A program made the translations under genes and the position numbers. 64,000 nt of DNA, taken from the NCBI RefSeq assembly GCF_025642135.1, contig NZ_CP106793.1:1781001-1845000 (forward strand). Direction: 5' to 3'. Shown piece by piece: positions 1-64,000 of the stretch. The stretch's first letter is position 1. Every line of letters starts with the position of its first letter. Source of the DNA: Streptomyces cynarae. Its GTDB lineage: Bacteria > Actinomycetota > Actinomycetes > Streptomycetales > Streptomycetaceae. The notes below the pieces were generated by a model. That model was not told where the DNA came from and made no database searches. It was given only the letters and a program-made list of their open reading frames with translations.

Positions 1-389
1 CTGATATTGCCCGCGTCGATCTGTGACTCGAGGTCGAGGAGGACACCTCTCTTGTCGTATTTCCGAAGGAATGTGACGGCGTTCTGGAATACGTCCGGGG
101 GATTTCCGCCGGACGCCTGCGTCTGGAACTTCTCCCAGAAAGACTGGTAGTCCTGGAAGTCAGTTTTGACCTTGATCTTCGGATGCTTCTTCTCGAAGAG
201 CTTGATGGTTTCGTTGATCTTCTTCGCCCGTTCGTCGGCACCCCACCACGAGTAACGGATCGTCACGGTCCCGTCCGCCGAGGTGCCGCCGTCACCACCG
301 CAGCCCGTCGTCGCGGCCAGCCCCAGGGTGGCCACCGAGGCTCCCGCCGCCTTCAGGATCGTGCGCCTCTCAACATTCCCGGTACCCAC
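1..389 (-). CDS. ABC sugar transporter substrate-binding lipoprotein, 5' part (cut by window edge)
   Basis: This is the N-terminal part of an extracellular solute-binding protein of the carbohydrate-uptake ABC family; the gene runs off the left edge. The N-terminus carries a twin-arginine-like stretch (ERRTILKAAG), a hydrophobic core and a lipobox-like TTGC followed by a Gly/Asp-rich linker, so it is probably a Tat-exported lipoprotein. The next residues (TIRYSWWGAD, then KIKVKTDFQDY) are typical of family-1 binding proteins. I chose the GTG at 389 because a GGGGAGGGG ribosome site lies about 9 nt upstream; an ATG at 425 is the alternative. A LacI-type operator sits just upstream. Permease genes would be expected to the left. 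The specific sugar cannot be told. Confidence 0.85.
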   Translation of the reverse strand, partial: MGTGNVERRTILKAAGASVATLGLAATTGCGGDGGTSADGTVTIRYSWWGADERAKKINETIKLFEKKHPKIKVKTDFQDYQSFWEKFQTQASGGNPPDVFQNAVTFLRKYDKRGVLLDLESQIDAGNI

Positions 390-436
390 AGTCAGGCCCC
401 TCCCCGCAGCAACGCCGCCGCTCATGAATCGTTTCA

Positions 437-450
437 AGTAAGCGCTTGCT
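437..450. promoter_or_regulatory. LacI-family operator candidate upstream of sugar-binding protein
   Basis: The near-perfect palindrome AGTAAGCGCTTGCT is centred on AAGCGCTT, the hallmark core of LacI/GalR-family operators. It lies about 50 bp upstream of the binding-protein start, so a LacI-type repressor responding to the imported sugar is likely. No repressor gene is in view. Confidence 0.6.
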
Positions 451-605
451 GGCACAAGGTACGGAGGCCCTCCGGCCTCGTCAATGATTCGGACAGGATT
501 TGGTGAGAGTGAGGTCGGGCGGTAACAGGCACCGCAGGAGGGCGAGTTCGGGCCGGGAACAACAAGCGCGCAGGTCGCGAGGGGCGACACCGCCGAGGTC
601 GTCCG

Positions 606-710
606 GTGCGGCGCCGAGAGCCGGACGCCGGATTCGGTCGGTGCGGCGCCGAGAGTCGGACGCCGGATTCGGTCGGTGCGGCGCCGAGAGCCGGACGCCG
701 GATTCGGCCG
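606..710. repeat. Three tandem 35-bp repeats
   Basis: Units at 606-640, 641-675 and 676-710 share GTGCGGCGCCGAGAG followed by a 20-nt GGACGCCGGATTCGG-containing half, with one or two mismatches. The 35-nt period is not a multiple of 3, so no single frame is conserved and coding is unlikely. Each unit contains the palindrome CGGCGCCG. The repeats fill part of the 440-bp gap between the binding-protein gene and tRNA-Val; apart from the operator and the repeats I see no gene there. Confidence 0.9.
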
Positions 711-865
711 GCCGGTGCCGTGGCAGGCCCGGAGGTCCGGCTTCGCCGCGCAGCGGCACACCGGGGACGGGCGCGAGGAAGCGCTGATCAGCACCGGGGC
801 CCGCACAAGGGCATACGCCGAGGGCGGCGCCGCCCATCTCCTGAGCGGCGCCGCCCTCGATCTTG

Positions 866-937
866 TGGGCGATACTGGGATCGAACCAGTGACCTCTTCG
901 GTGTGAACGAAGCGCTCTCCCGCTGAGCTAATCGCCC
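866..937 (-). tRNA. tRNA-Val (anticodon CAC)
   Basis: The 72-nt cloverleaf folds with acceptor stem GGGCGAT/ATCGCCC, a D arm with AGCGGGA, anticodon stem CTTCG/CGAAG enclosing TTCACAC (anticodon CAC, codon GTG) and a standard TTCGATC T loop. The discriminator is A and CCA is not encoded. Its body closely resembles the three Val(GAC) genes at 7.9-8.2 kb. Confidence 0.95.
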
Positions 938-991
938 GGGCGCAGGAAGAACATTACCGCATGTCAGCGGATGCCCCCGACCACGGGCCGG

Positions 992-1429
992 TCACTCCTC
1001 CCTGATGTTCCAGGGCGTCACGAAGCCGAACTTCCAGACGTACACGCCGACCAGCGCGGCCGCGATCGCCACGCCGACGGTCGTGAGCAGGAGGTTGCGC
1101 CGGCGCACCCTGGGGTCGAGCGCGCGGTGCGTCGCCTCCGTGACCTTGCGTTTCGTCCAGCGCAGCACCAGCTGGGCCCAGACGAACTCGGTCGCCCAGA
1201 TCGCCATGCCGGCGAAGATCACCAGCCAGCCCGGGCCCGGCAGCGGAAGCAGGAGCACGCCGCCCGCGACCACCGCGAGGCCGATCACGAAAACGCCGAC
1301 CTGCCAGCTGAGGTGCAGCGCCCGTCGGGCCTTGATGAATTCCGGTGCCCTGGAACCGAGCCCCCGCTCGGTCTTCGGCTCCTCAGCGGCCACGGCGGCC
1401 TCACCCCGCTCGTCACTCCGCGTATTCAT
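992..1429 (-). CDS. PGPGW-motif membrane protein (TIGR02611-like)
   Basis: A 145-residue integral membrane protein of unknown function. An acidic cytoplasmic N-terminus is followed by two closely spaced hydrophobic segments (about residues 43-60 and 68-85) joined by the diagnostic PLPGPGWLV turn, an Arg/Lys-rich loop, and a third membrane segment near residues 115-132. The PGPGW motif defines a conserved actinobacterial family. The ATG at 1429 is chosen because the longer reading frame upstream lacks typical codon use. The gene is monocistronic, divergent from ssgB and with tRNA-Val downstream. The function is unknown. Confidence 0.8.
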   Translation of the reverse strand: MNTRSDERGEAAVAAEEPKTERGLGSRAPEFIKARRALHLSWQVGVFVIGLAVVAGGVLLLPLPGPGWLVIFAGMAIWATEFVWAQLVLRWTKRKVTEATHRALDPRVRRRNLLLTTVGVAIAAALVGVYVWKFGFVTPWNIREE

Positions 1430-1534
1430 ACAGCCAAACCTACCCGAGAGAAACCGGTCACCGGAATGGCCGCATCGCACGAACGATGTCTCGGCCGGAC
1501 GAGCTACGTAAAGACAGGCAAAACACTCAGAGGG

Positions 1535-1558
1535 GTTTACAACGGCACCGTAGGTGGC
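1535..1558 (+). promoter_or_regulatory. Weak candidate stress-sigma promoter for ssgB
   Basis: A GTTT element at 1535-1538 is followed 14 bp later by GGTGGC. The arrangement loosely resembles the GTTT-N14-16-GGGTAY promoters used by SigB/SigH-type factors, and ssgB of S. coelicolor is reported to depend on sigma-H. The -10 match is poor, so this is only a pointer. Confidence 0.3.
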
Positions 1559-1620
1559 ATGTCGATTTCGCCGACGTGCGAATCCCCGAGCGCACACTGA
1601 GCGAAAGGCCCTGGCGCTTA

Positions 1621-2033
1621 TGAACACCACGGTCAGCTGCGAGCTGCACCTGCGCCTCGTTGTGTCGAGCGAGTCCTCACTGCCTGTACCCGCGGGACTG
1701 CGGTATGACACGGCCGATCCCTACGCCGTGCACGCCACCTTCCACACCGGAGCCGAGGAGACCGTCGAGTGGGTGTTCGCCCGCGACCTCCTCGCGGAGG
1801 GCCTGCACCGGCCCACAGGGACCGGCGACGTCCGGGTCTGGCCGTCCCGCAGCCACGGTCAGGGCGTCGTCTGCATCGCCCTGAGCTCTCCGGAGGGCGA
1901 GGCCCTGCTCGAGGCCCCGGCGCGGGCCCTGGAGTCGTTCCTGAAGCGAACCGATGCGGCCGTGCCGCCCGGCACGGAGCATCGCCATTTCGATCTCGAC
2001 ACGGAGCTCTCCCACATCCTGGCCGAGAGCTAG
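1621..2033 (+). CDS. ssgB: Sporulation septum-site protein SsgB (SsgA-like family)
   Basis: A 137-residue SsgA-like protein. In Streptomyces SsgB marks future septum sites in aerial hyphae and recruits FtsZ, so it acts at the membrane during sporulation-specific division. The sequence is typical of SsgB over its whole length, beginning MNTTVSCELHLRLVVSS and containing YAVHATFH, VEWVFARDLL and the acidic C-terminus DLDTELSHILAES. It has no signal peptide or membrane segment, as expected. The ATG at 1621 gives the usual family length, with a GAAAGG-type ribosome site about 10 nt upstream. The gene stands alone, as in other streptomycetes. Assignment is by recognition of the family's most conserved member, so confidence is high. 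Confidence 0.95.
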
Positions 2034-2292
2034 CGCAAGACAGCCACGCCACCCGGCGCCGTCCACTCGGGGAGACGGCTCGGGTCAGGACAACCGCATA
2101 CGGCACACCCGGGCGCCGTCACCGCGACCCCTCGCGGAGGCGGCGCCATGGCCTTCTACGGAGAGTGACGCTCTTGCCGCGTTGCGTGACCTGTCCGAAG
2201 CCGACCCTGCGGCGGTCCTCTCGGGGCGGGAAGCCGCTAGGCTCGGCCAGCATCGGCGGGCGTCCGCCCGACCCCAGGCCAGGGAGCGACAC

Positions 2293-2850
2293 GTGCTGAT
2301 CACCCATGACACCCGGTGCGCGCTCGACCTCGTGGTGGACCTCGTGAACACCACACCGGAGGGCGACGAGCCTGACGGGCTCCCGGATGTCGCCGCCCTC
2401 GACGACTTCGCGCGCAGACACGCGGTGAGCGATCTCGGCGTTCTGTCGGAGTTCGACCTGTCGGCGGTGCGCAAGATCCGCGGACGGTTCGCCGCGGTCT
2501 TCGCCGCGACGGACGCCCGGGCCGCGGCGGGCCTCATCAACGAACTGGTCGCGGCGGCGGGCACCACGCCCCGGCTCACCGACCACGACGGCTACGACTG
2601 GCATGTGCACTACTTCGCCCCCGGCGCCTCCCTGGCCGATCACATCGCCGCGGACTGCGGGATGGCGCTGGCGTTCTTCGTGGTGGCCGGGGAGCAGGAG
2701 CGGCTGCGCCGCTGCGAGGCGCCCGACTGCCGACGCGCCTTCGTGGACCTCTCCCGCAACCGCTCACGGCGCTACTGCGACAGCCGCACCTGCGGCAACC
2801 GCCTCCACGTGGCCGCCTACCGGGCGCGCCGCAAGGAGGCGGCCGGCTGA
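2293..2850 (+). CDS. CGNR zinc-finger transcriptional regulator-like protein
   Basis: A 185-residue protein with an N-terminal stress/antibiotic-type ABATE-like region (LVVDLVNTTPEGDEPDGL) and a C-terminal zinc knuckle: two Cys in CEAPDC and two in YCDSRTCGNR, the latter the eponymous CGNR motif, followed by a basic tail. Such proteins are thought to bind DNA, but targets are unknown. The GTG at 2293 is preceded by GGGAG 7 nt upstream, which favours it over the long upstream extension. It follows ssgB by 260 bp and appears monocistronic. The downstream 258 bp hold only a purine-rich, degenerate GAAGCCGYGAGG-type repetition. Confidence 0.82.
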   Translation: MLITHDTRCALDLVVDLVNTTPEGDEPDGLPDVAALDDFARRHAVSDLGVLSEFDLSAVRKIRGRFAAVFAATDARAAAGLINELVAAAGTTPRLTDHDGYDWHVHYFAPGASLADHIAADCGMALAFFVVAGEQERLRRCEAPDCRRAFVDLSRNRSRRYCDSRTCGNRLHVAAYRARRKEAAG

Positions 2851-2904
2851 GCGGGGCTCCTTCCGGACCACAGGTGCGGTGCGGACGGCGCGGCCGACCG
2901 CGAG

Positions 2905-2996
2905 GGGCTGGGAAAGCCGCGAGGCCGGAGGAGCTGTGAGGCCCGAGAAGCCGCGAGGGGCGGGAGAAGCCGTGAGGCCGGAGGCCCTGAGGAGCC
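2905..2996. repeat. Degenerate purine-rich tandem repetition
   Basis: Several imperfect copies of AGAAGCCGYGAGG and GAGGCCGGAGG follow one another downstream of the CGNR gene. No period is exact, and none of the reading frames across it looks coding. Confidence 0.5.
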
Positions 2997-3108
2997 GGAC
3001 CCGCGCAGACACTCACCGTGCGTGACCAGACATGTGGTCCGCCTTCGTCGCTCATCCGGTGGGCTGACGGAGCCCTCGGCGGGTGGCGCCAGGGGCTCCG
3101 CATACGGC

Positions 3109-3261
3109 TCAAAGCAGCAGCAGATCGTGCAGCGATGCCATGAGCAGCAGACAGCCGATCACCGCAAGGAAGATCATCAGCGGTGGCTGGGAAAGCGCGA
3201 AGAGACAACCCCGACGATCCTCAGGAGGAGCGGCGGCGTCGCTCTGGGTTGTGTCCAGCAT
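3109..3261 (-). CDS. Small single-pass membrane protein, 50 aa (predicted)
   Basis: This 50-residue ORF was found by eye in an otherwise empty interval. It has a polar acidic N-terminus (MLDTTQSDAAAPPEDRR), a QPP break, and then one long hydrophobic segment with LMIFLAVIGCLLLMASL ending in LHDLLLL. The composition is that of a real tail-anchored or single-span protein: hydrophobic residues are concentrated in one block and about 70% of codons end in G or C. The ribosome site is weak. No function can be assigned. It could still be a chance ORF; conservation in other streptomycetes would settle it. Confidence 0.55.
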   Translation of the reverse strand: MLDTTQSDAAAPPEDRRGCLFALSQPPLMIFLAVIGCLLLMASLHDLLLL

Positions 3262-3443
3262 CTCGCGGTGATGATGGCGCAGCCCGCACCCGCCGTGCGA
3301 TCAACACGCACGGCATGACGATGTGATCGCCGATTCCGCGAGGTGCGGAGCGAAGATGATCTAGGCGTGCCCACCCTTGATCGCCGGGGAGCCGCGACCC
3401 GACCGCTCAGCCGTTTCCCATCCGGCCCGCGCCGGGCGAGGCG

Positions 3444-3887
3444 TCATATGCCGTGCTTCTTCAGGATGGCCTCGATGTCGCTGAAGTCGTCCGTGGAATT
3501 GGCCGCCCGCGGCCCCGCCGTGGGACGAACCGCGGGAGGGCCCCCGGCGCCGAGCGCCGGCGCGGAGGACGAGGGGGCACCCGCCTCCCGCTGCGCGGCA
3601 CGCGCCGCCCTTCGCTCCTTGCGGGTGCCGCCGCGCCTGCGTTCCACGGCCCGGGTGGTGGCGAACAGCAGCCAGGCGATCCCGAGCACGCCGAAGCCCG
3701 CCCAGGCCGTGGGGCTGAACGCGGTGTCGGCCAGCCAGCCCACCACCCCTGTCATCACCAGGCCGATGGGCACCAACGCGTACGCGGCGGTGCGGGCAGC
3801 CGCCAGAAAACGCTTGCGGAAGGCCGTGACCGCGGCGATGCCGAGGCCGGCCACGGAGGCGGCGGAACAGACTGTCTCGGCAATCAT
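3444..3887 (-). CDS. Conserved three-span membrane protein
   Basis: A 147-residue protein of unknown function with three predicted membrane segments (about residues 5-22, 36-54 and 62-80). A strongly basic stretch (VERRRGGTRKERRAARAAQ), a Pro/Ala-rich linker and a conserved-looking acidic C-terminus (DFSDIEAILKKHGI) follow. Start choice is firm: GGAGGACCGG directly precedes the ATG at 3887. The cytoplasmic tail looks like a partner-binding peptide, which is inference only. It is divergent from the DsbA-like gene across a 254-bp gap in which I see no further ORF. Confidence 0.7.
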   Translation of the reverse strand: MIAETVCSAASVAGLGIAAVTAFRKRFLAAARTAAYALVPIGLVMTGVVGWLADTAFSPTAWAGFGVLGIAWLLFATTRAVERRRGGTRKERRAARAAQREAGAPSSSAPALGAGGPPAVRPTAGPRAANSTDDFSDIEAILKKHGI

Positions 3888-4141
3888 CCGGTCCTCCAAG
3901 CGGAGATCGGTGGGGCGGGGTCGGTCGGGCGGTTCGTCCTTTCCATCCTGCACCGCCCCACGCCCCGCGGGCCACGGTCCGGACGCACGTCAGGGACATC
4001 TCCGTGAAACCTCGGGGTCGGCTCCTCCCCAGGGTGCGGCCCCGTCTCCACCCCTGACCTCACCGGTGCTCCCCACCCCGCCCACCTCCGGGTGCGGAGA
4101 TCCCGTTTGGGGGCCGTCACGGGTACTGGAAGACTGTGACC

Positions 4142-4666
4142 ATGAGTGACTCCTCCCCAGCCCGCGCAGCCGCCCCCGCCCTGGACGTCTGGTGCGAACT
4201 CCAGTGCCCCGACTGCCGTACCGCCCTCGACGATCTGCGCGCGCTGCGCGACCGCTACGGCGACCGGCTGGAGCTGCGGCTGCGGCACTTCCCGCTGGAG
4301 AAGCACCGGCACGCCTTCGCCGCGGCGCAGGCCGCCGAGGAGGCGCTGGCGCAGGGGCAGGGCTGGCCGTACGTGGAGGCCGTGCTCGGCCGGGTCGAGG
4401 AGCTGGACCGCGAGGGAGAGGCGTTCCTCATCGAGGTGGCCCGCGAACTTGGGCTGGACGCCGAGGAGTTCGACACGGCTCTGATCGACGGCCGGCACAT
4501 CCTGATCGTCGACGCCGACCAGGCCGAGGGCAAGGCGATCGGCGTGACCGGCACTCCGACCTATGTGATCGACGGTGAGCGCCTCGACGGCGGCAAGAGC
4601 CAGGAGGGGCTGCGCGAGCGGATCGAGGAGATCGCGGACCGGCTGCTGGCCGGGCAGGGGGACTGA
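4142..4666 (+). CDS. DsbA-family thioredoxin-fold oxidoreductase
   Basis: A 174-residue cytoplasmic thioredoxin-fold protein with helical insertion. The redox motif CPDC lies near residue 20, after a beta strand (LDVWCELQ), and the cis-proline loop VTGTPTYVI near residue 140 completes the active site. An insertion rich in charged helices separates them, as in DsbA/FrnE-like proteins. There is no signal peptide, so it probably acts on cytoplasmic disulphides or as a 2-hydroxychromene-isomerase relative. The ATG at 4142 is preceded by GGAAGA; a GTG two codons earlier is possible. It converges with the GNAT gene, with 12 bp between the ends. Confidence 0.8.
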   Translation: MSDSSPARAAAPALDVWCELQCPDCRTALDDLRALRDRYGDRLELRLRHFPLEKHRHAFAAAQAAEEALAQGQGWPYVEAVLGRVEELDREGEAFLIEVARELGLDAEEFDTALIDGRHILIVDADQAEGKAIGVTGTPTYVIDGERLDGGKSQEGLRERIEEIADRLLAGQGD

Positions 4667-4678
4667 TCCCGCCCGGTC

Positions 4679-5503
4679 CTACAGCAGGGGCTTGTACAAG
4701 GCGTACTCCGTCGTCCGGTAGCCGAGTGACTCGTAGAGGCGCTCGGCCGGGGTGTTGCTCGCGAACACGTTCAGTCCGAGGACCTGCCGACCGGCAGTGA
4801 GCGCCTGGGCCTCCGCCAGGAGCATGAGGGCGCGGCCGTGTCCCCTCCCGCGGTGGGCCGCGTCGGCCTCCACGTCGAAGACGAACGCATCGTCCTCGCG
4901 CACCGCCAGCCACAGGGTGCCCACGCGTGTGCCCTCGTGCTCCAGCACGCTGAACGTCATGCCCTCGGTGCGCAGGCCCTGCGGCAGGAGCTGCTCGTGG
5001 TCGCGTCGCGCCTTGGCGTGCGCCACGGCCTCGGGCACGCCGCGCTCGATCCACGTGCGCGCGTAGTGCTCCTGTTGGTACTCCTGCCAGGCCGTGAACT
5101 CCGCCTCGGTCATGGGGCGTGCGCGGCTGCCCTCGCGCAGCGGGGGCGGGGTGTCACCGAGCCGCTTCTCCATGCCGCGGTTGCGCAGGACATAACCGAG
5201 CGTCTCGGTGAGCCGCACTGCGGCCCGCGCATCGGCGGGGACCCGGGCCTCGATCTGCCGGCAGCCCCAGCCCCGCGCCACCTCCTCCGCGGCGAGCGCG
5301 GCCACGGTGCCCCGGCCGCGCCGGCGGTCGGACTCCTCGATGCTCAGGTCGATGATGCGGGCCACCGACTCGCCCAGGGACGGCGAGGTGCCGAGGTGTA
5401 TCACCCCGACGGGACGGCTGTTCACGCACACCTGGTAGCGACGTGAACGCGTCCCGTCGGTGTGATGCTGAAGCGGCTCGGTCGGCCGCAGGGTCGTGGT
5501 CAT
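4679..5503 (-). CDS. GNAT acetyltransferase with two tandem GNAT-like domains
   Basis: A 274-residue protein made of two acetyl-CoA-binding folds. The N-terminal half has RRRGRGTVAALAAEEV, a Q/RxxGxG/A-type loop, and ends with LTETLGYVLRNRGMEKRL. The C-terminal half repeats the architecture with AHRGRGHGRALMLLAEA and NTPAERLYESLGYRTTEYALYKPL. In such tandem enzymes one half is often inactive; both keep recognisable pyrophosphate loops here. The substrate is unknown. The ATG at 5503 is chosen over a TTG at 5530. The gene ends 12 bp from the convergent thioredoxin-fold gene. Confidence 0.8.
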   Translation of the reverse strand: MTTTLRPTEPLQHHTDGTRSRRYQVCVNSRPVGVIHLGTSPSLGESVARIIDLSIEESDRRRGRGTVAALAAEEVARGWGCRQIEARVPADARAAVRLTETLGYVLRNRGMEKRLGDTPPPLREGSRARPMTEAEFTAWQEYQQEHYARTWIERGVPEAVAHAKARRDHEQLLPQGLRTEGMTFSVLEHEGTRVGTLWLAVREDDAFVFDVEADAAHRGRGHGRALMLLAEAQALTAGRQVLGLNVFASNTPAERLYESLGYRTTEYALYKPLL

Positions 5504-5556
5504 CACGGGTGTTCTACCCGCGGTCGGCAACCCGCGTCAGCCGGTTTTCCCGGGGC

Positions 5557-6378
5557 TCACGGATCCAGGTCGTTCCCGGACCGCTCGTCGAAGATCCGCA
5601 TGGCCTTGGCGGTCACCGGACCCGGCGCGCCCGCGAGTTCCCGGCCGTCGACCCGGTGCACGGCCTGCACGTCCCGCAGCGTGGAGGTGAGGAAGATCTC
5701 GTCCGCGTGCTCGAGGACGTCCAACGGCAGATCGCTCTCCTTGGCGCCGGTCCACTCCACGGTGAGCGCGCGCGTGATGCCCGCGAGACAGCCGGAGGCG
5801 AGCGGAGGGGTGTGGATCTCGCCGTCGAGAACGACGAAGACGTTCGACCCCGTGCCCTCGCAGAGCCGGCCGGCCGTGTTGCCGAACAGGGCCTCGGTCG
5901 CGCCCTGCCCGGTCGCCCGGGCGAGTGCGACGACGTTCTCGGCGTACGAGGTGGTCTTCAGGCCGGTCAGCGCACCGTGCTCGTTACGGGTCCACGGAAC
6001 CGTGATGACGGCCGTGGAGTCGGGACGCCGGGTGGTCGCGCCGAGGGCCACGACGAGGGTGGGGCCCTGGTCACCGCGGTCGGAGCCGAGCGGGCCGTGG
6101 CCGCCGGTGTACGTGATGCGCAGGCGCCCGAGCGGCATCGGGTTGGCCTGGAGGACGGCGGCGCAGGCGCGGCGCACCTCGTCCAGGTCCGGGTCCGGAA
6201 GGCCGAGTCCGCGGGCGGAGCGGGTGAGCCGGTCGAGATGGCGGGTGAGTGCGAACGCCCGGCCCTCGACGGCCTTGACGGTCTCGAAGACGCCGTCGCC
6301 GACGGTCAGTCCGTGGTCGAAGACGGAGACGCGGGCGGACTCGATGTCCTGCAGCCCGCCGTCGAGCCAGAGCTTCAC
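5557..6378 (-). CDS. pabC: Aminodeoxychorismate lyase-like class IV aminotransferase
   Basis: A 273-residue PLP fold-type IV enzyme. The motif TGLKTTSYAENVVALARA holds the catalytic lysine, and GRLCEGTGSNVFVV is the conserved cofactor phosphate loop. Together with the chorismate-utilising enzyme immediately upstream it probably converts 4-amino-4-deoxychorismate to p-aminobenzoate for folate synthesis. Branched-chain or D-amino-acid transaminases share the fold, so the symbol rests on context. The GTG at 6378 overlaps by 4 nt the stop of a tiny ORF that in turn overlaps pabB, so the three would be translationally coupled. Confidence 0.8.
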   Translation of the reverse strand: MKLWLDGGLQDIESARVSVFDHGLTVGDGVFETVKAVEGRAFALTRHLDRLTRSARGLGLPDPDLDEVRRACAAVLQANPMPLGRLRITYTGGHGPLGSDRGDQGPTLVVALGATTRRPDSTAVITVPWTRNEHGALTGLKTTSYAENVVALARATGQGATEALFGNTAGRLCEGTGSNVFVVLDGEIHTPPLASGCLAGITRALTVEWTGAKESDLPLDVLEHADEIFLTSTLRDVQAVHRVDGRELAGAPGPVTAKAMRIFDERSGNDLDP

Positions 6379-6482
6379 TGGTCTTTACCTCGCAAGATCG
6401 TGGCCAAAGCGTCGTGCGTCGTGTCGTCCGGCCCGTGGCCGAGCCGCGGAGCCCTGGACGTGTGCCGCATATGAAGGGTCAT
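6375..6482 (-). CDS. 35-aa micro-ORF coupled between pabB and pabC
   Basis: The ORF starts with an ATG whose ATGA overlaps the pabB stop and ends with a TGA inside the GTGA that starts pabC. Its product, beginning MTLHMRHTSRAPRLGHGPDD, is basic/His-rich with no membrane segment. A 100-bp gap between two genes of one pathway is thus spanned exactly by one small ORF with 4-nt overlaps at both ends. It may serve as a coupling ORF carrying ribosomes from pabB to pabC rather than encode a functional peptide. A chance occurrence cannot be excluded. Confidence 0.4.
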   Translation of the reverse strand: MTLHMRHTSRAPRLGHGPDDTTHDALATILRGKDQ

Positions 6483-7525
6483 TCCGGTCCCAGCTCCTGG
6501 TACTCCCCCGACGCTACCGCGAGCAGCCGGGCCGCCTTCAGTTCGGTCTCGCGCCACTCGCCCTCCGGGTCGGAGTCCCAGGTGATGCCGGCGCCGGCGC
6601 CGAACCGCAGGACGGCCGCGCCGTCGGCACTCCGGTCGATCCAGAAGGTGCGGATGCCGACGGCCAGCTCGCCCACGCCCCGGTCGGCGTCGACCCAGCC
6701 GATGCCGCCGCAGTAGGGGCCGCGGGGCGCGGCCTCCAGGGCGTCGATGATCCGCAGCGCGCTCGACTTGGGGGCGCCGGTGATCGAGCCGGCCGGGAAG
6801 GCGGCGGCGAGCAGCTCCGGCCAGCCGGCGTCCGGGCGCAGCTCGCCGCGGACCGTGGAGACGAGGTGGACGAGACCGGGGTGCTTCTCGACGGCGCACA
6901 GGTCGGGGACGGCGACGCTGCCGGTGACGCAGACGCGGCCGAGGTCGTTGCGGACCAGGTCCACGATCATCACGTTCTCGGCGTAGTCCTTCTTCAGCAG
7001 CTCCGCCTCGCTGCGGGCGGTGCCCTTGATCGGGCCGGACTCGACGGTGCGGCCGGCGCGGCGCAGGAACAGCTCGGGGGACGCGGTGGCTATCTCCACA
7101 CCGTGTTCCGGGAGGCGGATCGTTCCTGCGTACGGGGCGGGATTGCCGCGGGCCAGCACGGCGGCCAGGGCGTCCACGTCGGCGCCGGGCTCGAGCGGCG
7201 CGGACAGCACACGGCAGAGGTTCACCTGGTAGACCTCCCCGGTGGCGATGTGCTCACGGATCCGGCGCACGCCCGCCGTGTACGCGGCGCGGTCGAGGGA
7301 GGACGTCCAGCGACCGGCCTCGGGGCCCCGCCATCGGCCGGGCACGGGCGCGGGCACCGGCTCTTCCCGTACGTCCGCGAAGCGGGCGCAGGTCAGACGC
7401 CCCTCGTAGTCCGCGCAGACCGCCCAGAAACCGGTGGAGTCGAGGGCGGCCGGGTCACTGGTGACGTCGAGGAGACCGGTGGCTACGCGGTCGCCGAAAC
7501 GGGCGAGAGGAGGCAGGTCGGGCAC
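6479..7525 (-). CDS. pabB: Aminodeoxychorismate synthase component I-like chorismate-binding enzyme
   Basis: A 348-residue chorismate-utilising enzyme, shorter than anthranilate synthase I because it has little of the N-terminal domain. The catalytic core is intact: ATASPELFLRR, the signature ESGPIKGTARS, DYAENVMIVDLVRNDLGRV, FPAGSITGAPK and RGPYCGGIGWVD. The PIKGT sequence is typical of PabB, where the Lys takes part in aminating chorismate. The start is a GTG at 7525 with no strong ribosome site. It is the first gene of the pabB-(micro-ORF)-pabC unit, and the glutamine amidotransferase partner is not in view. The 179-bp region upstream, up to tRNA-Gly, has no ORF. Confidence 0.85.
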   Translation of the reverse strand: MPDLPPLARFGDRVATGLLDVTSDPAALDSTGFWAVCADYEGRLTCARFADVREEPVPAPVPGRWRGPEAGRWTSSLDRAAYTAGVRRIREHIATGEVYQVNLCRVLSAPLEPGADVDALAAVLARGNPAPYAGTIRLPEHGVEIATASPELFLRRAGRTVESGPIKGTARSEAELLKKDYAENVMIVDLVRNDLGRVCVTGSVAVPDLCAVEKHPGLVHLVSTVRGELRPDAGWPELLAAAFPAGSITGAPKSSALRIIDALEAAPRGPYCGGIGWVDADRGVGELAVGIRTFWIDRSADGAAVLRFGAGAGITWDSDPEGEWRETELKAARLLAVASGEYQELGPE

Positions 7526-7704
7526 GCTGTCGAGTCTAGGGCGGGTGTCCCCCGGGTGGCCCGCGAGTGTCCCGGCGGTGGTCCGGCCGTGTCCTTGACC
7601 AGGCGCAAGGCAGCACGCTGCGCAAACGCGTTTTTGTACTGGCCCGGGAATCCGCTAGAGTTCAACACGTCGCCGGGACGCGGAAGCGGACCGACAAACG
7701 ACAA

Positions 7705-7777
7705 GCGGACGTAGCTCAGTTGGTAGAGCGCAACCTTGCCAAGGTTGAGGTCGCGAGTTCGAGCCTCGTCGTCCGCT
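7705..7777 (+). tRNA. tRNA-Gly (anticodon GCC)
   Basis: The 73-nt cloverleaf has acceptor stem GCGGACG/CGTCCGC, D arm GCTC-AGTTGGTA-GAGC, anticodon stem CAACC/GGTTG with loop TTGCCAA (anticodon GCC, codon GGC) and a standard TTCGAGC T loop. It is the first gene of a five-tRNA array. Confidence 0.97.
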
Positions 7778-7816
7778 CGAAGGAACCAGGGGATCGTCCC
7801 GAGCCCCTGCACTCCT

Positions 7817-7887
7817 GGTGGAGTGGCCGAGAGGCGAGGCAACGGCCTGCAAAGCCGTCTACACGGGTTCAAATCCCGTCTCCACCT
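7817..7887 (+). tRNA. tRNA-Cys (anticodon GCA)
   Basis: A 71-nt tRNA with acceptor stem GGTGGAG/CTCCACC and anticodon stem ACGGC/GCCGT enclosing CTGCAAA (anticodon GCA). The T arm is CGGGTTCAAATCCCG. CCA follows directly at 7888-7890, so the 3' end appears genomically encoded, unlike the neighbouring Val genes. Confidence 0.97.
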
Positions 7888-7891
7888 CCAA

Positions 7892-7963
7892 GGACGATTA
7901 GCTCAGCGGGAGAGCGCTTCCCTGACACGGAAGAGGTCACTGGTTCAATCCCAGTATCGTCCA
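7892..7963 (+). tRNA. tRNA-Val (anticodon GAC), copy 1
   Basis: The 72-nt cloverleaf has acceptor stem GGACGAT/ATCGTCC and anticodon loop CTGACAC (anticodon GAC). It is identical by eye to copy 3 at 8090-8161. A UUCG-capped hairpin (GGATC-TTCG-GATCC) lies immediately downstream at 7966-7979. Confidence 0.97.
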
Positions 7964-7982
7964 CTGGATCTTCGGATCCCCC

Positions 7983-8054
7983 GCGCGATTAGCTCAGCGG
8001 GAGAGCGCTTCCCTGACACGGAAGAGGTCACTGGTTCAATCCCAGTATCGCGCA
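7983..8054 (+). tRNA. tRNA-Val (anticodon GAC), copy 2 with altered acceptor stem
   Basis: The body is identical to the other two Val(GAC) genes, but the acceptor stem is GCGCGAT/ATCGCGC. The substitutions at positions 2 and 3 are exactly compensated on the 3' side, so the stem is fully paired and the gene is probably functional. Confidence 0.96.
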
Positions 8055-8089
8055 CGCACTGCCCGTGATCTTCGGATCGCGGTTCCCGA

Positions 8090-8161
8090 GGACGATTAGC
8101 TCAGCGGGAGAGCGCTTCCCTGACACGGAAGAGGTCACTGGTTCAATCCCAGTATCGTCCA
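8090..8161 (+). tRNA. tRNA-Val (anticodon GAC), copy 3
   Basis: The 72-nt cloverleaf has acceptor stem GGACGAT/ATCGTCC. It is preceded by a second UUCG hairpin (GATC-TTCG-GATC at 8067-8078) in the spacer and followed by the array terminator. Copies 1 and 3 share flanks as well as body, which suggests duplication of a tRNA-plus-spacer unit. Confidence 0.97.
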
Positions 8162-8167
8162 CACATC

Positions 8168-8197
8168 GAAGCCCCCGGCCGCGCGGCCGGGGGCTTC
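8168..8197. terminator. Terminator between tRNA array and convergent zinc-protein gene
   Basis: A 14-bp perfect stem (GAAGCCCCCGGCCG with its complement) closes a 2-nt loop and is followed by TTCG. It lies 6 bp after the last tRNA and 9 bp from the stop of the convergent gene, so it probably serves both strands. Confidence 0.9.
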
Positions 8198-8206
8198 TTC
8201 GTGGGC

Positions 8207-8497
8207 TCAGCTGGAGAACAGCATGTGACCGAAGCTCTTGTGGCGGTGGTGGCCGTAGTGACCGTGGCCCCCGTGATGGCCCTCGTGGTGGCCGCCGTGC
8301 GGGGCGCCCCAGGCGGGAGCGGACGGATAGGCGGGCGGGGGCGGCGGGGCGGGCTGTGCCCACTGGGCCTCCAGGCGGGTGAGCGCCTCCAGCTCCCCGT
8401 AGTCGAGGAAGATGCCGCGACAGCCGCTGCACTGCTCGATCTGAACGCCGTTGCGGTTGTACGTGTGCATCGGCGCATGACACTTCGGACACTGCAT
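8207..8497 (-). CDS. Small TFIIB-type zinc-ribbon protein with His-rich tail
   Basis: A 96-residue protein. The N-terminus MQCPKCHAPMHTY and QCSGCRGIFLDYGELEAL form a zf-TFIIB/YacG-like zinc ribbon (CxxC near residues 3-6 and CxxC near 23-26). The C-terminal half is Pro-rich and then His/Gly-rich (GGHHEGHHGGHGHYGHHRH), ending KSFGHMLFSS. The His tail suggests further metal binding, but the function is unknown. A GAGGAG ribosome site precedes the ATG at 8497. The gene stands alone and shares its terminator with the tRNA array. Confidence 0.8.
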   Translation of the reverse strand: MQCPKCHAPMHTYNRNGVQIEQCSGCRGIFLDYGELEALTRLEAQWAQPAPPPPPAYPSAPAWGAPHGGHHEGHHGGHGHYGHHRHKSFGHMLFSS

Positions 8498-8595
8498 GCT
8501 CGGCTCAACTCCTCGCCGGTCGGTGGGGCTTCGCCAGATAGGGACTCGGTACGGGCCGGAACGGTTGCAACCCGAGGGGCAGATCACTTTGCCAA

Positions 8596-9504
8596 CTACG
8601 GAGGAATCGGGGCCATTCGGGCGCTGGCGTCGACCACGGCCTGTTCCACATCGTCCAAGGCGCGGCCTGCGGCGGCGGACTTGGCGACGGCCCGGGCGGC
8701 CGTCTGCACGGTGAGGGCGCGGGCGGGAACGTCCAGGGCCGGCCAGGGGTCGCCGGTGGAGGGGACCGCGATACCGCCCGCCCTGCGGTACGCGTCGAGG
8801 AACCGGGCCCACTCGTCCGGCGGGAGCAGACCGCAGGCGTACCAGGCGGCCGGTCGGGCCAGGTCCCAGGCCGGTTCGCCGAGGCCCAGGTCGTCGACGT
8901 CGATGAGGAGCCAGGGGCCGGTCTCCGCGGGGTGGCGCACGAGCTGGCCGAGGTGGAGGTCGCCGTGGCAGAGAGAGCGCGCGGAGGACATGGGCGCCTC
9001 GGCTCGGGCCCACCCCGGCAGGCCGGCCCAGGCGCGGAGGACGGTTGCGGCGGCCGGGTGGGGACCGGCGGCCCGGAGGCGCTGGATGGCGCGGGCGGCC
9101 TTGACGGGGCCGCGCATGGCCGGGAGGCCGGTGGGGGCGGGGGCCTGGTGCAGCTGGGCGAGAAGGGTGGCGGCGGCCTCCCACGGGGCGGCGTCCGGAG
9201 TCTCGGGGTCCACGGGGGTGCCGTACGGCCAGACGGTCACCGGGCGACCGTGGAGGTCGGCAGGCACGGAGCGGAGGGGCGTCAGGAAGATCTCGGGGAG
9301 GTCGGCGGCGATCCCGAGACGGAGGGAGAGCTCCCCGAGGTCCGTGTCCGGGGCATGCGCCTTGGCGACCGTGCCACCGTGCCGCACGACCGTGCCGTCC
9401 TCCCTCTCGGCCAGCACGGCGTCCGGATGCCCACAGCCTCCCCCTCGAGGATGAGCCGCGCACCGGGCTGTGGCGGTGAGGGCGGACAGTACGTCGGCGG
9501 TCAC
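8596..9504 (-). CDS. Aminoglycoside phosphotransferase-family kinase-like protein
   Basis: A 302-residue protein of the APH/choline-kinase fold. A nucleotide-binding N-lobe (DGTVVRHGGTVAKAHAPD) is followed by the catalytic loop SLCHGDLHLGQLV, where the usual Asn after HxD is Gln, and the metal motif LLIDVDDLGLGEPAWDLA. True resistance enzymes and maltokinase-like or homoserine-kinase-like housekeeping enzymes share these motifs, and I cannot assign a substrate. The GTG at 9504 is preceded by GGGAGACCC. It ends about 100 bp from the zinc-ribbon gene and could be a single-gene unit. Confidence 0.75.
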   Translation of the reverse strand: MTADVLSALTATARCAAHPRGGGCGHPDAVLAEREDGTVVRHGGTVAKAHAPDTDLGELSLRLGIAADLPEIFLTPLRSVPADLHGRPVTVWPYGTPVDPETPDAAPWEAAATLLAQLHQAPAPTGLPAMRGPVKAARAIQRLRAAGPHPAAATVLRAWAGLPGWARAEAPMSSARSLCHGDLHLGQLVRHPAETGPWLLIDVDDLGLGEPAWDLARPAAWYACGLLPPDEWARFLDAYRRAGGIAVPSTGDPWPALDVPARALTVQTAARAVAKSAAAGRALDDVEQAVVDASARMAPIPP

Positions 9505-9638
9505 GGGTCTCCCTGGGTAGTACGGGCTCGCCCCAGAGCGTACGTAGGACGCCGGAGCCCGTGGTCGTTCACCCAGGACGACGGCGTCCGGCCAGGTCCC
9601 GGAGAGCGGCGCCGGTTCAGGCGCAGAAGCAGCGCAAA

Positions 9639-9672
9639 AACGCCCGCGCAGCTCCCCAGCTGCGCGGGCGTT
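9639..9672 (-). terminator. Rho-independent-type terminator of the small membrane-protein gene
   Basis: A 15-bp perfect stem (AACGCCCGCGCAGCT with its complement) closes a 4-nt CCCC/GGGG loop and runs into TTTTT on the minus strand, 87 bp after the 68-aa gene. It is the only hairpin seen here with a clear U-tract. The rest of 9505-9758 holds no ORF I would accept. Confidence 0.9.
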
Positions 9673-9758
9673 GGTGCCGTCCGTCGTACCCCCGTCCCCA
9701 CGGGGTTGCATGGGTGGATGTCCCCGCCCGGACCGCTCTTCCGGGCCTGGGGCGCCGC

Positions 9759-9965
9759 TCAGCGCCCCAGCATCACGCCCACGGACGACGCTTGTGTGAC
9801 CACTGCATCCCAGCCGCCGAAGGCGTACACGAGCAGGGCCGCCAGGGGGAGGACCATCGCGGTCGCCACCAGGGGGTGGCGGCGGCCCTGGCGGCGGGTG
9901 CCGAACGCGGCGTACGCCCTGCGCCCCTGCGTGCGGATCAGTGTCCGCGGTGCCGTCTGGGCCAT
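9759..9965 (-). CDS. Small conserved membrane protein, 68 aa
   Basis: A 68-residue protein with a basic N-terminus (TLIRTQGRRAYAAFGTRRQGRRHP), one membrane span (VATAMVLPLAALLVYAFGG) and a short outer segment. The strong ribosome site AGGAGAGGGACC before the ATG and the good terminator downstream make it a convincing gene. The function is unknown; the positive-inside pattern predicts a cytoplasmic N-terminus. Confidence 0.75.
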   Translation of the reverse strand: MAQTAPRTLIRTQGRRAYAAFGTRRQGRRHPLVATAMVLPLAALLVYAFGGWDAVVTQASSVGVMLGR

Positions 9966-10164
9966 GGTCCCTCTCCTGACCGTGGTGCTGTTGTCGTTGG
10001 CAGCGGCGGGTGTCTGACCTCGGGGGACGAGTGCTGCACCCGCCGCTTGACCTCAAATCTAGGCTTCGGGCGATCCCCGGTCGTCATGCCCTCGTATCGA
10101 TTCCCTGGCCTCCCCGAGGAGGAGCAATGGCCTGCGGCGTACTCCCCTGGGTGGAGACGAGGTC

Positions 10165-10440
10165 CTAGGTCTCAGGGTCTTCCCGGAGGGGACGCCCGGT
10201 GTACCCCTTCTGCTCTGACCCGTCTTCCCGTGGAACCGGCTGCTCCACCAGCGCCAGCACCCGGTTCGCCATGAAGCGGGCGGTCCGTACGACCGTCCCG
10301 GAACGCGTGACTTCGCTCACTTCCACCACCCCCCTGCGCACCGCCGTCTCCACTCGGCGGCCCGCCCTGCTCGCCACCACCTCGTACGTACGCGTCGTGT
10401 CCCCCGCGTCCACGACTATCTCCACACGATCACCCTTCAC
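10165..10440 (-). CDS. Conserved hypothetical protein, 91 aa
   Basis: A small soluble protein rich in beta-forming residues and Arg/Val (KGDRVEIVVDAGDTTRTYEVVASRAGRR, then VVEVSEVTRSGTVVRTARF), ending in a charged tail. No family is recognised. The GTG at 10440 follows an AGGGGGA ribosome site. It lies divergent from the Ser/Thr kinase gene across about 200 bp, which should contain both promoters. Confidence 0.65.
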   Translation of the reverse strand: MKGDRVEIVVDAGDTTRTYEVVASRAGRRVETAVRRGVVEVSEVTRSGTVVRTARFMANRVLALVEQPVPREDGSEQKGYTGRPLREDPET

Positions 10441-10642
10441 GGGTTCAATCCCCCTTCACCAGCGGGTGTTTGGGATCATGGACGGCGCGATACGGACCTG
10501 CTCGCGCCTGTCCTGACCACCTCTCAAGTCTCCCACGGGGCACTGACAATCGATCGGGGCGAGAGGGCGCGGCCTCTGCGCGCACCCGGCCGTGGAAACG
10601 TAAGCTGTGGCTCGTCAAACGGACCGGGCAGCGGGGATGGAC

Positions 10643-11945
10643 ATGGCGATGATGCGCCTGAGGCGTGAGGACCCGCGTGTCGTCGGCTCGTTCAGGCTTC
10701 ACCGGCGGCTCGGCGCGGGCGGGATGGGCGTCGTCTACCTGGGCTCCGACAAGCGGGGCCAGAGGGTCGCGTTGAAGGTGATCCGGCCGGATCTCGCGGA
10801 GGACCAGGAGTTCCGGTCGCGGTTCGCACGTGAGGTCTCGGCGGCACGGCGGATTCGTGGCGGGTGTACGGCGCGGCTGGTGGCAGCCGATCTGGAGGCG
10901 GATCGCCCGTGGTTCGCCACGCAGTACGTGCCCGGGCCGTCGCTGCACGACAAGGTCGCCGAGGAGGGCCCCCTCACGGCCGCCGAGGTGGCCGCCGTCG
11001 GGGCCGCCCTGTCCGAGGGTCTTGTGGCGGTGCACGAGGCCGGGGTCGTGCACCGGGATCTGAAGCCGTCCAACATCCTGCTGTCGCCGAAGGGGCCCCG
11101 GATCATCGACTTCGGCATCGCCTGGGCGACCGGCGCCTCGACGCTCACCCACGTCGGCACGGCCGTGGGGTCGCCCGGCTTCCTCGCCCCCGAGCAGGTG
11201 CGGGGGGCCGCCGTCACGCCTGCCACGGACGTGTTCGCGCTGGGCGCCACGCTGGCGTACGCGGCGACCGGGGACTCGCCCTTCGGACACGGCAGTTCCG
11301 AGGTGATGCTCTACCGCGTGGTGCATGAGGAGCCCAAGCTGCACGGCGTGCCGGATGCCCTGGCTCCGCTCGTCCGCGCCTGTCTCGCGAAGGACCCCGA
11401 CGAACGGCCGAGCACCCTCCAACTCTCGCTCAGACTCAAGGAGATCGCGGCCCGGGAGACCCAGGGCCTCACGGACGTGCGGCCGTCCGACCGGCGCGGC
11501 GAGGTGGACCGGCCCTCGGGGCGGCTCGCGCAGCAGTACGCGGAGCAGCGCACCGTGCGCCGCCCGCAGGGGCCGGGCACTCCCCGCCCCGCAGCAGCGG
11601 CTCGCGGCCGGGGTCGCGACCGACGCCCGCGCAGCGCGTCACCTCGACCCGCTCCGGCGGCCGTCCCGCACCGCGCAGTGGCGCCGGGCGGCCCGCGCCC
11701 GTACCACCGGCACGGGGCGGCGCCCGGCCAACCCGCGGCTGCTGCGCCAGCGGATCTTCGTGTTCGTGGTGGTCACGCTGCTGGTGGCGCTGGGCATCGC
11801 GGCGGCCCAGGGGTGCCAGGGGCCGGCGCGCGGCATGGACGACGGACACGTACGCAAGGACGTACGACCGGAGCAGTCGTACAGGCCTCTGACCGGCGAC
11901 CTGATGGCCGAGCAGTACCACAGCGAGCTCGACCGCGACGGCTGA
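10643..11945 (+). CDS. Membrane-anchored Ser/Thr protein kinase, frame interrupted by one base
   Basis: The first reading frame encodes a complete Hanks-type kinase: glycine loop LGAGGMGVVYLG, VALKVI lysine, catalytic loop VVHRDLKPSNILL, DFG as IIDFGIA, then GSPGFLAPEQV and DVFALGATL. About 310 residues in, at the CCCCGCCCC run 11582-11590, the sensible sequence moves to another frame. It continues QQRLAAGVATDARAARHLD, an Arg-rich linker, a membrane span (IFVFVVVTLLVALGIAAAQ) and a short outer tail, ending at 11945. Removing one base gives 434 codons in one frame. Without that, the kinase gains an Arg/Pro-rich tail to 12265 and loses its anchor. The start is uncertain (ATGs at 10637-10652); GGGG before 10643 favours that one. 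Confidence 0.8.
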
Positions 11946-12014
11946 CCGGGCACACGCGGCCGACCGGGCGCAGGCGGCCGACCGGGCGCAGGCGGCCGAC
12001 CGGGGGCCACCGAC
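11943..12014. repeat. 18-bp tandem repeats between convergent genes
   Basis: Units at 11943, 11961 and 11979 share CGACCGGGCGCAGGCGGC (the first degenerate), with a partial fourth. They start at the kinase stop and lie before the convergent methyltransferase gene. An 18-bp period is compatible with coding, but the kinase stop codon precedes them. Confidence 0.85.
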
Positions 12015-12038
12015 CGGGCCGACCCGGAAGACGGGGCC

Positions 12039-12857
12039 CTAGGACCGGGGGCGGCCGGTGGCGACCGCGTAGAAGGCGACCGCGGCCGCCGCGCCCACGT
12101 TCAGGGAGTCGACGCCGTGGGCCATGGGGATGCGAACCCATTCGTCCGCGGCGACCAGCGCCTGCGTGGAGAGCCCGTCGCCCTCCGCGCCGAGCATCAG
12201 CGCGACCCGGTCCATCTTGTGGGGAGCCGTCTCGTCGAGGGTCTTGGCCTTCTCGTCGGGGGTGAGCGCGAGAAGCGTGAAGCCGGCCTCGCGGACCGAC
12301 TCAAGGCTCCTCGGCCAGGTGTCGAGGCGGGCGTACGGCACCGAGAAGACCGCGCCCATGGACACCTTCACGCTGCGCCGGTACAGCGGGTCGGCGCAGT
12401 CGGGCGACAGCAGGACCGCGTCCATGCCGAGGGCGGCGGCCGAGCGGAAGATCGCGCCGATGTTGGTGTGGTCGTTCACCGATTCCATGATCACGACCCG
12501 ACGGGCGGAGGCGAGGAGTTCGTCCGCCGTCGGCAGTGGCTTGCGCTGCATGGAGGCGAGCGCGCCGCGGTGCACGTGGTAGCCGGTGACCTGCTCGGCC
12601 AGTTCCGGGCTGACCGCGTACACCGGGGCAGGGAGCTCGTCGATGACGTCCCGCATGACGTCGACCCATTTCGAGGACAGCAGCATGGAACGCATCTCGT
12701 AGCCGGCCGTCTTGGCCCGTCTGATGACCTTCTCGCCCTCGGCGATGAACAGTCCCTCGGCGGGTTCGCGCTTGCGGCGCAGCTCCACGTCGGTCAGACC
12801 CGTGTAGTCGGTGAGGCGCGGGTCGTCGGGATCCTCAACGGTGATGAGATCGGCCAC
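12039..12857 (-). CDS. TrmH/SpoU-family RNA 2'-O-methyltransferase
   Basis: A 272-residue SPOUT methyltransferase. The N-terminal RNA-binding part contains FIAEGEKVIRRA. The catalytic knot has motif 1 NDHTNIGAIFRSAAALGMDAVLL, the middle motif ALMLGAEGDGLS, and the SAM-loop motif IPMAHGVDSLNVGAAAAVAFYAV. It should methylate a ribose in rRNA or tRNA; the exact site cannot be told. It converges with the kinase gene and lies 63 bp downstream of cobA in the same orientation. Confidence 0.9.
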   Translation of the reverse strand: MADLITVEDPDDPRLTDYTGLTDVELRRKREPAEGLFIAEGEKVIRRAKTAGYEMRSMLLSSKWVDVMRDVIDELPAPVYAVSPELAEQVTGYHVHRGALASMQRKPLPTADELLASARRVVIMESVNDHTNIGAIFRSAAALGMDAVLLSPDCADPLYRRSVKVSMGAVFSVPYARLDTWPRSLESVREAGFTLLALTPDEKAKTLDETAPHKMDRVALMLGAEGDGLSTQALVAADEWVRIPMAHGVDSLNVGAAAAVAFYAVATGRPRS

Positions 12858-12920
12858 AGGGTGATACTGCCTTGTCGGGGGAGCGGTGCCAACGGCTGGA
12901 ACGGGACGTGTTACCCCGGG

Positions 12921-14153
12921 TTACTCGACCGGCCGCGGCCCCACCGTCACGACCTCGCCGATGACGATGACCGCAGGCGGCTTCACGTCCTTCTCCCGTA
13001 CGGTCTCCGCGACCGTCGCCAGCGTCGCGTCGACCCGGCGCTGGGCGGCCGTCGTGCCCTCCTGGACCAGGGCGACGGGGGTGTCGGGCGCCTTGCCGTG
13101 GGCGACGAGTGCCTCGGCGATCTTCCCGATCTTGTCGACGCCCATAAGGATCACGAGCGTGCCCGTCAGCCGCGCCAGGGACGGCCAGTCGACCAGCGAA
13201 CGCTCGTCGTCAGGGGCGACGTGTCCGCTGACCACCGTGAACTCGTGTGCGACACCGCGGTGGGTGACGGGGATGCCGGCCGCGCCCGGCACGGAGATCG
13301 AGCTGGAGATGCCCGGGACGACCGTGCACGGGATGCCCGCCTCCGCGAGCGCCTGCACCTCCTCCATGCCGCGGCCGAAGACGTAGGGATCGCCGCCCTT
13401 GAGACGGACCACCGACTTGCCCTGCTTGGCGTGCTCGATCAGCGCGTTGTTGATGGCCTCCTGGGCCATGAAACGGCCGTACGGGATCTTCGCCGCGTCG
13501 ATCACGTGGACGTGCGGCGGGAGTTCGGCGAGCAGGTCGCGGGGGCCGAGGCGGTCGGCGATGACGACGTCCGCCTCGGCGAGCAGCCGCCGCCCGCGGA
13601 CGGTGATCAGGTCCGGGTCGCCGGGGCCGCCGCCGACGAGCGCCACACCGGGGGTGCGGGTGCGGTGGTGCGGGGCGACCAGGGTGCCGTCGCGCAGCCC
13701 CTCCACCACGGCGTCACGGATGGCGGCGGTGTGCCGGGGGTCACGGCCCCTGGCCTCGGTGGTGAGCACGGCGACCGTGACGCCCTCGCTGTGGCCGGTC
13801 GCGGGGGTCCACGCGGTGGCCGCGTCGGCGTCGTCGGAGCGGACGCACCACACCCGGTTCGCCTCTGCCTCCGCCGAGGCCCGGGAGTTCGCCTCGGGGT
13901 CGCTGGTGGCGATCAGGGCGTACCAGGCGTCCGCGAGGTCGCCTTCCTCGTACGGGCGCCGCTCCCAGGTGATCTCACCCGCGTCCGCCATGGCTTCGAC
14001 CGAGGGGGTCGCTTCCGGGGAGACGAGGACGATGTCCGCGCCTGCCGCGATGAGCGCCGGGAGGCGGCGCTGGGCGACCTGGCCGCCGCCGAGGACGACG
14101 ACGCGGCGTCCGGTCAGGCGGAGCCCTACGGGGTAAGGGGGGTGTTCGGCCAT
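12921..14153 (-). CDS. cobA: Bifunctional precorrin-2 dehydrogenase / uroporphyrinogen-III C-methyltransferase
   Basis: A 410-residue two-domain enzyme. The N-terminal third is a CysG-B-like Rossmann domain (VVVLGGGQVAQRRLPALIAAGADIVLVSPEA). From about residue 165 comes a complete SUMT domain with VALVGGGPGDPDLITVRGRRLL, VVRLKGGDPYVFGRG and VPGISSSISVPGAAGIPVTHRG. It makes precorrin-2 from uroporphyrinogen III and may oxidise it, feeding cobalamin and possibly sirohaem. The fusion lacks the clear CysG dimerisation region, so the chelatase step is uncertain. It is followed by the TrmH gene and preceded by the cobT hairpin terminator. Confidence 0.9.
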   Translation of the reverse strand: MAEHPPYPVGLRLTGRRVVVLGGGQVAQRRLPALIAAGADIVLVSPEATPSVEAMADAGEITWERRPYEEGDLADAWYALIATSDPEANSRASAEAEANRVWCVRSDDADAATAWTPATGHSEGVTVAVLTTEARGRDPRHTAAIRDAVVEGLRDGTLVAPHHRTRTPGVALVGGGPGDPDLITVRGRRLLAEADVVIADRLGPRDLLAELPPHVHVIDAAKIPYGRFMAQEAINNALIEHAKQGKSVVRLKGGDPYVFGRGMEEVQALAEAGIPCTVVPGISSSISVPGAAGIPVTHRGVAHEFTVVSGHVAPDDERSLVDWPSLARLTGTLVILMGVDKIGKIAEALVAHGKAPDTPVALVQEGTTAAQRRVDATLATVAETVREKDVKPPAVIVIGEVVTVGPRPVE

Positions 14154-14240
14154 GGAGGTGCGGCTCCTCGTGCGGCGGTGGGACGGCGGCCTCTGCGGCT
14201 TTGGAGGGGCCTGACGTGCGGAATTCTATGGTGCGGACGT

Positions 14241-14279
14241 CAGGGGCGGCTCACCTGGTCGAAGGCTGAGCCGCCCCTG
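14241..14279 (-). terminator. Hairpin downstream of the cobT fusion gene
   Basis: A 13-bp perfect stem (CAGGGGCGGCTCA with its complement) closes a 13-nt loop and lies about 20 bp past the cobT stop and before cobA on the same strand. It lacks a U-tract, as most Streptomyces terminators do. Confidence 0.75.
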
Positions 14280-14299
14280 CACTCGGACGTGGCGTGGTG

Positions 14300-17200
14300 C
14301 TACTTCTCCGTGACGCCCGCCGAGTCGAACGTCGCCACCTCGTGCATCGCCCTCGCCGCGCTCTGGACCAGCGGCAGGGCCAGTAGGGCGCCGGTGCCCT
14401 CGCCCAGGCGGAGGTCCAGGTCGACCAGGGGCCGAAGGCCCAGCTTGTTCAGGGCGGCCACATGGCCCGGCTCCGCGCTGCGGTGGCCTGCGATGCACGC
14501 CGCGAGCACCTCGGGGGCGATGGCGCGCGCCACCAGGGCGGCGGCGCCCGCGCTGACGCCGTCCAGGATGACCGGCGTGCGCAGGGACGCGCCGCCGAGC
14601 AGCAGGCCCACCATCGCCGCGTGCTCCAGGCCGCCGAACGCCGCCAGGACGCCGATCGGGTCGGCCGGGTCCGGCTGGTGGAGTTCGATGGCGCGGCGCA
14701 CGACCTCCGTCTTGCGGGCGAGCGTCTCGTCGTTGATGCCGGTGCCGCGGCCCGTCACCTCGGACGGGTCCGTGTCCGTGAAGACGGCGATCAGGGCGGC
14801 CGAGGCCGTCGTGTTCGCGATGCCCATCTCACCGGTGAGCAGCGCGCGGTTGCCGGCCGCCACCAGGTCGCGGGCCGTCTCGATGCCGACCTCGATCGCC
14901 TGCTTGACCTCCTCGCGGGTGAGCGCGGGGCCGGTCGTCATGTCGGCCGTGCCGGCGCGGACCTTGCGCGGCAGCAGGCCGGGGGTGGCGGGCAGGTCGG
15001 CGGCCACACCCACGTCGATGACACAGACCTCGGCACCGACCTGGCCCGCGAAGGCGTTGCAGACCGCTCCCCCGCCCAGGAAGTTGGCGACCATCTGGCC
15101 CGTCACCTCCTGGGGCCACGGGGTGACGCCCTGGGCGTGCACGCCGTGGTCGCCCGCGAAGATGGCGACGGCCGCGGGCTCCGGGATCGGCGGCGGGCAC
15201 TGCCGGGACAGGCCGGACAGCTGCGCGGAGATGATCTCCAGCATGCCGAGGGCGCCCGCGGGCTTGGTCATCCGCTTCTGCCGCTCCCAGGCCTCGCCGA
15301 GCGCCTTGGCGTCCAGCGGGCGGATGCCGGCGACGGTCTCAGCGAGCAGGTCGTGCGGCTCCTCGCCGGGCAGCGCGCGACGGCCGTACGTCTCCTCGTG
15401 CACGACCCAGGACAGCGGGCGGCGCTTGGACCAGCCCGCCTGCATCAGCTCGGGCTCCTCCGGGAACTCGTCGACGTACCCGACGCACAGGTACGCCACG
15501 ACCTCCAGGTGCTCGGGCAGCCCGAGGGCGCGGACCATCTCGCGCTCGTCGAAGAAGCTGACCCAGCCGACCCCGAGGCCCTCGGCGCGGGCCGCGAGCC
15601 ACAGGTTCTCGACGGCGAGCGCGGAGGAGTACGGCGCCATCTGCGGCTGGGTGTGCCGGCCGAGGGTGTGGCGGCCGCCCCGGGTGGGGTCGGCGGTGAC
15701 CACGATGTTCACCGGTGTGTCGAGGATGGCCTCGATCTTCAGTTCCTTGAACTGCTTCGCCCGGCCCTTGGGCAGCGACTTGGCGTACGCCTCGCGCTGG
15801 CGCATGGCCAGTTCGTGCATCGTGCGGCGCGTCTCGGCGGATCGGATGACGACGAAGTCCCACGGCTGGGAGTGGCCCACGGAGGGTGCCGTGTGGGCGG
15901 CCTCCAGGACGCGCAGCAGCACGTCGTGCGGGATCGGGTCGCTGCGGAAGCCGTTGCGGATGTCGCGGCGCTCGCGCATCACGCGCAGGACGGCTTCGCG
16001 CTCGGCGTCGTCGTATCCGGGCGCCGCCGGGCCGGTGGACTGTCGTGCTTCTTCCACGGCGGCCGTGCTCTCTTCCTGGTCGGCGGCCCGGGTGTCGAGG
16101 TCGTCCGCCTGCTGTGCGACTACGGTCTCCAGGTCCTCGGCATGCGGCTCCGGGGCGGGCGCCTCGCCCTCGCGGGGGCCGGGAACCATGGCGACGGGCT
16201 CCTGCACCGCCGGTTCCTCCTGCTGGGCGACGGCCGGAGCGGATTCCTCGGCGGGCTGCTGCTCCTGGACGGGCAGGGGCGGCACGGTCAGCGCGTGCGG
16301 CGGGGTGGGGGCCAGGTGCGGGGTGGTCGGCACGGTGCCCTCGACGGGCACGAACCGGCCGAACGACTGGTCCGCCTGGGGCTCCACAGGCGCTTCGGCC
16401 TGCACACCGGCGGTATCGGCCGGGACGCCGGGCGCGTCGGCGGGCGCACCGGGTGCGGCGGCGGCTCGCCACCCGCCTCCTGCTCGCCGTGCGCCTGGGC
16501 GGGTCCGCCCACCGGCAGGGCCTCCGCGGGCTCGGTGACCACGGGCTGCGCCTCCTCGGGGGCCTGCTGCGGCGCGGGCTCGGCGAACAGTGCCGGGGCG
16601 TCAGATGTCTGGGCTTCGGTGTCCGTCAGGGGCGCGTGCTGGTCCGCTGCCGGTGCCGCGGCCGGGGTCCCGCTTGCGTCGTGGACCTGCTCGGCCGGGG
16701 TCCCGCCGGTGTTGTCGACCTGCTCGGCCGGGGCCTGGCCCGGATCGTGGACCTCCTGCTGGACCGGGGCCCCGGCGACGGGTTCGTGGTCCTCGGCGGG
16801 GGCCGTCGGGTGCGGGGCGGGTGCCGGAACGGGGACCTGCGCGGTCTGCGGGGCGGCGCTGCTTCGGCCGCGGGCGCGGGCACGCCGATGTGCGGGTCCC
16901 CGTCCACGGGCGCTACGACCCGGAAGTCCGGGGCGGCATCCGCCACGGGCACGGCGTCCGGGACCTGCGGGGCGAGCCCGGCGGGGGTCCCGTCCTGCGC
17001 CGGTGCGGCATCCGGTGCCGGTAGGGCTCCGGGATGCTGCGAGCCGTCGTTGTGCCAGGCGTCGCCCTGCGAGCCGTCGTTCAGCACCCCGTGCGGCAGG
17101 ACGTGCCCGGCGTCGTCGAACACCTCGGCCCGGCCTTGCTCGGGCATGCCGAGCGCTCCCTCCGGGGCCGGCACGCCGTGCGCGGACTGCGGGGCCTCCG

Positions 17201-17906
17201 GCGTCGGCTGCGGCACCGAGTCGACCAGCGGGCCGGAGCCCTGCGGGGCCTCGGGCGCGGCCTCGGCGGTCACGGGCGCGGCCTCCGGGGCGACCGGCGC
17301 GGCGGTCGGCTGAACCGTCGGCGCGGACTCGGGCGCCGGTGCCGGAACGACCGTTTCTGCGGTCGCGCCCTCGGTGCCCACCGGCGGCACGGCGTGCTGC
17401 TGCGGCGGAGGCCCCCAGGGGACCGCTCCCTGCGGGGAGTTCTCCCCCGACTGCGGCACGTCGAGGTACTCGGGACCGGTCGTGGGCGGCCCTGAGAAGC
17501 GCATCGGGGCGTCCGCCGGACCACGGTCGGAGAGCGTGCGCACCGGGCTCGCGGAGGTGTCCGGGATGGGCGGGCCGAGGTGCAGCGGGCGGCGCGGAGT
17601 CGACTGCGGCGCGGGCCCCGGAGCCGGCGTACGGACCGCGCCGACGTCGATGGAGCCGCTGTCCCGGCCGGCCGCCTCGTGCGGACCCGGCTCGTGGGGA
17701 TACGGCGCCGGAGCCGGGGCGTGCTGCGGCATCTCGTTGCCCCACGCGCCCTGCTGGCCCGGCATCAGGAGCAGGTCGTCGTCCTCGGGAGTGCTGTCGG
17801 AAGGGTCGAGGTAGGTGTACGCGCCCGGCGCGAGGACGCCCGGCTGCTCCACCATGCCTGCGTTCTCCGGCAGCCCCTCGCCCGGGACCTGGCCGGTGTC
17901 GGTCAT
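14300..17906 (-). CDS. cobT: BluB-CobT fusion with long disordered N-terminus, interrupted by two frame breaks
   Basis: Read with two single-base corrections this is one gene of 1203 codons. From the ATG at 17906 (ribosome site GAGGGG), about 630 residues of Pro/Ala/Gln/Glu-rich, low-complexity sequence come first. A BluB-type flavin destructase domain follows (RERRDIRNGFRSDPIP, APSVGHSQPWDFVVIR, GLGVGWVSFFDE), which makes dimethylbenzimidazole. The last domain is CobT (AIFAGDHGVHAQGVTPWPQEV, LTGEMGIANTTASAAL, and LRLGEGTGALL with the catalytic Glu), which attaches phosphoribose to the base. The frame moves at the GGGG run 16850-16853 and again at about 16455-16470, each consistent with one missing base. 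Both catalytic domains lie intact in the 701-codon frame starting at 16405. Confidence 0.85.
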
Positions 17907-18249
17907 GCGTACCCCTCGCCCATCGGTTAGTGCTTCTACGACCAGCTGGCCCGGAACGGCACGCCGACCGCCCGCAGTGAAGAACGAGCGTGCGTGCCCA
18001 GCGGCACGAACGACCCGCCCACAATGACGACAAAGCCATTGAACGGCATTGTCCCGGTCGTCCCGCCGTCGCGACAGGGTGATCCGCGACGGCCCGCTGT
18101 GGACTGCGCCACGTTGCGCGCCCTCCGGTCCGGCCGTACCGCCTCCACCCCAAAAGAGGTGCGCTTTCCGGACATTGACTGATGAATGCCGGATCACCCG
18201 AGTACGGTACGACGGTCGGCCAGCCTACCGCGCCGGTACGACAACCGGA
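17907..18249. other. Intergenic region between cobL and the cobT fusion
   Basis: This 343-bp region upstream of cobT holds no acceptable ORF; the overlapping frames are shadows. I looked for the B12-box of a cobalamin riboswitch and did not see one. It should contain the cobT promoter, but no clear -35/-10 pair stands out. Confidence 0.5.
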
Positions 18250-19458
18250 TCACGGGGAGCGTTCGGCCAATCGGCCGCTGAGCAGGAACGCGACGCTCCG
18301 CTCCTTCTCCGTCCAGGCCCGCGTGTCGAGTTCGACGGACTGCAGCAGAGCGCACTCGACGTCGTAGCCGTGTTCCGTGAGGTCCCTGCCGACGAGTTCG
18401 GCCGCGTCGCGGGTCGCGGCGTGGGTCACGATGCGCTGCGGACGGCGGTCGGCGACCGCGGAGACGACCGCCGCTCCCCCGCCGCCGACGCGGACGACGT
18501 CCGGTTCCGGCAGGTTCTCCAGGATGTGCGGGGCGGTGCCGTGCACGACCTGCAGCTGGACACCGAAGTGGCGTGCGGCGGCAGTGGTACGGCCGCACGC
18601 GTCGGGGTCCTGGTCGACGGCGATGACGGCGGCCCCGCAGCGGGCGGCCTCCACGGCGAACGCGCCGCTGCCGCTGCCGATGTCCCACACCAGGTCGCCC
18701 ACCCTGGGCCCGAGGCGGGCGAGTTGGGTGGCCCGCAGCAGATCCGTCTCCCCTTCGCCGAGTCCCCCGCCGTACGCCTCGGCGGGCAGAGCCCAGCCGC
18801 GCGGTCCGGCGCCCGGGTCGCGGCCGGCGATCCAGCCGCCGTCGGCCGCGGTGACCGGCCCGCCGATGACGATGACGACGTTGGGGTCGCGCCAGGTGTG
18901 GTCGGCGGCCTTGTCCGAGGTGACGACGGTGACCTGTTCGCGTCCGGTGCCCAGCTCCTCGCAGATGACGAAGGTGCGGTGGACGCCGTCGAGGAGCAGT
19001 CCGAGTTCGGCGGGTCCGGCGCCCGGTGAGGTGAGGACCGCGACCTTGGTGTGGGCGCGGCATACGTTGACCGCGCGTCGCAGGGTGCGGCGGTGTGCGA
19101 CGACCACCTGTGCGTCGTCCCAGGGCATCCCGGCGCGCGCGAAGGCGGCGGCCACGGAGGAGACCGCGGGGACGACTTCGACCTCCAGGCCGTACTCGGG
19201 GGCGCGCAGCGTGCGTACGACACCGAAGAAGCCCGGGTCGCCGTCGGCGAGGACGACGGCGGTGCCGCGGTGGGCGGCGATACGGCGGGCGGCGAGGGCG
19301 ACACTGCCGAGGCGGATGCGCTCGGCGGCCGGAGGCACTTCGGGAAGGGCGAGGTGGTGGGCCGCGCCGGCGACGAGCGTGGCGGCCCCGAGGGCGGAGC
19401 GCGCCGCGGCGGTCAGCGGCGAGCCGTCCCAGCCGATCACCGTGACCCGGTCGGCCAT
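18250..19458 (-). CDS. cobL: Precorrin-6Y C5,15-methyltransferase (decarboxylating), CbiE-CbiT fusion
   Basis: A 402-residue bifunctional cobalamin enzyme. The N-terminal CbiE-type SUMT-fold methyltransferase (VTVIGWDGSPL, VVLADGDPGFFGVVRTL, EVVPAVSSVAAAFARAGMPW) methylates C5. The C-terminal CbiT-type Rossmann methyltransferase (VWDIGSGSGAFAVEAARCGAAVIAVD, HGTAPHIL, RVGGGG) methylates C15 and decarboxylates the acetate side chain. It belongs with the cobA and cobT genes to the left on the same strand, although each appears to have its own transcription unit. The ATG at 19458 fits family length. Confidence 0.92.
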   Translation of the reverse strand: MADRVTVIGWDGSPLTAAARSALGAATLVAGAAHHLALPEVPPAAERIRLGSVALAARRIAAHRGTAVVLADGDPGFFGVVRTLRAPEYGLEVEVVPAVSSVAAAFARAGMPWDDAQVVVAHRRTLRRAVNVCRAHTKVAVLTSPGAGPAELGLLLDGVHRTFVICEELGTGREQVTVVTSDKAADHTWRDPNVVIVIGGPVTAADGGWIAGRDPGAGPRGWALPAEAYGGGLGEGETDLLRATQLARLGPRVGDLVWDIGSGSGAFAVEAARCGAAVIAVDQDPDACGRTTAAARHFGVQLQVVHGTAPHILENLPEPDVVRVGGGGAAVVSAVADRRPQRIVTHAATRDAAELVGRDLTEHGYDVECALLQSVELDTRAWTEKERSVAFLLSGRLAERSP

Positions 19459-19586
19459 CGTCGTCAGTCTCCAGGTTTTTCGCGCAGGTCGTCAGGGGGC
19501 AGCCCGTACGGCGGGCTCCGTGAGGGTATCCCGTTCGGCCGGGTGCACTCGCCCCGGGCTCGGTCCGTGGGAGCGGTCCCTCGCCG

Positions 19587-20225
19587 TCAGTTCCAGTTCG
19601 GGAACGACGTGAAACCCCCTGTGTCGGCCAGCTCGTCGCTGACCCCGTCGAGGTCCTCTGGCAGCAGGCTCCACACGATGAAGTCGGTCCGTACGTCCGT
19701 CCAGGTGCCGTCCTCCGCACGGACGTGCGCTATGCAGGCGTTGCGCAGGACGCCCTCGCTGATGCAGCCGATCTTCTGGGCGACCTGCTGGGAGGCGGTG
19801 TTGTCGGCCGCGGTGCGCAGTTCGATCCGCTCGAAGTTCTGGTCGCCGAAGAGCCATTGGGCGGTCGCGAGCGCGGCTTCGGAGGCGTAGCCCTCGCCGC
19901 GGGCCCAGGGCGCGATGATGTACGACAGTTCGGTGGACCGTACATGCCAGTTGGTCTTGGTGAGCTGGATGACGCCCACCAGGCGCTGGGTGAGGAACTC
20001 GGTGACGGCGAGGTCGAGGCCGCGGCCCGCGGCGCGTTCGGCGGGCGCGTGCTCGGTGATCCAGGTGCGGGCGCCCTCCTCGGTGAACGGCTGGGGCACG
20101 TCGGTCCAGGCGCCGACCAGCTCGTCGTTCATCATCTCGGCCAGCGCGGGGACGTCGTCCTCGTCGAGAGGGCGCAGGACCAAACGCTCCGTGCTGATGG
20201 AGACGTTGGGAAAGGTGCTCGTCAT
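19587..20225 (-). CDS. RimJ/RimL-type GNAT acetyltransferase
   Basis: A 212-residue acetyltransferase of the ribosomal-protein-alanine acetyltransferase group. ERLVLRPLDEDDVPALAEMMND is the typical N-terminal strand-helix. PWARGEGYASEAALATAQWLF supplies the acetyl-CoA loop, and NTASQQVAQKIGCISEGVLRNA is the C-terminal motif. The substrate is unknown and need not be a ribosomal protein. It stands between cobL and metQ with 130-175 bp on either side, where I see no other ORF. Confidence 0.85.
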   Translation of the reverse strand: MTSTFPNVSISTERLVLRPLDEDDVPALAEMMNDELVGAWTDVPQPFTEEGARTWITEHAPAERAAGRGLDLAVTEFLTQRLVGVIQLTKTNWHVRSTELSYIIAPWARGEGYASEAALATAQWLFGDQNFERIELRTAADNTASQQVAQKIGCISEGVLRNACIAHVRAEDGTWTDVRTDFIVWSLLPEDLDGVSDELADTGGFTSFPNWN

Positions 20226-20401
20226 TGCGCCGCTCCGTAACCTTCGAAAAACCGTCAGGGCCTGCTGAACTGCCCAGCATGCAGCATGGAGGCGGCGAAA
20301 CGCACCACGGGGTCCACACCCGGTGAGGGAGCGGACCCGGTGCGTGGCGATACGCCGTGTACGCGGTTGTACGCGGCGCCGACGGCAGTCGACGGGCGGG
20401 A

Positions 20402-21235
20402 TCAGAAGGACGCGATGACCGATCCCTGGTACTTGTCCTCGATGAACTTCTTGACCTCGGGCGAGACGAGGAGCTTGGCCAGCTTCTTGACCCGCGGGTC
20501 GTTCTCGTTGCCCTTCTTGACCGCGAGGAAGTTGCCGTAGGGGTTGTCCTTCGCGGACTCCAGGACGAGGGCGTCCTTGGCGGGCTTGAGGCCGGAGGAG
20601 ATGGCGTAGTTGCCGTTGATCACCGCGGCGTCCACGTCGTCCAGGGAGCGCGGGGTCTGGGCCGCCTCCAGCTCCTTGAACTTGAGGTTCTTCGGGTTCT
20701 TGGCGATGTCCTGCGGGGTCGCCTCGTTGCCCACGCCGCTCTTGAGCGTGATGAGCCCGTTGGCGTCGAGCAGCTTGAGCGCACGCGCCTCGTTGACCGT
20801 GTCGTTGGGGATGGCGACGGTCGCACCGCTCTTCAGCTCGTCGGCCTTCTTGATCTTGTGGGAGTACAGGCCGAGCGGTTCCAGGTGCACCGTGACGACG
20901 GGCACGATGTGGGTGCCGTTCTTCTTGTTGAAGTCGTCGAGGTACGGCTGGTTCTGGAAGTAGTTGGCACCGACCGACCCGTCCTCGGTCGCCGTGTTCG
21001 GCGTGACGTAGTCGGTGAACTCCTTGACCTGGAGGTCGAGGCCCGCCTTCTTCGCCAGGTTGTCCTTGACGAAGTCGAGGATCTCGGCGTGCGGGGTGGG
21101 GCTCGCGGCGACGATGAGCGGGCCGTCGGAGCCGGAGGAGGCGGAGCTGCTCTTGCCGGAGCCGCAGGCGCCGAGCCCGAAGGTGAGGGCTCCCGCGGCG
21201 AGGACGGCGGTGGTGATCTTGGCGGTGTTACGCAC
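20402..21235 (-). CDS. metQ: Methionine ABC transporter substrate-binding lipoprotein
   Basis: A 277-residue NlpA-family lipoprotein. The signal peptide ends in the lipobox FGLGAC near residue 24, followed by a Ser/Gly linker. The mature part has the family motif VAASPTPHAEIL, then YFQNQPYLDDFNK, VAIPNDTVNEARAL and AAVINGNYAI. With metI and metN it imports methionine, possibly other sulphur amino acids. The start is a GTG at 21235 with GGAAAGG upstream. It follows metI by 80 bp and is the last gene of the metNIQ order. Confidence 0.95.
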   Translation of the reverse strand: MRNTAKITTAVLAAGALTFGLGACGSGKSSSASSGSDGPLIVAASPTPHAEILDFVKDNLAKKAGLDLQVKEFTDYVTPNTATEDGSVGANYFQNQPYLDDFNKKNGTHIVPVVTVHLEPLGLYSHKIKKADELKSGATVAIPNDTVNEARALKLLDANGLITLKSGVGNEATPQDIAKNPKNLKFKELEAAQTPRSLDDVDAAVINGNYAISSGLKPAKDALVLESAKDNPYGNFLAVKKGNENDPRVKKLAKLLVSPEVKKFIEDKYQGSVIASF

Positions 21236-21315
21236 GAAAAGTGCCTTTCCTTATGGGTGGTACAACCCCGTCATGGTTCACGGGGAGTTCGGGGGATATG
21301 CGGGCGTGGCGGGGC

Positions 21316-22062
21316 TCAGGCGACCTTGCTCACATCGGCCGTCGCGGGCTCCTTCGCCTTCAGCAGCCGCAGCTTCGGCGCCGGTCCGGAGCGGCCGCCG
21401 CGGCGGTGCAGGGCGCGGGCCGCGAAGTCGCCGGCGAACTGGATGAGCGAGATGACGACGGCCAGGACCGCCACGGTGATCCACATCAGCTGGGTCTCGA
21501 AGCGCTGGTAGCCGTAGCGGATGGCGATGTCACCGAGGCCGCCGGCGCCGACCGTGCCGGCCATCGCCGAGTAGCCGATGAGGGCGACGACGGTGGTCGT
21601 CGCGGAGGAGATCAGGGAGGGCAGGGCCTCCGGTACGAGGACCTTGCGCACGACGGTCCAGGTGTTGCCGCCCATCGCCTGCACGGCCTCGACGAGGCCG
21701 CCGTCCACTTCGCGGACAGCCGTCTCGACGAGGCGCGCGAAGAACGGGATGGCGCCGATGGCGAGCGGCACGATGGCGGCCTCGCGGCCGATCGTCGTCC
21801 CCGTGACCCAGCGCGTGAAGTTCATCAGCGCGACCATCAGGATGATGAACGGCATCGAGCGGGCGATGTTCACGACCTGCCCGAGGACCTTGTTGGCCAC
21901 GATGTTCTGGAGCGGTCCGCCACGGTCGGTCAGCACCAGCAGCACGCCGAGCGGCAGGCCGCCGACGACGGCGATGAGGGTGGACCACCCGACCATGTAG
22001 AGGGTGTCCCAGGAGGCCTGCGACAGCAGGGGCTGCATCGCCGAGAAATCGGACCAGGTCAC
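21316..22062 (-). CDS. metI: Methionine ABC transporter permease
   Basis: A 248-residue permease with about five membrane segments. The cytoplasmic EAA-type loop is VEAVQAMGGNTWTVVRKVLVPEALPSLI, which contacts the ATPase. The sequence is collinear with MetI throughout (SMPFIILMVAL, AIPFFARLVETAVREVD, GTVGAGGLGDIAIRYGYQRFE). A positively charged C-terminal tail follows the last span. The GTG start overlaps the metN stop by 4 nt (GTGA), so the two are translationally coupled. Confidence 0.95.
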   Translation of the reverse strand: MTWSDFSAMQPLLSQASWDTLYMVGWSTLIAVVGGLPLGVLLVLTDRGGPLQNIVANKVLGQVVNIARSMPFIILMVALMNFTRWVTGTTIGREAAIVPLAIGAIPFFARLVETAVREVDGGLVEAVQAMGGNTWTVVRKVLVPEALPSLISSATTTVVALIGYSAMAGTVGAGGLGDIAIRYGYQRFETQLMWITVAVLAVVISLIQFAGDFAARALHRRGGRSGPAPKLRLLKAKEPATADVSKVA

Positions 22063-23102
22063 TTGGCACCTTCCTTCACCAGTGCGCGCTCGTGCCCCAC
22101 CACGTCGATCTGCAGGCCCTGCTCGCGCAGGAAGCCGATCGGCACCACGTTGTCCTCGTAGCGGCCGGGCAGTTCGATGCGCATCCGGCCGACCTGGAGG
22201 CCGCCGACGGTGTCGATGGCGGCGCCCAGGATCGAGATGTCGATGTTGTAGGTGCGGGACAGCTGGGAGATGACGGGCTGGGTGGCGGTCTCGCCCTGGA
22301 AGGTGACGTCGACGACGGTCCGGTCGTCGCGGGATGCCTCACCGCCCACCGGGAAGAGGGCGGAGGCCAGCTGGGAGCCGGGGGTGGCGAGCAGTTCGCC
22401 GACCGTGCCGGACTCGACGATGCGGCCCTTCTCCATGAGGGCGGCCGAGTCGCAGACGCTCTTGACGACGTCCATCTCGTGGGTGATGAGCAGGACGGTC
22501 AGGCCGAGCTGCCGGTTGAGGTCGCGCAGCAGCTGGAGGATGGAACGGGTGGTCTCCGGGTCGAGGGCGCTGGTCGCCTCGTCGGAGAGCAGCACCTTGG
22601 GGTCGCCGGCGAGGGCGCGGGCGATGCCGACGCGCTGCTTCTGGCCGCCGGAGAGCTGGGCCGGGTAGGCCTTGGCCTTGTCGCCGAGACCGACGAGGTC
22701 GAGGAGCTCGAGGGCCTTACGGGAGCGTTCCTTCCCGGACTTGCCGAGGATCTCCAGAGGCAGCTCGACGTTGTCCTGGACGGTGCGCGAGGACAGCAGG
22801 TTGAAGTGCTGGAAGACCATGCCGATCCGGCTGCGCGCCGTGCGCAGCTCCCTGCCGGCGCGTGGTCCGCGACCGGCGAGCGCGGTCAGGTCCTGGCCGG
22901 CCACGGTGACCGTGCCGGAGGTGGGGCGCTCCAGGAGGTTGACGCAGCGGATGAGCGAGGACTTGCCGGCGCCGGACTGGCCGATGACGCCGTACACCTC
23001 GCCCTCGCGTACGTGCAGGTCGACGCCGTCGAGGGCGGTCACCTCGCGGTCGCGCGAACGGTCGGCCCGGTAGATTTTCGTCAGGCCCGATGTGGTGATC
23101 AC
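22059..23102 (-). CDS. metN: Methionine ABC transporter ATP-binding protein
   Basis: A 347-residue ATPase with Walker A GQSGAGKSS, Q-loop VFQHFNLL, signature LSGGQKQR, Walker B VLLSDEATSALD and switch LLITHEMD. A C-terminal NIL regulatory domain (from about residue 270) senses methionine in the trans-inhibited MetN transporters. I prefer the GTG at 23102 because the conserved sequence begins at VITTSGLTKIY. An ATG at 23162 would add 20 poorly conserved residues. A Cys/Met-rich leader ORF lies 150-250 bp upstream, suggesting control of the operon by translation of those codons. Confidence 0.93.
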   Translation of the reverse strand: MITTSGLTKIYRADRSRDREVTALDGVDLHVREGEVYGVIGQSGAGKSSLIRCVNLLERPTSGTVTVAGQDLTALAGRGPRAGRELRTARSRIGMVFQHFNLLSSRTVQDNVELPLEILGKSGKERSRKALELLDLVGLGDKAKAYPAQLSGGQKQRVGIARALAGDPKVLLSDEATSALDPETTRSILQLLRDLNRQLGLTVLLITHEMDVVKSVCDSAALMEKGRIVESGTVGELLATPGSQLASALFPVGGEASRDDRTVVDVTFQGETATQPVISQLSRTYNIDISILGAAIDTVGGLQVGRMRIELPGRYEDNVVPIGFLREQGLQIDVVGHERALVKEGAK

Positions 23103-23209
23103 TGGGTTTCCGTCACTGTCGAGTGCAGGGCGTGGGTGTGCGCCGGGCACGGGTGCGTGCATGGCGACGCGGCACGGTTCTCGCAAGGGCGATGGAACCG
23201 GGGAGAACG

Positions 23210-23284
23210 TGTGCGCGGGGGGGGTCAGTCGCGTACGACGCGTGCGTACGGACATGCCACGGCGGTCTCGCTTCGGGGCGCGAG
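23210..23284 (-). promoter_or_regulatory. Potential attenuation hairpins between leader ORF and metN
   Basis: Two stem-loops follow the leader stop: CTCGC/GCGAG (23267-23284) and CGTACG/CGTACG (23232-23250). In addition TGTGCGC inside the leader's last Met-Cys codons (23315-23321) can pair with GCGCACA at 23210-23216 near metN. Alternative pairings of this kind are expected in ribosome-mediated attenuation. No U-tract is present, so control could be translational or Rho-dependent. Confidence 0.35.
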
Positions 23285-23307
23285 TCTCTGGGTGGTGCGG
23301 GGGCCCT

Positions 23308-23352
23308 CTAGCAGGCGCACATTCGACACATACAACGAGCACCGGGCGTCAT
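23308..23352 (-). CDS. Cys/Met-rich leader peptide upstream of metNIQ
   Basis: A 14-codon ORF reads MTPGARCMCRMCAC and stops at TAG. Four Cys and two Met fall in the last eight codons. A GAGG ribosome site lies 5 nt before the ATG at 23352; an in-frame ATG at 23394 would give 28 residues with one more Cys. Cys-rich leader ORFs that attenuate sulphur-metabolism operons are known in actinobacteria. Here the downstream genes import methionine. The function is inferred from codon content and position only. Confidence 0.55.
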   Translation of the reverse strand: MTPGARCMCRMCAC

Positions 23353-23540
23353 GGTCGCCTCGGTCGCAACAGTGCGGCAGCTCGTCGTGGTCATGGATGC
23401 AAGTAAAGCAGACGCCGGACCGGGACCTGACACGACTGTCCGAATAGCGGACGGATGGCGCCGGTTGTGGTCAACACCACGGCCGGTGGGGCGGTGCCGC
23501 GGTCGGCCACGGGGGCGGGGACATCAGTGCTTTTGGCCCG

Positions 23541-23556
23541 TAATAGGGTCGCGGCA
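23541..23556 (+). promoter_or_regulatory. Candidate leaderless promoter
   Basis: TAATAGGGT ends 6 nt before the ATG at 23556, so a -10 element here would start transcription at or next to the start codon. No ribosome site precedes this ATG, which supports leaderless translation. The -35 is not evident. Confidence 0.45.
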
Positions 23557-23915
23557 TGCTTGATGCCCTGACGCTGGCGACCGGTGTCGCCGCGCTGCTG
23601 CTCGCCGCCTGGTGCGGCTGGGCCGCGTACCGTGATCAGCCCACGAAGGACTGGCACTTCATCGGCATGGCCGTGGTGACGCTGCTGGCCCTCGTCCAGC
23701 TGGTCGTCGGCATCGTCCAGCTGGCGAGGGGCGAGAAGCCGGCGCAGGGCACGACGATCTTCGTGGCGTATCTGCTGGGCGCTTTCGCGTGCATCCCGGC
23801 GGCGGGCTTCATGTCACTGGCCGAGCGCACCCGGTGGGGTTCGGTGACGGTCGCGGCCGGCGGTGTGGTCCTCGCCGTGCTGGAGGTGCGGCTCTATGAC
23901 ATCTGGGGAGGCTGA
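23556..23915 (+). CDS. Four-span membrane protein of unknown function
   Basis: A 119-residue protein that is almost entirely membrane-embedded: segments near residues 3-22, 35-57, 67-85 and 93-112. The last ends in LEVRLYDIWGG. No motif identifies a function. It is the first gene of a two-gene unit with the next membrane protein; its stop is 1 nt from the next start. It is divergent from metN and the leader ORF. Confidence 0.75.
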   Translation: MLDALTLATGVAALLLAAWCGWAAYRDQPTKDWHFIGMAVVTLLALVQLVVGIVQLARGEKPAQGTTIFVAYLLGAFACIPAAGFMSLAERTRWGSVTVAAGGVVLAVLEVRLYDIWGG

Positions 23916-23916
23916 G

Positions 23917-24348
23917 ATGACGTCCACGCAGGAGAGGCCGGCCAGGACGCGGCTCATCGGCGGGCCCGGCATGCTGCTGGTGTGGCTGTACGGGGTGATG
24001 GTGGTCGGGGCGGTGTCGCGGTCGGTCGTACAGATCGCGACTCAGTTCGACAAGGCTCCGCTCGCATACGCCCTGTCCGCGGTCGCCGGCGTCGTCTACG
24101 GATTCATCACGTACTCGCTGGTGCGTGGCGGCGAGACGGCCCGCCGGGCGGCGTTGGTGTGCTGTGCGGCCGAGCTGGTCGGTGTGCTCACCGTCGGTAC
24201 GTGGACCCTGGTCGAGCCGTCCGCCTTTCCCGACGCGACCGTGTGGTCGGACTACGGCATGGGGTACGTCTTCATTCCGGTGCTGCTGCCGCTGTCGGCC
24301 ATGTACTGGTTGCGGAAGGGGGCCGCGCGTCAGGCGGAGGCGGCCTGA
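23917..24348 (+). CDS. Four-span membrane protein, second gene of pair
   Basis: A 143-residue membrane protein: a cytoplasmic N-terminus with basic residues, then hydrophobic segments near residues 18-40, 48-66, 78-98 and 112-132, and a short basic tail. The ribosome site GGGGAGG lies inside the end of the preceding gene, and the start is 1 nt after its stop. The pair probably forms a small membrane complex (inference). A CCCCTTTCGGGG hairpin follows near 24363. Confidence 0.72.
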   Translation: MTSTQERPARTRLIGGPGMLLVWLYGVMVVGAVSRSVVQIATQFDKAPLAYALSAVAGVVYGFITYSLVRGGETARRAALVCCAAELVGVLTVGTWTLVEPSAFPDATVWSDYGMGYVFIPVLLPLSAMYWLRKGAARQAEAA

Positions 24349-24385
24349 GCCCGGCGGGACGCGCCCCTTTCGGGGCGCTCCTCCC

Positions 24386-24883
24386 CTAGGCCGTCGTGGC
24401 GTACGTACTCGCCGGCTTCTCCAGGACGATCATCGGTACGCCGTCCGCTCCCTGAGCCGTGCCCACCGTCTCGTAGCCGACCCGGCGGTACAGGCGCAGG
24501 TTGCCCTCGCTCCGGTGGCCCGCGCTGAGGCGGAACTTCTTCGCGCCGTGCCGCTCCACCAGTGCCGCCTCGGCCGCGCGCAGCAGCCGGGCGCCGATGC
24601 CGTGGCCCTGCAGCCGCGGGTGGACGCAGAGTTTGCCGATCGAGGCGGCCCCGTCCTCCGTCACGCTGCCGCGTACCGAGCCGACCACCTCCTCGCCCAG
24701 CCGCGCCACGAAGACGCAGTCCGAGGCGACCTCCTCGCGGACGGAGTCCAGGGTCTGGACGAGCGGGTCGATGCGGTAGTTGCCGTACAGCGCGGCTTCG
24801 CTCTGGAAGCAGAGGTACTGCAGCCTGAAGATCTGCTCGGCGTCCTGCTCGGTCGCCACAGAGATGGTCACGCTCATGCCCAT
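24386..24883 (-). CDS. GNAT N-acetyltransferase
   Basis: A 165-residue acetyltransferase with the central strand VGSVRGSVTEDGAASIGKLCVHP, acetyl-CoA loop RLQGHGIGARLLRAAEAAL, and NLRLYRRVGYETVGTA near the C-terminus. The ATG at 24883 follows GGGAGG by 9 nt. The substrate is unknown. It converges with the membrane-protein pair and is divergently placed relative to nothing; the sigma-factor gene lies 45 bp upstream on the same strand. Confidence 0.85.
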   Translation of the reverse strand: MGMSVTISVATEQDAEQIFRLQYLCFQSEAALYGNYRIDPLVQTLDSVREEVASDCVFVARLGEEVVGSVRGSVTEDGAASIGKLCVHPRLQGHGIGARLLRAAEAALVERHGAKKFRLSAGHRSEGNLRLYRRVGYETVGTAQGADGVPMIVLEKPASTYATTA

Positions 24884-24928
24884 GTGCGCACGCCTCCCGC
24901 TCACCTGATCACCGGTCGTCCCTCACTC

Positions 24929-25435
24929 CTATCCCCGCGGTTCGAGCGCCGCAACCTCCGCCGCAAGCAATCGACGCAGACATCCCAGGCATTTGGAGCG
25001 CTCCGGACCAAGACTCCCTTGTGAGATACCCAACTCCCCTGCAATTTCCCGATAGGTCAGGTCCTGCGGAGAGAGCAACGCCGCCATGAGGCGGGGACAG
25101 CGGCCGGGCAGGCGGCGTACGGCGGCGTGCAGTGCCCGGCGGCGGGCCGCGAGAAGCGCCTGCTGCTCGGGGCCGGGTCGGGTGTCGTCGGCCGGGTCAC
25201 CGCGGTACGGCAGTTCCAGGCGGGCGGCGCGTCGGCCGCGGCGTGCCTCCAGACGGACCGCGCGGCGCAGCCATTCCTGCGGGTCGGCGAGCGGCCGGTC
25301 GGCCTCCAGCCGTTCCAGGAGCCGTAGCCACACCGCCTGTTCCAGATCGCTCGGCTCCATCCCGGTCGCGTGTGCCTCCGCCGAGGCCTCGGCGGCGAGC
25401 AGCGGACGCAGGGTGCTGACCATCTCGTGCCTCAT
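24929..25435 (-). CDS. Small RNA polymerase sigma-factor-like protein
   Basis: A 168-residue protein resembling a group IV sigma factor. An N-terminal region-2-like helix set (DLEQAVWLRLLERLEADRPLADPQEWLRRAVRLEARR) is linked to a region-4 helix-turn-helix (DLTYREIAGELGISQGSLGPERSKCLGCLRRLL). Region 2 is weak and no anti-sigma gene adjoins, so promoter recognition is unproven. An in-frame ATG at 25423 has the better ribosome site (GAGGCACGAG) and may be the true start. The GDPD terminator lies directly upstream. Confidence 0.75.
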   Translation of the reverse strand: MRHEMVSTLRPLLAAEASAEAHATGMEPSDLEQAVWLRLLERLEADRPLADPQEWLRRAVRLEARRGRRAARLELPYRGDPADDTRPGPEQQALLAARRRALHAAVRRLPGRCPRLMAALLSPQDLTYREIAGELGISQGSLGPERSKCLGCLRRLLAAEVAALEPRG

Positions 25436-25447
25436 ACGCGACGGGAC

Positions 25448-25483
25448 GCGTCCGCCCCGGCTGCGGGTTGCCGGGGCGGACGC
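25448..25483 (-). terminator. Terminator of the GDPD gene
   Basis: A 13-bp perfect stem (GCGTCCGCCCCGG with its complement) closes a 10-nt loop about 40 bp after the GDPD stop and before the sigma-factor start. It probably insulates the two. Confidence 0.85.
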
Positions 25484-25523
25484 GAGTCACCCCGACGGGG
25501 TACTCGTGGCGCGTGTCGACCGC

Positions 25524-26710
25524 TCAGCCGCGCAGGAAGTCCTCGCGGGCGAGCACGCCTGTGTCGGCGTTGTCGGTGAAGACACCGTCGATGCCGGTCG
25601 CGAAGTAGGTCCTGAAGGCGCCGAAGACGTCGCCGTAGGCCGTCGGATCGGTGCCCTTCTGGAAGTTCGTGGGCAGGAAGGCGTTCTCGTCGCGCATCGT
25701 GTACGGGTGCAGGATCAGGCCCGCGGCGTGTGCGTCGGCGACCAGAGTGGAGGGCTCGGTGAGGTTGCCCTTCGCGTCCTTCGGGACGACCAGGTCGAGG
25801 GTGGGGCCGATGCCCTGGGCGTAGGAGGCGATCTCCTTCAGGCCCTTGGGGGTGATGAGGTCGGCGACCGTGCGCGGGTCGCCCGACTCGACGAAGTCGA
25901 AGGGGCGGGTGTTCGCGGCGGACAGGAGCACCACGAGCGGGTTGTCGACGAGCTTGTCCAGGCGCTGGATGCTGCTCGGCTCGAAGGACTGGATGACGAC
26001 CGGTGAGTTCTTCCGGTCCTTGCCGTGCTTGCGCAGGGCCTTGGAGAGCAACCGCTCCATGTCGAGACCCTGCTTGCGGAAGTAGGTGGGGTGCTTGGTC
26101 TCGGGGTAGATCCACACCTGCTTGCCGCGCTTGCGGGTCTGCTCGTCCTGCCATTTCAGGACCTCTTCGAAGGTGGGGATCTCCCAGCGGCCGTTGTAGA
26201 GGGTGTTGTGCTGGCGGGTGGCCGGGATGCGCTCGATCGCGCGCAGCGTCTTCAGCTCGGCGAGCGTGAAGTCCTCGGTGAACCAGCCGGTGGTGGAGAC
26301 ACCGTCCAGGACCTTGGTCTTCCTGCGGTCGGCGAACTCGGGGTGGTCGGCGACGTCGGTGGTCCCGCCGATCTCCGGCTCGTGCCGGCACACCAGGTGG
26401 CCGTCCTTGGTGGGCACCAGGTCACCGGCCTCCACAATGTCGGCGCCCAGGTCGAGTGCGAGATCGTATGAGCCGAACGTGTGCTCGGGACGGTAGCCGC
26501 TGGCTCCGCGGTGACCGATGATCGTCGGCACAGGCAGGCCCTTCAGCCCGCCGCCCGTGTGCCGCGCGTCCGCCCTCGCGACGCCGGGCAGTCCGAGGAC
26601 CGCTCCGCCGGCGCCGAGCACCGCGGCCCCGAGCAGCGCCCGCCGCCCGTCCCCTGCCCCTGCCCCTGCCCCTGCCCCTGCCCCTGCTCGTAAGACTCCT
26701 GCGCGCCCAT
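25524..26710 (-). CDS. glpQ: Secreted glycerophosphodiester phosphodiesterase, frame break near the N-terminus
   Basis: The enzyme hydrolyses glycerophosphodiesters to glycerol-3-phosphate. The core is intact: IIGHRGASGYRPEHTFGSYDLALDLGADIVEAGDLVPTKDGHLVCRHEP carries the His, Glu and Asp residues of the active site (the usual second Glu is in EAGD). A Tat-type signal (GDGRRALLGAAVLGAGGAVLG) precedes it. The ATG at 26710 with GAGAGGAACAC upstream encodes MGAQESYEQGQGQGQ and is one base out of frame with the Tat signal. The break falls beside six CAGGGG repeats, and one missing base would give 396 codons. A candidate PHO box lies upstream, fitting the phosphate control known for this family in Streptomyces. 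Confidence 0.85.
26651..26686. repeat. Hexanucleotide microsatellite (CCCCTG)6 inside GDPD start
   Basis: Six exact CCCCTG units (CAGGGG on the coding strand) encode the Gln-Gly repeat after MGAQESYE. The G4 tracts are prone to slippage, and the reading frame of the gene breaks at the edge of this repeat. Confidence 0.95.
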
Positions 26711-26930
26711 GTGTTCCTCTCGCCACACCTGTTCGAAGCGGGTCGATCGTAGGTGCGGACGGGTGACGGCCGGGAGACGTGTGCGGGAACGCGCGGCGCA
26801 CGGGGGCCGTCCTCCAGGGTGGATGACGACGGTGTTGTGAGGTACCCCGGATGACGACCCGTCAATCGTCCGTGCGGCGTTCGCCACACCCGTCCGGCGG
26901 ATGACGAACGTGCAACAAAACCACCATCGC

Positions 26931-26970
26931 AGGTAAACACTCGTCAATGACGCGTATCCACTCGGTGAAC
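26931..26970 (-). promoter_or_regulatory. Candidate PHO box upstream of GDPD
   Basis: On the minus strand GTTCACC (26964-26970) is followed at 11-bp steps by GGATACG, ATTGACG and TTTACCT (26931-26937). PhoP of Streptomyces binds 11-bp direct repeat units resembling GTTCACC, and glpQ1 of S. coelicolor is a known PhoP target. The first and last units match well; the inner two are degenerate. The site is about 220 bp from the GDPD start. Confidence 0.5.
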
Positions 26971-27053
26971 CCGGTGTGCGACACCCCGGTCGTCACGAGT
27001 ATCGTCCTCACCTGCACAGACTCATACCGCATCCCTTGACACCGGAGGGCCCG

Positions 27054-27725
27054 TTGTCCCGCTTCGTGCTCATCAAGGCAGTGCTCGGACCGATCATGCG
27101 CCTGATGTTCCGCCCACAGGTGGAGGGCGCGGAGCGCATCCCGGCCGACGGCCCGGTCATCATGGCCGGCAACCACCTGACGTTCATCGACTCGATCGTG
27201 CTGCCGCTGGTGACCAAGCGGCAGGTGTTCTTCATCGGCAAGGACGAGTACGTCACGGGCAAGGGCATCAAGGGCCGGCTGATGGCCTGGTTCTTCACGG
27301 GCGTCGGCATGATCCCTGTCGACCGGGACGGCGCGAGCGGCGGTGTGGCCGCGCTGATGACCGGGCGCCGCGTGCTGGAGGAGGGCAAGGTCTTCGGCAT
27401 CTACCCGGAGGGCACACGCTCGCCCGACGGGCGGCTGTACCGGGGCCGCACCGGTATCGCGCGGCTGACGCTGATGACCGGGGCGCCCGTGGTGCCGTTC
27501 GCGATGATCGGCACGGACAAGTTGCAGCCCGGCGGGCGGGGGATGCCCCGTCCGGGGCGGGTCACCGTGCGGTTCGGTGAGCCGATGGAGTTCTCCCGGT
27601 ACGAGGGGATGGACCGGGATCGCTATGTGCTGCGGGCCGTCACCGATTCCGTGATGACGGAGGTCATGCGGCTCTCGGGACAGGAGTACGTGGACATGTA
27701 CGCCACGAAGGCGAAGGCGGCGTAG
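27054..27725 (+). CDS. PlsC-type 1-acylglycerol-3-phosphate acyltransferase
   Basis: A 223-residue membrane-associated acyltransferase that should acylate lysophosphatidate in phospholipid synthesis. Acyltransferase block I is GNHLTFID (HxxxxD), block III YPEGTRSPDGRLYRG, and block IV GAPVVPFAMIG. It opens with a hydrophobic helix (LIKAVLGPIMRLMF). The start is a TTG at 27054 with GGAGG 5 nt upstream; no upstream ATG or GTG fits. Within the 343 bp between it and the divergent GDPD gene I see the PHO-box candidate and no ORF. Confidence 0.85.
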   Translation: MSRFVLIKAVLGPIMRLMFRPQVEGAERIPADGPVIMAGNHLTFIDSIVLPLVTKRQVFFIGKDEYVTGKGIKGRLMAWFFTGVGMIPVDRDGASGGVAALMTGRRVLEEGKVFGIYPEGTRSPDGRLYRGRTGIARLTLMTGAPVVPFAMIGTDKLQPGGRGMPRPGRVTVRFGEPMEFSRYEGMDRDRYVLRAVTDSVMTEVMRLSGQEYVDMYATKAKAA

Positions 27726-27751
27726 CCGCAAGGCGCACGGCCCGCAACGGC

Positions 27752-29314
27752 TTACGACGCACTCTCCAGCCGCTGGCCCCGGAGCAGGAACCACGCTGCC
27801 ACCGCCGTCGCGAGCAGGATCACCGCTCCGGCACCCGTCGCCCATCTGAGGCCCTCGACGAACGCCTCGCGGGCCGACGTCAGCAGTGCCTGGGCGGTGG
27901 TCGGCGGAAGGTTCGCCGCCGCTTCCACCGCGCCGCCCAGTGATGCGTGCGCCTCGGCCGGGGTGCCCGGTGGCGCCGGGAAGTCCCGGTAGGTCCCGGT
28001 CACGATCGAGCCGAGCAGGGCGATGCCGAGGGCAGCGCCGAGTTCGTACGCCGTCTCCGAGACCGCGGAGGCGGCGCCCGCCTGGTCCTTGGGCACGCCG
28101 GCGAGGATCACGTCGGCGGTGACGGTGAACGACAGGCCCGCGCCGACGCCCACGACCAGCAGCGCGGTCCCGATCAGCGAGTAGCCCGTGGTCCGGTCGA
28201 GCAGGGTCAGGGCGGCCAGCGCCAGGCCCACCGCGGCGAGGCCGCCCGAGACCACCGCCCGTACCGAGAAGCGCCGGGCCGCCGCGCCCGCGACCAGCCC
28301 CGCCGCCACCGCGCCGAGGGCGGCGGGCAGTTCGGCGAGACCGGCCTCGAAGGGGCGCCTGCCCTGGACGAGTTGCAGGTACTGGGAGAGGAAGAAGACC
28401 AGTCCGGACATGCCGAGCACGGTCAGCAGGTCCGCGAGCACCGCACCGCTGAAGCCCCGGCGCCGGAACAACCGCATGTCCAGCAGCGGGACCGGCAGCG
28501 TCAGTTGGCGGCGTACGAAGCCGAGGAGCGCGGCGGCACCGAGGAGTCCGGTGCCCACGGCCGGCCAGGTGAATCCGTGGGCGGCCGCCTCCTTCACGGC
28601 GTACACCGCGCCGATCATCCCGACGAGCGACAAGGCGACGCTCGGCAGGTCCCACGGGCCCGGGTCCGGGTCGTGGGACTCGGGCAGGGTCCTGACGCCG
28701 ACCAGAACCAGGACCGCCATCACCGGCAGGTTGATGAGGAAGACCGAGCCCCACCAGAAGTGCTCGAGCAGCAGACCGCCGACGATCGGGCCGACCGCCG
28801 TGCCCGCCGAGGCGGTGGCGCCCCAGATGCCGACGGCGAGGCTGCGCTCGCGCGGGTCGTGGAAGATGTTGCGGATCAGGGCGAGTGTGGCGGGCATCAG
28901 GGTCGCGCCTGCGACGCCGAGGAGCGCCCGGGCCAGGATCATGGTCTCCGGCGACTGGGCGTAGGCGTTCAGGACGGATATCGCGCCGAAGACCGTGGCG
29001 CCGCCGAGCAGGATGCGCTTGCGGCCGATGCGGTCGCCGAGGCTGCCCATGGAGACGAGCAGACCGGCGATGACGAAGGAGTAGACGTCGCCGATCCACA
29101 GGAGCTGGGTGCCGGAGGGCTTCAGGTCCTCGCTGATGTAGGGAGTCGCGAGGCCGAGGACGGTCGCGTCCACGGCCACCAGCAGCACGGCGAGCACGAG
29201 GACGCAGAGCGCGAGCCACCGGCCCGGGCGCTTCTCCGCCTGCGACTCCGTGTCCCCCAAGCTCTCGGCTTCGCTCGAGCAGGGGGCACCCCCATGCTGC
29301 AGGGTGCTGGTCAT
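27752..29314 (-). CDS. DHA2-family MFS drug/H+ antiporter with a palindromic repeat inside its start
   Basis: A 520-residue exporter with 14 predicted spans. Motif A is GSLGDRIGRKRILL after span 2, motif C-like GVAGATLMPATLALIR follows, and a DHA2-typical VDATVLGLATPYI lies in span 1. It probably exports a toxic compound or antibiotic. Residues 6-21 (QHGGAPCSSEAESLG) are encoded by a dispersed palindromic repeat, read in the antisense orientation relative to the copies in the AKR and pheT genes. The start overlaps the stop of the upstream tetR gene by 4 nt, so repressor and pump are co-expressed. Confidence 0.9.
   Translation of the reverse strand: MTSTLQHGGAPCSSEAESLGDTESQAEKRPGRWLALCVLVLAVLLVAVDATVLGLATPYISEDLKPSGTQLLWIGDVYSFVIAGLLVSMGSLGDRIGRKRILLGGATVFGAISVLNAYAQSPETMILARALLGVAGATLMPATLALIRNIFHDPRERSLAVGIWGATASAGTAVGPIVGGLLLEHFWWGSVFLINLPVMAVLVLVGVRTLPESHDPDPGPWDLPSVALSLVGMIGAVYAVKEAAAHGFTWPAVGTGLLGAAALLGFVRRQLTLPVPLLDMRLFRRRGFSGAVLADLLTVLGMSGLVFFLSQYLQLVQGRRPFEAGLAELPAALGAVAAGLVAGAAARRFSVRAVVSGGLAAVGLALAALTLLDRTTGYSLIGTALLVVGVGAGLSFTVTADVILAGVPKDQAGAASAVSETAYELGAALGIALLGSIVTGTYRDFPAPPGTPAEAHASLGGAVEAAANLPPTTAQALLTSAREAFVEGLRWATGAGAVILLATAVAAWFLLRGQRLESAS
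29253..29295. repeat. Dispersed palindromic element, copy 1 (in MFS gene)
   Basis: The core CCCCAAGCTCTCGGCTTCGC, followed by TCGAGCAGGGGG, forms a hairpin. It matches the copies at 30896 and 62611 and lies inside codons near the MFS start. Confidence 0.9.
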
Positions 29315-29862
29315 GGTTCCTCTCTCCGTAGGGCGCCGCCGAGCAACAGCTCGGCGATCATGATGGGGAAGTCCCTGGCGGCCACACGACCGTCCAGTAC
29401 GGCCCAGGCGCACGAGGCGATCAGTCCGTACAGCGCCTCGGTGAGCCAGGCCGGGGGGAGGTCGACGCGGAATTCGCCGCTGTGCCGACCGCGCAGGAAG
29501 ACCGCGGTGATCCGGGTGTCGATCCGCAACCAGCCCTCGTTCTGGCCCTCGCCCTCCCACAGCTGGTTCTCGCCGTAGAGGAAGGCGAGCAGCCCGGCCG
29601 CGGGCTGGATCTCGCGCACGAGCCTGCGTACGGCGTCGGTCGCCGAGCCCTCGTCCAGCCGGGCCGCGTCCAGCGCCGCCTCGCACTCCTCGATACCGAG
29701 CACCTCAAGGGCACGTACGAGCGCGTCACGCCCGGCGAAGTGGCGGTGCAGCGTGGCCCGGCTGATCCCGGCCGCCTTGGCGACCTCGTCCATGGTCGCG
29801 GTGGATTTGCGGGTCAGCAGGGCGGCTGCGCTGCGCAGCACGTGGTCACGGTCGACGGCCAT
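29311..29862 (-). CDS. TetR-family repressor of the MFS pump
   Basis: A 183-residue regulator. The N-terminal helix-turn-helix is ATMDEVAKAAGISRATLHRHFAGRDALVRAL, and a divergent ligand-binding domain follows. The ATG at 29862 gives the usual short lead-in; longer forms from 29889 would start inside the operator. Its stop overlaps the start of the MFS gene (ATGA), and a 20-bp palindrome lies just upstream. The repressor therefore probably autoregulates the tetR-MFS operon and is released by a substrate of the pump. Confidence 0.9.
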   Translation of the reverse strand: MAVDRDHVLRSAAALLTRKSTATMDEVAKAAGISRATLHRHFAGRDALVRALEVLGIEECEAALDAARLDEGSATDAVRRLVREIQPAAGLLAFLYGENQLWEGEGQNEGWLRIDTRITAVFLRGRHSGEFRVDLPPAWLTEALYGLIASCAWAVLDGRVAARDFPIMIAELLLGGALRREEP

Positions 29863-29880
29863 GAGACAACCATAAGCCAT

Positions 29881-29900
29881 GTGAGACATTGTTGTCTCAC
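29881..29900. promoter_or_regulatory. TetR operator palindrome
   Basis: GTGAGACATTGTTGTCTCAC has 8-bp perfect arms around a 4-bp centre. Further half-sites ATGAGACAAC (29861, over the start codon) and GTCTCAC (29914) flank it. It lies 19 bp upstream of the tetR start. Confidence 0.8.
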
Positions 29901-29941
29901 ACCAGGCATGTACGTCTCACCAAACCGGACTCGGCGTGATC

Positions 29942-30952
29942 TCAGTGCCAGGGCAACTGCCCGCGGCGCTCCCAGTACGCGCGCGGGTCCTCGACGAGCG
30001 TCTCGAGGCGGGCCAGCTGGTCCTCGTCGAGGTCGACGGCGGCGGCGTGCAGGTTCGAGGCGAGCTGGCCGGTGGTGGCCGCGCCGGAGAGGACTACGCC
30101 CACCCAGGGCCGGCGCAGGATCATGGCGAGGGCGACCGCGTCGCAGCCGAGGGACGTCTGAGCGGCCACGGCCTTCAAGGCGTCCGGCGCGTGCGGGTCC
30201 GCCAGCCGTCCGTTGGCCATGCCCTCCTTGACGATCACTGTGAGCCCGGCGTCGTGGGCCTCGGCGAGGGCGGGCCCGGCGGAGGTCTCCAGCAGGTTGT
30301 ACGTGGACTGGGCGGCACGGAAGAGGGGCTCGCCGCCGACCGTCACGGCGAGCGCGGCGCGGATCGCGTCGGCCTGCGCCGGGCCACTGGTGGAGAAACC
30401 GACGGTGAGCCCCTGCGCGGCGGCCTCGGCCAGTTGGGCGTGGAGTTCCTTGTCGGTCAGGGCCGGGCTGTCAGGAGTGACGGAGTGGATCTGGTAGAGG
30501 TCGAGCCGGTCGCCGAGCAGGGCGGCGGTCTCGGCGCGCTGCCGCTCGTAGGTGGCGACACTGTGGTCCTTGACCTCGTGCTGCTCCGCGTCGGTGGTCC
30601 ACTGCGCGGTGTAGGTGTAGCCCCATTTGCTGCCGACCACCACGTCGTCGATGCCGGGGCGGGCGGACAGCCACTCGGCGAGGAACTCCTCCGAGCGGCC
30701 GTAGGAGCGGGCCACGTCGAAGTAGCGGACGCCCTGCGCGTAGGCGGCGTCCAGGAGTTCGTGCGTGCGCTCGCGCAGGGCGTCGACGGTGCGGTGGGCG
30801 GGAAGGTCCCGGTCACGGCCGAGGTTGATGTAGCCCGGGCGGCCGACGGCGGCCAGTCCGAGTCCGATGTGCGGGGTGGCCGTGGTGGCGGCGTCCATTG
30901 GGGTCTGCCCTGCTCGAGCGAAGCCGAGAGCTTGGGGAAGGCTGAACGGCAT
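29942..30952 (-). CDS. Aldo/keto reductase with a repeat-encoded N-terminal extension
   Basis: A 336-residue AKR, an NADPH-dependent carbonyl reductase with a (beta/alpha)8 barrel. The Asp-Tyr-Lys-His tetrad is visible as FDVARSYG, SKWGY and YQIHSV. The true ribosome site AAGGAG is 6 nt before the ATG at 30952. Yet residues 5-18 (LPQALGFARAGQTP) come from the dispersed palindromic repeat, and the conserved protein begins only at MDAATTATPHIGLGLAAVGRP. The repeat thus sits between the start codon and the ancestral N-terminus without breaking the frame. The substrate is unknown. Confidence 0.88.
   Translation of the reverse strand: MPFSLPQALGFARAGQTPMDAATTATPHIGLGLAAVGRPGYINLGRDRDLPAHRTVDALRERTHELLDAAYAQGVRYFDVARSYGRSEEFLAEWLSARPGIDDVVVGSKWGYTYTAQWTTDAEQHEVKDHSVATYERQRAETAALLGDRLDLYQIHSVTPDSPALTDKELHAQLAEAAAQGLTVGFSTSGPAQADAIRAALAVTVGGEPLFRAAQSTYNLLETSAGPALAEAHDAGLTVIVKEGMANGRLADPHAPDALKAVAAQTSLGCDAVALAMILRRPWVGVVLSGAATTGQLASNLHAAAVDLDEDQLARLETLVEDPRAYWERRGQLPWH
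30896..30939. repeat. Dispersed palindromic element, copy 2 (in AKR gene)
   Basis: This copy contains CTGCTCGAGCGAAGCCGAGAG, closely matching copy 1 in reverse complement. It falls immediately after the AKR start codon and is translated in frame. Confidence 0.9.
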
Positions 30953-31013
30953 GGCGGGCTCCTTGCACTCTCGGCGGACCCGGTGACCCGCCCCAATCTA
31001 CCGGCGCTCCGAT

Positions 31014-31856
31014 TCAGCCCGTGCTGACGCAGCGTGGTTCGAAGGCCGGGTCGGCCGGACCCTTCCGGTTCAGGGCGTTGAGCACCCACTGCTCGACGAG
31101 CGGCGACTTGGGCGCCTGGTCGTGTTCGGTGGTGTCGAGCGGACAGCGGTCCTGGAGCAGCACGTTGGTGACGTACGAGGCCGGGCCGTCGAGGAAGGCG
31201 CTGGTGTACGGAACCACGACCTCGTCGTCACGGGTGGTGATCACCGTGTAGTCCGGACCGACCGGGGTCTCCGGGTCCGAGTTGAGCTTCGCCAGGAAGG
31301 CCGAGCCGGCGGTCTGGTCGACGCAGGAGGGACAGACGGTGGCGCCGGCCGCGAGGGCGAGCGGGTTGGTGGTCCCGTGGTTGGAGGGGACGATGCCGAC
31401 GAGGTCGTCGACCTTGGTCGCACCGTCGAGGAACTTGACGTAGTAGCGGGGCATCATGCCGCCCTGGCTGTGGCCGACGATGTCGACCTTCTTGGCGCCG
31501 GTCGCACCGAGCACGGCGTTCACGAAGTCCCGCAACTGGGCCGCCGAGTCCGGGATCGGGGCGGTCTCCATGTCGCCGTAGTCGAAGGAGAAGACGCAGT
31601 AACCGGCGTTCACCAGCGCGGGCGAGAGGGTCAGCCAGTTCTCGTACGAGGTCTTGAAGGTGCCGTTCACCAGGACCACCGGCTGCGGGTGGGCCGAGTC
31701 CGGCTTGCACGACCAGTCGTTGGCGCCCGGTGGCGCGATGTCGACGGTGTCCGCGCCTGCCGGGGCCGCGATACCGATGGTGCACAGCGCCGCGGTCGCG
31801 GCGACGGCGAGGAGCCGGGCTGTTCGCCGTCCACTTCGTCCACTTGGTCCGCGCAT
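31014..31856 (-). CDS. Secreted triacylglycerol lipase/esterase
   Basis: A 280-residue alpha/beta hydrolase. A Sec signal peptide (RRTARLLAVAATAALCTIGIAAPAGA) is cleaved near residue 35. The oxyanion region PVVLVNGTF and nucleophile elbow VGHSQGGMMPRYY are clear. The catalytic Asp is probably in TTRDDEVVVPY and the His in TTEHDQAPKS. Cys residues (CKPD, YC, CPSC, RC) suggest disulphides. It acts outside the cell on acyl esters. AAAGGGACATC precedes the ATG at 31856. It stands alone, upstream of the argH terminator on the same strand. Confidence 0.88.
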   Translation of the reverse strand: MRGPSGRSGRRTARLLAVAATAALCTIGIAAPAGADTVDIAPPGANDWSCKPDSAHPQPVVLVNGTFKTSYENWLTLSPALVNAGYCVFSFDYGDMETAPIPDSAAQLRDFVNAVLGATGAKKVDIVGHSQGGMMPRYYVKFLDGATKVDDLVGIVPSNHGTTNPLALAAGATVCPSCVDQTAGSAFLAKLNSDPETPVGPDYTVITTRDDEVVVPYTSAFLDGPASYVTNVLLQDRCPLDTTEHDQAPKSPLVEQWVLNALNRKGPADPAFEPRCVSTG

Positions 31857-32012
31857 GATGTCCCTTTCGTGCTCGGTGTGGGCCGACCGCTGTTCGGCAA
31901 TGCCGACCGCACCGGAATAGTTACCTCCGGGTAGACGGACGTCAAGAATCCGGACAGTGGCTGAAACCCATCCGTTACCCGGCCCGACCGGAGAGCGCGG
32001 CCGGACAGCACG

Positions 32013-32041
32013 AAGGGCCCGGACGCGATGTCCGGGCCCTT
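32013..32041 (-). terminator. argH terminator
   Basis: A 12-bp perfect stem (AAGGGCCCGGAC with its complement) closes a 5-nt GCGAT loop 16 bp after the argH stop. Confidence 0.88.
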
Positions 32042-32056
32042 CGGAGGGAGATCCTG

Positions 32057-34787
<2,731 letters not shown>

Positions 34788-34813
34788 GGGGTTCTCCTCA
34801 CACTGCGCTCACT

Positions 34814-34848
34814 GACATGCATGAGTATGCAGAACTATGCATGATTCG
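34814..34848 (-). promoter_or_regulatory. ARG boxes upstream of argG
   Basis: Two overlapping ATGCAT-centred palindromes (CATGCATGAGTATGCAG and CTATGCATGATTCG) lie in tandem about 20 bp apart. This is the arrangement bound by hexameric ArgR, so argGH is probably repressed by arginine through the argR gene at 45 kb. Confidence 0.8.
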
Positions 34849-35023
34849 TCAATGTGACGCGCTCGCGACCTGCTGTGCGACCGGCTCTTTGCGAAACCGT
34901 TGAACGGGAGCAATCGCTTTCCCGTATCTCTCGCCGAACGCAGGCGCCGCGTTTTCACGGCAGTCACACCGTGACCGCCGTGTCCGTCACAGCAGTCACC
35001 CCCGACCCGAGTGAGGCATCTTC

Positions 35024-35917
35024 ATGTCCAGGGCTCTTCCGAAGTACAACAAGCGCCGCGTGGCGATCATCGGCGGCGCCGCCGCCGTGGTGCTCTCCGG
35101 CGCGGTCATCGCCGGTTCCGCCCTCGCCGGGGAGACGTCCAAGAGCAACGGCGCCCGGACCCTGGCCGCGGGGCCCGGCACGATCACCTGCCAGGACGTG
35201 AAGTCACAGCTCCCCGCGATCCCCGCCTCCGCCCAGGCCGAGGTGGACCGCAACCTCCAGCTGCTCGACACCCAGATCGCCGAGGCCAACAAGCGCCTGG
35301 TGGACACCGTGGGCCAGGGCGGACCCAACTTCGTCAACAACGCGATCCTCGGTCCCCTCAAGGACAAGCGGGTGGCGACGATCAACCGCATCGCGACGGC
35401 GATCGGCCGCACCGCCGTCAAGCCGCAGGGACTGGACGCGCTGGCGCCGTGCGCGCTCAACGCCGGCGGGGCCGCGAGCGGCGGCGGCACGAACACCGCC
35501 GCCCCGGGCGCGATGGCGACCCAGCAGGCCGGCGGGAAGAACAACAACGGGAAGGCGGGCAACGGGAAGGCGGGCAACGGGAACGCCGGGAATGCCGGCA
35601 AGAACGGGAACGCCGCCGGCGCCGCGGGCACCATCTCCTGCCCCGACGTCAAGTCGAAGCTGCCCGCGATCCCCGCCTCCGCCCAGGCCGAGGTCGACCG
35701 CAACCTGACCCTGCTCGACACCCAGATCGCCGAGGCCGACAAGCGGCTCGCCTCCTCGGTGGGCCAGGGCGGACCCAACTTCGTCCAGAACGCGATCCTC
35801 GGCCCGCTGGCGGACAAGCGGAAGTCCACCATCGACCGCATCGCCATCGCGATCGGCCGGACGTCCGCCAAGCCGCAGGGCCTGGACTCCCTGGCCGCCT
35901 GCACGCTCACCAAGTGA
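35024..35917 (+). CDS. Secreted or anchored protein with two copies of an ~95-residue domain
   Basis: A 297-residue exported protein. A membrane/signal segment (RRVAIIGGAAAVVLSGAVIAGSALA) is followed by two homologous domains. Each starts with ITCQDVKS or ISCPDVKS and continues LPAIPASAQAEVDRNL, GQGGPNFV, NAILGPL and AIGRT, ending with a Cys near ALAPCAL or LAACTL. The paired Cys probably form one disulphide per domain. A Gly/Asn/Lys-rich linker (KAGNGKAGNGNAGN) joins them. I do not recognise the family; a surface or spore-envelope role is only a guess. GAGG lies 8 nt before the ATG. It is divergent from argG. Confidence 0.78.
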   Translation: MSRALPKYNKRRVAIIGGAAAVVLSGAVIAGSALAGETSKSNGARTLAAGPGTITCQDVKSQLPAIPASAQAEVDRNLQLLDTQIAEANKRLVDTVGQGGPNFVNNAILGPLKDKRVATINRIATAIGRTAVKPQGLDALAPCALNAGGAASGGGTNTAAPGAMATQQAGGKNNNGKAGNGKAGNGNAGNAGKNGNAAGAAGTISCPDVKSKLPAIPASAQAEVDRNLTLLDTQIAEADKRLASSVGQGGPNFVQNAILGPLADKRKSTIDRIAIAIGRTSAKPQGLDSLAACTLTK

Positions 35918-36016
35918 CGTGACAGGCGTCGTGGCCGCCCGCGCGCGCGGCCGGGGCGGCCACGAGCGACCGGACGCCGCCGTTGGAGGCGGGCCCGGGC
36001 CATTCCGACGAATTCC

Positions 36017-36054
36017 TTAGACAGTCGAACGATGCGCCCCGATACTCGTGGACA
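36017..36054 (+). promoter_or_regulatory. Promoter of a leaderless PNPOx-like gene
   Basis: TTAGAC (36017-36022) and GATACT (36041-36046) are separated by 18 bp, and the -10 ends 7 nt before the ATG at 36054. Transcription would begin at the start codon; no ribosome site is present. Confidence 0.55.
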
Positions 36055-36641
36055 TGGGAAAGACCTATGAGCGCATAGATGGCAGACTGCGCACGTTCAT
36101 CGAGGCACAACCCGTGTTCTTCACCGCGACCGCTCCCCTGTCGGCCGACGGCACGGTCAACCTCTCCCCCAAGGGCCTCAAGGGCTCGTTCGCCGTGCTC
36201 GACGAACGCACCGTGGCGTATCTGGACTTCGCCGGAAGCAACGCCGAGACGATCGCGCACCTGCGCGAGAACGGCCGGATCACCCTCATGTGGTGCGCCT
36301 TCCAGGGCCCGCCCAACATCGTGCGCGTGCACGGCCGCGGCGAGCCGGTCTTCCGCGACGACCCCCGCTTCGAGGAACTGCTCACGCGTTTCCCGGACAT
36401 CGATCCCACCCTGCACGGTCTGCGCGCCGTCATCGTCGTGACGGCCGAGCTCATCCGCGACACCTGTGGCTACGCGGTGCCCTTCATGGCCTATGAAGAG
36501 GACCGCGACCTGCACGCCAAGCGTTTCGCGCGCGAGGACGACGCCTCCCTCGATGAGTACTTCCGGAGGAAAGAACACGTCCGAACGAGTCTCGACGGCC
36601 TGCCGGGACTGCCGTTGCCCCTGCCTCCGTCTACGTTCTGA
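36054..36641 (+). CDS. Pyridoxamine 5'-phosphate oxidase-family flavoprotein
   Basis: A 195-residue protein of the PNPOx-like split-barrel fold, which binds FMN or a deazaflavin or haem. The N-terminal half (FFTATAPLSADGTVNLSPKG, VAYLDFAGSNAETIAHLRENGRITLMWCAFQGPPNIVRVHGRG) is typical of this fold. The C-terminal part is an added helix (YEEDRDLHAKRFAREDDASLDEYFRRKE). The reaction is unknown. A GTG two codons upstream is an alternative start, but the promoter spacing favours ATG at 36054. It is followed 3 bp later by the L,D-transpeptidase gene, so they are probably co-transcribed. Confidence 0.82.
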   Translation: MGKTYERIDGRLRTFIEAQPVFFTATAPLSADGTVNLSPKGLKGSFAVLDERTVAYLDFAGSNAETIAHLRENGRITLMWCAFQGPPNIVRVHGRGEPVFRDDPRFEELLTRFPDIDPTLHGLRAVIVVTAELIRDTCGYAVPFMAYEEDRDLHAKRFAREDDASLDEYFRRKEHVRTSLDGLPGLPLPLPPSTF

Positions 36642-36644
36642 GGC

Positions 36645-37349
36645 ATGCGCCCCGGTGTCGTCGCCGCTCTCGCCTCCGCCTCCCTCCTCCTGCTCGGTGC
36701 CGCACCGGACCCCGCCGAGGACGCCCCGCTGCCCGAGCGGATGGCGGACACCGGCGGCGGCACCCAGCTGATCACCGCGGAGGCCGCCACGACCGGAGCG
36801 ACCTCGGGCACGGTCAGCTGGTGGGACCGCACAGGCGGGCGGTGGATCAAGGCGGGCTCGGCACCCGCGCGCTTCGGGGCGAAGGGGCTCGTCGAGGGCG
36901 GCTCACGCCGGCAGGGCACGAGCACGACACCGACGGGTCTGTACGACCTGCCGTTCGCGTTCGGCATCAAGACCGCGCCCTCGGGTGCGAGGGCGCCCTA
37001 CCGGCGGGTGCGTCAGGACACCTGGTGGTGCCAGGACAACGACTCGCTCTCGTACAACCGCTGGACGGAACCCCTCCCGGGCGACTGCCGCGCCTCCGAG
37101 TCGGAACACCTGATCGCGTACGACCCGCAGTACGACTACGCCCTCGTCATCGGGTTCAACTACGACCTGCCGGTGCGCGGCCGTGGCGCCGGCATCTTCC
37201 TCCACGTCAACGGCAAGGGGGCGACGGAGGGTTGTGTGTCGGTGCCGGGGGACGCGATGGAGCGGATCCTGACATGGGCGGATCCCGGGCGCCGGCCGCA
37301 CATCGCTATCGGGACGGCAGGCGGGACGACCGCGATCACTCGTTACTAG
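36645..37349 (+). CDS. Secreted L,D-transpeptidase (YkuD-like)
   Basis: A 234-residue exported enzyme. The short signal peptide (MRPGVVAALASASLLLLGAAP) is followed by a YkuD-type domain whose catalytic motif is visible as FLHVNGKGATEGCVSVP: the His, then Gly, then Cys of the H-x-S/T-x-G-C-V/I signature. The preceding TPTGLYDLPFAFGIKTAP matches the family's substrate groove. It should form 3-3 peptidoglycan cross-links or trim stem peptides. Its last 14 bp overlap the 3' end of the convergent sensor-kinase gene. Confidence 0.87.
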   Translation: MRPGVVAALASASLLLLGAAPDPAEDAPLPERMADTGGGTQLITAEAATTGATSGTVSWWDRTGGRWIKAGSAPARFGAKGLVEGGSRRQGTSTTPTGLYDLPFAFGIKTAPSGARAPYRRVRQDTWWCQDNDSLSYNRWTEPLPGDCRASESEHLIAYDPQYDYALVIGFNYDLPVRGRGAGIFLHVNGKGATEGCVSVPGDAMERILTWADPGRRPHIAIGTAGGTTAITRY

Positions 37350-38838
37350 AGCGGCCCGGGCCGCCGACAGGCAGGCGCACCGTGAACGTCGTCGCCCCCG
37401 GACGGCACTCCAGGCTCACGCTCCCGCCGTGCGCCTCCGTCACCGCCGCCACGATGGACAGGCCCAGGCCCGCTCCGCCGCCCCGGTGTTCCGGGCGGCG
37501 GCGGTGCTCGGCCCGGGTGAAGCGTTCGAACACCCCCGACTGGATCTCGGCGGGGACTCCCGGCCCGTCGTCGTGGACCGTGAGGACGGCCTCCGTGCCG
37601 TCCGTCTCCAGGGATACGGTCACCTTGGTGCCCACAGGTGTGTGCAAACGCGCGTTGGCCAACAGGTTCGCCAGCACCTGATGGAGGCGGTAGCCGTCCC
37701 CCGTCACCGTCACCGGCTCCTCCGGCAGCTCCATCGTCCAGCCGTGGCCGGGACCGGCGGCCCGCGCGTCCGTGACCGCGTCGAGGACCAGACGAGTGAG
37801 GTCGACAGGACGCCGCTCCAGGGGGCGGCCCGCGTCCAGGCGGGCCAGCAGCAGCAGATCGTCGACCATCTCGCCCATGCGCCCCGACTCCGCGGCGATC
37901 CGCTCCAGGGCGCGGGTCACCTCCGGCGGCACCGGACCCGGATGCAGCAGCGCCAGCTCGGCGTGCCCCCGGACCGAGGCGACCGGCGTGCGCAGCTCGT
38001 GGCTGGCGTCGGCGGCGAAGCTGCGCAGCCGCTCCTCGCTGGCGTGCCGCTTGGTGAGCGCGTCCTCGACATGGCCGAGCATGCGGTTGAAGGCGCCGGC
38101 GACCCGGCCCACCTCGCTGCGCGGGTCGCTCTCGGGGGCGCGCGGTGGCAACGCCACCTCGCCGCTGGCGAGCGGGAGTTCGCTGACCCGGGTGGCGGTC
38201 GCGGCGACGCGGCTGAGCGGACGCAGGGACCACCGCACCCAGAGGGCGCCCGCGACACCGGTGACCGCCAGGGCCGCCCCGAAGACGACCGCGGCGACGA
38301 GTTCCAGGCGGTGCACCGCGGCATCCACCGGCTCGAGCGGCAGTCCGGTGATCAGTACGTCACCGTCCATGCCGCTGCTCGCCACGAGGCGGTACTCACC
38401 GAGCGAGGACAGGCAGACGCTGTGGCCCCTGCCGTCCACGGGCACCGCGGCGAGCGTGCGCTCGTCCCCCGCGTTCAGCGGGGCGCTGAGATCGGTGCTG
38501 TCGCTGCCGGGGTGCACCAGCCCCACATTGGTGACCCTGCCCCCGACCAGCCGGGCGCCGAAGGTCCCGAAGGACTGTTTGCGGGTGTCGGCGTGCTCGT
38601 CGCCGTCGTGGTCCGACGGTTTGACGCCGTGCTCCAGGCTCGCCGCGAACCGCGGGCCGACGTCCCGCAGCTGCTGGTCCAGCCGGCCGGTGAGGAAACC
38701 GTTCAGCTCGACCACGGCGGCCACCCCGACGGCGGCGCAGCTGAGCGCCAGCAGCAGCACGAGCCCGGCGGTGAGACGGGCCCGCAGGGTCCGCGGCCGG
38801 GGCAGGCGCCGTACCGCCTCGCGCAGCCGGGCCCTCAC
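37336..38838 (-). CDS. Two-component sensor histidine kinase
   Basis: A 500-residue membrane kinase. Two spans (about residues 18-38 and 185-205) enclose a 145-residue extracytoplasmic sensor region. HAMP (RPLSRVAATATRVSELPL) and HisKA with the phosphoacceptor in ASHELRTPVASVRGHAELA follow. The HATPase domain has N box LANLLANARLHTP, G1 VHDDGPGVP and G2 GAGLGLSIVAAV. The GTG start overlaps the stop of the response-regulator gene by 4 nt (GTGA). The pair is divergent from the flavin electron-transfer operon, which it may control. Confidence 0.93.
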   Translation of the reverse strand: MRARLREAVRRLPRPRTLRARLTAGLVLLLALSCAAVGVAAVVELNGFLTGRLDQQLRDVGPRFAASLEHGVKPSDHDGDEHADTRKQSFGTFGARLVGGRVTNVGLVHPGSDSTDLSAPLNAGDERTLAAVPVDGRGHSVCLSSLGEYRLVASSGMDGDVLITGLPLEPVDAAVHRLELVAAVVFGAALAVTGVAGALWVRWSLRPLSRVAATATRVSELPLASGEVALPPRAPESDPRSEVGRVAGAFNRMLGHVEDALTKRHASEERLRSFAADASHELRTPVASVRGHAELALLHPGPVPPEVTRALERIAAESGRMGEMVDDLLLLARLDAGRPLERRPVDLTRLVLDAVTDARAAGPGHGWTMELPEEPVTVTGDGYRLHQVLANLLANARLHTPVGTKVTVSLETDGTEAVLTVHDDGPGVPAEIQSGVFERFTRAEHRRRPEHRGGGAGLGLSIVAAVTEAHGGSVSLECRPGATTFTVRLPVGGPGRSSNE

Positions 38839-39575
38839 CGGGCCACCGGCTTCAGGACGTAGCCGGCGCCGCGCACCGTGTGGATCATGGGCTCGCGACC
38901 CGCGTCCACCTTCTTGCGCAGGTAGGAGATGTACAGCTCGACGACATGGGCCTGGCCGCCGAAGTCGTAGGACCAGACCCGGTCGAGGATCTGGGCCTTG
39001 CTGAGGACGCGCCGCGGGTTGCGCATCAGGAAGCGCAGCAGCTCGAACTCGGTCGGTGACAGCTCGATCAGCTCGCCGGACCGGGTGACCTCGCGGGCCT
39101 CCTCGTCCATGACCAGGTCGCCGACGGTCAGCCGGGGCCCGTCCTCCAGCTGCCGGGCCATGCCGGCCCGGCGCAGCAGGCCACGCAACCGCGCGACGAC
39201 CTCCTCCAGGCTGAACGGCTTGGTCACGTAGTCGTCGCCGCCCGCCGTGATGCCGGCGATGCGGTCCTCGACGGCGTCGCGGGCGGTGAGGAAGAGCACA
39301 CACACGTCCGGTTTCACATGGTGCAGCTCGCGCAGCACGGCGAAGCCGTCGGTGTCGGGGAGCATCACGTCCAGGACGACGGCGTCGGGCATCAGGTCAC
39401 GGGCCTCGGCGACGGCGGCGGCGCCGTCACCGGCGGTGCGCACCTCCCAGCCCTCGTAGCGCAGGGCCCCGGACAGCACCTCGGCGAGGTCGGGGTCGTC
39501 GTCGACGACGAGGACGCGCAGGGGCGTGCCGTCGGGGCGGGCGAGGGCGGGGCGGCCGGAGCGGGATGTGTTCAT
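38835..39575 (-). CDS. OmpR/PhoB-type response regulator
   Basis: A 246-residue regulator. The receiver has VLVVDDDPDL, phosphoacceptor Asp69 in VVLDVMLPDTDG, the Thr in FLTARD and Lys in VTKPF. The C-terminal winged helix (SPTEFELLRFLMRNPRRVLSKAQILDRVWSY, then VVELYISYLRKKVD, TVRGAGYVL) is typical. It is the first gene of the two-component pair. Three CTCAGA direct repeats in the 208-bp gap to the divergent flavocytochrome operon are a plausible target. Confidence 0.94.
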   Translation of the reverse strand: MNTSRSGRPALARPDGTPLRVLVVDDDPDLAEVLSGALRYEGWEVRTAGDGAAAVAEARDLMPDAVVLDVMLPDTDGFAVLRELHHVKPDVCVLFLTARDAVEDRIAGITAGGDDYVTKPFSLEEVVARLRGLLRRAGMARQLEDGPRLTVGDLVMDEEAREVTRSGELIELSPTEFELLRFLMRNPRRVLSKAQILDRVWSYDFGGQAHVVELYISYLRKKVDAGREPMIHTVRGAGYVLKPVAR

Positions 39576-39708
39576 CGCACTTACAAGGATCCACTCTGCC
39601 GGCAGCGGCCGAGGACGCGGGCCGCTCTGAGTTCCCTATGAGCGTCTCGGGCACGCCCGCCGAGATTCCCTGACCAGGGCGCTTCCCCGCCGCCGTCTTC
39701 AGCGCAGG

Positions 39709-39734
39709 CTCAGACTCCTCAGAGCCGCCTCAGA
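39709..39734 (+). promoter_or_regulatory. CTCAGA direct repeats upstream of the electron-transfer operon
   Basis: CTCAGA occurs at 39709, 39718 and 39729, at 9- and 11-bp steps, 50-75 bp upstream of the first flavocytochrome gene. OmpR-type regulators bind head-to-tail repeats at about one helical turn, so this is a candidate site for the adjacent response regulator. Confidence 0.45.
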
Positions 39735-39783
39735 AGTTCCGCCTGCACAGTTGCGGCGTCGAAACGCCCGAAAGGAACAGATC

Positions 39784-41133
39784 ATGACCACGGTCTACCA
39801 GCAGCAGGCGCCACCCTTGTCGCCGGTCGTCCGGCGCTCTCCGGCGGCCCCCCTGCTGGCCCTGCTGTGGGCCGGGGCCGCCGCCGTGGTCGCCCTGTGG
39901 TGGCAGAGCACCGGCTCGGTGGTGGGCACGGCGGGCTGGCTGACCGGGGCCGGGCGGATCGCGGGACTGCTGTGCGGGTACTCCTGTGCGGTGCTCGTGG
40001 GCCTGATGGCCCGGGTGCCGCTGCTTGAGCGGCGGATCGGCTCGGACCGGGTGGCGCGCTGGCACGCCATGGCCGGGCGGTACACGGTCTGTCTGCTGGT
40101 CGCGCACATCGTGCTGATCCTGACCGGGTACGCCGCTCAGGACCGGGCCTCGCTCGTGCACGAGACGGTCACGGTGGTGTGGGACTACCCGGAGATGCTG
40201 AAGGCCACCATCGGCACGATCATCCTGTTCGCCGTCGGGATCACCTCGGCGCGGGCCGTGCGCCGCAAGGTCGGCCATGAGTTCTGGTACTACGTGCACC
40301 TGCTGACGTATGCGGCGGTGTTCCTCGCCTTCGGTCATCAGCTGGCGCTGGGCGCCGAGTTCACCGGGAACCCGGTCGCGCAGGCCGCCTGGTACGCGCT
40401 GTACCTGGGCGTCGCGGCCCTGGTGGTGTGGTTCCGCCTCCTCACCCCGGTGCGGCTGAACCTGCGGCACCGGCTGCGGGTGGAGTCGGTGCACCAGGAG
40501 GCGCCGGGCGTGTGGTCCGTCGTCATGCGCGGCCGGCACCTGGACGAACTGGGCGCCGAGCCGGGGCAGTTCTTCCGCTGGCGGTTCCTCACGGACGGGC
40601 TGCGCTGGACGTCCACGCCGTACTCGCTGTCGGCGCCGCCCCGCCGCACCCAGCTGCGCATCACCGTCAAGGCGCTCGGGGACCACAGCACCTCGGTGGC
40701 CCTGCTGCAGCCGGGCACCCGGGTGTGGGCGGAGGGCCCGTACGGGTCGCTGACCGCCGACCGGCAGACCACCGGCAGGTCCCTGCTGATCGCGGGCGGC
40801 GTCGGCGTCACCCCGCTGCGCGCCCTGTTCGAGACGCTGCCGGGCGAGGTGACGCTGCTGTACCGGGCGCGCTCGGCGGAGGACCTGGCGCTGGGCGGCG
40901 AGCTGGAGTCCATAGCACGGTGGCGCGGCGCGAAGGTGCTGTACGCCCTCAACGGCGAGGACGGCTCGCGGCCCCGCCTCACCCCCGGCGCGCTGCACGG
41001 CGCGGTGCCCGAACTCGCCGATCACGACGTCTATCTGTGCGGCCCGTCCGGGTTCGCGGAGGACATGTACGAGGCGCTGCGGGCGGCCGGGGTCCCCGAC
41101 CGCCGTATCCACCACGAGTCGTTCGAGCTGTGA
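39784..41133 (+). CDS. Ferric-reductase-like transmembrane flavocytochrome (first)
   Basis: A 449-residue protein combining about six membrane spans with a cytoplasmic FAD/NAD(P)H reductase. His residues suited to haem binding lie in RWHAMAGRYTV, LVAHIVL, YVHLLTY and FGHQL. The reductase has WTSTPYSLSAPPR for FAD, and LIAGGVGVTPLRALFE and DVYLCGPSGFAEDMYEAL for NAD(P)H. It probably takes electrons from NAD(P)H through FAD and haems across the membrane. AAAGGAACAGATC precedes the ATG. The next gene, a flavinylation-type FMN protein, is the likely acceptor outside. Confidence 0.9.
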   Translation: MTTVYQQQAPPLSPVVRRSPAAPLLALLWAGAAAVVALWWQSTGSVVGTAGWLTGAGRIAGLLCGYSCAVLVGLMARVPLLERRIGSDRVARWHAMAGRYTVCLLVAHIVLILTGYAAQDRASLVHETVTVVWDYPEMLKATIGTIILFAVGITSARAVRRKVGHEFWYYVHLLTYAAVFLAFGHQLALGAEFTGNPVAQAAWYALYLGVAALVVWFRLLTPVRLNLRHRLRVESVHQEAPGVWSVVMRGRHLDELGAEPGQFFRWRFLTDGLRWTSTPYSLSAPPRRTQLRITVKALGDHSTSVALLQPGTRVWAEGPYGSLTADRQTTGRSLLIAGGVGVTPLRALFETLPGEVTLLYRARSAEDLALGGELESIARWRGAKVLYALNGEDGSRPRLTPGALHGAVPELADHDVYLCGPSGFAEDMYEALRAAGVPDRRIHHESFEL

Positions 41134-41140
41134 GGCCGTC

Positions 41141-41668
41141 ATGCACGCGTTGAAGAGGAACAGCCCGCTGCGCCGGATCGTGCTGGCGAGCGCCGCGACC
41201 GTCTCGGGGATGGTGCTGCTGCTGTCGATGAAGCCGCACTCGTCGCCCGGCATCGCCGTGGCCGCGCCCGCGCCGTCGAGCAGTGCGGCCGGGTCGAGCG
41301 GGTCCGGTGGGTCCAGCGGCTCGACCGGCTCCAACGGATCCACCGGTTCCAGCGGCTCGGGCAGCACGAACGGATCCGCCGGGTCCACCGGCACCAAGAC
41401 CGTCACGGGAGAAGAGGCCCAGACCCGCTACGGCCCCGTCCAGGTGCGGATCACGGTGAAGAACGGCAAGCTCACCGACGTCACCGCCGTGGAATACCCC
41501 CAGGACAACCCGAGGGACCAGGAGATCAACAGCTACGCCGTCCCCCAGCTGAACCGGGAGGCGTTGACGGCGCAGAGCGCGAACATCGACGTGGTCTCCG
41601 GTGCCACTTACACGAGCCAGGGTTACCAGCAGTCACTCCAGTCGGCGCTGGACTCCGTGAAGGGTTGA
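41141..41668 (+). CDS. Anchored FMN-binding protein with one flavinylation motif
   Basis: A 175-residue extracytoplasmic protein. One N-terminal span (RIVLASAATVSGMVLLLSM) is followed by a long Ser/Gly linker (SGSGGSSGSTGSNGSTGS) and one FMN_bind domain. That domain (TRYGPVQVRITVKNGKLTDV) ends with VVSGATYTSQGYQQSLQSAL. SGATYT matches the (D/S)GA(S/T)x(S/T) motif whose last Thr/Ser receives FMN in a phosphoester bond made by ApbE. It starts 7 bp after the preceding flavocytochrome gene and should pass electrons outward from it. Confidence 0.9.
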   Translation: MHALKRNSPLRRIVLASAATVSGMVLLLSMKPHSSPGIAVAAPAPSSSAAGSSGSGGSSGSTGSNGSTGSSGSGSTNGSAGSTGTKTVTGEEAQTRYGPVQVRITVKNGKLTDVTAVEYPQDNPRDQEINSYAVPQLNREALTAQSANIDVVSGATYTSQGYQQSLQSALDSVKG

Positions 41669-41750
41669 ACGCACGGCGGCTCCGCGACGTACCTCTGGGC
41701 CAAGGGGGCCACTGGCCTCACCCGTCCCATGGAGGATCACGGAGGAGACC

Positions 41751-43130
41751 GTGTCCACGATCGCCGGTGGCCGCGCCGCGCGGCGCCAGACGATGCGCGC
41801 CATCCGCCCACGCCGCTCCCCCGCCGTCCCGCTGCTGCTCGCCGTCTGGGCGGGCGCGGCGGGCGTCGTCTGGCTGTGGTGGACGAACACGCCGTCCATC
41901 GCCGACAACAACAGCAGAATCCTCAACGCGGGGCGGATCACCGGCCTGCTCGCCGGCTATCTGATGGCCCTCGTGGTGCTGCAGATGGCCCGGGTGCCCG
42001 CGCTGGAGCGCCGGGTCGGCTCCGACCGGGTCGCCCGCTGGCACGCCATGACCGGCCGGTACACCGTCTGCCTGGTCCTCGCCCATCTGTTCCTGACGAT
42101 GTGGGGCTACGCCCTGCAGAGCGGCAGGGGGCTCGGTGGGATCGTCCAGCAGACCGTCGACTCGATCGAACAGCTGCCGGATGTGGGCAAGGCCGCCATC
42201 GGCACGGGCCTGCTGGTCCTCATCGGCCTGCTCTCGATCGGACCGGTCCGGCGCAGGATCTCCTACGACCTCTGGTACCACATCCATCTGCTCACCTACG
42301 CGGCCACGTACCTGTCGTTCTGGCACCAGTTGTCGACGGGCAACGAGTTCGCCGTGCAGCCGGAGGCGAAGACCGCCTGGTACGCGCTGTACGGGTCGGT
42401 GACCGCGCTGGTGATCTGGTACCGGATCCTCACGCCGATCCGGCTCAACCTGCGGCACCGGCTGCGGGTGGAGGCGGTCATCGAGGAGACGCCCGGGGTG
42501 GTGTCGGTGCTGATGACGGGGCGGAAGCTGCACCGGATGGGCGCGGAGGCCGGGCAGTTCTTCCGCTGGCGGTTCCTCGCGCCCGGGATGCGGTTCAGCT
42601 CGCACCCGTACTCGCTGTCGGCGGCGCCCCGCCCGAACATGCTCCGGATCACGGTGAAGGCCATCGGTGACCACAGCTCCGCGCTGCGGGACCTCGAGCC
42701 CGGGACTCGGGTGTGGGCGGAGGGCCCGTACGGTGCCTTGACCGCCGACCGGCGCAGCAGGGGCAAGGTGCTGCTGGTGGCCGGAGGTGTCGGCATCACG
42801 CCGATGCGGGCCCTGTTCGAGACGCTGCCGGGCGCCCCCGGCGACATCACGCTCCTCTACCGCGCCAACACCACCCATGATCTGGCCCTGTGGGACGAGC
42901 TGGCGCAGATCGCGGAGGAGCGCGGCGCCCGGCTGATGTACGCGGTCAACAGCCCGGACGGGGAACGCCCCGACATCTCGGCGGAGACCCTGAGCCGGAA
43001 GCTGCCGGACATCGACCGCCACGACGTCTTCATGTGCGGGCCGCCCGGCTTCGCGCAGCAGGTGTACGAAGCACTGCGCGGCGCGGGGGTCCCCGCCCGC
43101 CGCATCCATCACGAGTCGTTCGAGATGTGA
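41751..43130 (+). CDS. Ferric-reductase-like transmembrane flavocytochrome (second, paralogue)
   Basis: A 459-residue paralogue of the gene at 39784, alike over the full length: RVGSDRVARWHAMTGRYTV, YHIHLLTYAA, FSSHPYSLSAAPR, VAGGVGITPMRALFE, FMCGPPGFAQQVYEAL and the same C-terminus HHESFE. The membrane and reductase parts and their cofactors are therefore expected to be the same. A strong GGAGGAGACC ribosome site precedes the GTG. The duplication of the flavocytochrome-FMN protein pair suggests two acceptors or redox potentials. The 82 bp before it hold no ORF. Confidence 0.9.
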   Translation: MSTIAGGRAARRQTMRAIRPRRSPAVPLLLAVWAGAAGVVWLWWTNTPSIADNNSRILNAGRITGLLAGYLMALVVLQMARVPALERRVGSDRVARWHAMTGRYTVCLVLAHLFLTMWGYALQSGRGLGGIVQQTVDSIEQLPDVGKAAIGTGLLVLIGLLSIGPVRRRISYDLWYHIHLLTYAATYLSFWHQLSTGNEFAVQPEAKTAWYALYGSVTALVIWYRILTPIRLNLRHRLRVEAVIEETPGVVSVLMTGRKLHRMGAEAGQFFRWRFLAPGMRFSSHPYSLSAAPRPNMLRITVKAIGDHSSALRDLEPGTRVWAEGPYGALTADRRSRGKVLLVAGGVGITPMRALFETLPGAPGDITLLYRANTTHDLALWDELAQIAEERGARLMYAVNSPDGERPDISAETLSRKLPDIDRHDVFMCGPPGFAQQVYEALRGAGVPARRIHHESFEM

Positions 43131-43159
43131 GCGACGGGAAACCAGGAGCCTGGAAGAAG

Positions 43160-43975
43160 ATGAGGAAGAGCCACCCCGTGCGGCGCGTCGTGCTCGCCAC
43201 CGCAGCCACCGTGTCCGGGATCGTGCTGCTGCTGTCCCTGAAGCCGGCCTCGGGTCCCGCCTCGGCCCAGGCGGGGGGCGGTGCCGCACCGCAGCAGACC
43301 GCCGCCGCCCAGGAGTCGCCGCAGGGCGGCAGCGGACAGCAGACCGGCACCCGGACCGTCACCGGTGAGGTGGCCAAGACGCAGTACGGCCCGGTGCAGG
43401 TGCGCCTGACCGTGAGCGGCGGGAAGATCACCAGGGCCGAGGCGGTGCAGGCACCCAAGGGCGGGCTCAGCGACCAGAAGACCGCCATGGCCGTGCCCCA
43501 ACTCAACCAGGAGGCGGTCGCCGCGCAGAGCGCGCAGATCGACGCGGTCTCCGGCGCCACGTACACGAGCGGCGGGTACAAGCAGTCCCTGCAGTCGGCG
43601 CTCGACAAGGCGAAGGCCACCTCCGGCGGCGCGGCCTCGTCCGGGTCCGCGGGCGGTTCCGGGGCGTCGGGTTCGTCAGGGGCGGCGGGGGCGGCGGCCC
43701 AGGCGCGTACGGTCACCGGTAACGTGGCGCAGACGCAGTACGGCCCCGTCCAGGTCCGCGTGACCGTGAGCGGCGGGAAGATCACCAGGGCCGAGGCGGT
43801 GCAGGCGCCCAAGGGCGGGCTCAGCGACCAGAAGACCGCCATGGCCGTGCCCCAACTCAACCAGGAGGCGGTGAGCGCACAGAGTGCGAACATCGACGCG
43901 GTCTCCGGCGCGACCTATACCAGCACCGGATACAAGCAGTCCCTGCAGTCGGCGCTGGACAAGGCCGGTGGCTGA
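43160..43975 (+). CDS. Anchored FMN-binding protein with two flavinylation motifs
   Basis: A 271-residue extracytoplasmic protein: one N-terminal span (RRVVLATAATVSGIVLLLSL), a Gln/Gly/Ala linker, then two FMN_bind domains, each ending in VSGATYTS (about residues 130-137 and 250-257), joined by a Gly/Ser linker. Each should carry one covalent FMN. The two domains share a 112-nt stretch (43407-43518 and 43761-43872) that differs by a single base by eye, pointing to a recent duplication or gene conversion. GGAAGAAG precedes the ATG. Its stop is immediately followed by the apbE start. Confidence 0.9.
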   Translation: MRKSHPVRRVVLATAATVSGIVLLLSLKPASGPASAQAGGGAAPQQTAAAQESPQGGSGQQTGTRTVTGEVAKTQYGPVQVRLTVSGGKITRAEAVQAPKGGLSDQKTAMAVPQLNQEAVAAQSAQIDAVSGATYTSGGYKQSLQSALDKAKATSGGAASSGSAGGSGASGSSGAAGAAAQARTVTGNVAQTQYGPVQVRVTVSGGKITRAEAVQAPKGGLSDQKTAMAVPQLNQEAVSAQSANIDAVSGATYTSTGYKQSLQSALDKAGG

Positions 43976-44773
43976 GTGGCGGACCAGGTGACCGACCCCG
44001 AGGCACCGCCCGTGCTGCGCCACGCGGAGGAGGTGATGGGCACCGTCTTCTCCTTCGACGTGCGCGGCGGCCAACCCGAGGCCGTACAGACCGCGCTGGA
44101 GGAGGCGATCGCCCATCTCCACCGGGTGGACGAGGTGTTCAGCCCCTACCGCGAGGACAGCCAGATATCGCGGCTCGCCCGCGGTGAGGTGAGTGTGGAG
44201 GACTGTGACCCGGAGGTCGCCGAGGTGCTCGCCCTGGGAGCGGAGGCGGAGCAGATCAGCGACGGCTGGTTCAGCACCCGGTTCGGTGGCCGGATCGATC
44301 CGACCGGGATCGTGAAGGGCTGGGCGGTGGAGCGCGCGGCCCGGCGGCTGGCGGCGGCCGGGGCGAGCGGGGTGAGCGTCAACGGCGGCGGGGACGTGCA
44401 GATGTACGGCATGCCGGAACCGCACCGGCCCTGGCGGGTCGGTGTGTCGGACCCGCTGCGGCCCGGCGGGCTGGCGGCGGTGGTGTCCGCGGCCGGCGTG
44501 GAGGAGCTGGCCGTGGCCACCTCGGGGACCGCGGAGCGCGGCGCGCACATCGTGGACCCGCGCACGGGGCGCTCCGCGGTGACCGACCTGGTGGCGGTGA
44601 CGGTGGTGGGCCCCAGCCTGACCTGGGCGGACGCCTGGGCCACGGCGGCGTTCGCGATGGGGTCACGGGCGGGGCTGGCGTGGCTGGAGTCACTGCCGGA
44701 CGTGGAGGCGCTGCTGATCACCGCCGGTGACGAGGTGCGGTGCACGGGGGGTCTCGCCGCGCGCCTGGGGTGA
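43976..44773 (+). CDS. apbE: FAD:protein FMN transferase (ApbE) without a signal peptide
   Basis: A 265-residue ApbE-fold enzyme that transfers FMN from FAD to Thr/Ser of FMN_bind domains. Characteristic segments are MGTVFSFDV, VDEVFSPYREDSQISRLARGE, DPTGIVKGWAVERAARRL, SVNGGGDVQMYG and ATSGTAERGAHIVDPRTG. The GTG at 43976 directly follows the TGA of the two-domain FMN protein, so enzyme and substrate are coupled. It has no N-terminal signal or lipobox, whereas many ApbE proteins are exported. It may therefore act on its substrates before or during export, or be exported with a partner. Confidence 0.92.
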   Translation: MADQVTDPEAPPVLRHAEEVMGTVFSFDVRGGQPEAVQTALEEAIAHLHRVDEVFSPYREDSQISRLARGEVSVEDCDPEVAEVLALGAEAEQISDGWFSTRFGGRIDPTGIVKGWAVERAARRLAAAGASGVSVNGGGDVQMYGMPEPHRPWRVGVSDPLRPGGLAAVVSAAGVEELAVATSGTAERGAHIVDPRTGRSAVTDLVAVTVVGPSLTWADAWATAAFAMGSRAGLAWLESLPDVEALLITAGDEVRCTGGLAARLG

Positions 44774-44840
44774 GCATCGGGACTGGGGCGCCCCGGCCGG
44801 GGCCGGCCGGGGCGGGTTTCGCATGCCCGCGCCTGCGGAG

Positions 44841-44875
44841 CCTCCCTCAAGCTCTTCGAACAGGGGGATCCCCAG
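44841..44875. repeat. Degenerate copy of the dispersed palindromic element
   Basis: CCTCCCTCAAGCTCTTCGA followed by ACAGGGGGATCCCCAG resembles the copies in the MFS, AKR and pheT genes but has a shortened centre. It lies in the 180-bp gap between apbE and argR, where I see no ORF. Confidence 0.6.
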
Positions 44876-44954
44876 CGCCCACCCGTGCCGCGCCTGGGGT
44901 CCCCAGTCCGTCGAGGCACTGGGGGAGGCACGACTGCCCGCAGCTGCGTCGGGC

Positions 44955-45491
44955 TCAGTGCCCGTTCTGCGCCAGCCGCAGCAAGTGGTCCGCCAGCGCC
45001 TGCCCTCCCGTCGGCTCCCGGCTGATCAGCAGCACCGTGTCGTCCCCCGCGATCGTCCCCAGGATGTCGTGCAGTTCCGCCTGGTCGATCGCCGACGCCA
45101 GGAACTGCGCGGCCCCCGGAGGGGTGCGCAGGACCACGAGGTTCGCGGAGGCCTCCGCCGAGATCAGCAGCTCCTGCGAGAGCCGTCGCATCCGCTCCTC
45201 CTTGGCCGACCCCCCCAGCGGCGCGCGAGGCGTGCGGAAACCGCCCTCGCTCGGCACCGCGTAGATCAGGTCGCCGTCGGTGTTGCGGATCTTCACCGCG
45301 TTCAGCTCGTCCAGGTCCCGGGAGAGCGTCGCCTGCGTGACGCTCAGCCCGTCGTCGGCGAGGAGTTTCGCCAACTGGCTCTGGGAGCGCACCGGTTGCC
45401 GGTTGAGGATGTCCACGATCCGGCGGTGGCGTGCGGTGCGGGTCTGCGGCACGGCAGGCCCCGTGTGCTCGTGGTCCTGCGCCTGACTCAT
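44955..45491 (-). CDS. argR: Arginine repressor
   Basis: A 178-residue ArgR. The N-terminal winged helix is [52 protein letters not shown]. The C-terminal hexamerisation and arginine-binding domain has [25 protein letters not shown]. With arginine it should bind the ARG boxes before argC and argG. The ATG at 45491 lies 7 bp after the argD stop; an in-frame GTG or ATG further upstream would overlap argD. It is the last gene of the argCJBDR operon. Confidence 0.96.
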
Positions 45492-45498
45492 CGTCGTC

Positions 45499-46704
45499 TC
45501 ATTCTCCGGATCGTCCGTCCCCATTCACTGGGTGCACTGCCTCGAGGACACCGGGAAGCGCCTGGAGCAACGCCTGCACCTCGTCGTCGCCGAGGTTCAG
45601 CGGCGGCATCAGCCGTACGACGTTCGGGGCGGGCGCGTTCACCAGGAGGCCGGCGTCCTGAGCCGCCTGCTGCACCTGTGGCGCGAGCGGCTCGGTGAGC
45701 ACGATACCCAGCAGAAGGCCCGCGCCCCGGACATGTTCGATCAACGGGTGGCCCAGCGACTCGATTCCGTCCCGCAGCTTCTCGCTCTGCCGCTTGACGT
45801 TCTCCAGCAGGCCCTCACCCGCGATGGTGTCGAGCACGGCGAGGCCGGCGGCGCACGCGACGGGGTTGCCGCCGAAGGTCGTGCCGTGCTGGCCCGGCAG
45901 GAGCAGCTCGGCGGCGCGGCCGAAGGCGACGGTGGCGCCGAGCGGCAGCCCGCCGCCGAGTCCCTTGGCGAGGGTGACGACGTCCGGCAGGACGCCCTCG
46001 TGGGCCTGGTACTCGAACCAATGCCCGGTACGGCCGACGCCGGTCTGCACCTCGTCGAGCACGAGCAGCGCCCCGGTGGCGGCGGTGATCGCGCGGGCCG
46101 CCTTCAGGTAGCCGGCGGGCGGGACCACGACCCCGTTCTCGCCCTGGATGGGCTCGATGATGACGAGTGCCGTCTCCTCGGTGACCGCGGCGGCCAGGGC
46201 CTGCGCGTCGCCGTAGGGGACGTGGGTGACGTCGCCGGGCAGCGGCAGGAACGGCTCCTGCTTGCCGGGCTGACCGGTCAGCGCGAGGGAGCCCATGGTG
46301 CGGCCGTGGAAGCCGCCCTGGGTGGCGACCATGTGCCGGCGGCCCGTCAGCCGGCCGATCTTGAAGGCGCCCTCGTTGGCCTCGGCGCCCGAGTTGCAGA
46401 AGAAGACCTTGCCGTCGCGGCCGAAAAGCTGAAGGAGCCGTTCGGCGAGGGCGACGGGCGGCTCGGCGATGAACAGGTTGGAGACGTGGCCGAGGGAGGC
46501 GATCTGCTTGCTCACGGCCTCGACGACCGCGGGGTGGGCGTGACCGAGGGCGTTGACCGCGATGCCGCCGACGAAGTCGAGGTACCGCTTGCCGTCGGCG
46601 TCCCAGAGCTGGGTGCCCTCACCGCGGACGAGGGGCAGCCGCGGGGTGCCGTAGTTGTTCATGAGCGCGCCCTGCCACCGCGCGGTCAGTTCCTCATTGC
46701 TCAC
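45499..46704 (-). CDS. argD: Acetylornithine aminotransferase
   Basis: A 401-residue class III PLP aminotransferase that makes N-acetylornithine. It contains [18 protein letters not shown], the [13 protein letters not shown] phosphate-site region, [30 protein letters not shown] and the PLP-lysine segment [16 protein letters not shown]. The GTG start overlaps the argB stop by 4 nt. It lies between argB and argR in the operon. Confidence 0.97.
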
Positions 46705-47632
46705 GACTCCCCCTGTTCGTCCGGCTTCTCGTCGGGCACGACCATCGTGCCGATGCCTTCGTCGGTGAAGATCTCCAGCAGGATCGAGTGCTGTACCCGG
46801 CCGTCGATGACGCGTGCAGTGCGGACGCCGCCCCGCACGGCGTGCAGACAGCCCTCCATCTTCGGCACCATGCCGGAGGACAACTCCGGCAGCAGCTTTT
46901 CCAGTTGGGAGGCGGTCAGGCGGCTGATCACCTCGTCGGAGTTCGGCCAGTCCTCGTAGAGGCCCTCGACGTCGGTGAGGACCATGAGGGTTTCGGCGCC
47001 CAGTGCCGCAGCGAGTGCCGCAGCCGCCGTATCAGCATTGACGTTGTAGACATGTCCGTCGTCCTGACTGCGGGCGATGGAGGAGACGACCGGGATACGG
47101 CCGTCGGCGAGCAGTGCCTCGATCGCGCCCGTGTCGATCTCGGTGATCTCGCCCACCCGTCCGATGTCGACGGACTCGCCGTCGATCTCGGGCGTGTGTT
47201 TGGTGGCGGTGATGGTGTGCGCGTCCTCGCCGGTGAGGCCGACGGCGAACGGGCCGTGCTGGTTGAGCAGCCCGACCAGTTCGCGCTGCACCTGCCCGGC
47301 GAGCACCATCCGTACGACGTCCATGGCGTCCTCGGTGGTGACCCTCAGGCCCGCCTTGAACTCGCTGACGATGCCGTGCCGGTCGAGGGCGGCGCTGATC
47401 TGGGGGCCGCCCCCGTGCACGACGACCGGCTTCAGTCCGGCATGCCGCAGGAAGACGACGTCCTGCGCGAACGCGGCCTTGAGCTCCTCGTTCACCATCG
47501 CGTTGCCGCCGAACTTGATGACGACGATCTTGCCGTGGTGGCGGGTCAGCCAGGGCAGCGCCTCGATGAGGATCTCGGCCTTGGGCAGCGCGGTGTGTTT
47601 GCGCGTCGTGCCGGACTTGGGAGAAGTGTCGC

Positions 47633-47636
<4 letters not shown>
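46701..47636 (-). CDS. argB: Acetylglutamate kinase
   Basis: A 311-residue amino-acid kinase that phosphorylates N-acetylglutamate. It has [68 protein letters not shown] and [16 protein letters not shown]. An N-terminal helix ([18 protein letters not shown]) resembles that of arginine-inhibited hexameric kinases, so feedback by arginine is likely. The ATG overlaps the argJ stop by 4 nt, and its own stop overlaps the argD start. Confidence 0.97.
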
Positions 47637-49862
<2,226 letters not shown>

Positions 49863-49942
49863 CCTGGAGATCGGGTCCGTGACGAGCCGTGTGGCCGGAT
49901 GCGCCTACGACCACATGTACACCCACCGCTTGCGGCCATCGC

Positions 49943-49973
49943 TTGACCTGGAGCACGCTCCAGGTTCTACGGT
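49943..49973 (+). promoter_or_regulatory. MerR-type promoter with 19-bp spacer
   Basis: TTGACC (49943-49948) and TACGGT (49968-49973) are 19 bp apart. The spacer contains the perfect palindrome ACCTGGAGCACGCTCCAGGT (49946-49965). An over-long spacer carrying a dyad is the signature of MerR activation by DNA distortion. Transcription would start at or near the merR ATG at 49980, giving a leaderless mRNA. Confidence 0.85.
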
Positions 49974-49979
49974 CTTGTC

Positions 49980-50411
49980 ATGACCAGCGGACAACCCCTC
50001 CCGCAGGATCGGCAACCGACCCTGACCATCGCCCAGGTCGCGGAGCGCACCGGCCTCTCGCACGACACCCTGCGCTACTACGAGAGGGCGGGCCTGATCG
50101 AGCGGGTCGGCCGGACCACAGGCAACCAGCGGCGCTACGACGCGGCCGATCTGGCCTGGCTGGAGTTCCTGCTGCGGCTGCGCGAGACGGGCATGTCGAT
50201 CGCCGACATGCAGCGCTTCGCGCAGCTGCGGGCGCAGGGGGACGACACGGTCGCGGACCGGCTGGCGATGCTGCGGGAGCACCGCGCGGGGCTGGCGGAA
50301 CGGATTCGCACGCTGCGCCGCAACGCGGCCGCGCTGGACGACAAGATCGACCACTACGAACGGCTGCTGGGCGACATGCCCACGCAGCCGGGAACGGATG
50401 AGCGGACATGA
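49980..50411 (+). CDS. MerR-family transcriptional regulator
   Basis: A 143-residue MerR regulator. The winged helix is LTIAQVAERTGLSHDTLRYYERAGLIERVGRTTGNQRRY, and a dimerisation coiled coil (RLAMLREHRAGLAERIRTLRRNAAALDDKIDHYERLL) follows. The short C-terminus has no Cys pair, so it is not a metal sensor of the MerR/ZntR kind. It resembles the group controlling small oxidoreductases. The promoter dyad indicates autoregulation, and the stop overlaps the next gene by 4 nt (ATGA). Confidence 0.92.
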   Translation: MTSGQPLPQDRQPTLTIAQVAERTGLSHDTLRYYERAGLIERVGRTTGNQRRYDAADLAWLEFLLRLRETGMSIADMQRFAQLRAQGDDTVADRLAMLREHRAGLAERIRTLRRNAAALDDKIDHYERLLGDMPTQPGTDERT

Positions 50412-50845
50412 GCGAGAGCACCACCCGTGACGAGCGTTTCGCCCGCGGTCTCGAGGTCCTGAAGAAGGTCGACGGCGAGGCCGGGCAGCGGGTCGTCGAC
50501 TCGCTCGCCGACATCAGTCCCGAGCTCGGCCACCAGATCGTCTCCTGGGCCTTCGGTGAGATCTACGACCGGCCCGGGCTCGCCCCGCGCGACCGCCAGC
50601 TGGTGACGCTGGGCATGCTCACCGCGCTCGGCGGCTGCGAGGCCCAGCTCGATGTGCACGTGAACGCGGCACTGAACGTGGGCCTCACCCCCGAGCAGAT
50701 CGTCGAGGCCCTGCTGCACTCGGCGGTGTACTGCGGCATACCGAAGGCGCTGAACGCGACCTTCGCCGCGAAGAAGGTCTTCGCCGAGCGCGGGCTGCTG
50801 CCGCCGGGGCAGCAGCCCGCACAGGCCGCGGCTACCTCTGCTTGA
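50408..50845 (+). CDS. Carboxymuconolactone decarboxylase-family protein
   Basis: A 145-residue all-helical CMD-family protein with DERFARGLEVLKKVDGEAGQ, YDRPGLAPRDRQLVTLGMLTALGGCEAQLDVHVNAALNVGLTPEQIVEALLHSAVYCGIPKALNA. It keeps the family's single Cys and His region but not the CxxC of AhpD, so it is probably not an AhpD-type peroxidase partner. It is translationally coupled to merR, which makes it the likely regulated output. Its stop overlaps the end of the convergent glycosidase remnant by 14 bp. Confidence 0.87.
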   Translation: MSESTTRDERFARGLEVLKKVDGEAGQRVVDSLADISPELGHQIVSWAFGEIYDRPGLAPRDRQLVTLGMLTALGGCEAQLDVHVNAALNVGLTPEQIVEALLHSAVYCGIPKALNATFAAKKVFAERGLLPPGQQPAQAAATSA

Positions 50846-51571
50846 TCCTGAGGAAGGTGATCGAGTCCGCCGGGAAGGTGTAGGTGAACCTGTCGGCGAC
50901 CCCGCTTAAGGTGGACGTGACCGGGGTGACCGGCGTGTCCGACTCGGTGTTCACCGCGTCGGGCGCCGCCGCGAGCGTCGTCACCCGGGCCCGGGGGCGA
51001 CCTTCGCGCCGCCGAGGTCGGTCGCCGTGCGGGCGGCCGCGTCCTGGGCGTTGACGACCTTGACGACCAGCTCACCGGTCTTCGCGTCCCGGGTGACGAC
51101 CTGGCGGAACGGCTCGGCCGGCTTGTCGTCGGTGAAGCCGCCCCACTGCTGACCGTCGAGGTACAGGGTCACCTGGCGGCCCCTGACCTTGATGTCGATG
51201 TCGTAGGCCCGGCCGGTCTCGACGGATCCCGGCTTGGAGAGGAGCGTGGACTTGCCACCGTCCGCCGCCTGCTCGACCGCGGACTGGGTGTTGCCCCAGC
51301 CGCCCAGGTTCCACCAGTAGTAGTTCCCGGTGTCCTTGACGCCGAAGGCGACGAGGAAGCCCTCCTTGCCGGACTTCTTGGTGGCCTTCACATGCAGGTC
51401 GTAGTCGTGCCAGGAGGGGTCGCCGGCCTGCACCATGGTGTTCTCGGCGGCGGTGTCCGTCTGGACGTACTGGCCGTCCTGGATGCTCCAGCTGCCGCCG
51501 CCCATGTGGGTCCGCTTCGCGGCGTCACCGGAGAAGTCAGCACTTCGAACGGCAAGATAGAGAGGCGGCAT
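50832..51571 (-). pseudogene. C-terminal remnant of a secreted glycoside hydrolase (arabinofuranosidase-like)
   Basis: Only a concanavalin-like sugar-binding C-terminal region is left: GGGSWSIQDGQYVQTD, DYDLHVKATKKSGKEGFLVAFGVKD, YYWWNLGGWGNTQSAVEQ and VTLYLDGQQWGGFTDDKPAEPF. I associate this tail with Streptomyces GH51-type alpha-L-arabinofuranosidases. No catalytic domain, signal peptide or start is present upstream, where the DUF6314 gene begins. The frame also breaks near the GGGCCCGGGGGC run at 50985-50997. After it, the expected ending (VTTLAAAPDAVNTESDTPV to ITFLRIKQR) continues in another frame to TAG at 50832-50834. Confidence 0.75.
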
Positions 51572-51614
51572 GATCGCGTCAATGGGGCGTGCAAGGACAG
51601 GAGGACAGAGAGCC

Positions 51615-52091
51615 ATGGCGGTGGACACCTTCTGGCCGGTCGAGGACGTACTGGCCCATCTGGCCGGGCGTTGGCACGTGGAGCGCACCGTGCGGGACCT
51701 CGCGAGCGGCGAGGAAGGCCGGTTCAGCGGGACGACGGTGTTCTCACCGAGGGAGGGCGGCGGGCTGCTGCACCACGAGTCCGGCACTTTCCTCTGGCAG
51801 GGTGCGTCCCGGCCCGCCGAGCGGACGCTGCTGTTCCTGCCCGGCGCCTCGCCGGGCACCTCGGACGTCGCGTTCGCGGACGGCCGCCCCTTCCACCACC
51901 TCGACCTCACGACCGGTCACCACGTCGCCGAGCACCCGTGCGCGGCGGACCGCTACCGAGGCGAGTTCACCGTGTACGACGAGGACCACTGGCGCACGGT
52001 GTGGCGGGTCGGCGGGCCCGCGAAGGACCTGCTCCTGACCACCGACTACACGCGAGCGCCGGCCTCCCAAACGTCAGACGCGCTGATGTGA
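51615..52091 (+). CDS. DUF6314-family protein
   Basis: A 158-residue protein of the DUF6314 type, a lipocalin-like small beta barrel. Segments are VLAHLAGRWHVERTVRDLASGEEGRFSGTTVF, GLLHHESGTFLW and DRYRGEFTVYDEDHWRTVWRVGGPAKDLLLTTDYTR. The function is unknown; the HLAGRW start recalls fatty-acid-binding-like nitrobindins. Its last 18 bp overlap the 3' end of the convergent phosphatase-like gene. The promoter must lie within or near the degraded glycosidase 5' end. Confidence 0.82.
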   Translation: MAVDTFWPVEDVLAHLAGRWHVERTVRDLASGEEGRFSGTTVFSPREGGGLLHHESGTFLWQGASRPAERTLLFLPGASPGTSDVAFADGRPFHHLDLTTGHHVAEHPCAADRYRGEFTVYDEDHWRTVWRVGGPAKDLLLTTDYTRAPASQTSDALM

Positions 52092-52661
52092 CAGGGCCTC
52101 CAGGCGCAGGTTCCAGCGGCCTCCGTGCCCGGCCAGCGTCACCGTCGACAGGGGGCGGACGTCGATGTTCCAGTACGACGACGGCTGCGCCCTCAGCGCG
52201 TACACCAGGGCCGCCCGCACCACCGAAGGCTCCGCCACGGCGACGATACGGCTGCCGTCCTCCACGGGGCGCGTGTCCAGCCAGCCGCCCACGCGGGAGA
52301 TGAACGCCAGCAGCGACTCACCGCCGTGCGGCGCGGAGCGCGGGTCCGCGAGCCAGGCGTCCACCGCCGAGGGCTCCCGGGCCATCGCCTCGCCCAGCGT
52401 GAAGCCGCGCCAGCGGCCCATGTCGCAGTCCCGCAGCGCCGGCTGCACCAGCGGCGCGTACCCGAGCGCGTCCCCGGTCGCCCGGCTGCGTGGCGTGGGC
52501 GAGCAGTAGCGCAGCTCGGCCGCCGCCAGCGGCACCAGGTCGGGGGCGACACGCTGCACCTCGTCCCAGCCGGCCTGGTCCAGCGGCCGGTCGTCCTCGA
52601 AGCGCTCCGCGAGCAGCGAGGAACTGCGCGCGGCGGCGACGAACGTGACCCGAAGATGCAT
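52074..52661 (-). CDS. Histidine-phosphatase-superfamily protein lacking both active-site histidines
   Basis: A 195-residue protein with the phosphoglycerate-mutase-like fold: an N-terminal strand, RPLDQAGWDEVQRVAP, the Arg motif YCSPTPRSRATGDALG, CDMGRWRGFTLGEAMAREP, HGGESLLAFISRVGGWL and VAVAEPSVVRAALVYAL. The usual RHG after strand 1 is AARSS, and the second catalytic His (normally SHGG) is replaced by AEPS. Phosphohistidine chemistry is therefore not expected. It may bind a ligand or act on another protein. The Arg and helix framework remain, so this looks like a repurposed rather than decaying gene. Confidence 0.8.
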   Translation of the reverse strand: MHLRVTFVAAARSSSLLAERFEDDRPLDQAGWDEVQRVAPDLVPLAAAELRYCSPTPRSRATGDALGYAPLVQPALRDCDMGRWRGFTLGEAMAREPSAVDAWLADPRSAPHGGESLLAFISRVGGWLDTRPVEDGSRIVAVAEPSVVRAALVYALRAQPSSYWNIDVRPLSTVTLAGHGGRWNLRLEALSHQRV

Positions 52662-52734
52662 GCGGCGATCGTCGGGCGCGCAACTGCGCAGGTCAAGAGG
52701 GATTACTCAGGAGTTACCAAGGGTATCGCCGACG

Positions 52735-53202
52735 TCACGCACGGACCGGGTTCGACGGGTCGAACCGGTGCACCATCCACTGGTCCGGCCGGTCGAGCGG
52801 CTCGAACCCGAGCTTGGCGTAGACCCCGTGCGCGTCGCTCGTCGCCAGCAGGACGCGGCGCAGCCCGAGCGGAGCGAGCTGGTCGCGGACGGCACCGACC
52901 ATGGCGGTGCCGATGCCCTTGCCGCGTACCGAACGGTCGACGTAGACATCGCAGAGCCAGGCGAAGGACGCCTCGTCGGTCACCACGCGAGCGTACGCCA
53001 CCTGCTCGCCCGAAACGGCGTCGTACACCCCGAAGTTGAGGGAGTTCGCGACGGCGCGCTCGTGTTTGTCCCGGGGCCGGTCGATCGCCCAGTACGCGTC
53101 GGTGGCGAGCCAGCGGTGGGTGCGGTCGATGTCGATCCGGGCGGAGTCGGCGGAGAATTCGTAGCCGTCCGGGAGGCCGGGCGCGTCGGTGGTGGCCGTC
53201 AT
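52735..53202 (-). CDS. GNAT N-acetyltransferase
   Basis: A 155-residue acetyltransferase: IDIDRTHRWLATDAYWAIDRPRDKHERAVANSLNFGVYD, WLCDVYVDRSVRGKGIGTAMVGAVRDQL with the acetyl-CoA loop, and GVYAKLGFEPLDRPDQWMVHR. It matches the common actinobacterial GNAT group with a tryptophan-aspartate start (W-AIDRPR). The substrate is unknown. It is followed by the phosphatase-like gene after a 73-bp gap without an ORF. Confidence 0.87.
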   Translation of the reverse strand: MTATTDAPGLPDGYEFSADSARIDIDRTHRWLATDAYWAIDRPRDKHERAVANSLNFGVYDAVSGEQVAYARVVTDEASFAWLCDVYVDRSVRGKGIGTAMVGAVRDQLAPLGLRRVLLATSDAHGVYAKLGFEPLDRPDQWMVHRFDPSNPVRA

Positions 53203-53261
53203 GACGGGAGACTCGCAGGTCGGGGCGGTGCTGTCGAACGAATTCGGACGGATGGCGATCG

Positions 53262-54702
53262 CTACCGGGTCCGGAACACCTCGTGGCAGGCCGTGCGCAG
53301 GCGGCGTACGCCCTCCGTGATCTCCCCCTCCCCCGCGGCGGCCGCGAAGCTCAACCGCAGGTGCGGGGCCGGGGGTTCGGCGCTGAAGTAGGGGCGGCCG
53401 GGGGTGACCGCGACCCCCGCGCGCAGGGCGCCCGCCGTGAGGGCGGACTCGTCGGTGCCCTCGGGCAGGCGTGCCCAGAGGTGGTAGCCGCCGGACGGGA
53501 TGTACGGCAGGGCGAGTTCGGGCAGGTGCAGGCGCAGGGCGGCGGTCATCGTGTCGCGGCGGTGCCTCAACTCTGCGGCGACGGCGCGCAGATGGCGCGG
53601 CCAGGCGGGCGAGCCGACGAGTTCCAGCGCGGCCTCCTGGAGGGGGCGTGGCACGAAGAAGGTGTCGACGATCTGGATGGCGCGCAGCCGTTCCAGGACA
53701 GGGCCGCGGGCGGCCAGGGCTCCGACCCGGAAGCTGGGCGAGGTCGCCTTGGTGAGGGAGTTGACGTGCACGACGACGCCGTCGAGGTCCTCGGCGGCCA
53801 GCGGGGGCGGCAGGGGACCGGCGTCCTCGTGCACCAGTCGGCGGACGAAGTCGTCCTCGATCACGAACGCTCCGGCGTCGCGCGCGATGCGCAGCACCTC
53901 GCGTCGGCGCTCGGGGGCGAGGACCGCGCCGGTCGGGTTCTGGAACAGCGGCTGGCAGACGACGACACGGGCGCCGGTCGCGCGGAACGCGTCGGCGAGC
54001 AGGGCGGGCTTGACCCCGTCCGCGTCGACCGGCACGGGTACGGGCCTCAGGCCGCCGCGCGGGCGATGGCGAGCATGCCGGGATAGGTGGGCGACTCGAC
54101 GAGGACGGGGGCGCCGGGCGGCGCGAGGGCCCGTAGCGCGGTGGTCAGCGCGGACTGGCCGCCCGCGGTGATCAGCACGTCGGCGGCGGTGGTCGCGCCG
54201 CCGATGCCCCGCGCGAACCACTCGCGCAGTTCGGCGACGCCTTCGACGGGCGGCCGGGCCCAGACGCCGGGGCGGCGGCGGCGCGGGAGAGGGCCGCAGC
54301 CATGGCCCGCTCGGGCTGCAGTGAGGGGTGCAGATAGCCGCCGGTGAACTCGATGACACCGGCGGGCGGGGCGGCCAGCGAGACGACCACTCCGGACGCG
54401 TCGACGCTGCGCGGCACGAGCTCGGCGGAGGCATCGGCGCTGAGCGCGACCTCCTGCCAGGCGGTGTCCCCCACGGCCGGGGCCGCCGCACGCGGTTCCG
54501 CCCGGAAGGCCCCGGCTCCCGGGCGCGTGACCACCAGCCCCTCGGCGGCCAGCAGGGCGAGCGCGCGCGACACGGTCACCGGACTGACCCGGAACCGGTC
54601 GACGAGCGCACGGCTGGACGGCAGCTTCTCCCCCGGCGAGTAGCGCTTCAGCTCGGGTCGTAGGCGTTTCGCCAGGTCGGAGACGCTGCTACTCTCTTGC
54701 AT
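53262..54702 (-). CDS. MocR/GntR-type PLP regulator, frame interrupted twice
   Basis: Read with two single-base corrections this is a 481-codon MocR regulator. A GntR winged helix (KRYSPGEKLPSSRALVDRFRVSPVTVSRALALLAAEGLVVTRPGAGAF) is joined to a class I aminotransferase-like domain (VLITAGGQSALTTALRALAPPGAPVLVESPTYPGMLAIARAA, CQPLFQNPTGAVLAPERRREVL, VIEDDFVRRL, VHVNSLTKATSPSFRVGAL with the PLP lysine). Breaks lie at the GGGG run 54269-54272 and at about 54045-54060, where an in-frame TGA follows. Each fits one missing base. It is divergent from an EamA exporter whose start codon overlaps its own, so it probably controls that gene. Confidence 0.82.
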
Positions 54703-54724
54703 GAGGACACAGGATAGCGCTACT
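54688..54724. promoter_or_regulatory. Direct repeats and promoter elements at the MocR/EamA junction
   Basis: GCTACT occurs at 54688-54693 and 54719-54724, 31 bp apart (three helical turns), on either side of the overlapping start codons. MocR regulators typically bind such direct repeats. On the minus strand TATCCT lies about 10 nt before the mocR ATG, suggesting a leaderless mRNA. Confidence 0.45.
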
Positions 54725-55633
54725 GCCCCCACATCGATAGCAGTGACCGCGGCGGTCACAGGGGCCGACTCGGCCCGCCGCCGCACCGGCACCCTCCAGG
54801 CCGCCCTCGGCGTGGTCGCCTTCTCGCTCACCTTCCCCGCCACCGCCTGGGGACTCGAGGGATTCGGCGCCTGGTCGCTCGTGGCCGCGCGCAGTGTGCT
54901 CGCCGCCCTCATCGCCGGCGGGTGCCTGCTGGCACTCCGTGTCCCGGTGCCCGCGCGGGCCCACTGGGCGGGGCTCGCCGTGGTCGCGGCCGGCGTGGTG
55001 CTCGGCTTCCCGCTGCTGACCACCCTCGCCCTGAAGACCTCGACCACCGCGCACGCCGCCGTGGTCGTCGGGCTGCTCCCCCTGACCACCGCCCTCCTCT
55101 CCGCACTGCGCGTCCGCACCCGGCCGTCCCGCACCTTCTGGCTCGCCGCCCTCGCCGGCGCCGCCGCCGTCATCGCGTTCACCGTGCAGCAGAGCGGCGG
55201 CGCGCTGACCGGCGCGGACGCCTACCTCTTCGGCGCCCTGCTGATCTGCGCCGCCGGCTACACCGAGGGCGGCCGGCTGGCCCGGGTCATGCCCGGCTGG
55301 CAGGTCATCGGCTGGGCCCTGGTGCTGTGCCTGCCGCTCACCGTGCCCGCCGCGGCCGTGGCGCTGTCGTACGAGCCGGTCCACCTCACCGCGCACAGCG
55401 TGGCCGGGCTGCTGTGGGTGGCGGCCGGATCGCAGTTCCTCGGGCTGGTCGTCTGGTACCGGGGCATGGCCGGCATCGGCATCCCCAAGGCGAGTCAGTT
55501 GCAGTTGGCCCAGCCCCTGCTCACACTGGTGTGGTCGGTACTGCTCCTCGGTGAGCACCTCACCCCGGCCGCACCGCTCACGGCCGCCGCGGTCCTCGTG
55601 TGCATCGCGGTCACCCAGCGGGCGCGGGGCTGA
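54701..55633 (+). CDS. EamA-family (DMT) transporter
   Basis: A 310-residue transporter of the drug/metabolite superfamily with ten predicted spans in two EamA repeats (LGVVAFSLTFPATAWGLEGFGAWSLVAARSVLAALIAGG; ASQLQLAQPLLTLVWSVLLLGEHLTPAAPL). Such proteins export amino acids or related metabolites. The ATG at 54701-54703 overlaps the mocR ATG on the other strand by two bases. A GTG at 54743 is an alternative start if the mRNA begins later. The PLP-binding regulator next door suggests an amine or amino-acid ligand. Confidence 0.88.
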   Translation: MRTQDSATAPTSIAVTAAVTGADSARRRTGTLQAALGVVAFSLTFPATAWGLEGFGAWSLVAARSVLAALIAGGCLLALRVPVPARAHWAGLAVVAAGVVLGFPLLTTLALKTSTTAHAAVVVGLLPLTTALLSALRVRTRPSRTFWLAALAGAAAVIAFTVQQSGGALTGADAYLFGALLICAAGYTEGGRLARVMPGWQVIGWALVLCLPLTVPAAAVALSYEPVHLTAHSVAGLLWVAAGSQFLGLVVWYRGMAGIGIPKASQLQLAQPLLTLVWSVLLLGEHLTPAAPLTAAAVLVCIAVTQRARG

Positions 55634-55780
55634 CCGGGGCGGGGGACGGACCGGGACGACCGGCGCCACCGGCCGCGGCTCGCGGCCGCAGCGAGTGAGC
55701 CGAAGGGGCTGTATGACCGGAGGCGAGCCGCCTGAAAATGGGACCGATACTCCCGCAACGCGACGAGGAGGGCCCAACAG

Positions 55781-55990
55781 ATGCGCGCAACTGTGGGCGA
55801 CAAGCTGGTGCAGCACGGCAGGATCGTCGGACAGCACGACAAGGTCGGCGAGATCGTCGAAGTGATGGGCGCGGACGGCAACCCGCCGTACCGGGTCCGC
55901 TTCCAGGACGGGCACGAAGGGGTGTGCTCACCCGGCCCGGACACCGAGATCCGCCACAAGGAGGACGCCGGCCGGCCGATCGGACAGTAG
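55781..55990 (+). CDS. DUF1918-domain small protein
   Basis: A 69-residue SH3-like barrel protein (MRATVGDKLVQHGRIVGQHDKVGEIVEVMGADGNPPYRVRFQDGHEGVCSPGPD). This matches DUF1918, a common actinobacterial family of unknown function whose members are about this size. AGGAGG precedes the ATG. It stands alone; its end is 10 bp from the convergent GH10-like gene. Confidence 0.88.
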   Translation: MRATVGDKLVQHGRIVGQHDKVGEIVEVMGADGNPPYRVRFQDGHEGVCSPGPDTEIRHKEDAGRPIGQ

Positions 55991-55999
55991 GGACCGTGT

Positions 56000-57220
56000 T
56001 CAGCGCGGGGGCTTCGCCGGCTGCCGGTAGTGATCGGCGACCACCCGCGTCATCGCGCCGATCGGGTCCCGGGCAACGTCCTTGGCGGCGAAGAAGACAT
56101 GCCCGCGGACCTGTGGGTAACGCCTGGCCAGAGTGAGGTGCAGGGAGAGTTCGGCCGGGTCCCGCCAGGCGGCGGGCTCGGCCGCGGCACCGGCCTTGTA
56201 CAGCGCCTCACCCGCGTACAGCTGTACGCCCGTGCCCTGGACGACACCTGCCCACCAGGGCAGGAGTCGCGCGTAGTCGGCGGCGGCGTAGCCGATGTTC
56301 CAGTAGATCTGCGGGCAGACGTAGTCCAGCCATCCCGACCTCACCCAGGTCCTGGTGTCCGCGTACAGGTCGTCGTAGGTCTGCACCCCGGCCCGGGTGT
56401 CCGAGCCGCGGGGATCGGTGCCGGCGTTGCGCCACACCCCGAAGGGGCTGATACCGAAGCTCGCGGGCGGTCTGGTCTGCCGGACACGACGCGCGGTCTC
56501 GCGCACCAGCTGGTCGATGTTGTCCCGGCGCCAGGCGGCCCGGCTCGGGAAGTCGTAGCCGTACTCCTCGTACGCGTCGTCGTCGTCGAAGTCCTCCCCG
56601 GCGACCGGGTACGGGTAGAAGTAGTCGTCGAAGTGGACGCCGTCGACCGGGTAGCGGCGTACGGCGTCCAGGATCGCGTCCTCGACGAAGGCGCGGACCT
56701 CCGGCAGTCCGGGGTTGTAGTAGAGCTTGCCGCCGTAGGCCACCACCCAGTCGGGGTTCCTGCGGGCGGGGTGCGAGGCGGCGAGCCGGGACAGGTCGGC
56801 GTGCAGGGCGATCCGGTACGGGTTGAACCAGGCGTGCAGTTGCAGGCCCCGCGCGTGCGCCTCGGTGACGGCCGTGCCGAGCGGGTCCCAGCCGGGGTCC
56901 TGCCCCTGGACGCCGGTCAGGTACTGGGACCACGGCTCGTACGGGGAGGGCCACAGGGCGTCGGCCGTGGGGCGCACCTGGAAGAACACCGTGTTCAGCC
57001 GGCGCCGCACGGCCACGTCGAGCAGGGCGCACAGCTCGGCGCGCTGCGCGGACGCCGTCAGACCGGGACGCGAGGGCCAGTCGCGGTTGGCCACGCAGGC
57101 CAGCCACATGCCCCGCATCTCCCCGGCCGCCGCGCCCCGCGGTGCGGCCGCGGCGTCGCCCGCCGTGACCAGGCTCGCCAGCGCGGCCACCGTGAACGCC
57201 CGGCGTGACAACCGGCCCAT
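56000..57220 (-). CDS. Tat-exported GHL10-type (family 10-like) glycosyl hydrolase
   Basis: A 406-residue exported TIM-barrel protein. The Tat signal (LSRRAFTVAALASLV) is followed by the GHL10/DUF187 domain: EMRGMWLACVANRDWPSRPG, LNTVFFQVRPTADALWPSPYEPWSQYLTG, LHAWFNPYRI, VDGVHFDDYFYPYPV with its acidic pair, and YVCPQIYWNIGY. These proteins are thought to cleave envelope or exopolysaccharides; for relatives, glycan and amide substrates have been proposed. The ATG at 57220 is preferred over a GTG two codons earlier. It converges with the DUF1918 gene and diverges from hbd. Confidence 0.87.
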   Translation of the reverse strand: MGRLSRRAFTVAALASLVTAGDAAAAPRGAAAGEMRGMWLACVANRDWPSRPGLTASAQRAELCALLDVAVRRRLNTVFFQVRPTADALWPSPYEPWSQYLTGVQGQDPGWDPLGTAVTEAHARGLQLHAWFNPYRIALHADLSRLAASHPARRNPDWVVAYGGKLYYNPGLPEVRAFVEDAILDAVRRYPVDGVHFDDYFYPYPVAGEDFDDDDAYEEYGYDFPSRAAWRRDNIDQLVRETARRVRQTRPPASFGISPFGVWRNAGTDPRGSDTRAGVQTYDDLYADTRTWVRSGWLDYVCPQIYWNIGYAAADYARLLPWWAGVVQGTGVQLYAGEALYKAGAAAEPAAWRDPAELSLHLTLARRYPQVRGHVFFAAKDVARDPIGAMTRVVADHYRQPAKPPR

Positions 57221-57392
57221 CGGCACACCCCCGTACTCTGCGGACCCGCCTCGTCACGGATCGTTCCGGTGCCCCAGCATGCTCCCACCCGGACGATCGA
57301 TCATCGATACTTGGGAGTAACGTGCACGATCGGAGCAGGCGACCGGAACCCGATCGGACCTGCCACAGCCGTAGATCAGCGAAAGGGACGAT

Positions 57393-58253
57393 GTGACCGA
57401 CATCGAACGCGTCGGAGTGGTGGGCTGCGGCCAGATGGGCGCGGGCATCGCCGAGGTGTGCGCCCGCGCCGGACTGGACGTGAAGGTCGCCGAGACCACC
57501 GGCGAGGCCCTGGAGATCGGCCGGACCCGCCTGTTCAACTCACTGTCCAAGGCGGCCGAGCGCGGCAAGATCTCCGAGGAGGAGCGGGAGGCGACGCAGG
57601 CGCGCCTCACCTTCACCACCGACCTCGGCGAGTTCGCGGACCGCGACCTGGTGATCGAGGCCGTCGTCGAGAACGAGCAGGTGAAGACCGAGATCTTCCA
57701 GGTGCTCGACCAGGTGGTGACCCGCCCGGACGCCATCCTCGCCTCCAACACCTCCTCGATCCCGCTGGTGAAGCTGGCCGTGGCGACCTCGCGGCCGGAC
57801 CAGGTGATCGGCATCCACTTCTTCAACCCGGCCCCGGTGCAGAAGCTCGTCGAGCTGATCCCGGCGCTCACCACCTCCGAGGGCACCCTGAGCCGGGCCC
57901 AGCTGTTCACGGAGAAGCTCCTCGGCAAGCACGCCATCCGCGCCCAGGACCGCTCGGGCTTCGTCGTCAACGCGCTGCTGGTGCCGTACCTGCTGTCCGC
58001 GATCCGTATGTTCGAGTCGGGCATCGCCGGGCGCGAGGACATCGACAACGGCATGGAGATGGGCTGCGCCCACCCGATGGGCCCCCTGAAGCTCGCCGAT
58101 CTGATCGGGCTGGACACCGTCGTCTCGATCGCCAACTCGATGTACCACGAGTACAAGGAGCCCCTGTACGCCGCTCCCCCGCTGCTGCAGCGGATGGTGG
58201 AGGCGGGCCGACTGGGACGCAAGACCGGCTCGGGCTTCTACACCTATTCCTGA
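57393..58253 (+). CDS. 3-hydroxybutyryl-CoA dehydrogenase
   Basis: A 286-residue NAD(P)-dependent dehydrogenase of the hbd/PaaH group. The Rossmann loop is VGVVGCGQMGAGIAEVCARAG. The catalytic segment GIHFFNPAPVQKLVELIP carries the His, and RSGFVVNALLVPYLLSAIRMFESG, GCAHPMGPLKLADLIGLD and GRLGRKTGSGFYTYS complete the family signature. It oxidises or reduces 3-hydroxyacyl-CoA in butyrate, PHB or ethylmalonyl-CoA routes. It starts with GTG after GAAAGGGACGAT and ends at a strong terminator as a single-gene unit. Confidence 0.93.
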   Translation: MTDIERVGVVGCGQMGAGIAEVCARAGLDVKVAETTGEALEIGRTRLFNSLSKAAERGKISEEEREATQARLTFTTDLGEFADRDLVIEAVVENEQVKTEIFQVLDQVVTRPDAILASNTSSIPLVKLAVATSRPDQVIGIHFFNPAPVQKLVELIPALTTSEGTLSRAQLFTEKLLGKHAIRAQDRSGFVVNALLVPYLLSAIRMFESGIAGREDIDNGMEMGCAHPMGPLKLADLIGLDTVVSIANSMYHEYKEPLYAAPPLLQRMVEAGRLGRKTGSGFYTYS

Positions 58254-58277
58254 CTACACAGCGTCAAGACCTGGTAC

Positions 58278-58316
58278 GCGTGGGCCCGGCACCGTGGGAC
58301 GGTGCCGGGCCCACGC
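58278..58316. terminator. Strong hairpin terminator after the hydroxyacyl-CoA dehydrogenase
   Basis: An 18-bp perfect stem (GCGTGGGCCCGGCACCGT with its complement) closes a 3-nt GGG loop 24 bp after the stop. No U-tract follows. Confidence 0.92.
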
Positions 58317-58445
58317 CATTCACACGGAGTGTGCGCGCCGGACCCGCATATGCCGCTCGCACACTCTCCTCACGCGCCCACCAGGCGAGTTGACTCAGCA
58401 TGCGCATGCAAGGGATGTGAGACGACTACGGAAAGGAGCGGACTT

Positions 58446-58703
58446 GTGACCGCCGATCCCGAGCATCCCGTCGTCCATGGAGAACTCGCAGAGTTACGCC
58501 GCCGACTCGACGTGGCCTACGCACGCGTCGAAGGTGGGCTGGCGCTGCTCAGCCATCGCACCGAGGAGACTGCCAAGGAGCTGGACGAACTGCACACCCG
58601 CCTCATCACGCTGGAACACGCACGCTGGCCGCTGCCCGCCGTCGCCGCCCTCACGGCGGTGGGCGCGCTCGTCGTGGCGGTCTGGCAGGCCCTGGGCCAC
58701 TAG
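58446..58703 (+). CDS. Small coiled-coil, tail-anchored membrane protein, 85 aa
   Basis: An 85-residue protein: an amphipathic helix likely to form a coiled coil (ELAELRRRLDVAYARVEGGLALLSHRTEETAKELDELHTRLITLEHA), then one C-terminal span (PLPAVAALTAVGALVVAVWQALGH). The layout resembles holin-like or phage-tail-associated small proteins and also bacterial tail-anchored helices; the function is unknown. The ribosome site AAAGGAGCGGACTT before the GTG is strong. It converges with the NUDIX gene with an 18-bp gap. Confidence 0.78.
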   Translation: MTADPEHPVVHGELAELRRRLDVAYARVEGGLALLSHRTEETAKELDELHTRLITLEHARWPLPAVAALTAVGALVVAVWQALGH

Positions 58704-58721
58704 GGCCTTGCCGCACGGGGC

Positions 58722-59267
58722 TCAGGGCATCGCGTCCTGCCCCAGCCTGAGGTGATGCAGAAGCAGTAACGCGGCCGCCATGTTGGCGGCCGGGACCTCC
58801 CCACGGGCGACCATGTCGGGCACGAGTTTGAGGGGAACCCATTCCCGGCGGTCCGACTCGAAGTCGTCCACGGGGTGCCCGACGTACTCGCCCTCGTCCG
58901 CCCAGTAGACATGGTGCCGGGCGTCGGTGAGTCCGTTGGAGGGCTCCACGCTCATGAGATGGCGCAGGGGTCCCGGCCGCCAGCCGGTCTCCTCCTCCAG
59001 TTCACGGGCCGCCGCGTCGGCGATGTCCTCGCCGTCCTCGACGACGCCCGCCGCGAGTTCCCACCCCCAGCTGTCGGTGATGAAGCGGTGCCGCCACAGC
59101 AGCAGCACCTCGTTGGCCTCGTTGACGACGGTGGCCACGGCGACGGGCCGCAGCCGTATCAGGAAGTGGTCGAGGTGCCGGCCGTCCGGCAGTTCGACAT
59201 CCGCCAGGTTGACGCTGAACCAGCGGTTTGCATACACAGTTTGTTCGTTCTGTTTCGTCCACTGCAT
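58722..59267 (-). CDS. NUDIX hydrolase
   Basis: A 181-residue NUDIX enzyme. The box G-x5-E-x7-REUxEExGU is complete in GVVEDGEDIADAAARELEEETGW. The surrounding fold (FLIRLRPVAVATVVNEANEVLLLWRHRFITDSWGWELAAG) resembles ADP-ribose pyrophosphatases. It should hydrolyse a nucleoside diphosphate linked to another moiety. The ATG at 59267 follows GGAAGGTGGCAGAACC. The 152 bp upstream, to the regulator gene, hold no ORF. Confidence 0.92.
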   Translation of the reverse strand: MQWTKQNEQTVYANRWFSVNLADVELPDGRHLDHFLIRLRPVAVATVVNEANEVLLLWRHRFITDSWGWELAAGVVEDGEDIADAAARELEEETGWRPGPLRHLMSVEPSNGLTDARHHVYWADEGEYVGHPVDDFESDRREWVPLKLVPDMVARGEVPAANMAAALLLLHHLRLGQDAMP

Positions 59268-59419
59268 GGTTCTGCCACCTTCCGCCGAGTAAGGGGCAAT
59301 ATCGCAGCAGGAGCGGCGACTCAGCAGGCTCACAGCGGCGCACGCCCGGCGCAGCGGCGGGCGCAGTCGTCCGCGCCGACGGACATCGCGCGGCTCTCAT
59401 GCAGTGGGTGGGGCGGTGA

Positions 59420-60760
59420 CTACAGCGGTACGCGCAGGGCCCCGTCGATGAGTTCGGCGGCCTCGGCCGTTCCGGCACAGCCGCTGCGGACGAGGTGTTC
59501 GCGCACCGCCCGGAGTCTGTCGCGCAGGCGCATGGACTCCATTCCACGCGCCCGCTCCGCCATCTCCACCGCGGTGGCCACCGCCTTGTCGGCGTTGCCC
59601 TGGCGCAGTTCGATCTGGCTGAGCATGGCGAGCCGGTGCACCCGGCCCCGGTCGTGCGCGGGCGTGCCCACCGCGGCCGCGGCGTGCTCCCCGGCCGCCG
59701 TCAGGTCGCCGAGGCTGAGCAGCGCCTCGGCGACCTGGACGTTGACGAGGCCGGGCTGGACGTAGCCGGTCTCGTCCGGTTCGTGACCGCGCCGGATGCG
59801 CTCGGCGGCCGACTCGGCCCGCCGGATGCAGGACAGCGCGCCCGACGCGTCCCCGAGGTGCGCGTACGCCTTCGCCTGCATCGCGTACAGGTCCGAGGCG
59901 AGCGCCGGGGTGATCTGCTTGCCCGCGGCGCGCAGTGCGGCCTCGGCGAAGGCCACGGCCTGCCGGTACTCCCTCATGAACAGCGACTGGTTGACCAGCA
60001 GGGCTATGACGTACGCGCCGAGCCCCCGGTCCCCGCTGGCCTTGGCCAGGCGCAGGGCCTGGTGGAAGTAGCGCTGGGCGAGACCGTGGGCGTCGGAGTC
60101 GTACGCGCAGATACCGGCGATCGCCACAAGTCCCCCGGTGGCACGGTGCAGTTGGCGGCCCATCGCATCGGTGTAGCCGCCGCGCAGCAACGGTGCCGTC
60201 TCGGCGTTGAGGAAGCCGACGATACGGGCACGGGTGGCTATGCCGCCGGCCTTGCGGTACATCTGCTCGTAGTGGGCGCGGGCCGCGCGCAGCATGTCGA
60301 TGTCGGCCGGGGTGACCCGGTGGCGGCCACCGCGGGAGACGTCCACGTCCTCCGGCGGGTTCTCCCACTCCCACACGGGCATCACGGCGGGTGTTCCGGT
60401 CACGGCCGGGGCGCCCAGGATGTGGGGGCGCTGCTGTTCGTCGGAGCGCCACAGGGCGGTGGCGCGCTCGACGAAACCGGAGAGACTGGAGCCGTGGGGG
60501 GCGGCCGGTTCGCCCGGCACGCCGAGGCCGATGTCGTCGAGGGTCACCGGGCGGTGCAGCCGGGCCGCGAGCACCTCGCAGATCAGGTCGGGCACCTGGC
60601 CGCGCGGGCGCTGGCCCTTCAACCACCGCGCCACGGCCGTGTGTTCGTATCTGAGAGCGAGGCCGCGTGCCCGCCCCGCCTGGTTGACGTGCGCGGCCAG
60701 TCCCGCGTGGGATATTCCGGCCTCGTCGAGGATCGCGTCGAGCAGAGTGTTGGGCTGCAT
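59420..60760 (-). CDS. XRE-type regulator with TPR-like C-terminus
   Basis: A 446-residue protein of the Streptomyces helix-turn-helix/TPR group (NsdA-like architecture). The N-terminal region (TLLDAILDEAGISHAGLAAHVNQAGRARGLALRYEHTAVARWLKGQRPRG) is the DNA-binding part. From about residue 190 it forms helical repeats (GLAQRYFHQALRLAKASGDRGLGAYVIALLVNQSLF, ALASDLYAMQAKAYAHLGDASGAL, VAEALLSLGDLTAAGEHAAAAV, RLAMLSQIELRQGNADKAVATAVEMAERA). Relatives influence development and antibiotic production, possibly by binding peptides. A 17-bp palindrome upstream may be its own operator. Confidence 0.87.
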   Translation of the reverse strand: MQPNTLLDAILDEAGISHAGLAAHVNQAGRARGLALRYEHTAVARWLKGQRPRGQVPDLICEVLAARLHRPVTLDDIGLGVPGEPAAPHGSSLSGFVERATALWRSDEQQRPHILGAPAVTGTPAVMPVWEWENPPEDVDVSRGGRHRVTPADIDMLRAARAHYEQMYRKAGGIATRARIVGFLNAETAPLLRGGYTDAMGRQLHRATGGLVAIAGICAYDSDAHGLAQRYFHQALRLAKASGDRGLGAYVIALLVNQSLFMREYRQAVAFAEAALRAAGKQITPALASDLYAMQAKAYAHLGDASGALSCIRRAESAAERIRRGHEPDETGYVQPGLVNVQVAEALLSLGDLTAAGEHAAAAVGTPAHDRGRVHRLAMLSQIELRQGNADKAVATAVEMAERARGMESMRLRDRLRAVREHLVRSGCAGTAEAAELIDGALRVPL

Positions 60761-60805
60761 GGGTGCACTCCGGTGGCTCGGTTTCGCCAGGGTAGTGCGA
60801 ACCGA

Positions 60806-60822
60806 TTCACACGGGGTGTGAA
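60806..60822. promoter_or_regulatory. 17-bp palindrome upstream of the XRE-TPR gene
   Basis: TTCACACGGGGTGTGAA has 7-bp perfect arms around GGG and lies 46 bp upstream of the start. It is a likely operator, perhaps for autoregulation. The rest of 60761-61048 contains no convincing ORF. Confidence 0.6.
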
Positions 60823-61048
60823 CGGAGTGCGCGAATCCGGGCTGTGCGTGCGCTGTCGCGGAGAGTTTCCGGGCGCTTGACTTGAAACCCCTCGCAAGAG
60901 GCCGGCCGGGCCGCCGGCTCCCCCTCGTACAGTGCGGCGGCCCCTCCACGCCGTCCGACCGGCTGCCTGCCCGACACTCCGTGGCCGGCGGACGGCGTGG
61001 CCGTGTCCCAAAAGGGGTGCGCCCCCAAGGGGTTCGGGGCTGTACCGG

Positions 61049-61078
61049 AAGGGCCCCCACCTTCTGGTGGGGGCCCTT
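61049..61078 (-). terminator. pheST terminator
   Basis: A 13-bp perfect stem (AAGGGCCCCCACC with its complement) closes a 4-nt loop 30 bp after the pheT stop. Confidence 0.9.
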
Positions 61079-61107
61079 ACCCACGTCCCCGGCGCTCCTC
61101 CGCGGAA

Positions 61108-63659
61108 CTAACTCCGCAGCACTGCTCCCGTGCGCTCAGCGGCCAGCGCGACGGCCGCGTCGCGCGCAGCCGACGCCTCGTCCACCGTGAGCGTCCGGTC
61201 AGCCGCGCGGAAGCGCAGCGCGTAGGCCAGCGACTTGCGCCCCTCCCCCAGCTGCTCCTCGTTCTCGTAGACGTCGAACAGCCGGATGGACTCGAGGAGT
61301 TCACCGGCGCCCTCGCGCAGCGCGGCCTCGACCTCCGCCTGCGGCACCGGCTGGTCCACGACGAGCGCGACGTCCTGCGTGGCGACCGGGAAGGTGGAGA
61401 TGCCCGGCGCCTGCGGGGTGCCGTCGCCGACCGCCTCCAGGGCGTCCAGGTTCAGCTCCGTCGCGCAGGTGCGCTCGGGCAGCCCCAGCGCCTTCACGAC
61501 GCGCGGGTGCAGCTCGCCCGCGTGGCCCACGACCCGCTCGGCGCCGTCCGTGACGACCACGAGCTCGGCGCAGCGGCCCGGGTGCCACGGACCGTACTGG
61601 CCCTTGCGGACGATCAGCTCGGCCCCGGCCTCTCGGGCCACGGTCCGGGCGGCCTCGATCGCGTCCGCCCAGTCGGCCGGGCGGCCCTTGCCCCACCAGC
61701 CGGCCTGTTCGCGGGCGCCCGCCAGGACGACGGCCACGTGGCGCGGCTGCTCGGGCAGCACGGCGGTCAGCGCGGCGATCTCCTCATCGGTGGGACGCCG
61801 GTCGACGGGCAGGTGGGCGGCCACACGCCGCTCCTCGCGCGGGTGGAAGACCAGCCCGGTCTCGAACAGCGCCAGGTCGTGCGAGCCGCGGCCGTCGTTG
61901 CGGCGCAGCGCGCCGAGCAGGCCCGGCAGCAGCGTCGTACGCAGCGCGGGCTCCTCGTCGCTGAGCGGGTTGACCAGCTTGACGACGCGGCGGGCCGGGT
62001 CGTCGGCCTCCAGAGCGAACTGGTCGAAGACCTGCTCGCTGACGAACGGGTAGGTCGGCGCCTCGACGTAGCCGGCCCCGGCCAGGGCCCGGCCGACGCG
62101 GCGGTGCAGCCGCTGCCGGTGGGTCAGACCGCGCCCGGACGGGGGCTTGGGCAGCGTGGAGGGCAGGTTCTCGTAGCCCTCCAGCCGGATGACCTCCTCG
62201 GCCAGGTCGTTCGGCTCCGCCAGGTCCGGCCGCCAGGACGGCACGGTGACGATCAGCTCGTCCTGACCGTAGACGTCGCAGCCGACCTCCTGAAGGCGGC
62301 GTACGACGGTCTCGCGGCCGTAGTGCACGCCCGCGACCTTGTCCGGGTGGTCGGCCGGCATGGCGATGGTGTGCGGGGCGGACGGCGCGATGATCTCGGT
62401 GACGCCCGCGTCGGCGGTACCGCCCGCGAGCAGCACCAGCAGGTCGACCGTGCGCTGGGCGGCGGCGGAGGCGGCCAGCGGGTCCACGCCGCGCTCGAAG
62501 CGGCGGGACGCCTCGGAGGACAGCTTGTGACGGCGCGCGGTGCGGGCGATGGAGACCTGGTTGAAGTGCGCGGCCTCGATGACGATCTCGGTGGTGGCGT
62601 TCTCGAGGTCGATGGGGGTCTCCCCTGCTCGAGCGGAGTCGAGAGCTTGGGGGAGGTCGGCGATCTCGGTGTTGGCGCCGCCCATGACACCGGCGAGGCC
62701 GATCGGGCCCCGGTCGTCGGTGATGACGAGGTCCTCGGCGTGCAGGGTGCGCGTCACGCCGTCGAGGGTGGTGAACTTCTCGCCCTCCTCGGCCCGGCGC
62801 ACGCCGATCGTGCCCTGGACCAGCTTGCGGTCGTAGGCGTGCAGCGGCTGGCCGATCTCCATCATCACGTAGTTGGTGATGTCGACGGCGAGCGAGATCG
62901 GGCGCATGCCGACCTTCTGCAGCCGACGCTGCAGCCAGATCGGGGAGCGGGCCTCGGGGTCGACGCCGGTCACCGTGCGGGCGGTGAAGCGGTCGCAGCC
63001 GAGGGGCTCGGAGATCTTCACCGGGTGGCCGAACGCGTTCGGCGCCGGCACGTCGAGCAGCGCGGGGTCGCGCAGCGGCAGGCCGTAGGCGATGGCGGTC
63101 TCGCGGGCGACACCGCGGATCGAGAGGCAGTCGCCGCGGTTGGCGGTGACGGCGATGTCGAGCACCTCGTCGACCAGCTCGAGCAGCTCGACGGCGTCCT
63201 TGCCGACCTCGGTGCCGGGCGGCAGCACGATGATGCCCTTGGTGCCGTCGTCACCCATGTTCAGCTCGTCGCTGGAGCAGATCATGCCGCGCGACATCCG
63301 GCCGTACGTCTTGCGCTCGGCGATCGCGAAGTCGCCGGGCAGGACCGCGCCGGGGAGGGCCACCACGACCTTGTCGCCGACGGCGAAGTTACGGGCGCCA
63401 CAGACGATCTCCTGGGGCTCGCCGGTGCCGTTGGCCTTGCCGACGTCGACGGTGCAGTAGCGGATCGGCTTCTTGAAGCCCTCCAGCTCCTCGATGGTCA
63501 GCACCTGGCCCACGACCAGCGGACCCGTGAGGTCGGCGCCGAGCTGCTCGACGGTCTCGACCTCCAGGCCGGCCGAAATCAGCTTGGCCTGCACATCGCG
63601 CCCGGTCTCCGTCGCCGGCAGGTCGACGTACTCCCGCAGCCAAGAAAGCGGGACCCGCA

Positions 63660-63660
<1 letters not shown>
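61108..63660 (-). CDS. pheT: Phenylalanine-tRNA ligase beta subunit, carrying a 16-residue repeat insertion
   Basis: An 850-residue beta subunit. Domains in order are the tRNA-binding domain ([25 protein letters not shown], near residues 45-150), B3/B4 editing ([20 protein letters not shown] onward), B5 and the catalytic-like core, and the anticodon-binding FDX-ACB domain at the C-terminus ([22 protein letters not shown]). Residues 335-350 ([16 protein letters not shown]) are encoded by the dispersed palindromic repeat at 62611-62658. Removing those 48 bp restores a smooth sequence (NTEIA then [16 protein letters not shown]). The frame is intact and the gene essential, so the insertion must be tolerated. 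The ATG overlaps the pheS stop by one base. Confidence 0.96.
62611..62658. repeat. Dispersed palindromic element, copy 3 (in-frame insertion in pheT)
   Basis: This 48-bp copy contains CTGCTCGAGCGGAGTCGAGAG and its hairpin arms CCCC/GGGG. The hexamer GAGGTC occurs at 62605-62610 and again at 62653-62658, so the element has the form of an insertion with a 6-bp direct repeat. Confidence 0.92.

Positions 63661-64000
<340 letters not shown>

Follow-up and report, generated by a model that had tools for sequence, protein, structure and literature searches.

A conserved putative operator connects an MsrQ-like flavinylation cassette of Streptomyces cynarae with its divergent two-component pair and, in trans, with a DUF2231 gene

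We found that a five-gene redox cassette, located in a 64,000-nucleotide stretch of the Streptomyces cynarae genome (the window), probably encodes a regulated system for transmembrane electron export, MsrQ-like (NOX-like) in type and served by a divergent histidine kinase and response regulator pair (HK-RR) and, as a candidate partner, by a DUF2231 gene in trans. Cassettes of this kind are already known as the "MsrQ-like" flavinylation clusters of Meheust et al. (eLife 2021, PMC8238504), which, in the part of that article available to us, number 1797 in 1468 genomes over all phyla together and are common and broadly spread in Actinobacteria. The conserved operator, the DUF2231 link in trans and the ApbE without a signal peptide are new. 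With the operator, the trigger becomes testable in a reporter assay, while the link to DUF2231 provides a poorly understood type of redox system with a candidate partner in trans. The signal-less ApbE calls into question, within this group, the common view of flavinylation as an extracytosolic step. The gene order offers Fre2 as a candidate donor for an FMN protein family whose donor has been called unknown.

The earlier note described five plus-strand genes, encoding two ferric-reductase-like proteins, two FMN_bind proteins and ApbE, and the reading frames and Pfam domains were as claimed (Table 1): PF01794 in Fre1 and Fre2, PF04205 in FMNb1 and FMNb2, and PF02424 in ApbE. Its count of one SGATYT site in FMNb1 and two in FMNb2 agreed with the number of FMN_bind domains. 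The cassette from Fre1 to ApbE (39784-44773) diverges from the HK-RR pair across a 208-bp intergenic region, and the RR and HK reading frames share 4 bp. In the 9.36-Mb genome, the three FMN_bind domains of FMNb1 and FMNb2 were the only PF04205 matches (E ≤0.001), and both PF02424 matches fell inside this one apbE, the sole one of the genome. The PF01794 proteins are thus clustered with FMN_bind and apbE genes, either of which defines an MsrQ-like cluster. As far as the available part of PMC8238504 goes, such clusters likewise combine a PF01794 protein, often with a C-terminal NAD-binding domain, with an FMN_bind protein and apbE. The present cassette differs in its two paralogous reductase/FMN_bind pairs, in the divergent two-component pair with a mapped, predicted operator, and in the DUF2231 gene in trans; DUF2231, PF09990, response regulator and histidine kinase had 0 mentions in the main text of that article, and "two-component" occurred in its references only.

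Table 1. Features of the cassette and its divergent regulatory pair (positions in the window)
Feature	Position	Strand	Basis
HK, OmpR-family sensor histidine kinase	37336..38838	-	Pfam HAMP/HisKA/HATPase_c, alignment
RR, OmpR/PhoB-type response regulator	38835..39575	-	Pfam Response_reg + Trans_reg_C
RR-side operator (predicted), CTCATAGGGAACTCAGAG on the minus strand, mirrored direct repeat, period 11	39625..39642	-	
Fre1-side operator (predicted), half-sites TTCAGCG, CTCAGAC, CTCAGAG, CTCAGAA	39698..39735	+	
-10-like hexamer CACAGT, exactly 10 nt past the Fre1 operator	39746..39751	+	
Fre1, NOX/ferric-reductase-like transmembrane flavocytochrome, FAD + NAD(P)H domains	39784..41133	+	Pfam, alignment
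FMNb1, with N-terminal twin-Arg anchor, then Gly/Ser linker and a single FMN_bind domain (SGATYT)	41141..41668	+	Pfam, alignment
Fre2 promoter-like element TGAACGC-N15-CGTACCT, overlapping the FMNb1 stop codon	41666..41694	+	
Fre2, paralogue of Fre1	41751..43130	+	Pfam, alignment
FMNb2, twin-Arg anchor, two FMN_bind domains (two SGATYT)	43160..43975	+	Pfam, alignment
ApbE, FAD:protein FMN transferase, without signal peptide	43976..44773	+	Pfam, hydropathy

The putative operator of the HK-RR/Fre1 intergenic region has the conserved form YTSAGAR-N4-CTSAGAR, a direct repeat with the 11-bp period typical of OmpR/PhoB-type operators. On the Fre1 side its half-sites start at 39698, 39709, 39718 and 39729 (steps of 11, 9 and 11). 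The CTCAGA direct repeats pointed out earlier were above chance, since YTCAGAGNNNNCTCAGAG at ≤1 mismatch had 2 sites genome-wide, both in the 208-bp intergenic region, and the reversed-pattern control had 1. The mirrored pair on the RR side had been missed in the earlier note. At least one operator was present at 74/80 named Fre1 loci (the closest 80 of at least 585 confirmed relatives). An A....T hexamer stood at the 10-nt spacing in 61/61 Fre1 promoters counted; the other 19 of the 80 loci were omitted, having no exact plus-strand operator in the scanned stretch or a match not at position 8001. No sigma-70 consensus was found in 39500-45000, nor any Rfam RNA at gathering score in 36500-46000.

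The HK-RR pair adjoined Fre1 in 77 of these closest 80 loci, and two of the three loci lacking it apparently start at contig edges. Together with the conserved operator, this strongly supports a dedicated regulator in the adjacent two-component pair, for which a dedicated stimulus was suggested earlier. The same HK type was present in 48/159 genomes, and FMN_bind was found in all 48. HK has two predicted TM helices and, at about residues 61-168, an extracytoplasmic domain of alpha/beta type that carries the acidic loop SDHDGDEHADTR; its AlphaFold model has a mean pLDDT of 71, with loop 73-83 below 50.

The same operator, again 10 nt from an A....T hexamer, was found upstream of a gene for a DUF2231 membrane protein that lies 5 Mb from the cassette (promoter at about 6861706-6861723 of G000:C1). 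Among 30 DUF2231 upstream regions, taken from the 35 matches listed, the operator (≤1 mismatch) occurred in 23/30, and the reversed-pattern control in 0/30. The 10-nt spacing was kept in 18/18 promoters counted, with 12 of the 30 loci filtered out for having no exact operator or no CTG in the tail. The DUF2231 gene was present in 29/48 genomes with HK versus 3/111 without (Fisher p 7e-16, with the genomes' kinship ignored), and it lies beside the cassette at four places (L078, L091/L197, L233 and L234). Because 19/48 HK genomes do without it, DUF2231 is not essential. The operator was absent from the DUF2231 copies of the HK-bearing genomes G029, G028 and G138. The G003 protein scored 37.5 bits against PF09990, above the gathering cut-off of 26.4, and it shares 70% identity with the homologue in G000. 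DUF2231 is a membrane protein of four helices in which four His are conserved, no more than a hint of haem or metal binding; no match among solved sequences was obtained at E ≤1, fold comparison gave no clear fold, and we found no open-licence paper joining DUF2231 with Streptomyces. The earlier statement that the terminal acceptor is not encoded here stands, and the operator-bearing DUF2231 gene is probably the partner encoded away from the cassette.

The haem His pairs of Fre1 (H94/H108 and H172/H185) were invariant in 118/118 aligned sequences, giving the two haem sites (four conserved His) of an MsrQ-like system. Fre1 and Fre2 combine a bis-haem TM core with domains for FAD and NAD(P)H, the composition of the NOX family; Pfam assigned FAD_binding_8 to Fre2 alone. 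Presumably a haem reductase stands here in place of the quinone route of Listeria. The two domains of FMNb2 are 81/87 identical to each other, and 70/87 and, for the second domain, 71/88 identical to 8P2A, an entry titled "FMN-binding domain-containing protein" that we infer to be a domain of SaFMN3 from Streptomyces azureus. SaFMN3 has been proven to bear covalent FMN, and in the part of its description available to us (PMC10339131) it has an N-terminal anchor, as FMNb2 does, and three FMN domains versus two. Because covalent FMN has been published for this relative, the attachment test proposed earlier for both FMN_bind proteins appears, by analogy, largely answered in the case of FMNb2 but not of FMNb1. 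The same source calls the natural electron donor of SaFMN3 unknown, whereas the gene order here points to Fre2.

No hydrophobic N-terminal segment was found in ApbE: over the 60 residues that precede the conserved core, the best 17-residue mean hydropathy was <1.0 in every row listed. This check used hydropathy only, and by it the N-terminal signal peptide or lipobox of a secreted (lipoprotein) ApbE was absent. An ApbE without a signal peptide implies flavinylation before export, so that FMN is most likely loaded in the cytosol. The FmnB/PplA extracellular electron transfer system of Listeria also pairs an ApbE-type enzyme with an FMN-bearing surface protein, but its FmnB works outside the membrane (PMC9973259, in the part available). 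By pattern, a twin-Arg motif was present in 90/93 readable FMN-protein anchors of classes A-C and E, which suggests folded export by Tat. It was found in 0/21 pattern-readable anchors of the class D paralogues, where KR was seen by eye; Tat export is therefore not general.

A possible, though not favoured, alternative is a bacterial NADPH-oxidase-like system that passes electrons to O2 outside, for peroxide/superoxide or O2 scavenging, with the FMN proteins as its O2-reactive end. The best solved relatives of Fre2 include 8qt6, 8qq7 and 8qta, which we take to be the S. pneumoniae NOX, with matches covering part of the TM core; these proteins too carry their FAD and NAD(P)H domains on the TM core, but here the core is coupled to covalent-FMN proteins and ApbE. 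For reduced SaFMN3 (-184 mV), the reaction with O2 has a rate of 1.2 per s (PMC10339131, available part). However, this rate is slow, NOX can reduce O2 without an FMN relay, and DUF2231 is left without an account. Moreover, reactivity with O2 is common to reduced flavins.

It is also conceivable, but we consider it unlikely, that HK-RR governs envelope-stress or metal responses in general and is a mere neighbour of the cassette, with a wider regulon of weak sites. The best, sub-cut-off score of HK was to a heavy-metal sensor family. However, the HK type never occurred without FMN_bind in the 159-genome sample, and a 2-mismatch search gave 46 sites and its reversed control 40, which is background and leaves a large regulon unsupported. 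The strict pattern, matched exactly, occurred 26 times in 20 genomes, 3 times outside the cassette; one of these was DUF2231, and the other two (G146 L125 and G068 L141) led to no common gene. The relaxed pattern matched 58 times in 16 genomes, its control 3 times. Read manually, 25 of the 58 lay at the cassette and 14 at the DUF2231 promoter, and these 39 argue against the general regulator; the 19 lying elsewhere, which favour it, comprised 7 copies of the palindrome TTGAGAGCGCTCTCA(A/G) and 12 others. The palindromes look unrelated to the operator. The 12 others, inspected once, included no recurrent gene besides a second RR gene, downstream of a match in G000 and G144 (L185 and L191). Further RR targets beyond the cassette and DUF2231 are possible on these matches. 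A cell-surface ferric reductase for iron acquisition is similarly improbable: Pfam recognised a Ferric_reduct domain, and VIT1 transporter genes accompany 153/1797 MsrQ-like clusters (PMC8238504, available part), but no iron transporter was recognised by eye beside class C cassettes, and the promoter is tied to the sensor pair.

We favour the regulated MsrQ-like electron-export system. The electron path from NAD(P)H through FAD and haem to FMN, as put forward earlier, is in line with family prediction and with the published MsrQ-like model (PMC8238504, available part). Cytosolic NAD(P)H would reduce the FAD of Fre1 or Fre2, and two b haems would carry the electrons across the membrane. Covalent FMN on the anchored FMNb1 (one) and FMNb2 (two) would take them up outside and pass them to an extracytoplasmic acceptor, for which O2, Fe(III) and redox-active small molecules are candidates. 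Most likely ApbE would attach the FMN while the proteins are still cytosolic, and their twin-Arg anchors would direct folded export by Tat. We infer the direction of electron flow and the role of DUF2231 as a redox or metal partner. RR, bound to the repeats of 11-bp period, would control Fre1-FMNb1, with the inner half-site over the -35 region, and this promoter geometry points to activation rather than repression. HK-RR probably controls itself through the mirrored operator copy, and RR would control DUF2231 in trans. More speculatively, and at rather low probability as a whole, the system could be a switched machine built from at least two chromosomal sites, in which the acidic-loop sensor turns on the NOX-like/FMN relay and also, in trans, DUF2231, a hitherto unrecognised outer-face haem or metal membrane protein that takes or distributes electrons, with cytosolic FMN loading and folded Tat export.

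The two halves of the cassette have separate histories. Fre1 and Fre2 are 59% identical over 439 alignment columns and form separate, well-supported clades (25 and 51 of the 118 rows in the tree), which rules out a recent tandem duplication; the duplication claimed earlier is an old paralogue split. In the Fre2 tree, loci with the HK-RR pair interleave with loci without it; the Fre1 block has accordingly undergone repeated loss or relocation. In one genome (G077, L236) the pair, Fre1, FMNb1 and ApbE lie at the arg locus, with Fre2 absent. By gene neighbourhood, the HK-RR pair belongs to the Fre1-FMNb1 half. The earlier note had placed all five genes in one operon under the pair and had proposed a search of relatives for this order. 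The link of the pair to Fre1-FMNb1 held, but Fre2-FMNb2-ApbE was pair-less in 27/80 fetched loci (one of the 27 cut by a contig end) and has a promoter-like element of its own, so a single operon of all five genes is unlikely to account for everything. This half, with its own putative promoter, would perhaps be a more constitutive core. The element was kept in 27/27 class A and 20/21 class B loci (47/48), and G101 had no match at its cassette. Across 12 genomes its pattern had 33 matches against 0 for the control, 11 at the cassette and 22 elsewhere.

The earlier note's positions for the cassette (Fre1-FMNb1-Fre2-FMNb2-ApbE) and for the divergent sensor kinase (HK) and response regulator (RR) were confirmed by ORFs and Pfam domains. 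The cassette was adjoined by argR and argD (names read from the ORFs by eye), contained all three PF04205 matches of the whole genome, and held its sole ApbE. Among the best 80 of 585 Fre1 relatives, the nearest were those of Streptomyces sp. Ru72 (98%) and sp. Y2F8-2 (97%), followed by S. hygroscopicus ATCC 21589 (93%); these 80 were Streptomyces records, two bearing the title 'Actinobacteria bacterium' only, which makes Streptomyces the very probable genus of the source. FMN_bind was found in 83 of the 159 genomes of the genus, and 80 regions around FMN_bind matches, chosen among the matches listed, were classed by tblastn with the window proteins (table). The five-gene order recurred with its pair in the window-like class B regions; in class A, Fre2-FMNb2-ApbE stood without the pair. 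Throughout the 80 regions, the pair accompanied Fre1 or class D, never Fre2 alone. HK-RR likewise adjoined Fre1 in 77 of 80 named loci (best 80 of 585), a set sharing some species with the first. In two class C loci, L240 and L242, membrane-protein genes adjoined the sensor kinase, their products starting (N/K)KVPEVTL(Y/A)FW-like.

Locus classes in the genus and positions of individual features
Feature	Locus or position	Regions of 80	Remarks
Class A	L066 among them (cut by contig end)	27	arg locus, Fre2-FMNb2-ApbE without pair
Class B		18	window-like arrangement
Class C		11	pair + Fre1-FMNb1 at other loci; ApbE in 9
Class D	L084, L085, L092, L094-L096, L098-L107, L109-L113	21	diverged paralogous cassette, Fre ~40-44% identical, own diverged, divergent sensor pair
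Class E		3	Fre2 relatives at 67-69%, without pair
HK	window 37336-38838 (-)		sensor kinase
Extra Fre2-type pattern	G049:C1:1983676; G067:C1:7725939		~2.4 kb upstream of Fre2 element
Membrane-protein genes	L240:3532-4341; L242:5357-7227		class C
Second sensor pair	L235:5639-9077		adjoins DUF2231
Similar repeat	L185 (G000:C1:8317000-8323500); L191 (G144)		upstream of another response-regulator gene
DUF2231-type operator	L184:3694 (G107)		upstream of secreted-looking protein gene

Judged from their sequences, the Fre1 and Fre2 halves are old paralogues. A tree built from 118 Fre sequences put the 25 rows of B-type Fre1 in a clade of their own (SH-aLRT 99); a second clade of 51 rows (SH-aLRT 100) united Fre2 and its class E relatives, and within Fre2, loci with and without the pair were intermixed. 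The halves occurred joined (class B), singly, or apart in one genome (G107, L048 versus L091/L197). The number of SGAT sites differed between relatives, and the two FMN domains of FMNb2, 81/87 identical to each other, are a recent internal duplication. An element TGAAC[AG][CA]-N15-CGTA[CT] preceded Fre2 in 27/27 class A and 20/21 class B loci; the DNA upstream of Fre2 was intergenic in class A, and in the window this promoter-like element overlapped the FMNb1 stop codon. The simplest reading is that the cassette would comprise two transcription units, with read-through possible. The extra Fre2-type patterns in two genomes had identical letters.

The repeats noted earlier in the shared promoter region proved to be conserved, among the loci listed, as two mirrored direct repeats of 11-bp period in the RR-Fre1 gap of classes B and C. 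Across 20 genomes with B-type Fre1, the strict pattern had 26 exact matches, 23 of them at the cassette, and the control one; in the source genome, no match with up to one mismatch was found beyond the RR-Fre1 region. The relaxed operator was present in 74 of the 80 named Fre1 loci (best 80 of 585). The class D repeat differed (CGACAG-N5-CGACAG, in fuller form TTGAAAG..CGACAG-N5-CGACAG), also with an 11-bp period. A repeat resembling the operator of classes B and C, CTGAGAAGAGGCTGAGAG in the source genome, lay upstream of another response-regulator gene, which was oriented divergently to the gene of a small protein that looks secreted and is rich in Asp, His and Gly. Outside the genus, a Fre homologue (E up to 1e-60) was found in 158/394 genomes of the class, and 30 loci (L255-L284) were taken, six from family f17. 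The same pair adjoined Fre-FMNb-ApbE in f17 loci L256, L258, L259, L261 and L262, and the relaxed operator occurred among f17 loci in L256 only; L282 had neither pair nor Fre-FMNb-ApbE within its 1.5 kb stretch. Loci of f14, f18, f27 and f31 carried Fre-FMNb, with no RR within the 1.5 kb stretch.

One of the three non-cassette strict matches, in G003, sat directly upstream of a DUF2231 membrane-protein gene, which may supply a partner in trans. A homologue was present in 15/21 genomes tested, and 12 upstream regions read as a YTCAGARGNANCTGAGAR-like repeat, then a CTGTGCCAGGCTG-like stretch. The exact relaxed operator lay within 250 bp upstream in 19/30 DUF2231 loci, and with up to one mismatch in 23/30 (reversed pattern, 0/30). 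Of the seven loci without it, three (G075, G023, G009) adjoined the cassette, G135 belonged to a genome with no HK, and G029, G028 and G138 were counter-examples. The operator preceded an A....T hexamer by exactly 10 nt in all promoters counted (61/61 Fre1, 18/18 DUF2231). The gene occurred in 29/48 genomes with the HK type versus 3/111 without (Fisher p 7e-16, 159 genomes, phylogeny ignored), counting G025 as HK-bearing despite a partial match and G069 as gene-bearing though a fragment only; within the 83 FMN_bind genomes, the figures were 29/48 versus 1/35. In L235, the sensor pair occurred a second time, adjoining DUF2231, with no Fre or FMN_bind; judged by eye from a FASCDGCQL stretch, neighbouring genes there resembled those for the small subunit of a NiFe-hydrogenase or of complex I. 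The DUF2231 AlphaFold model had four long helices (pLDDT 70). His 10, 15, 69 and 79 were invariant in 26 aligned sequences, and the motifs around the His were kept in 115, 119 and 107 of 120 listed proteins. Helix order placed these His at one bundle end, which is likely outside because of loop charges and the positive-inside rule, suggesting a haem or metal site. The DUF2231-type operator of L184, TTCAGAAGAAGCTGAGAA, possibly marks the secreted-looking protein gene as a further regulon member.

The NAD(P)H-FAD-haem-FMN electron path is likely, because the four haem His were kept in all 118 Fre rows, as were the GxGxxP motif for NAD binding and the ExF at the C-terminus, SaFMN3 of S. azureus is described in PMC10339131 as having covalent FMN, -184 mV and O2 reactivity, and FMNb2 domain 2 was 71/88 identical to 8P2A, taken to be one SaFMN3 domain. 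No hydrophobic signal was seen in ApbE in any row listed. Across classes A, B, C and E, 90 of 93 readable FMN_bind rows had a twin-Arg anchor (five rows unread); the twin-Arg was not seen in class D anchors. According to a review, most ApbEs appear secreted, and a cytosolic Klebsiella ApbE loads a soluble fumarate reductase (PMC12052999); an eLife survey excluded genes for which neither a signal peptide nor a lipid site was predicted (PMC8238504). We infer that FMN is loaded in the cytosol before Tat export. The extracytoplasmic domain of the HK sensor, by alignment and AlphaFold model, was of alpha/beta type and bore an acidic loop (residues ~73-84), DHDGDEH-like in class B versus DADNxPD in class C; this loop, in a low-confidence part of the model, may be a cation-binding sensor loop.
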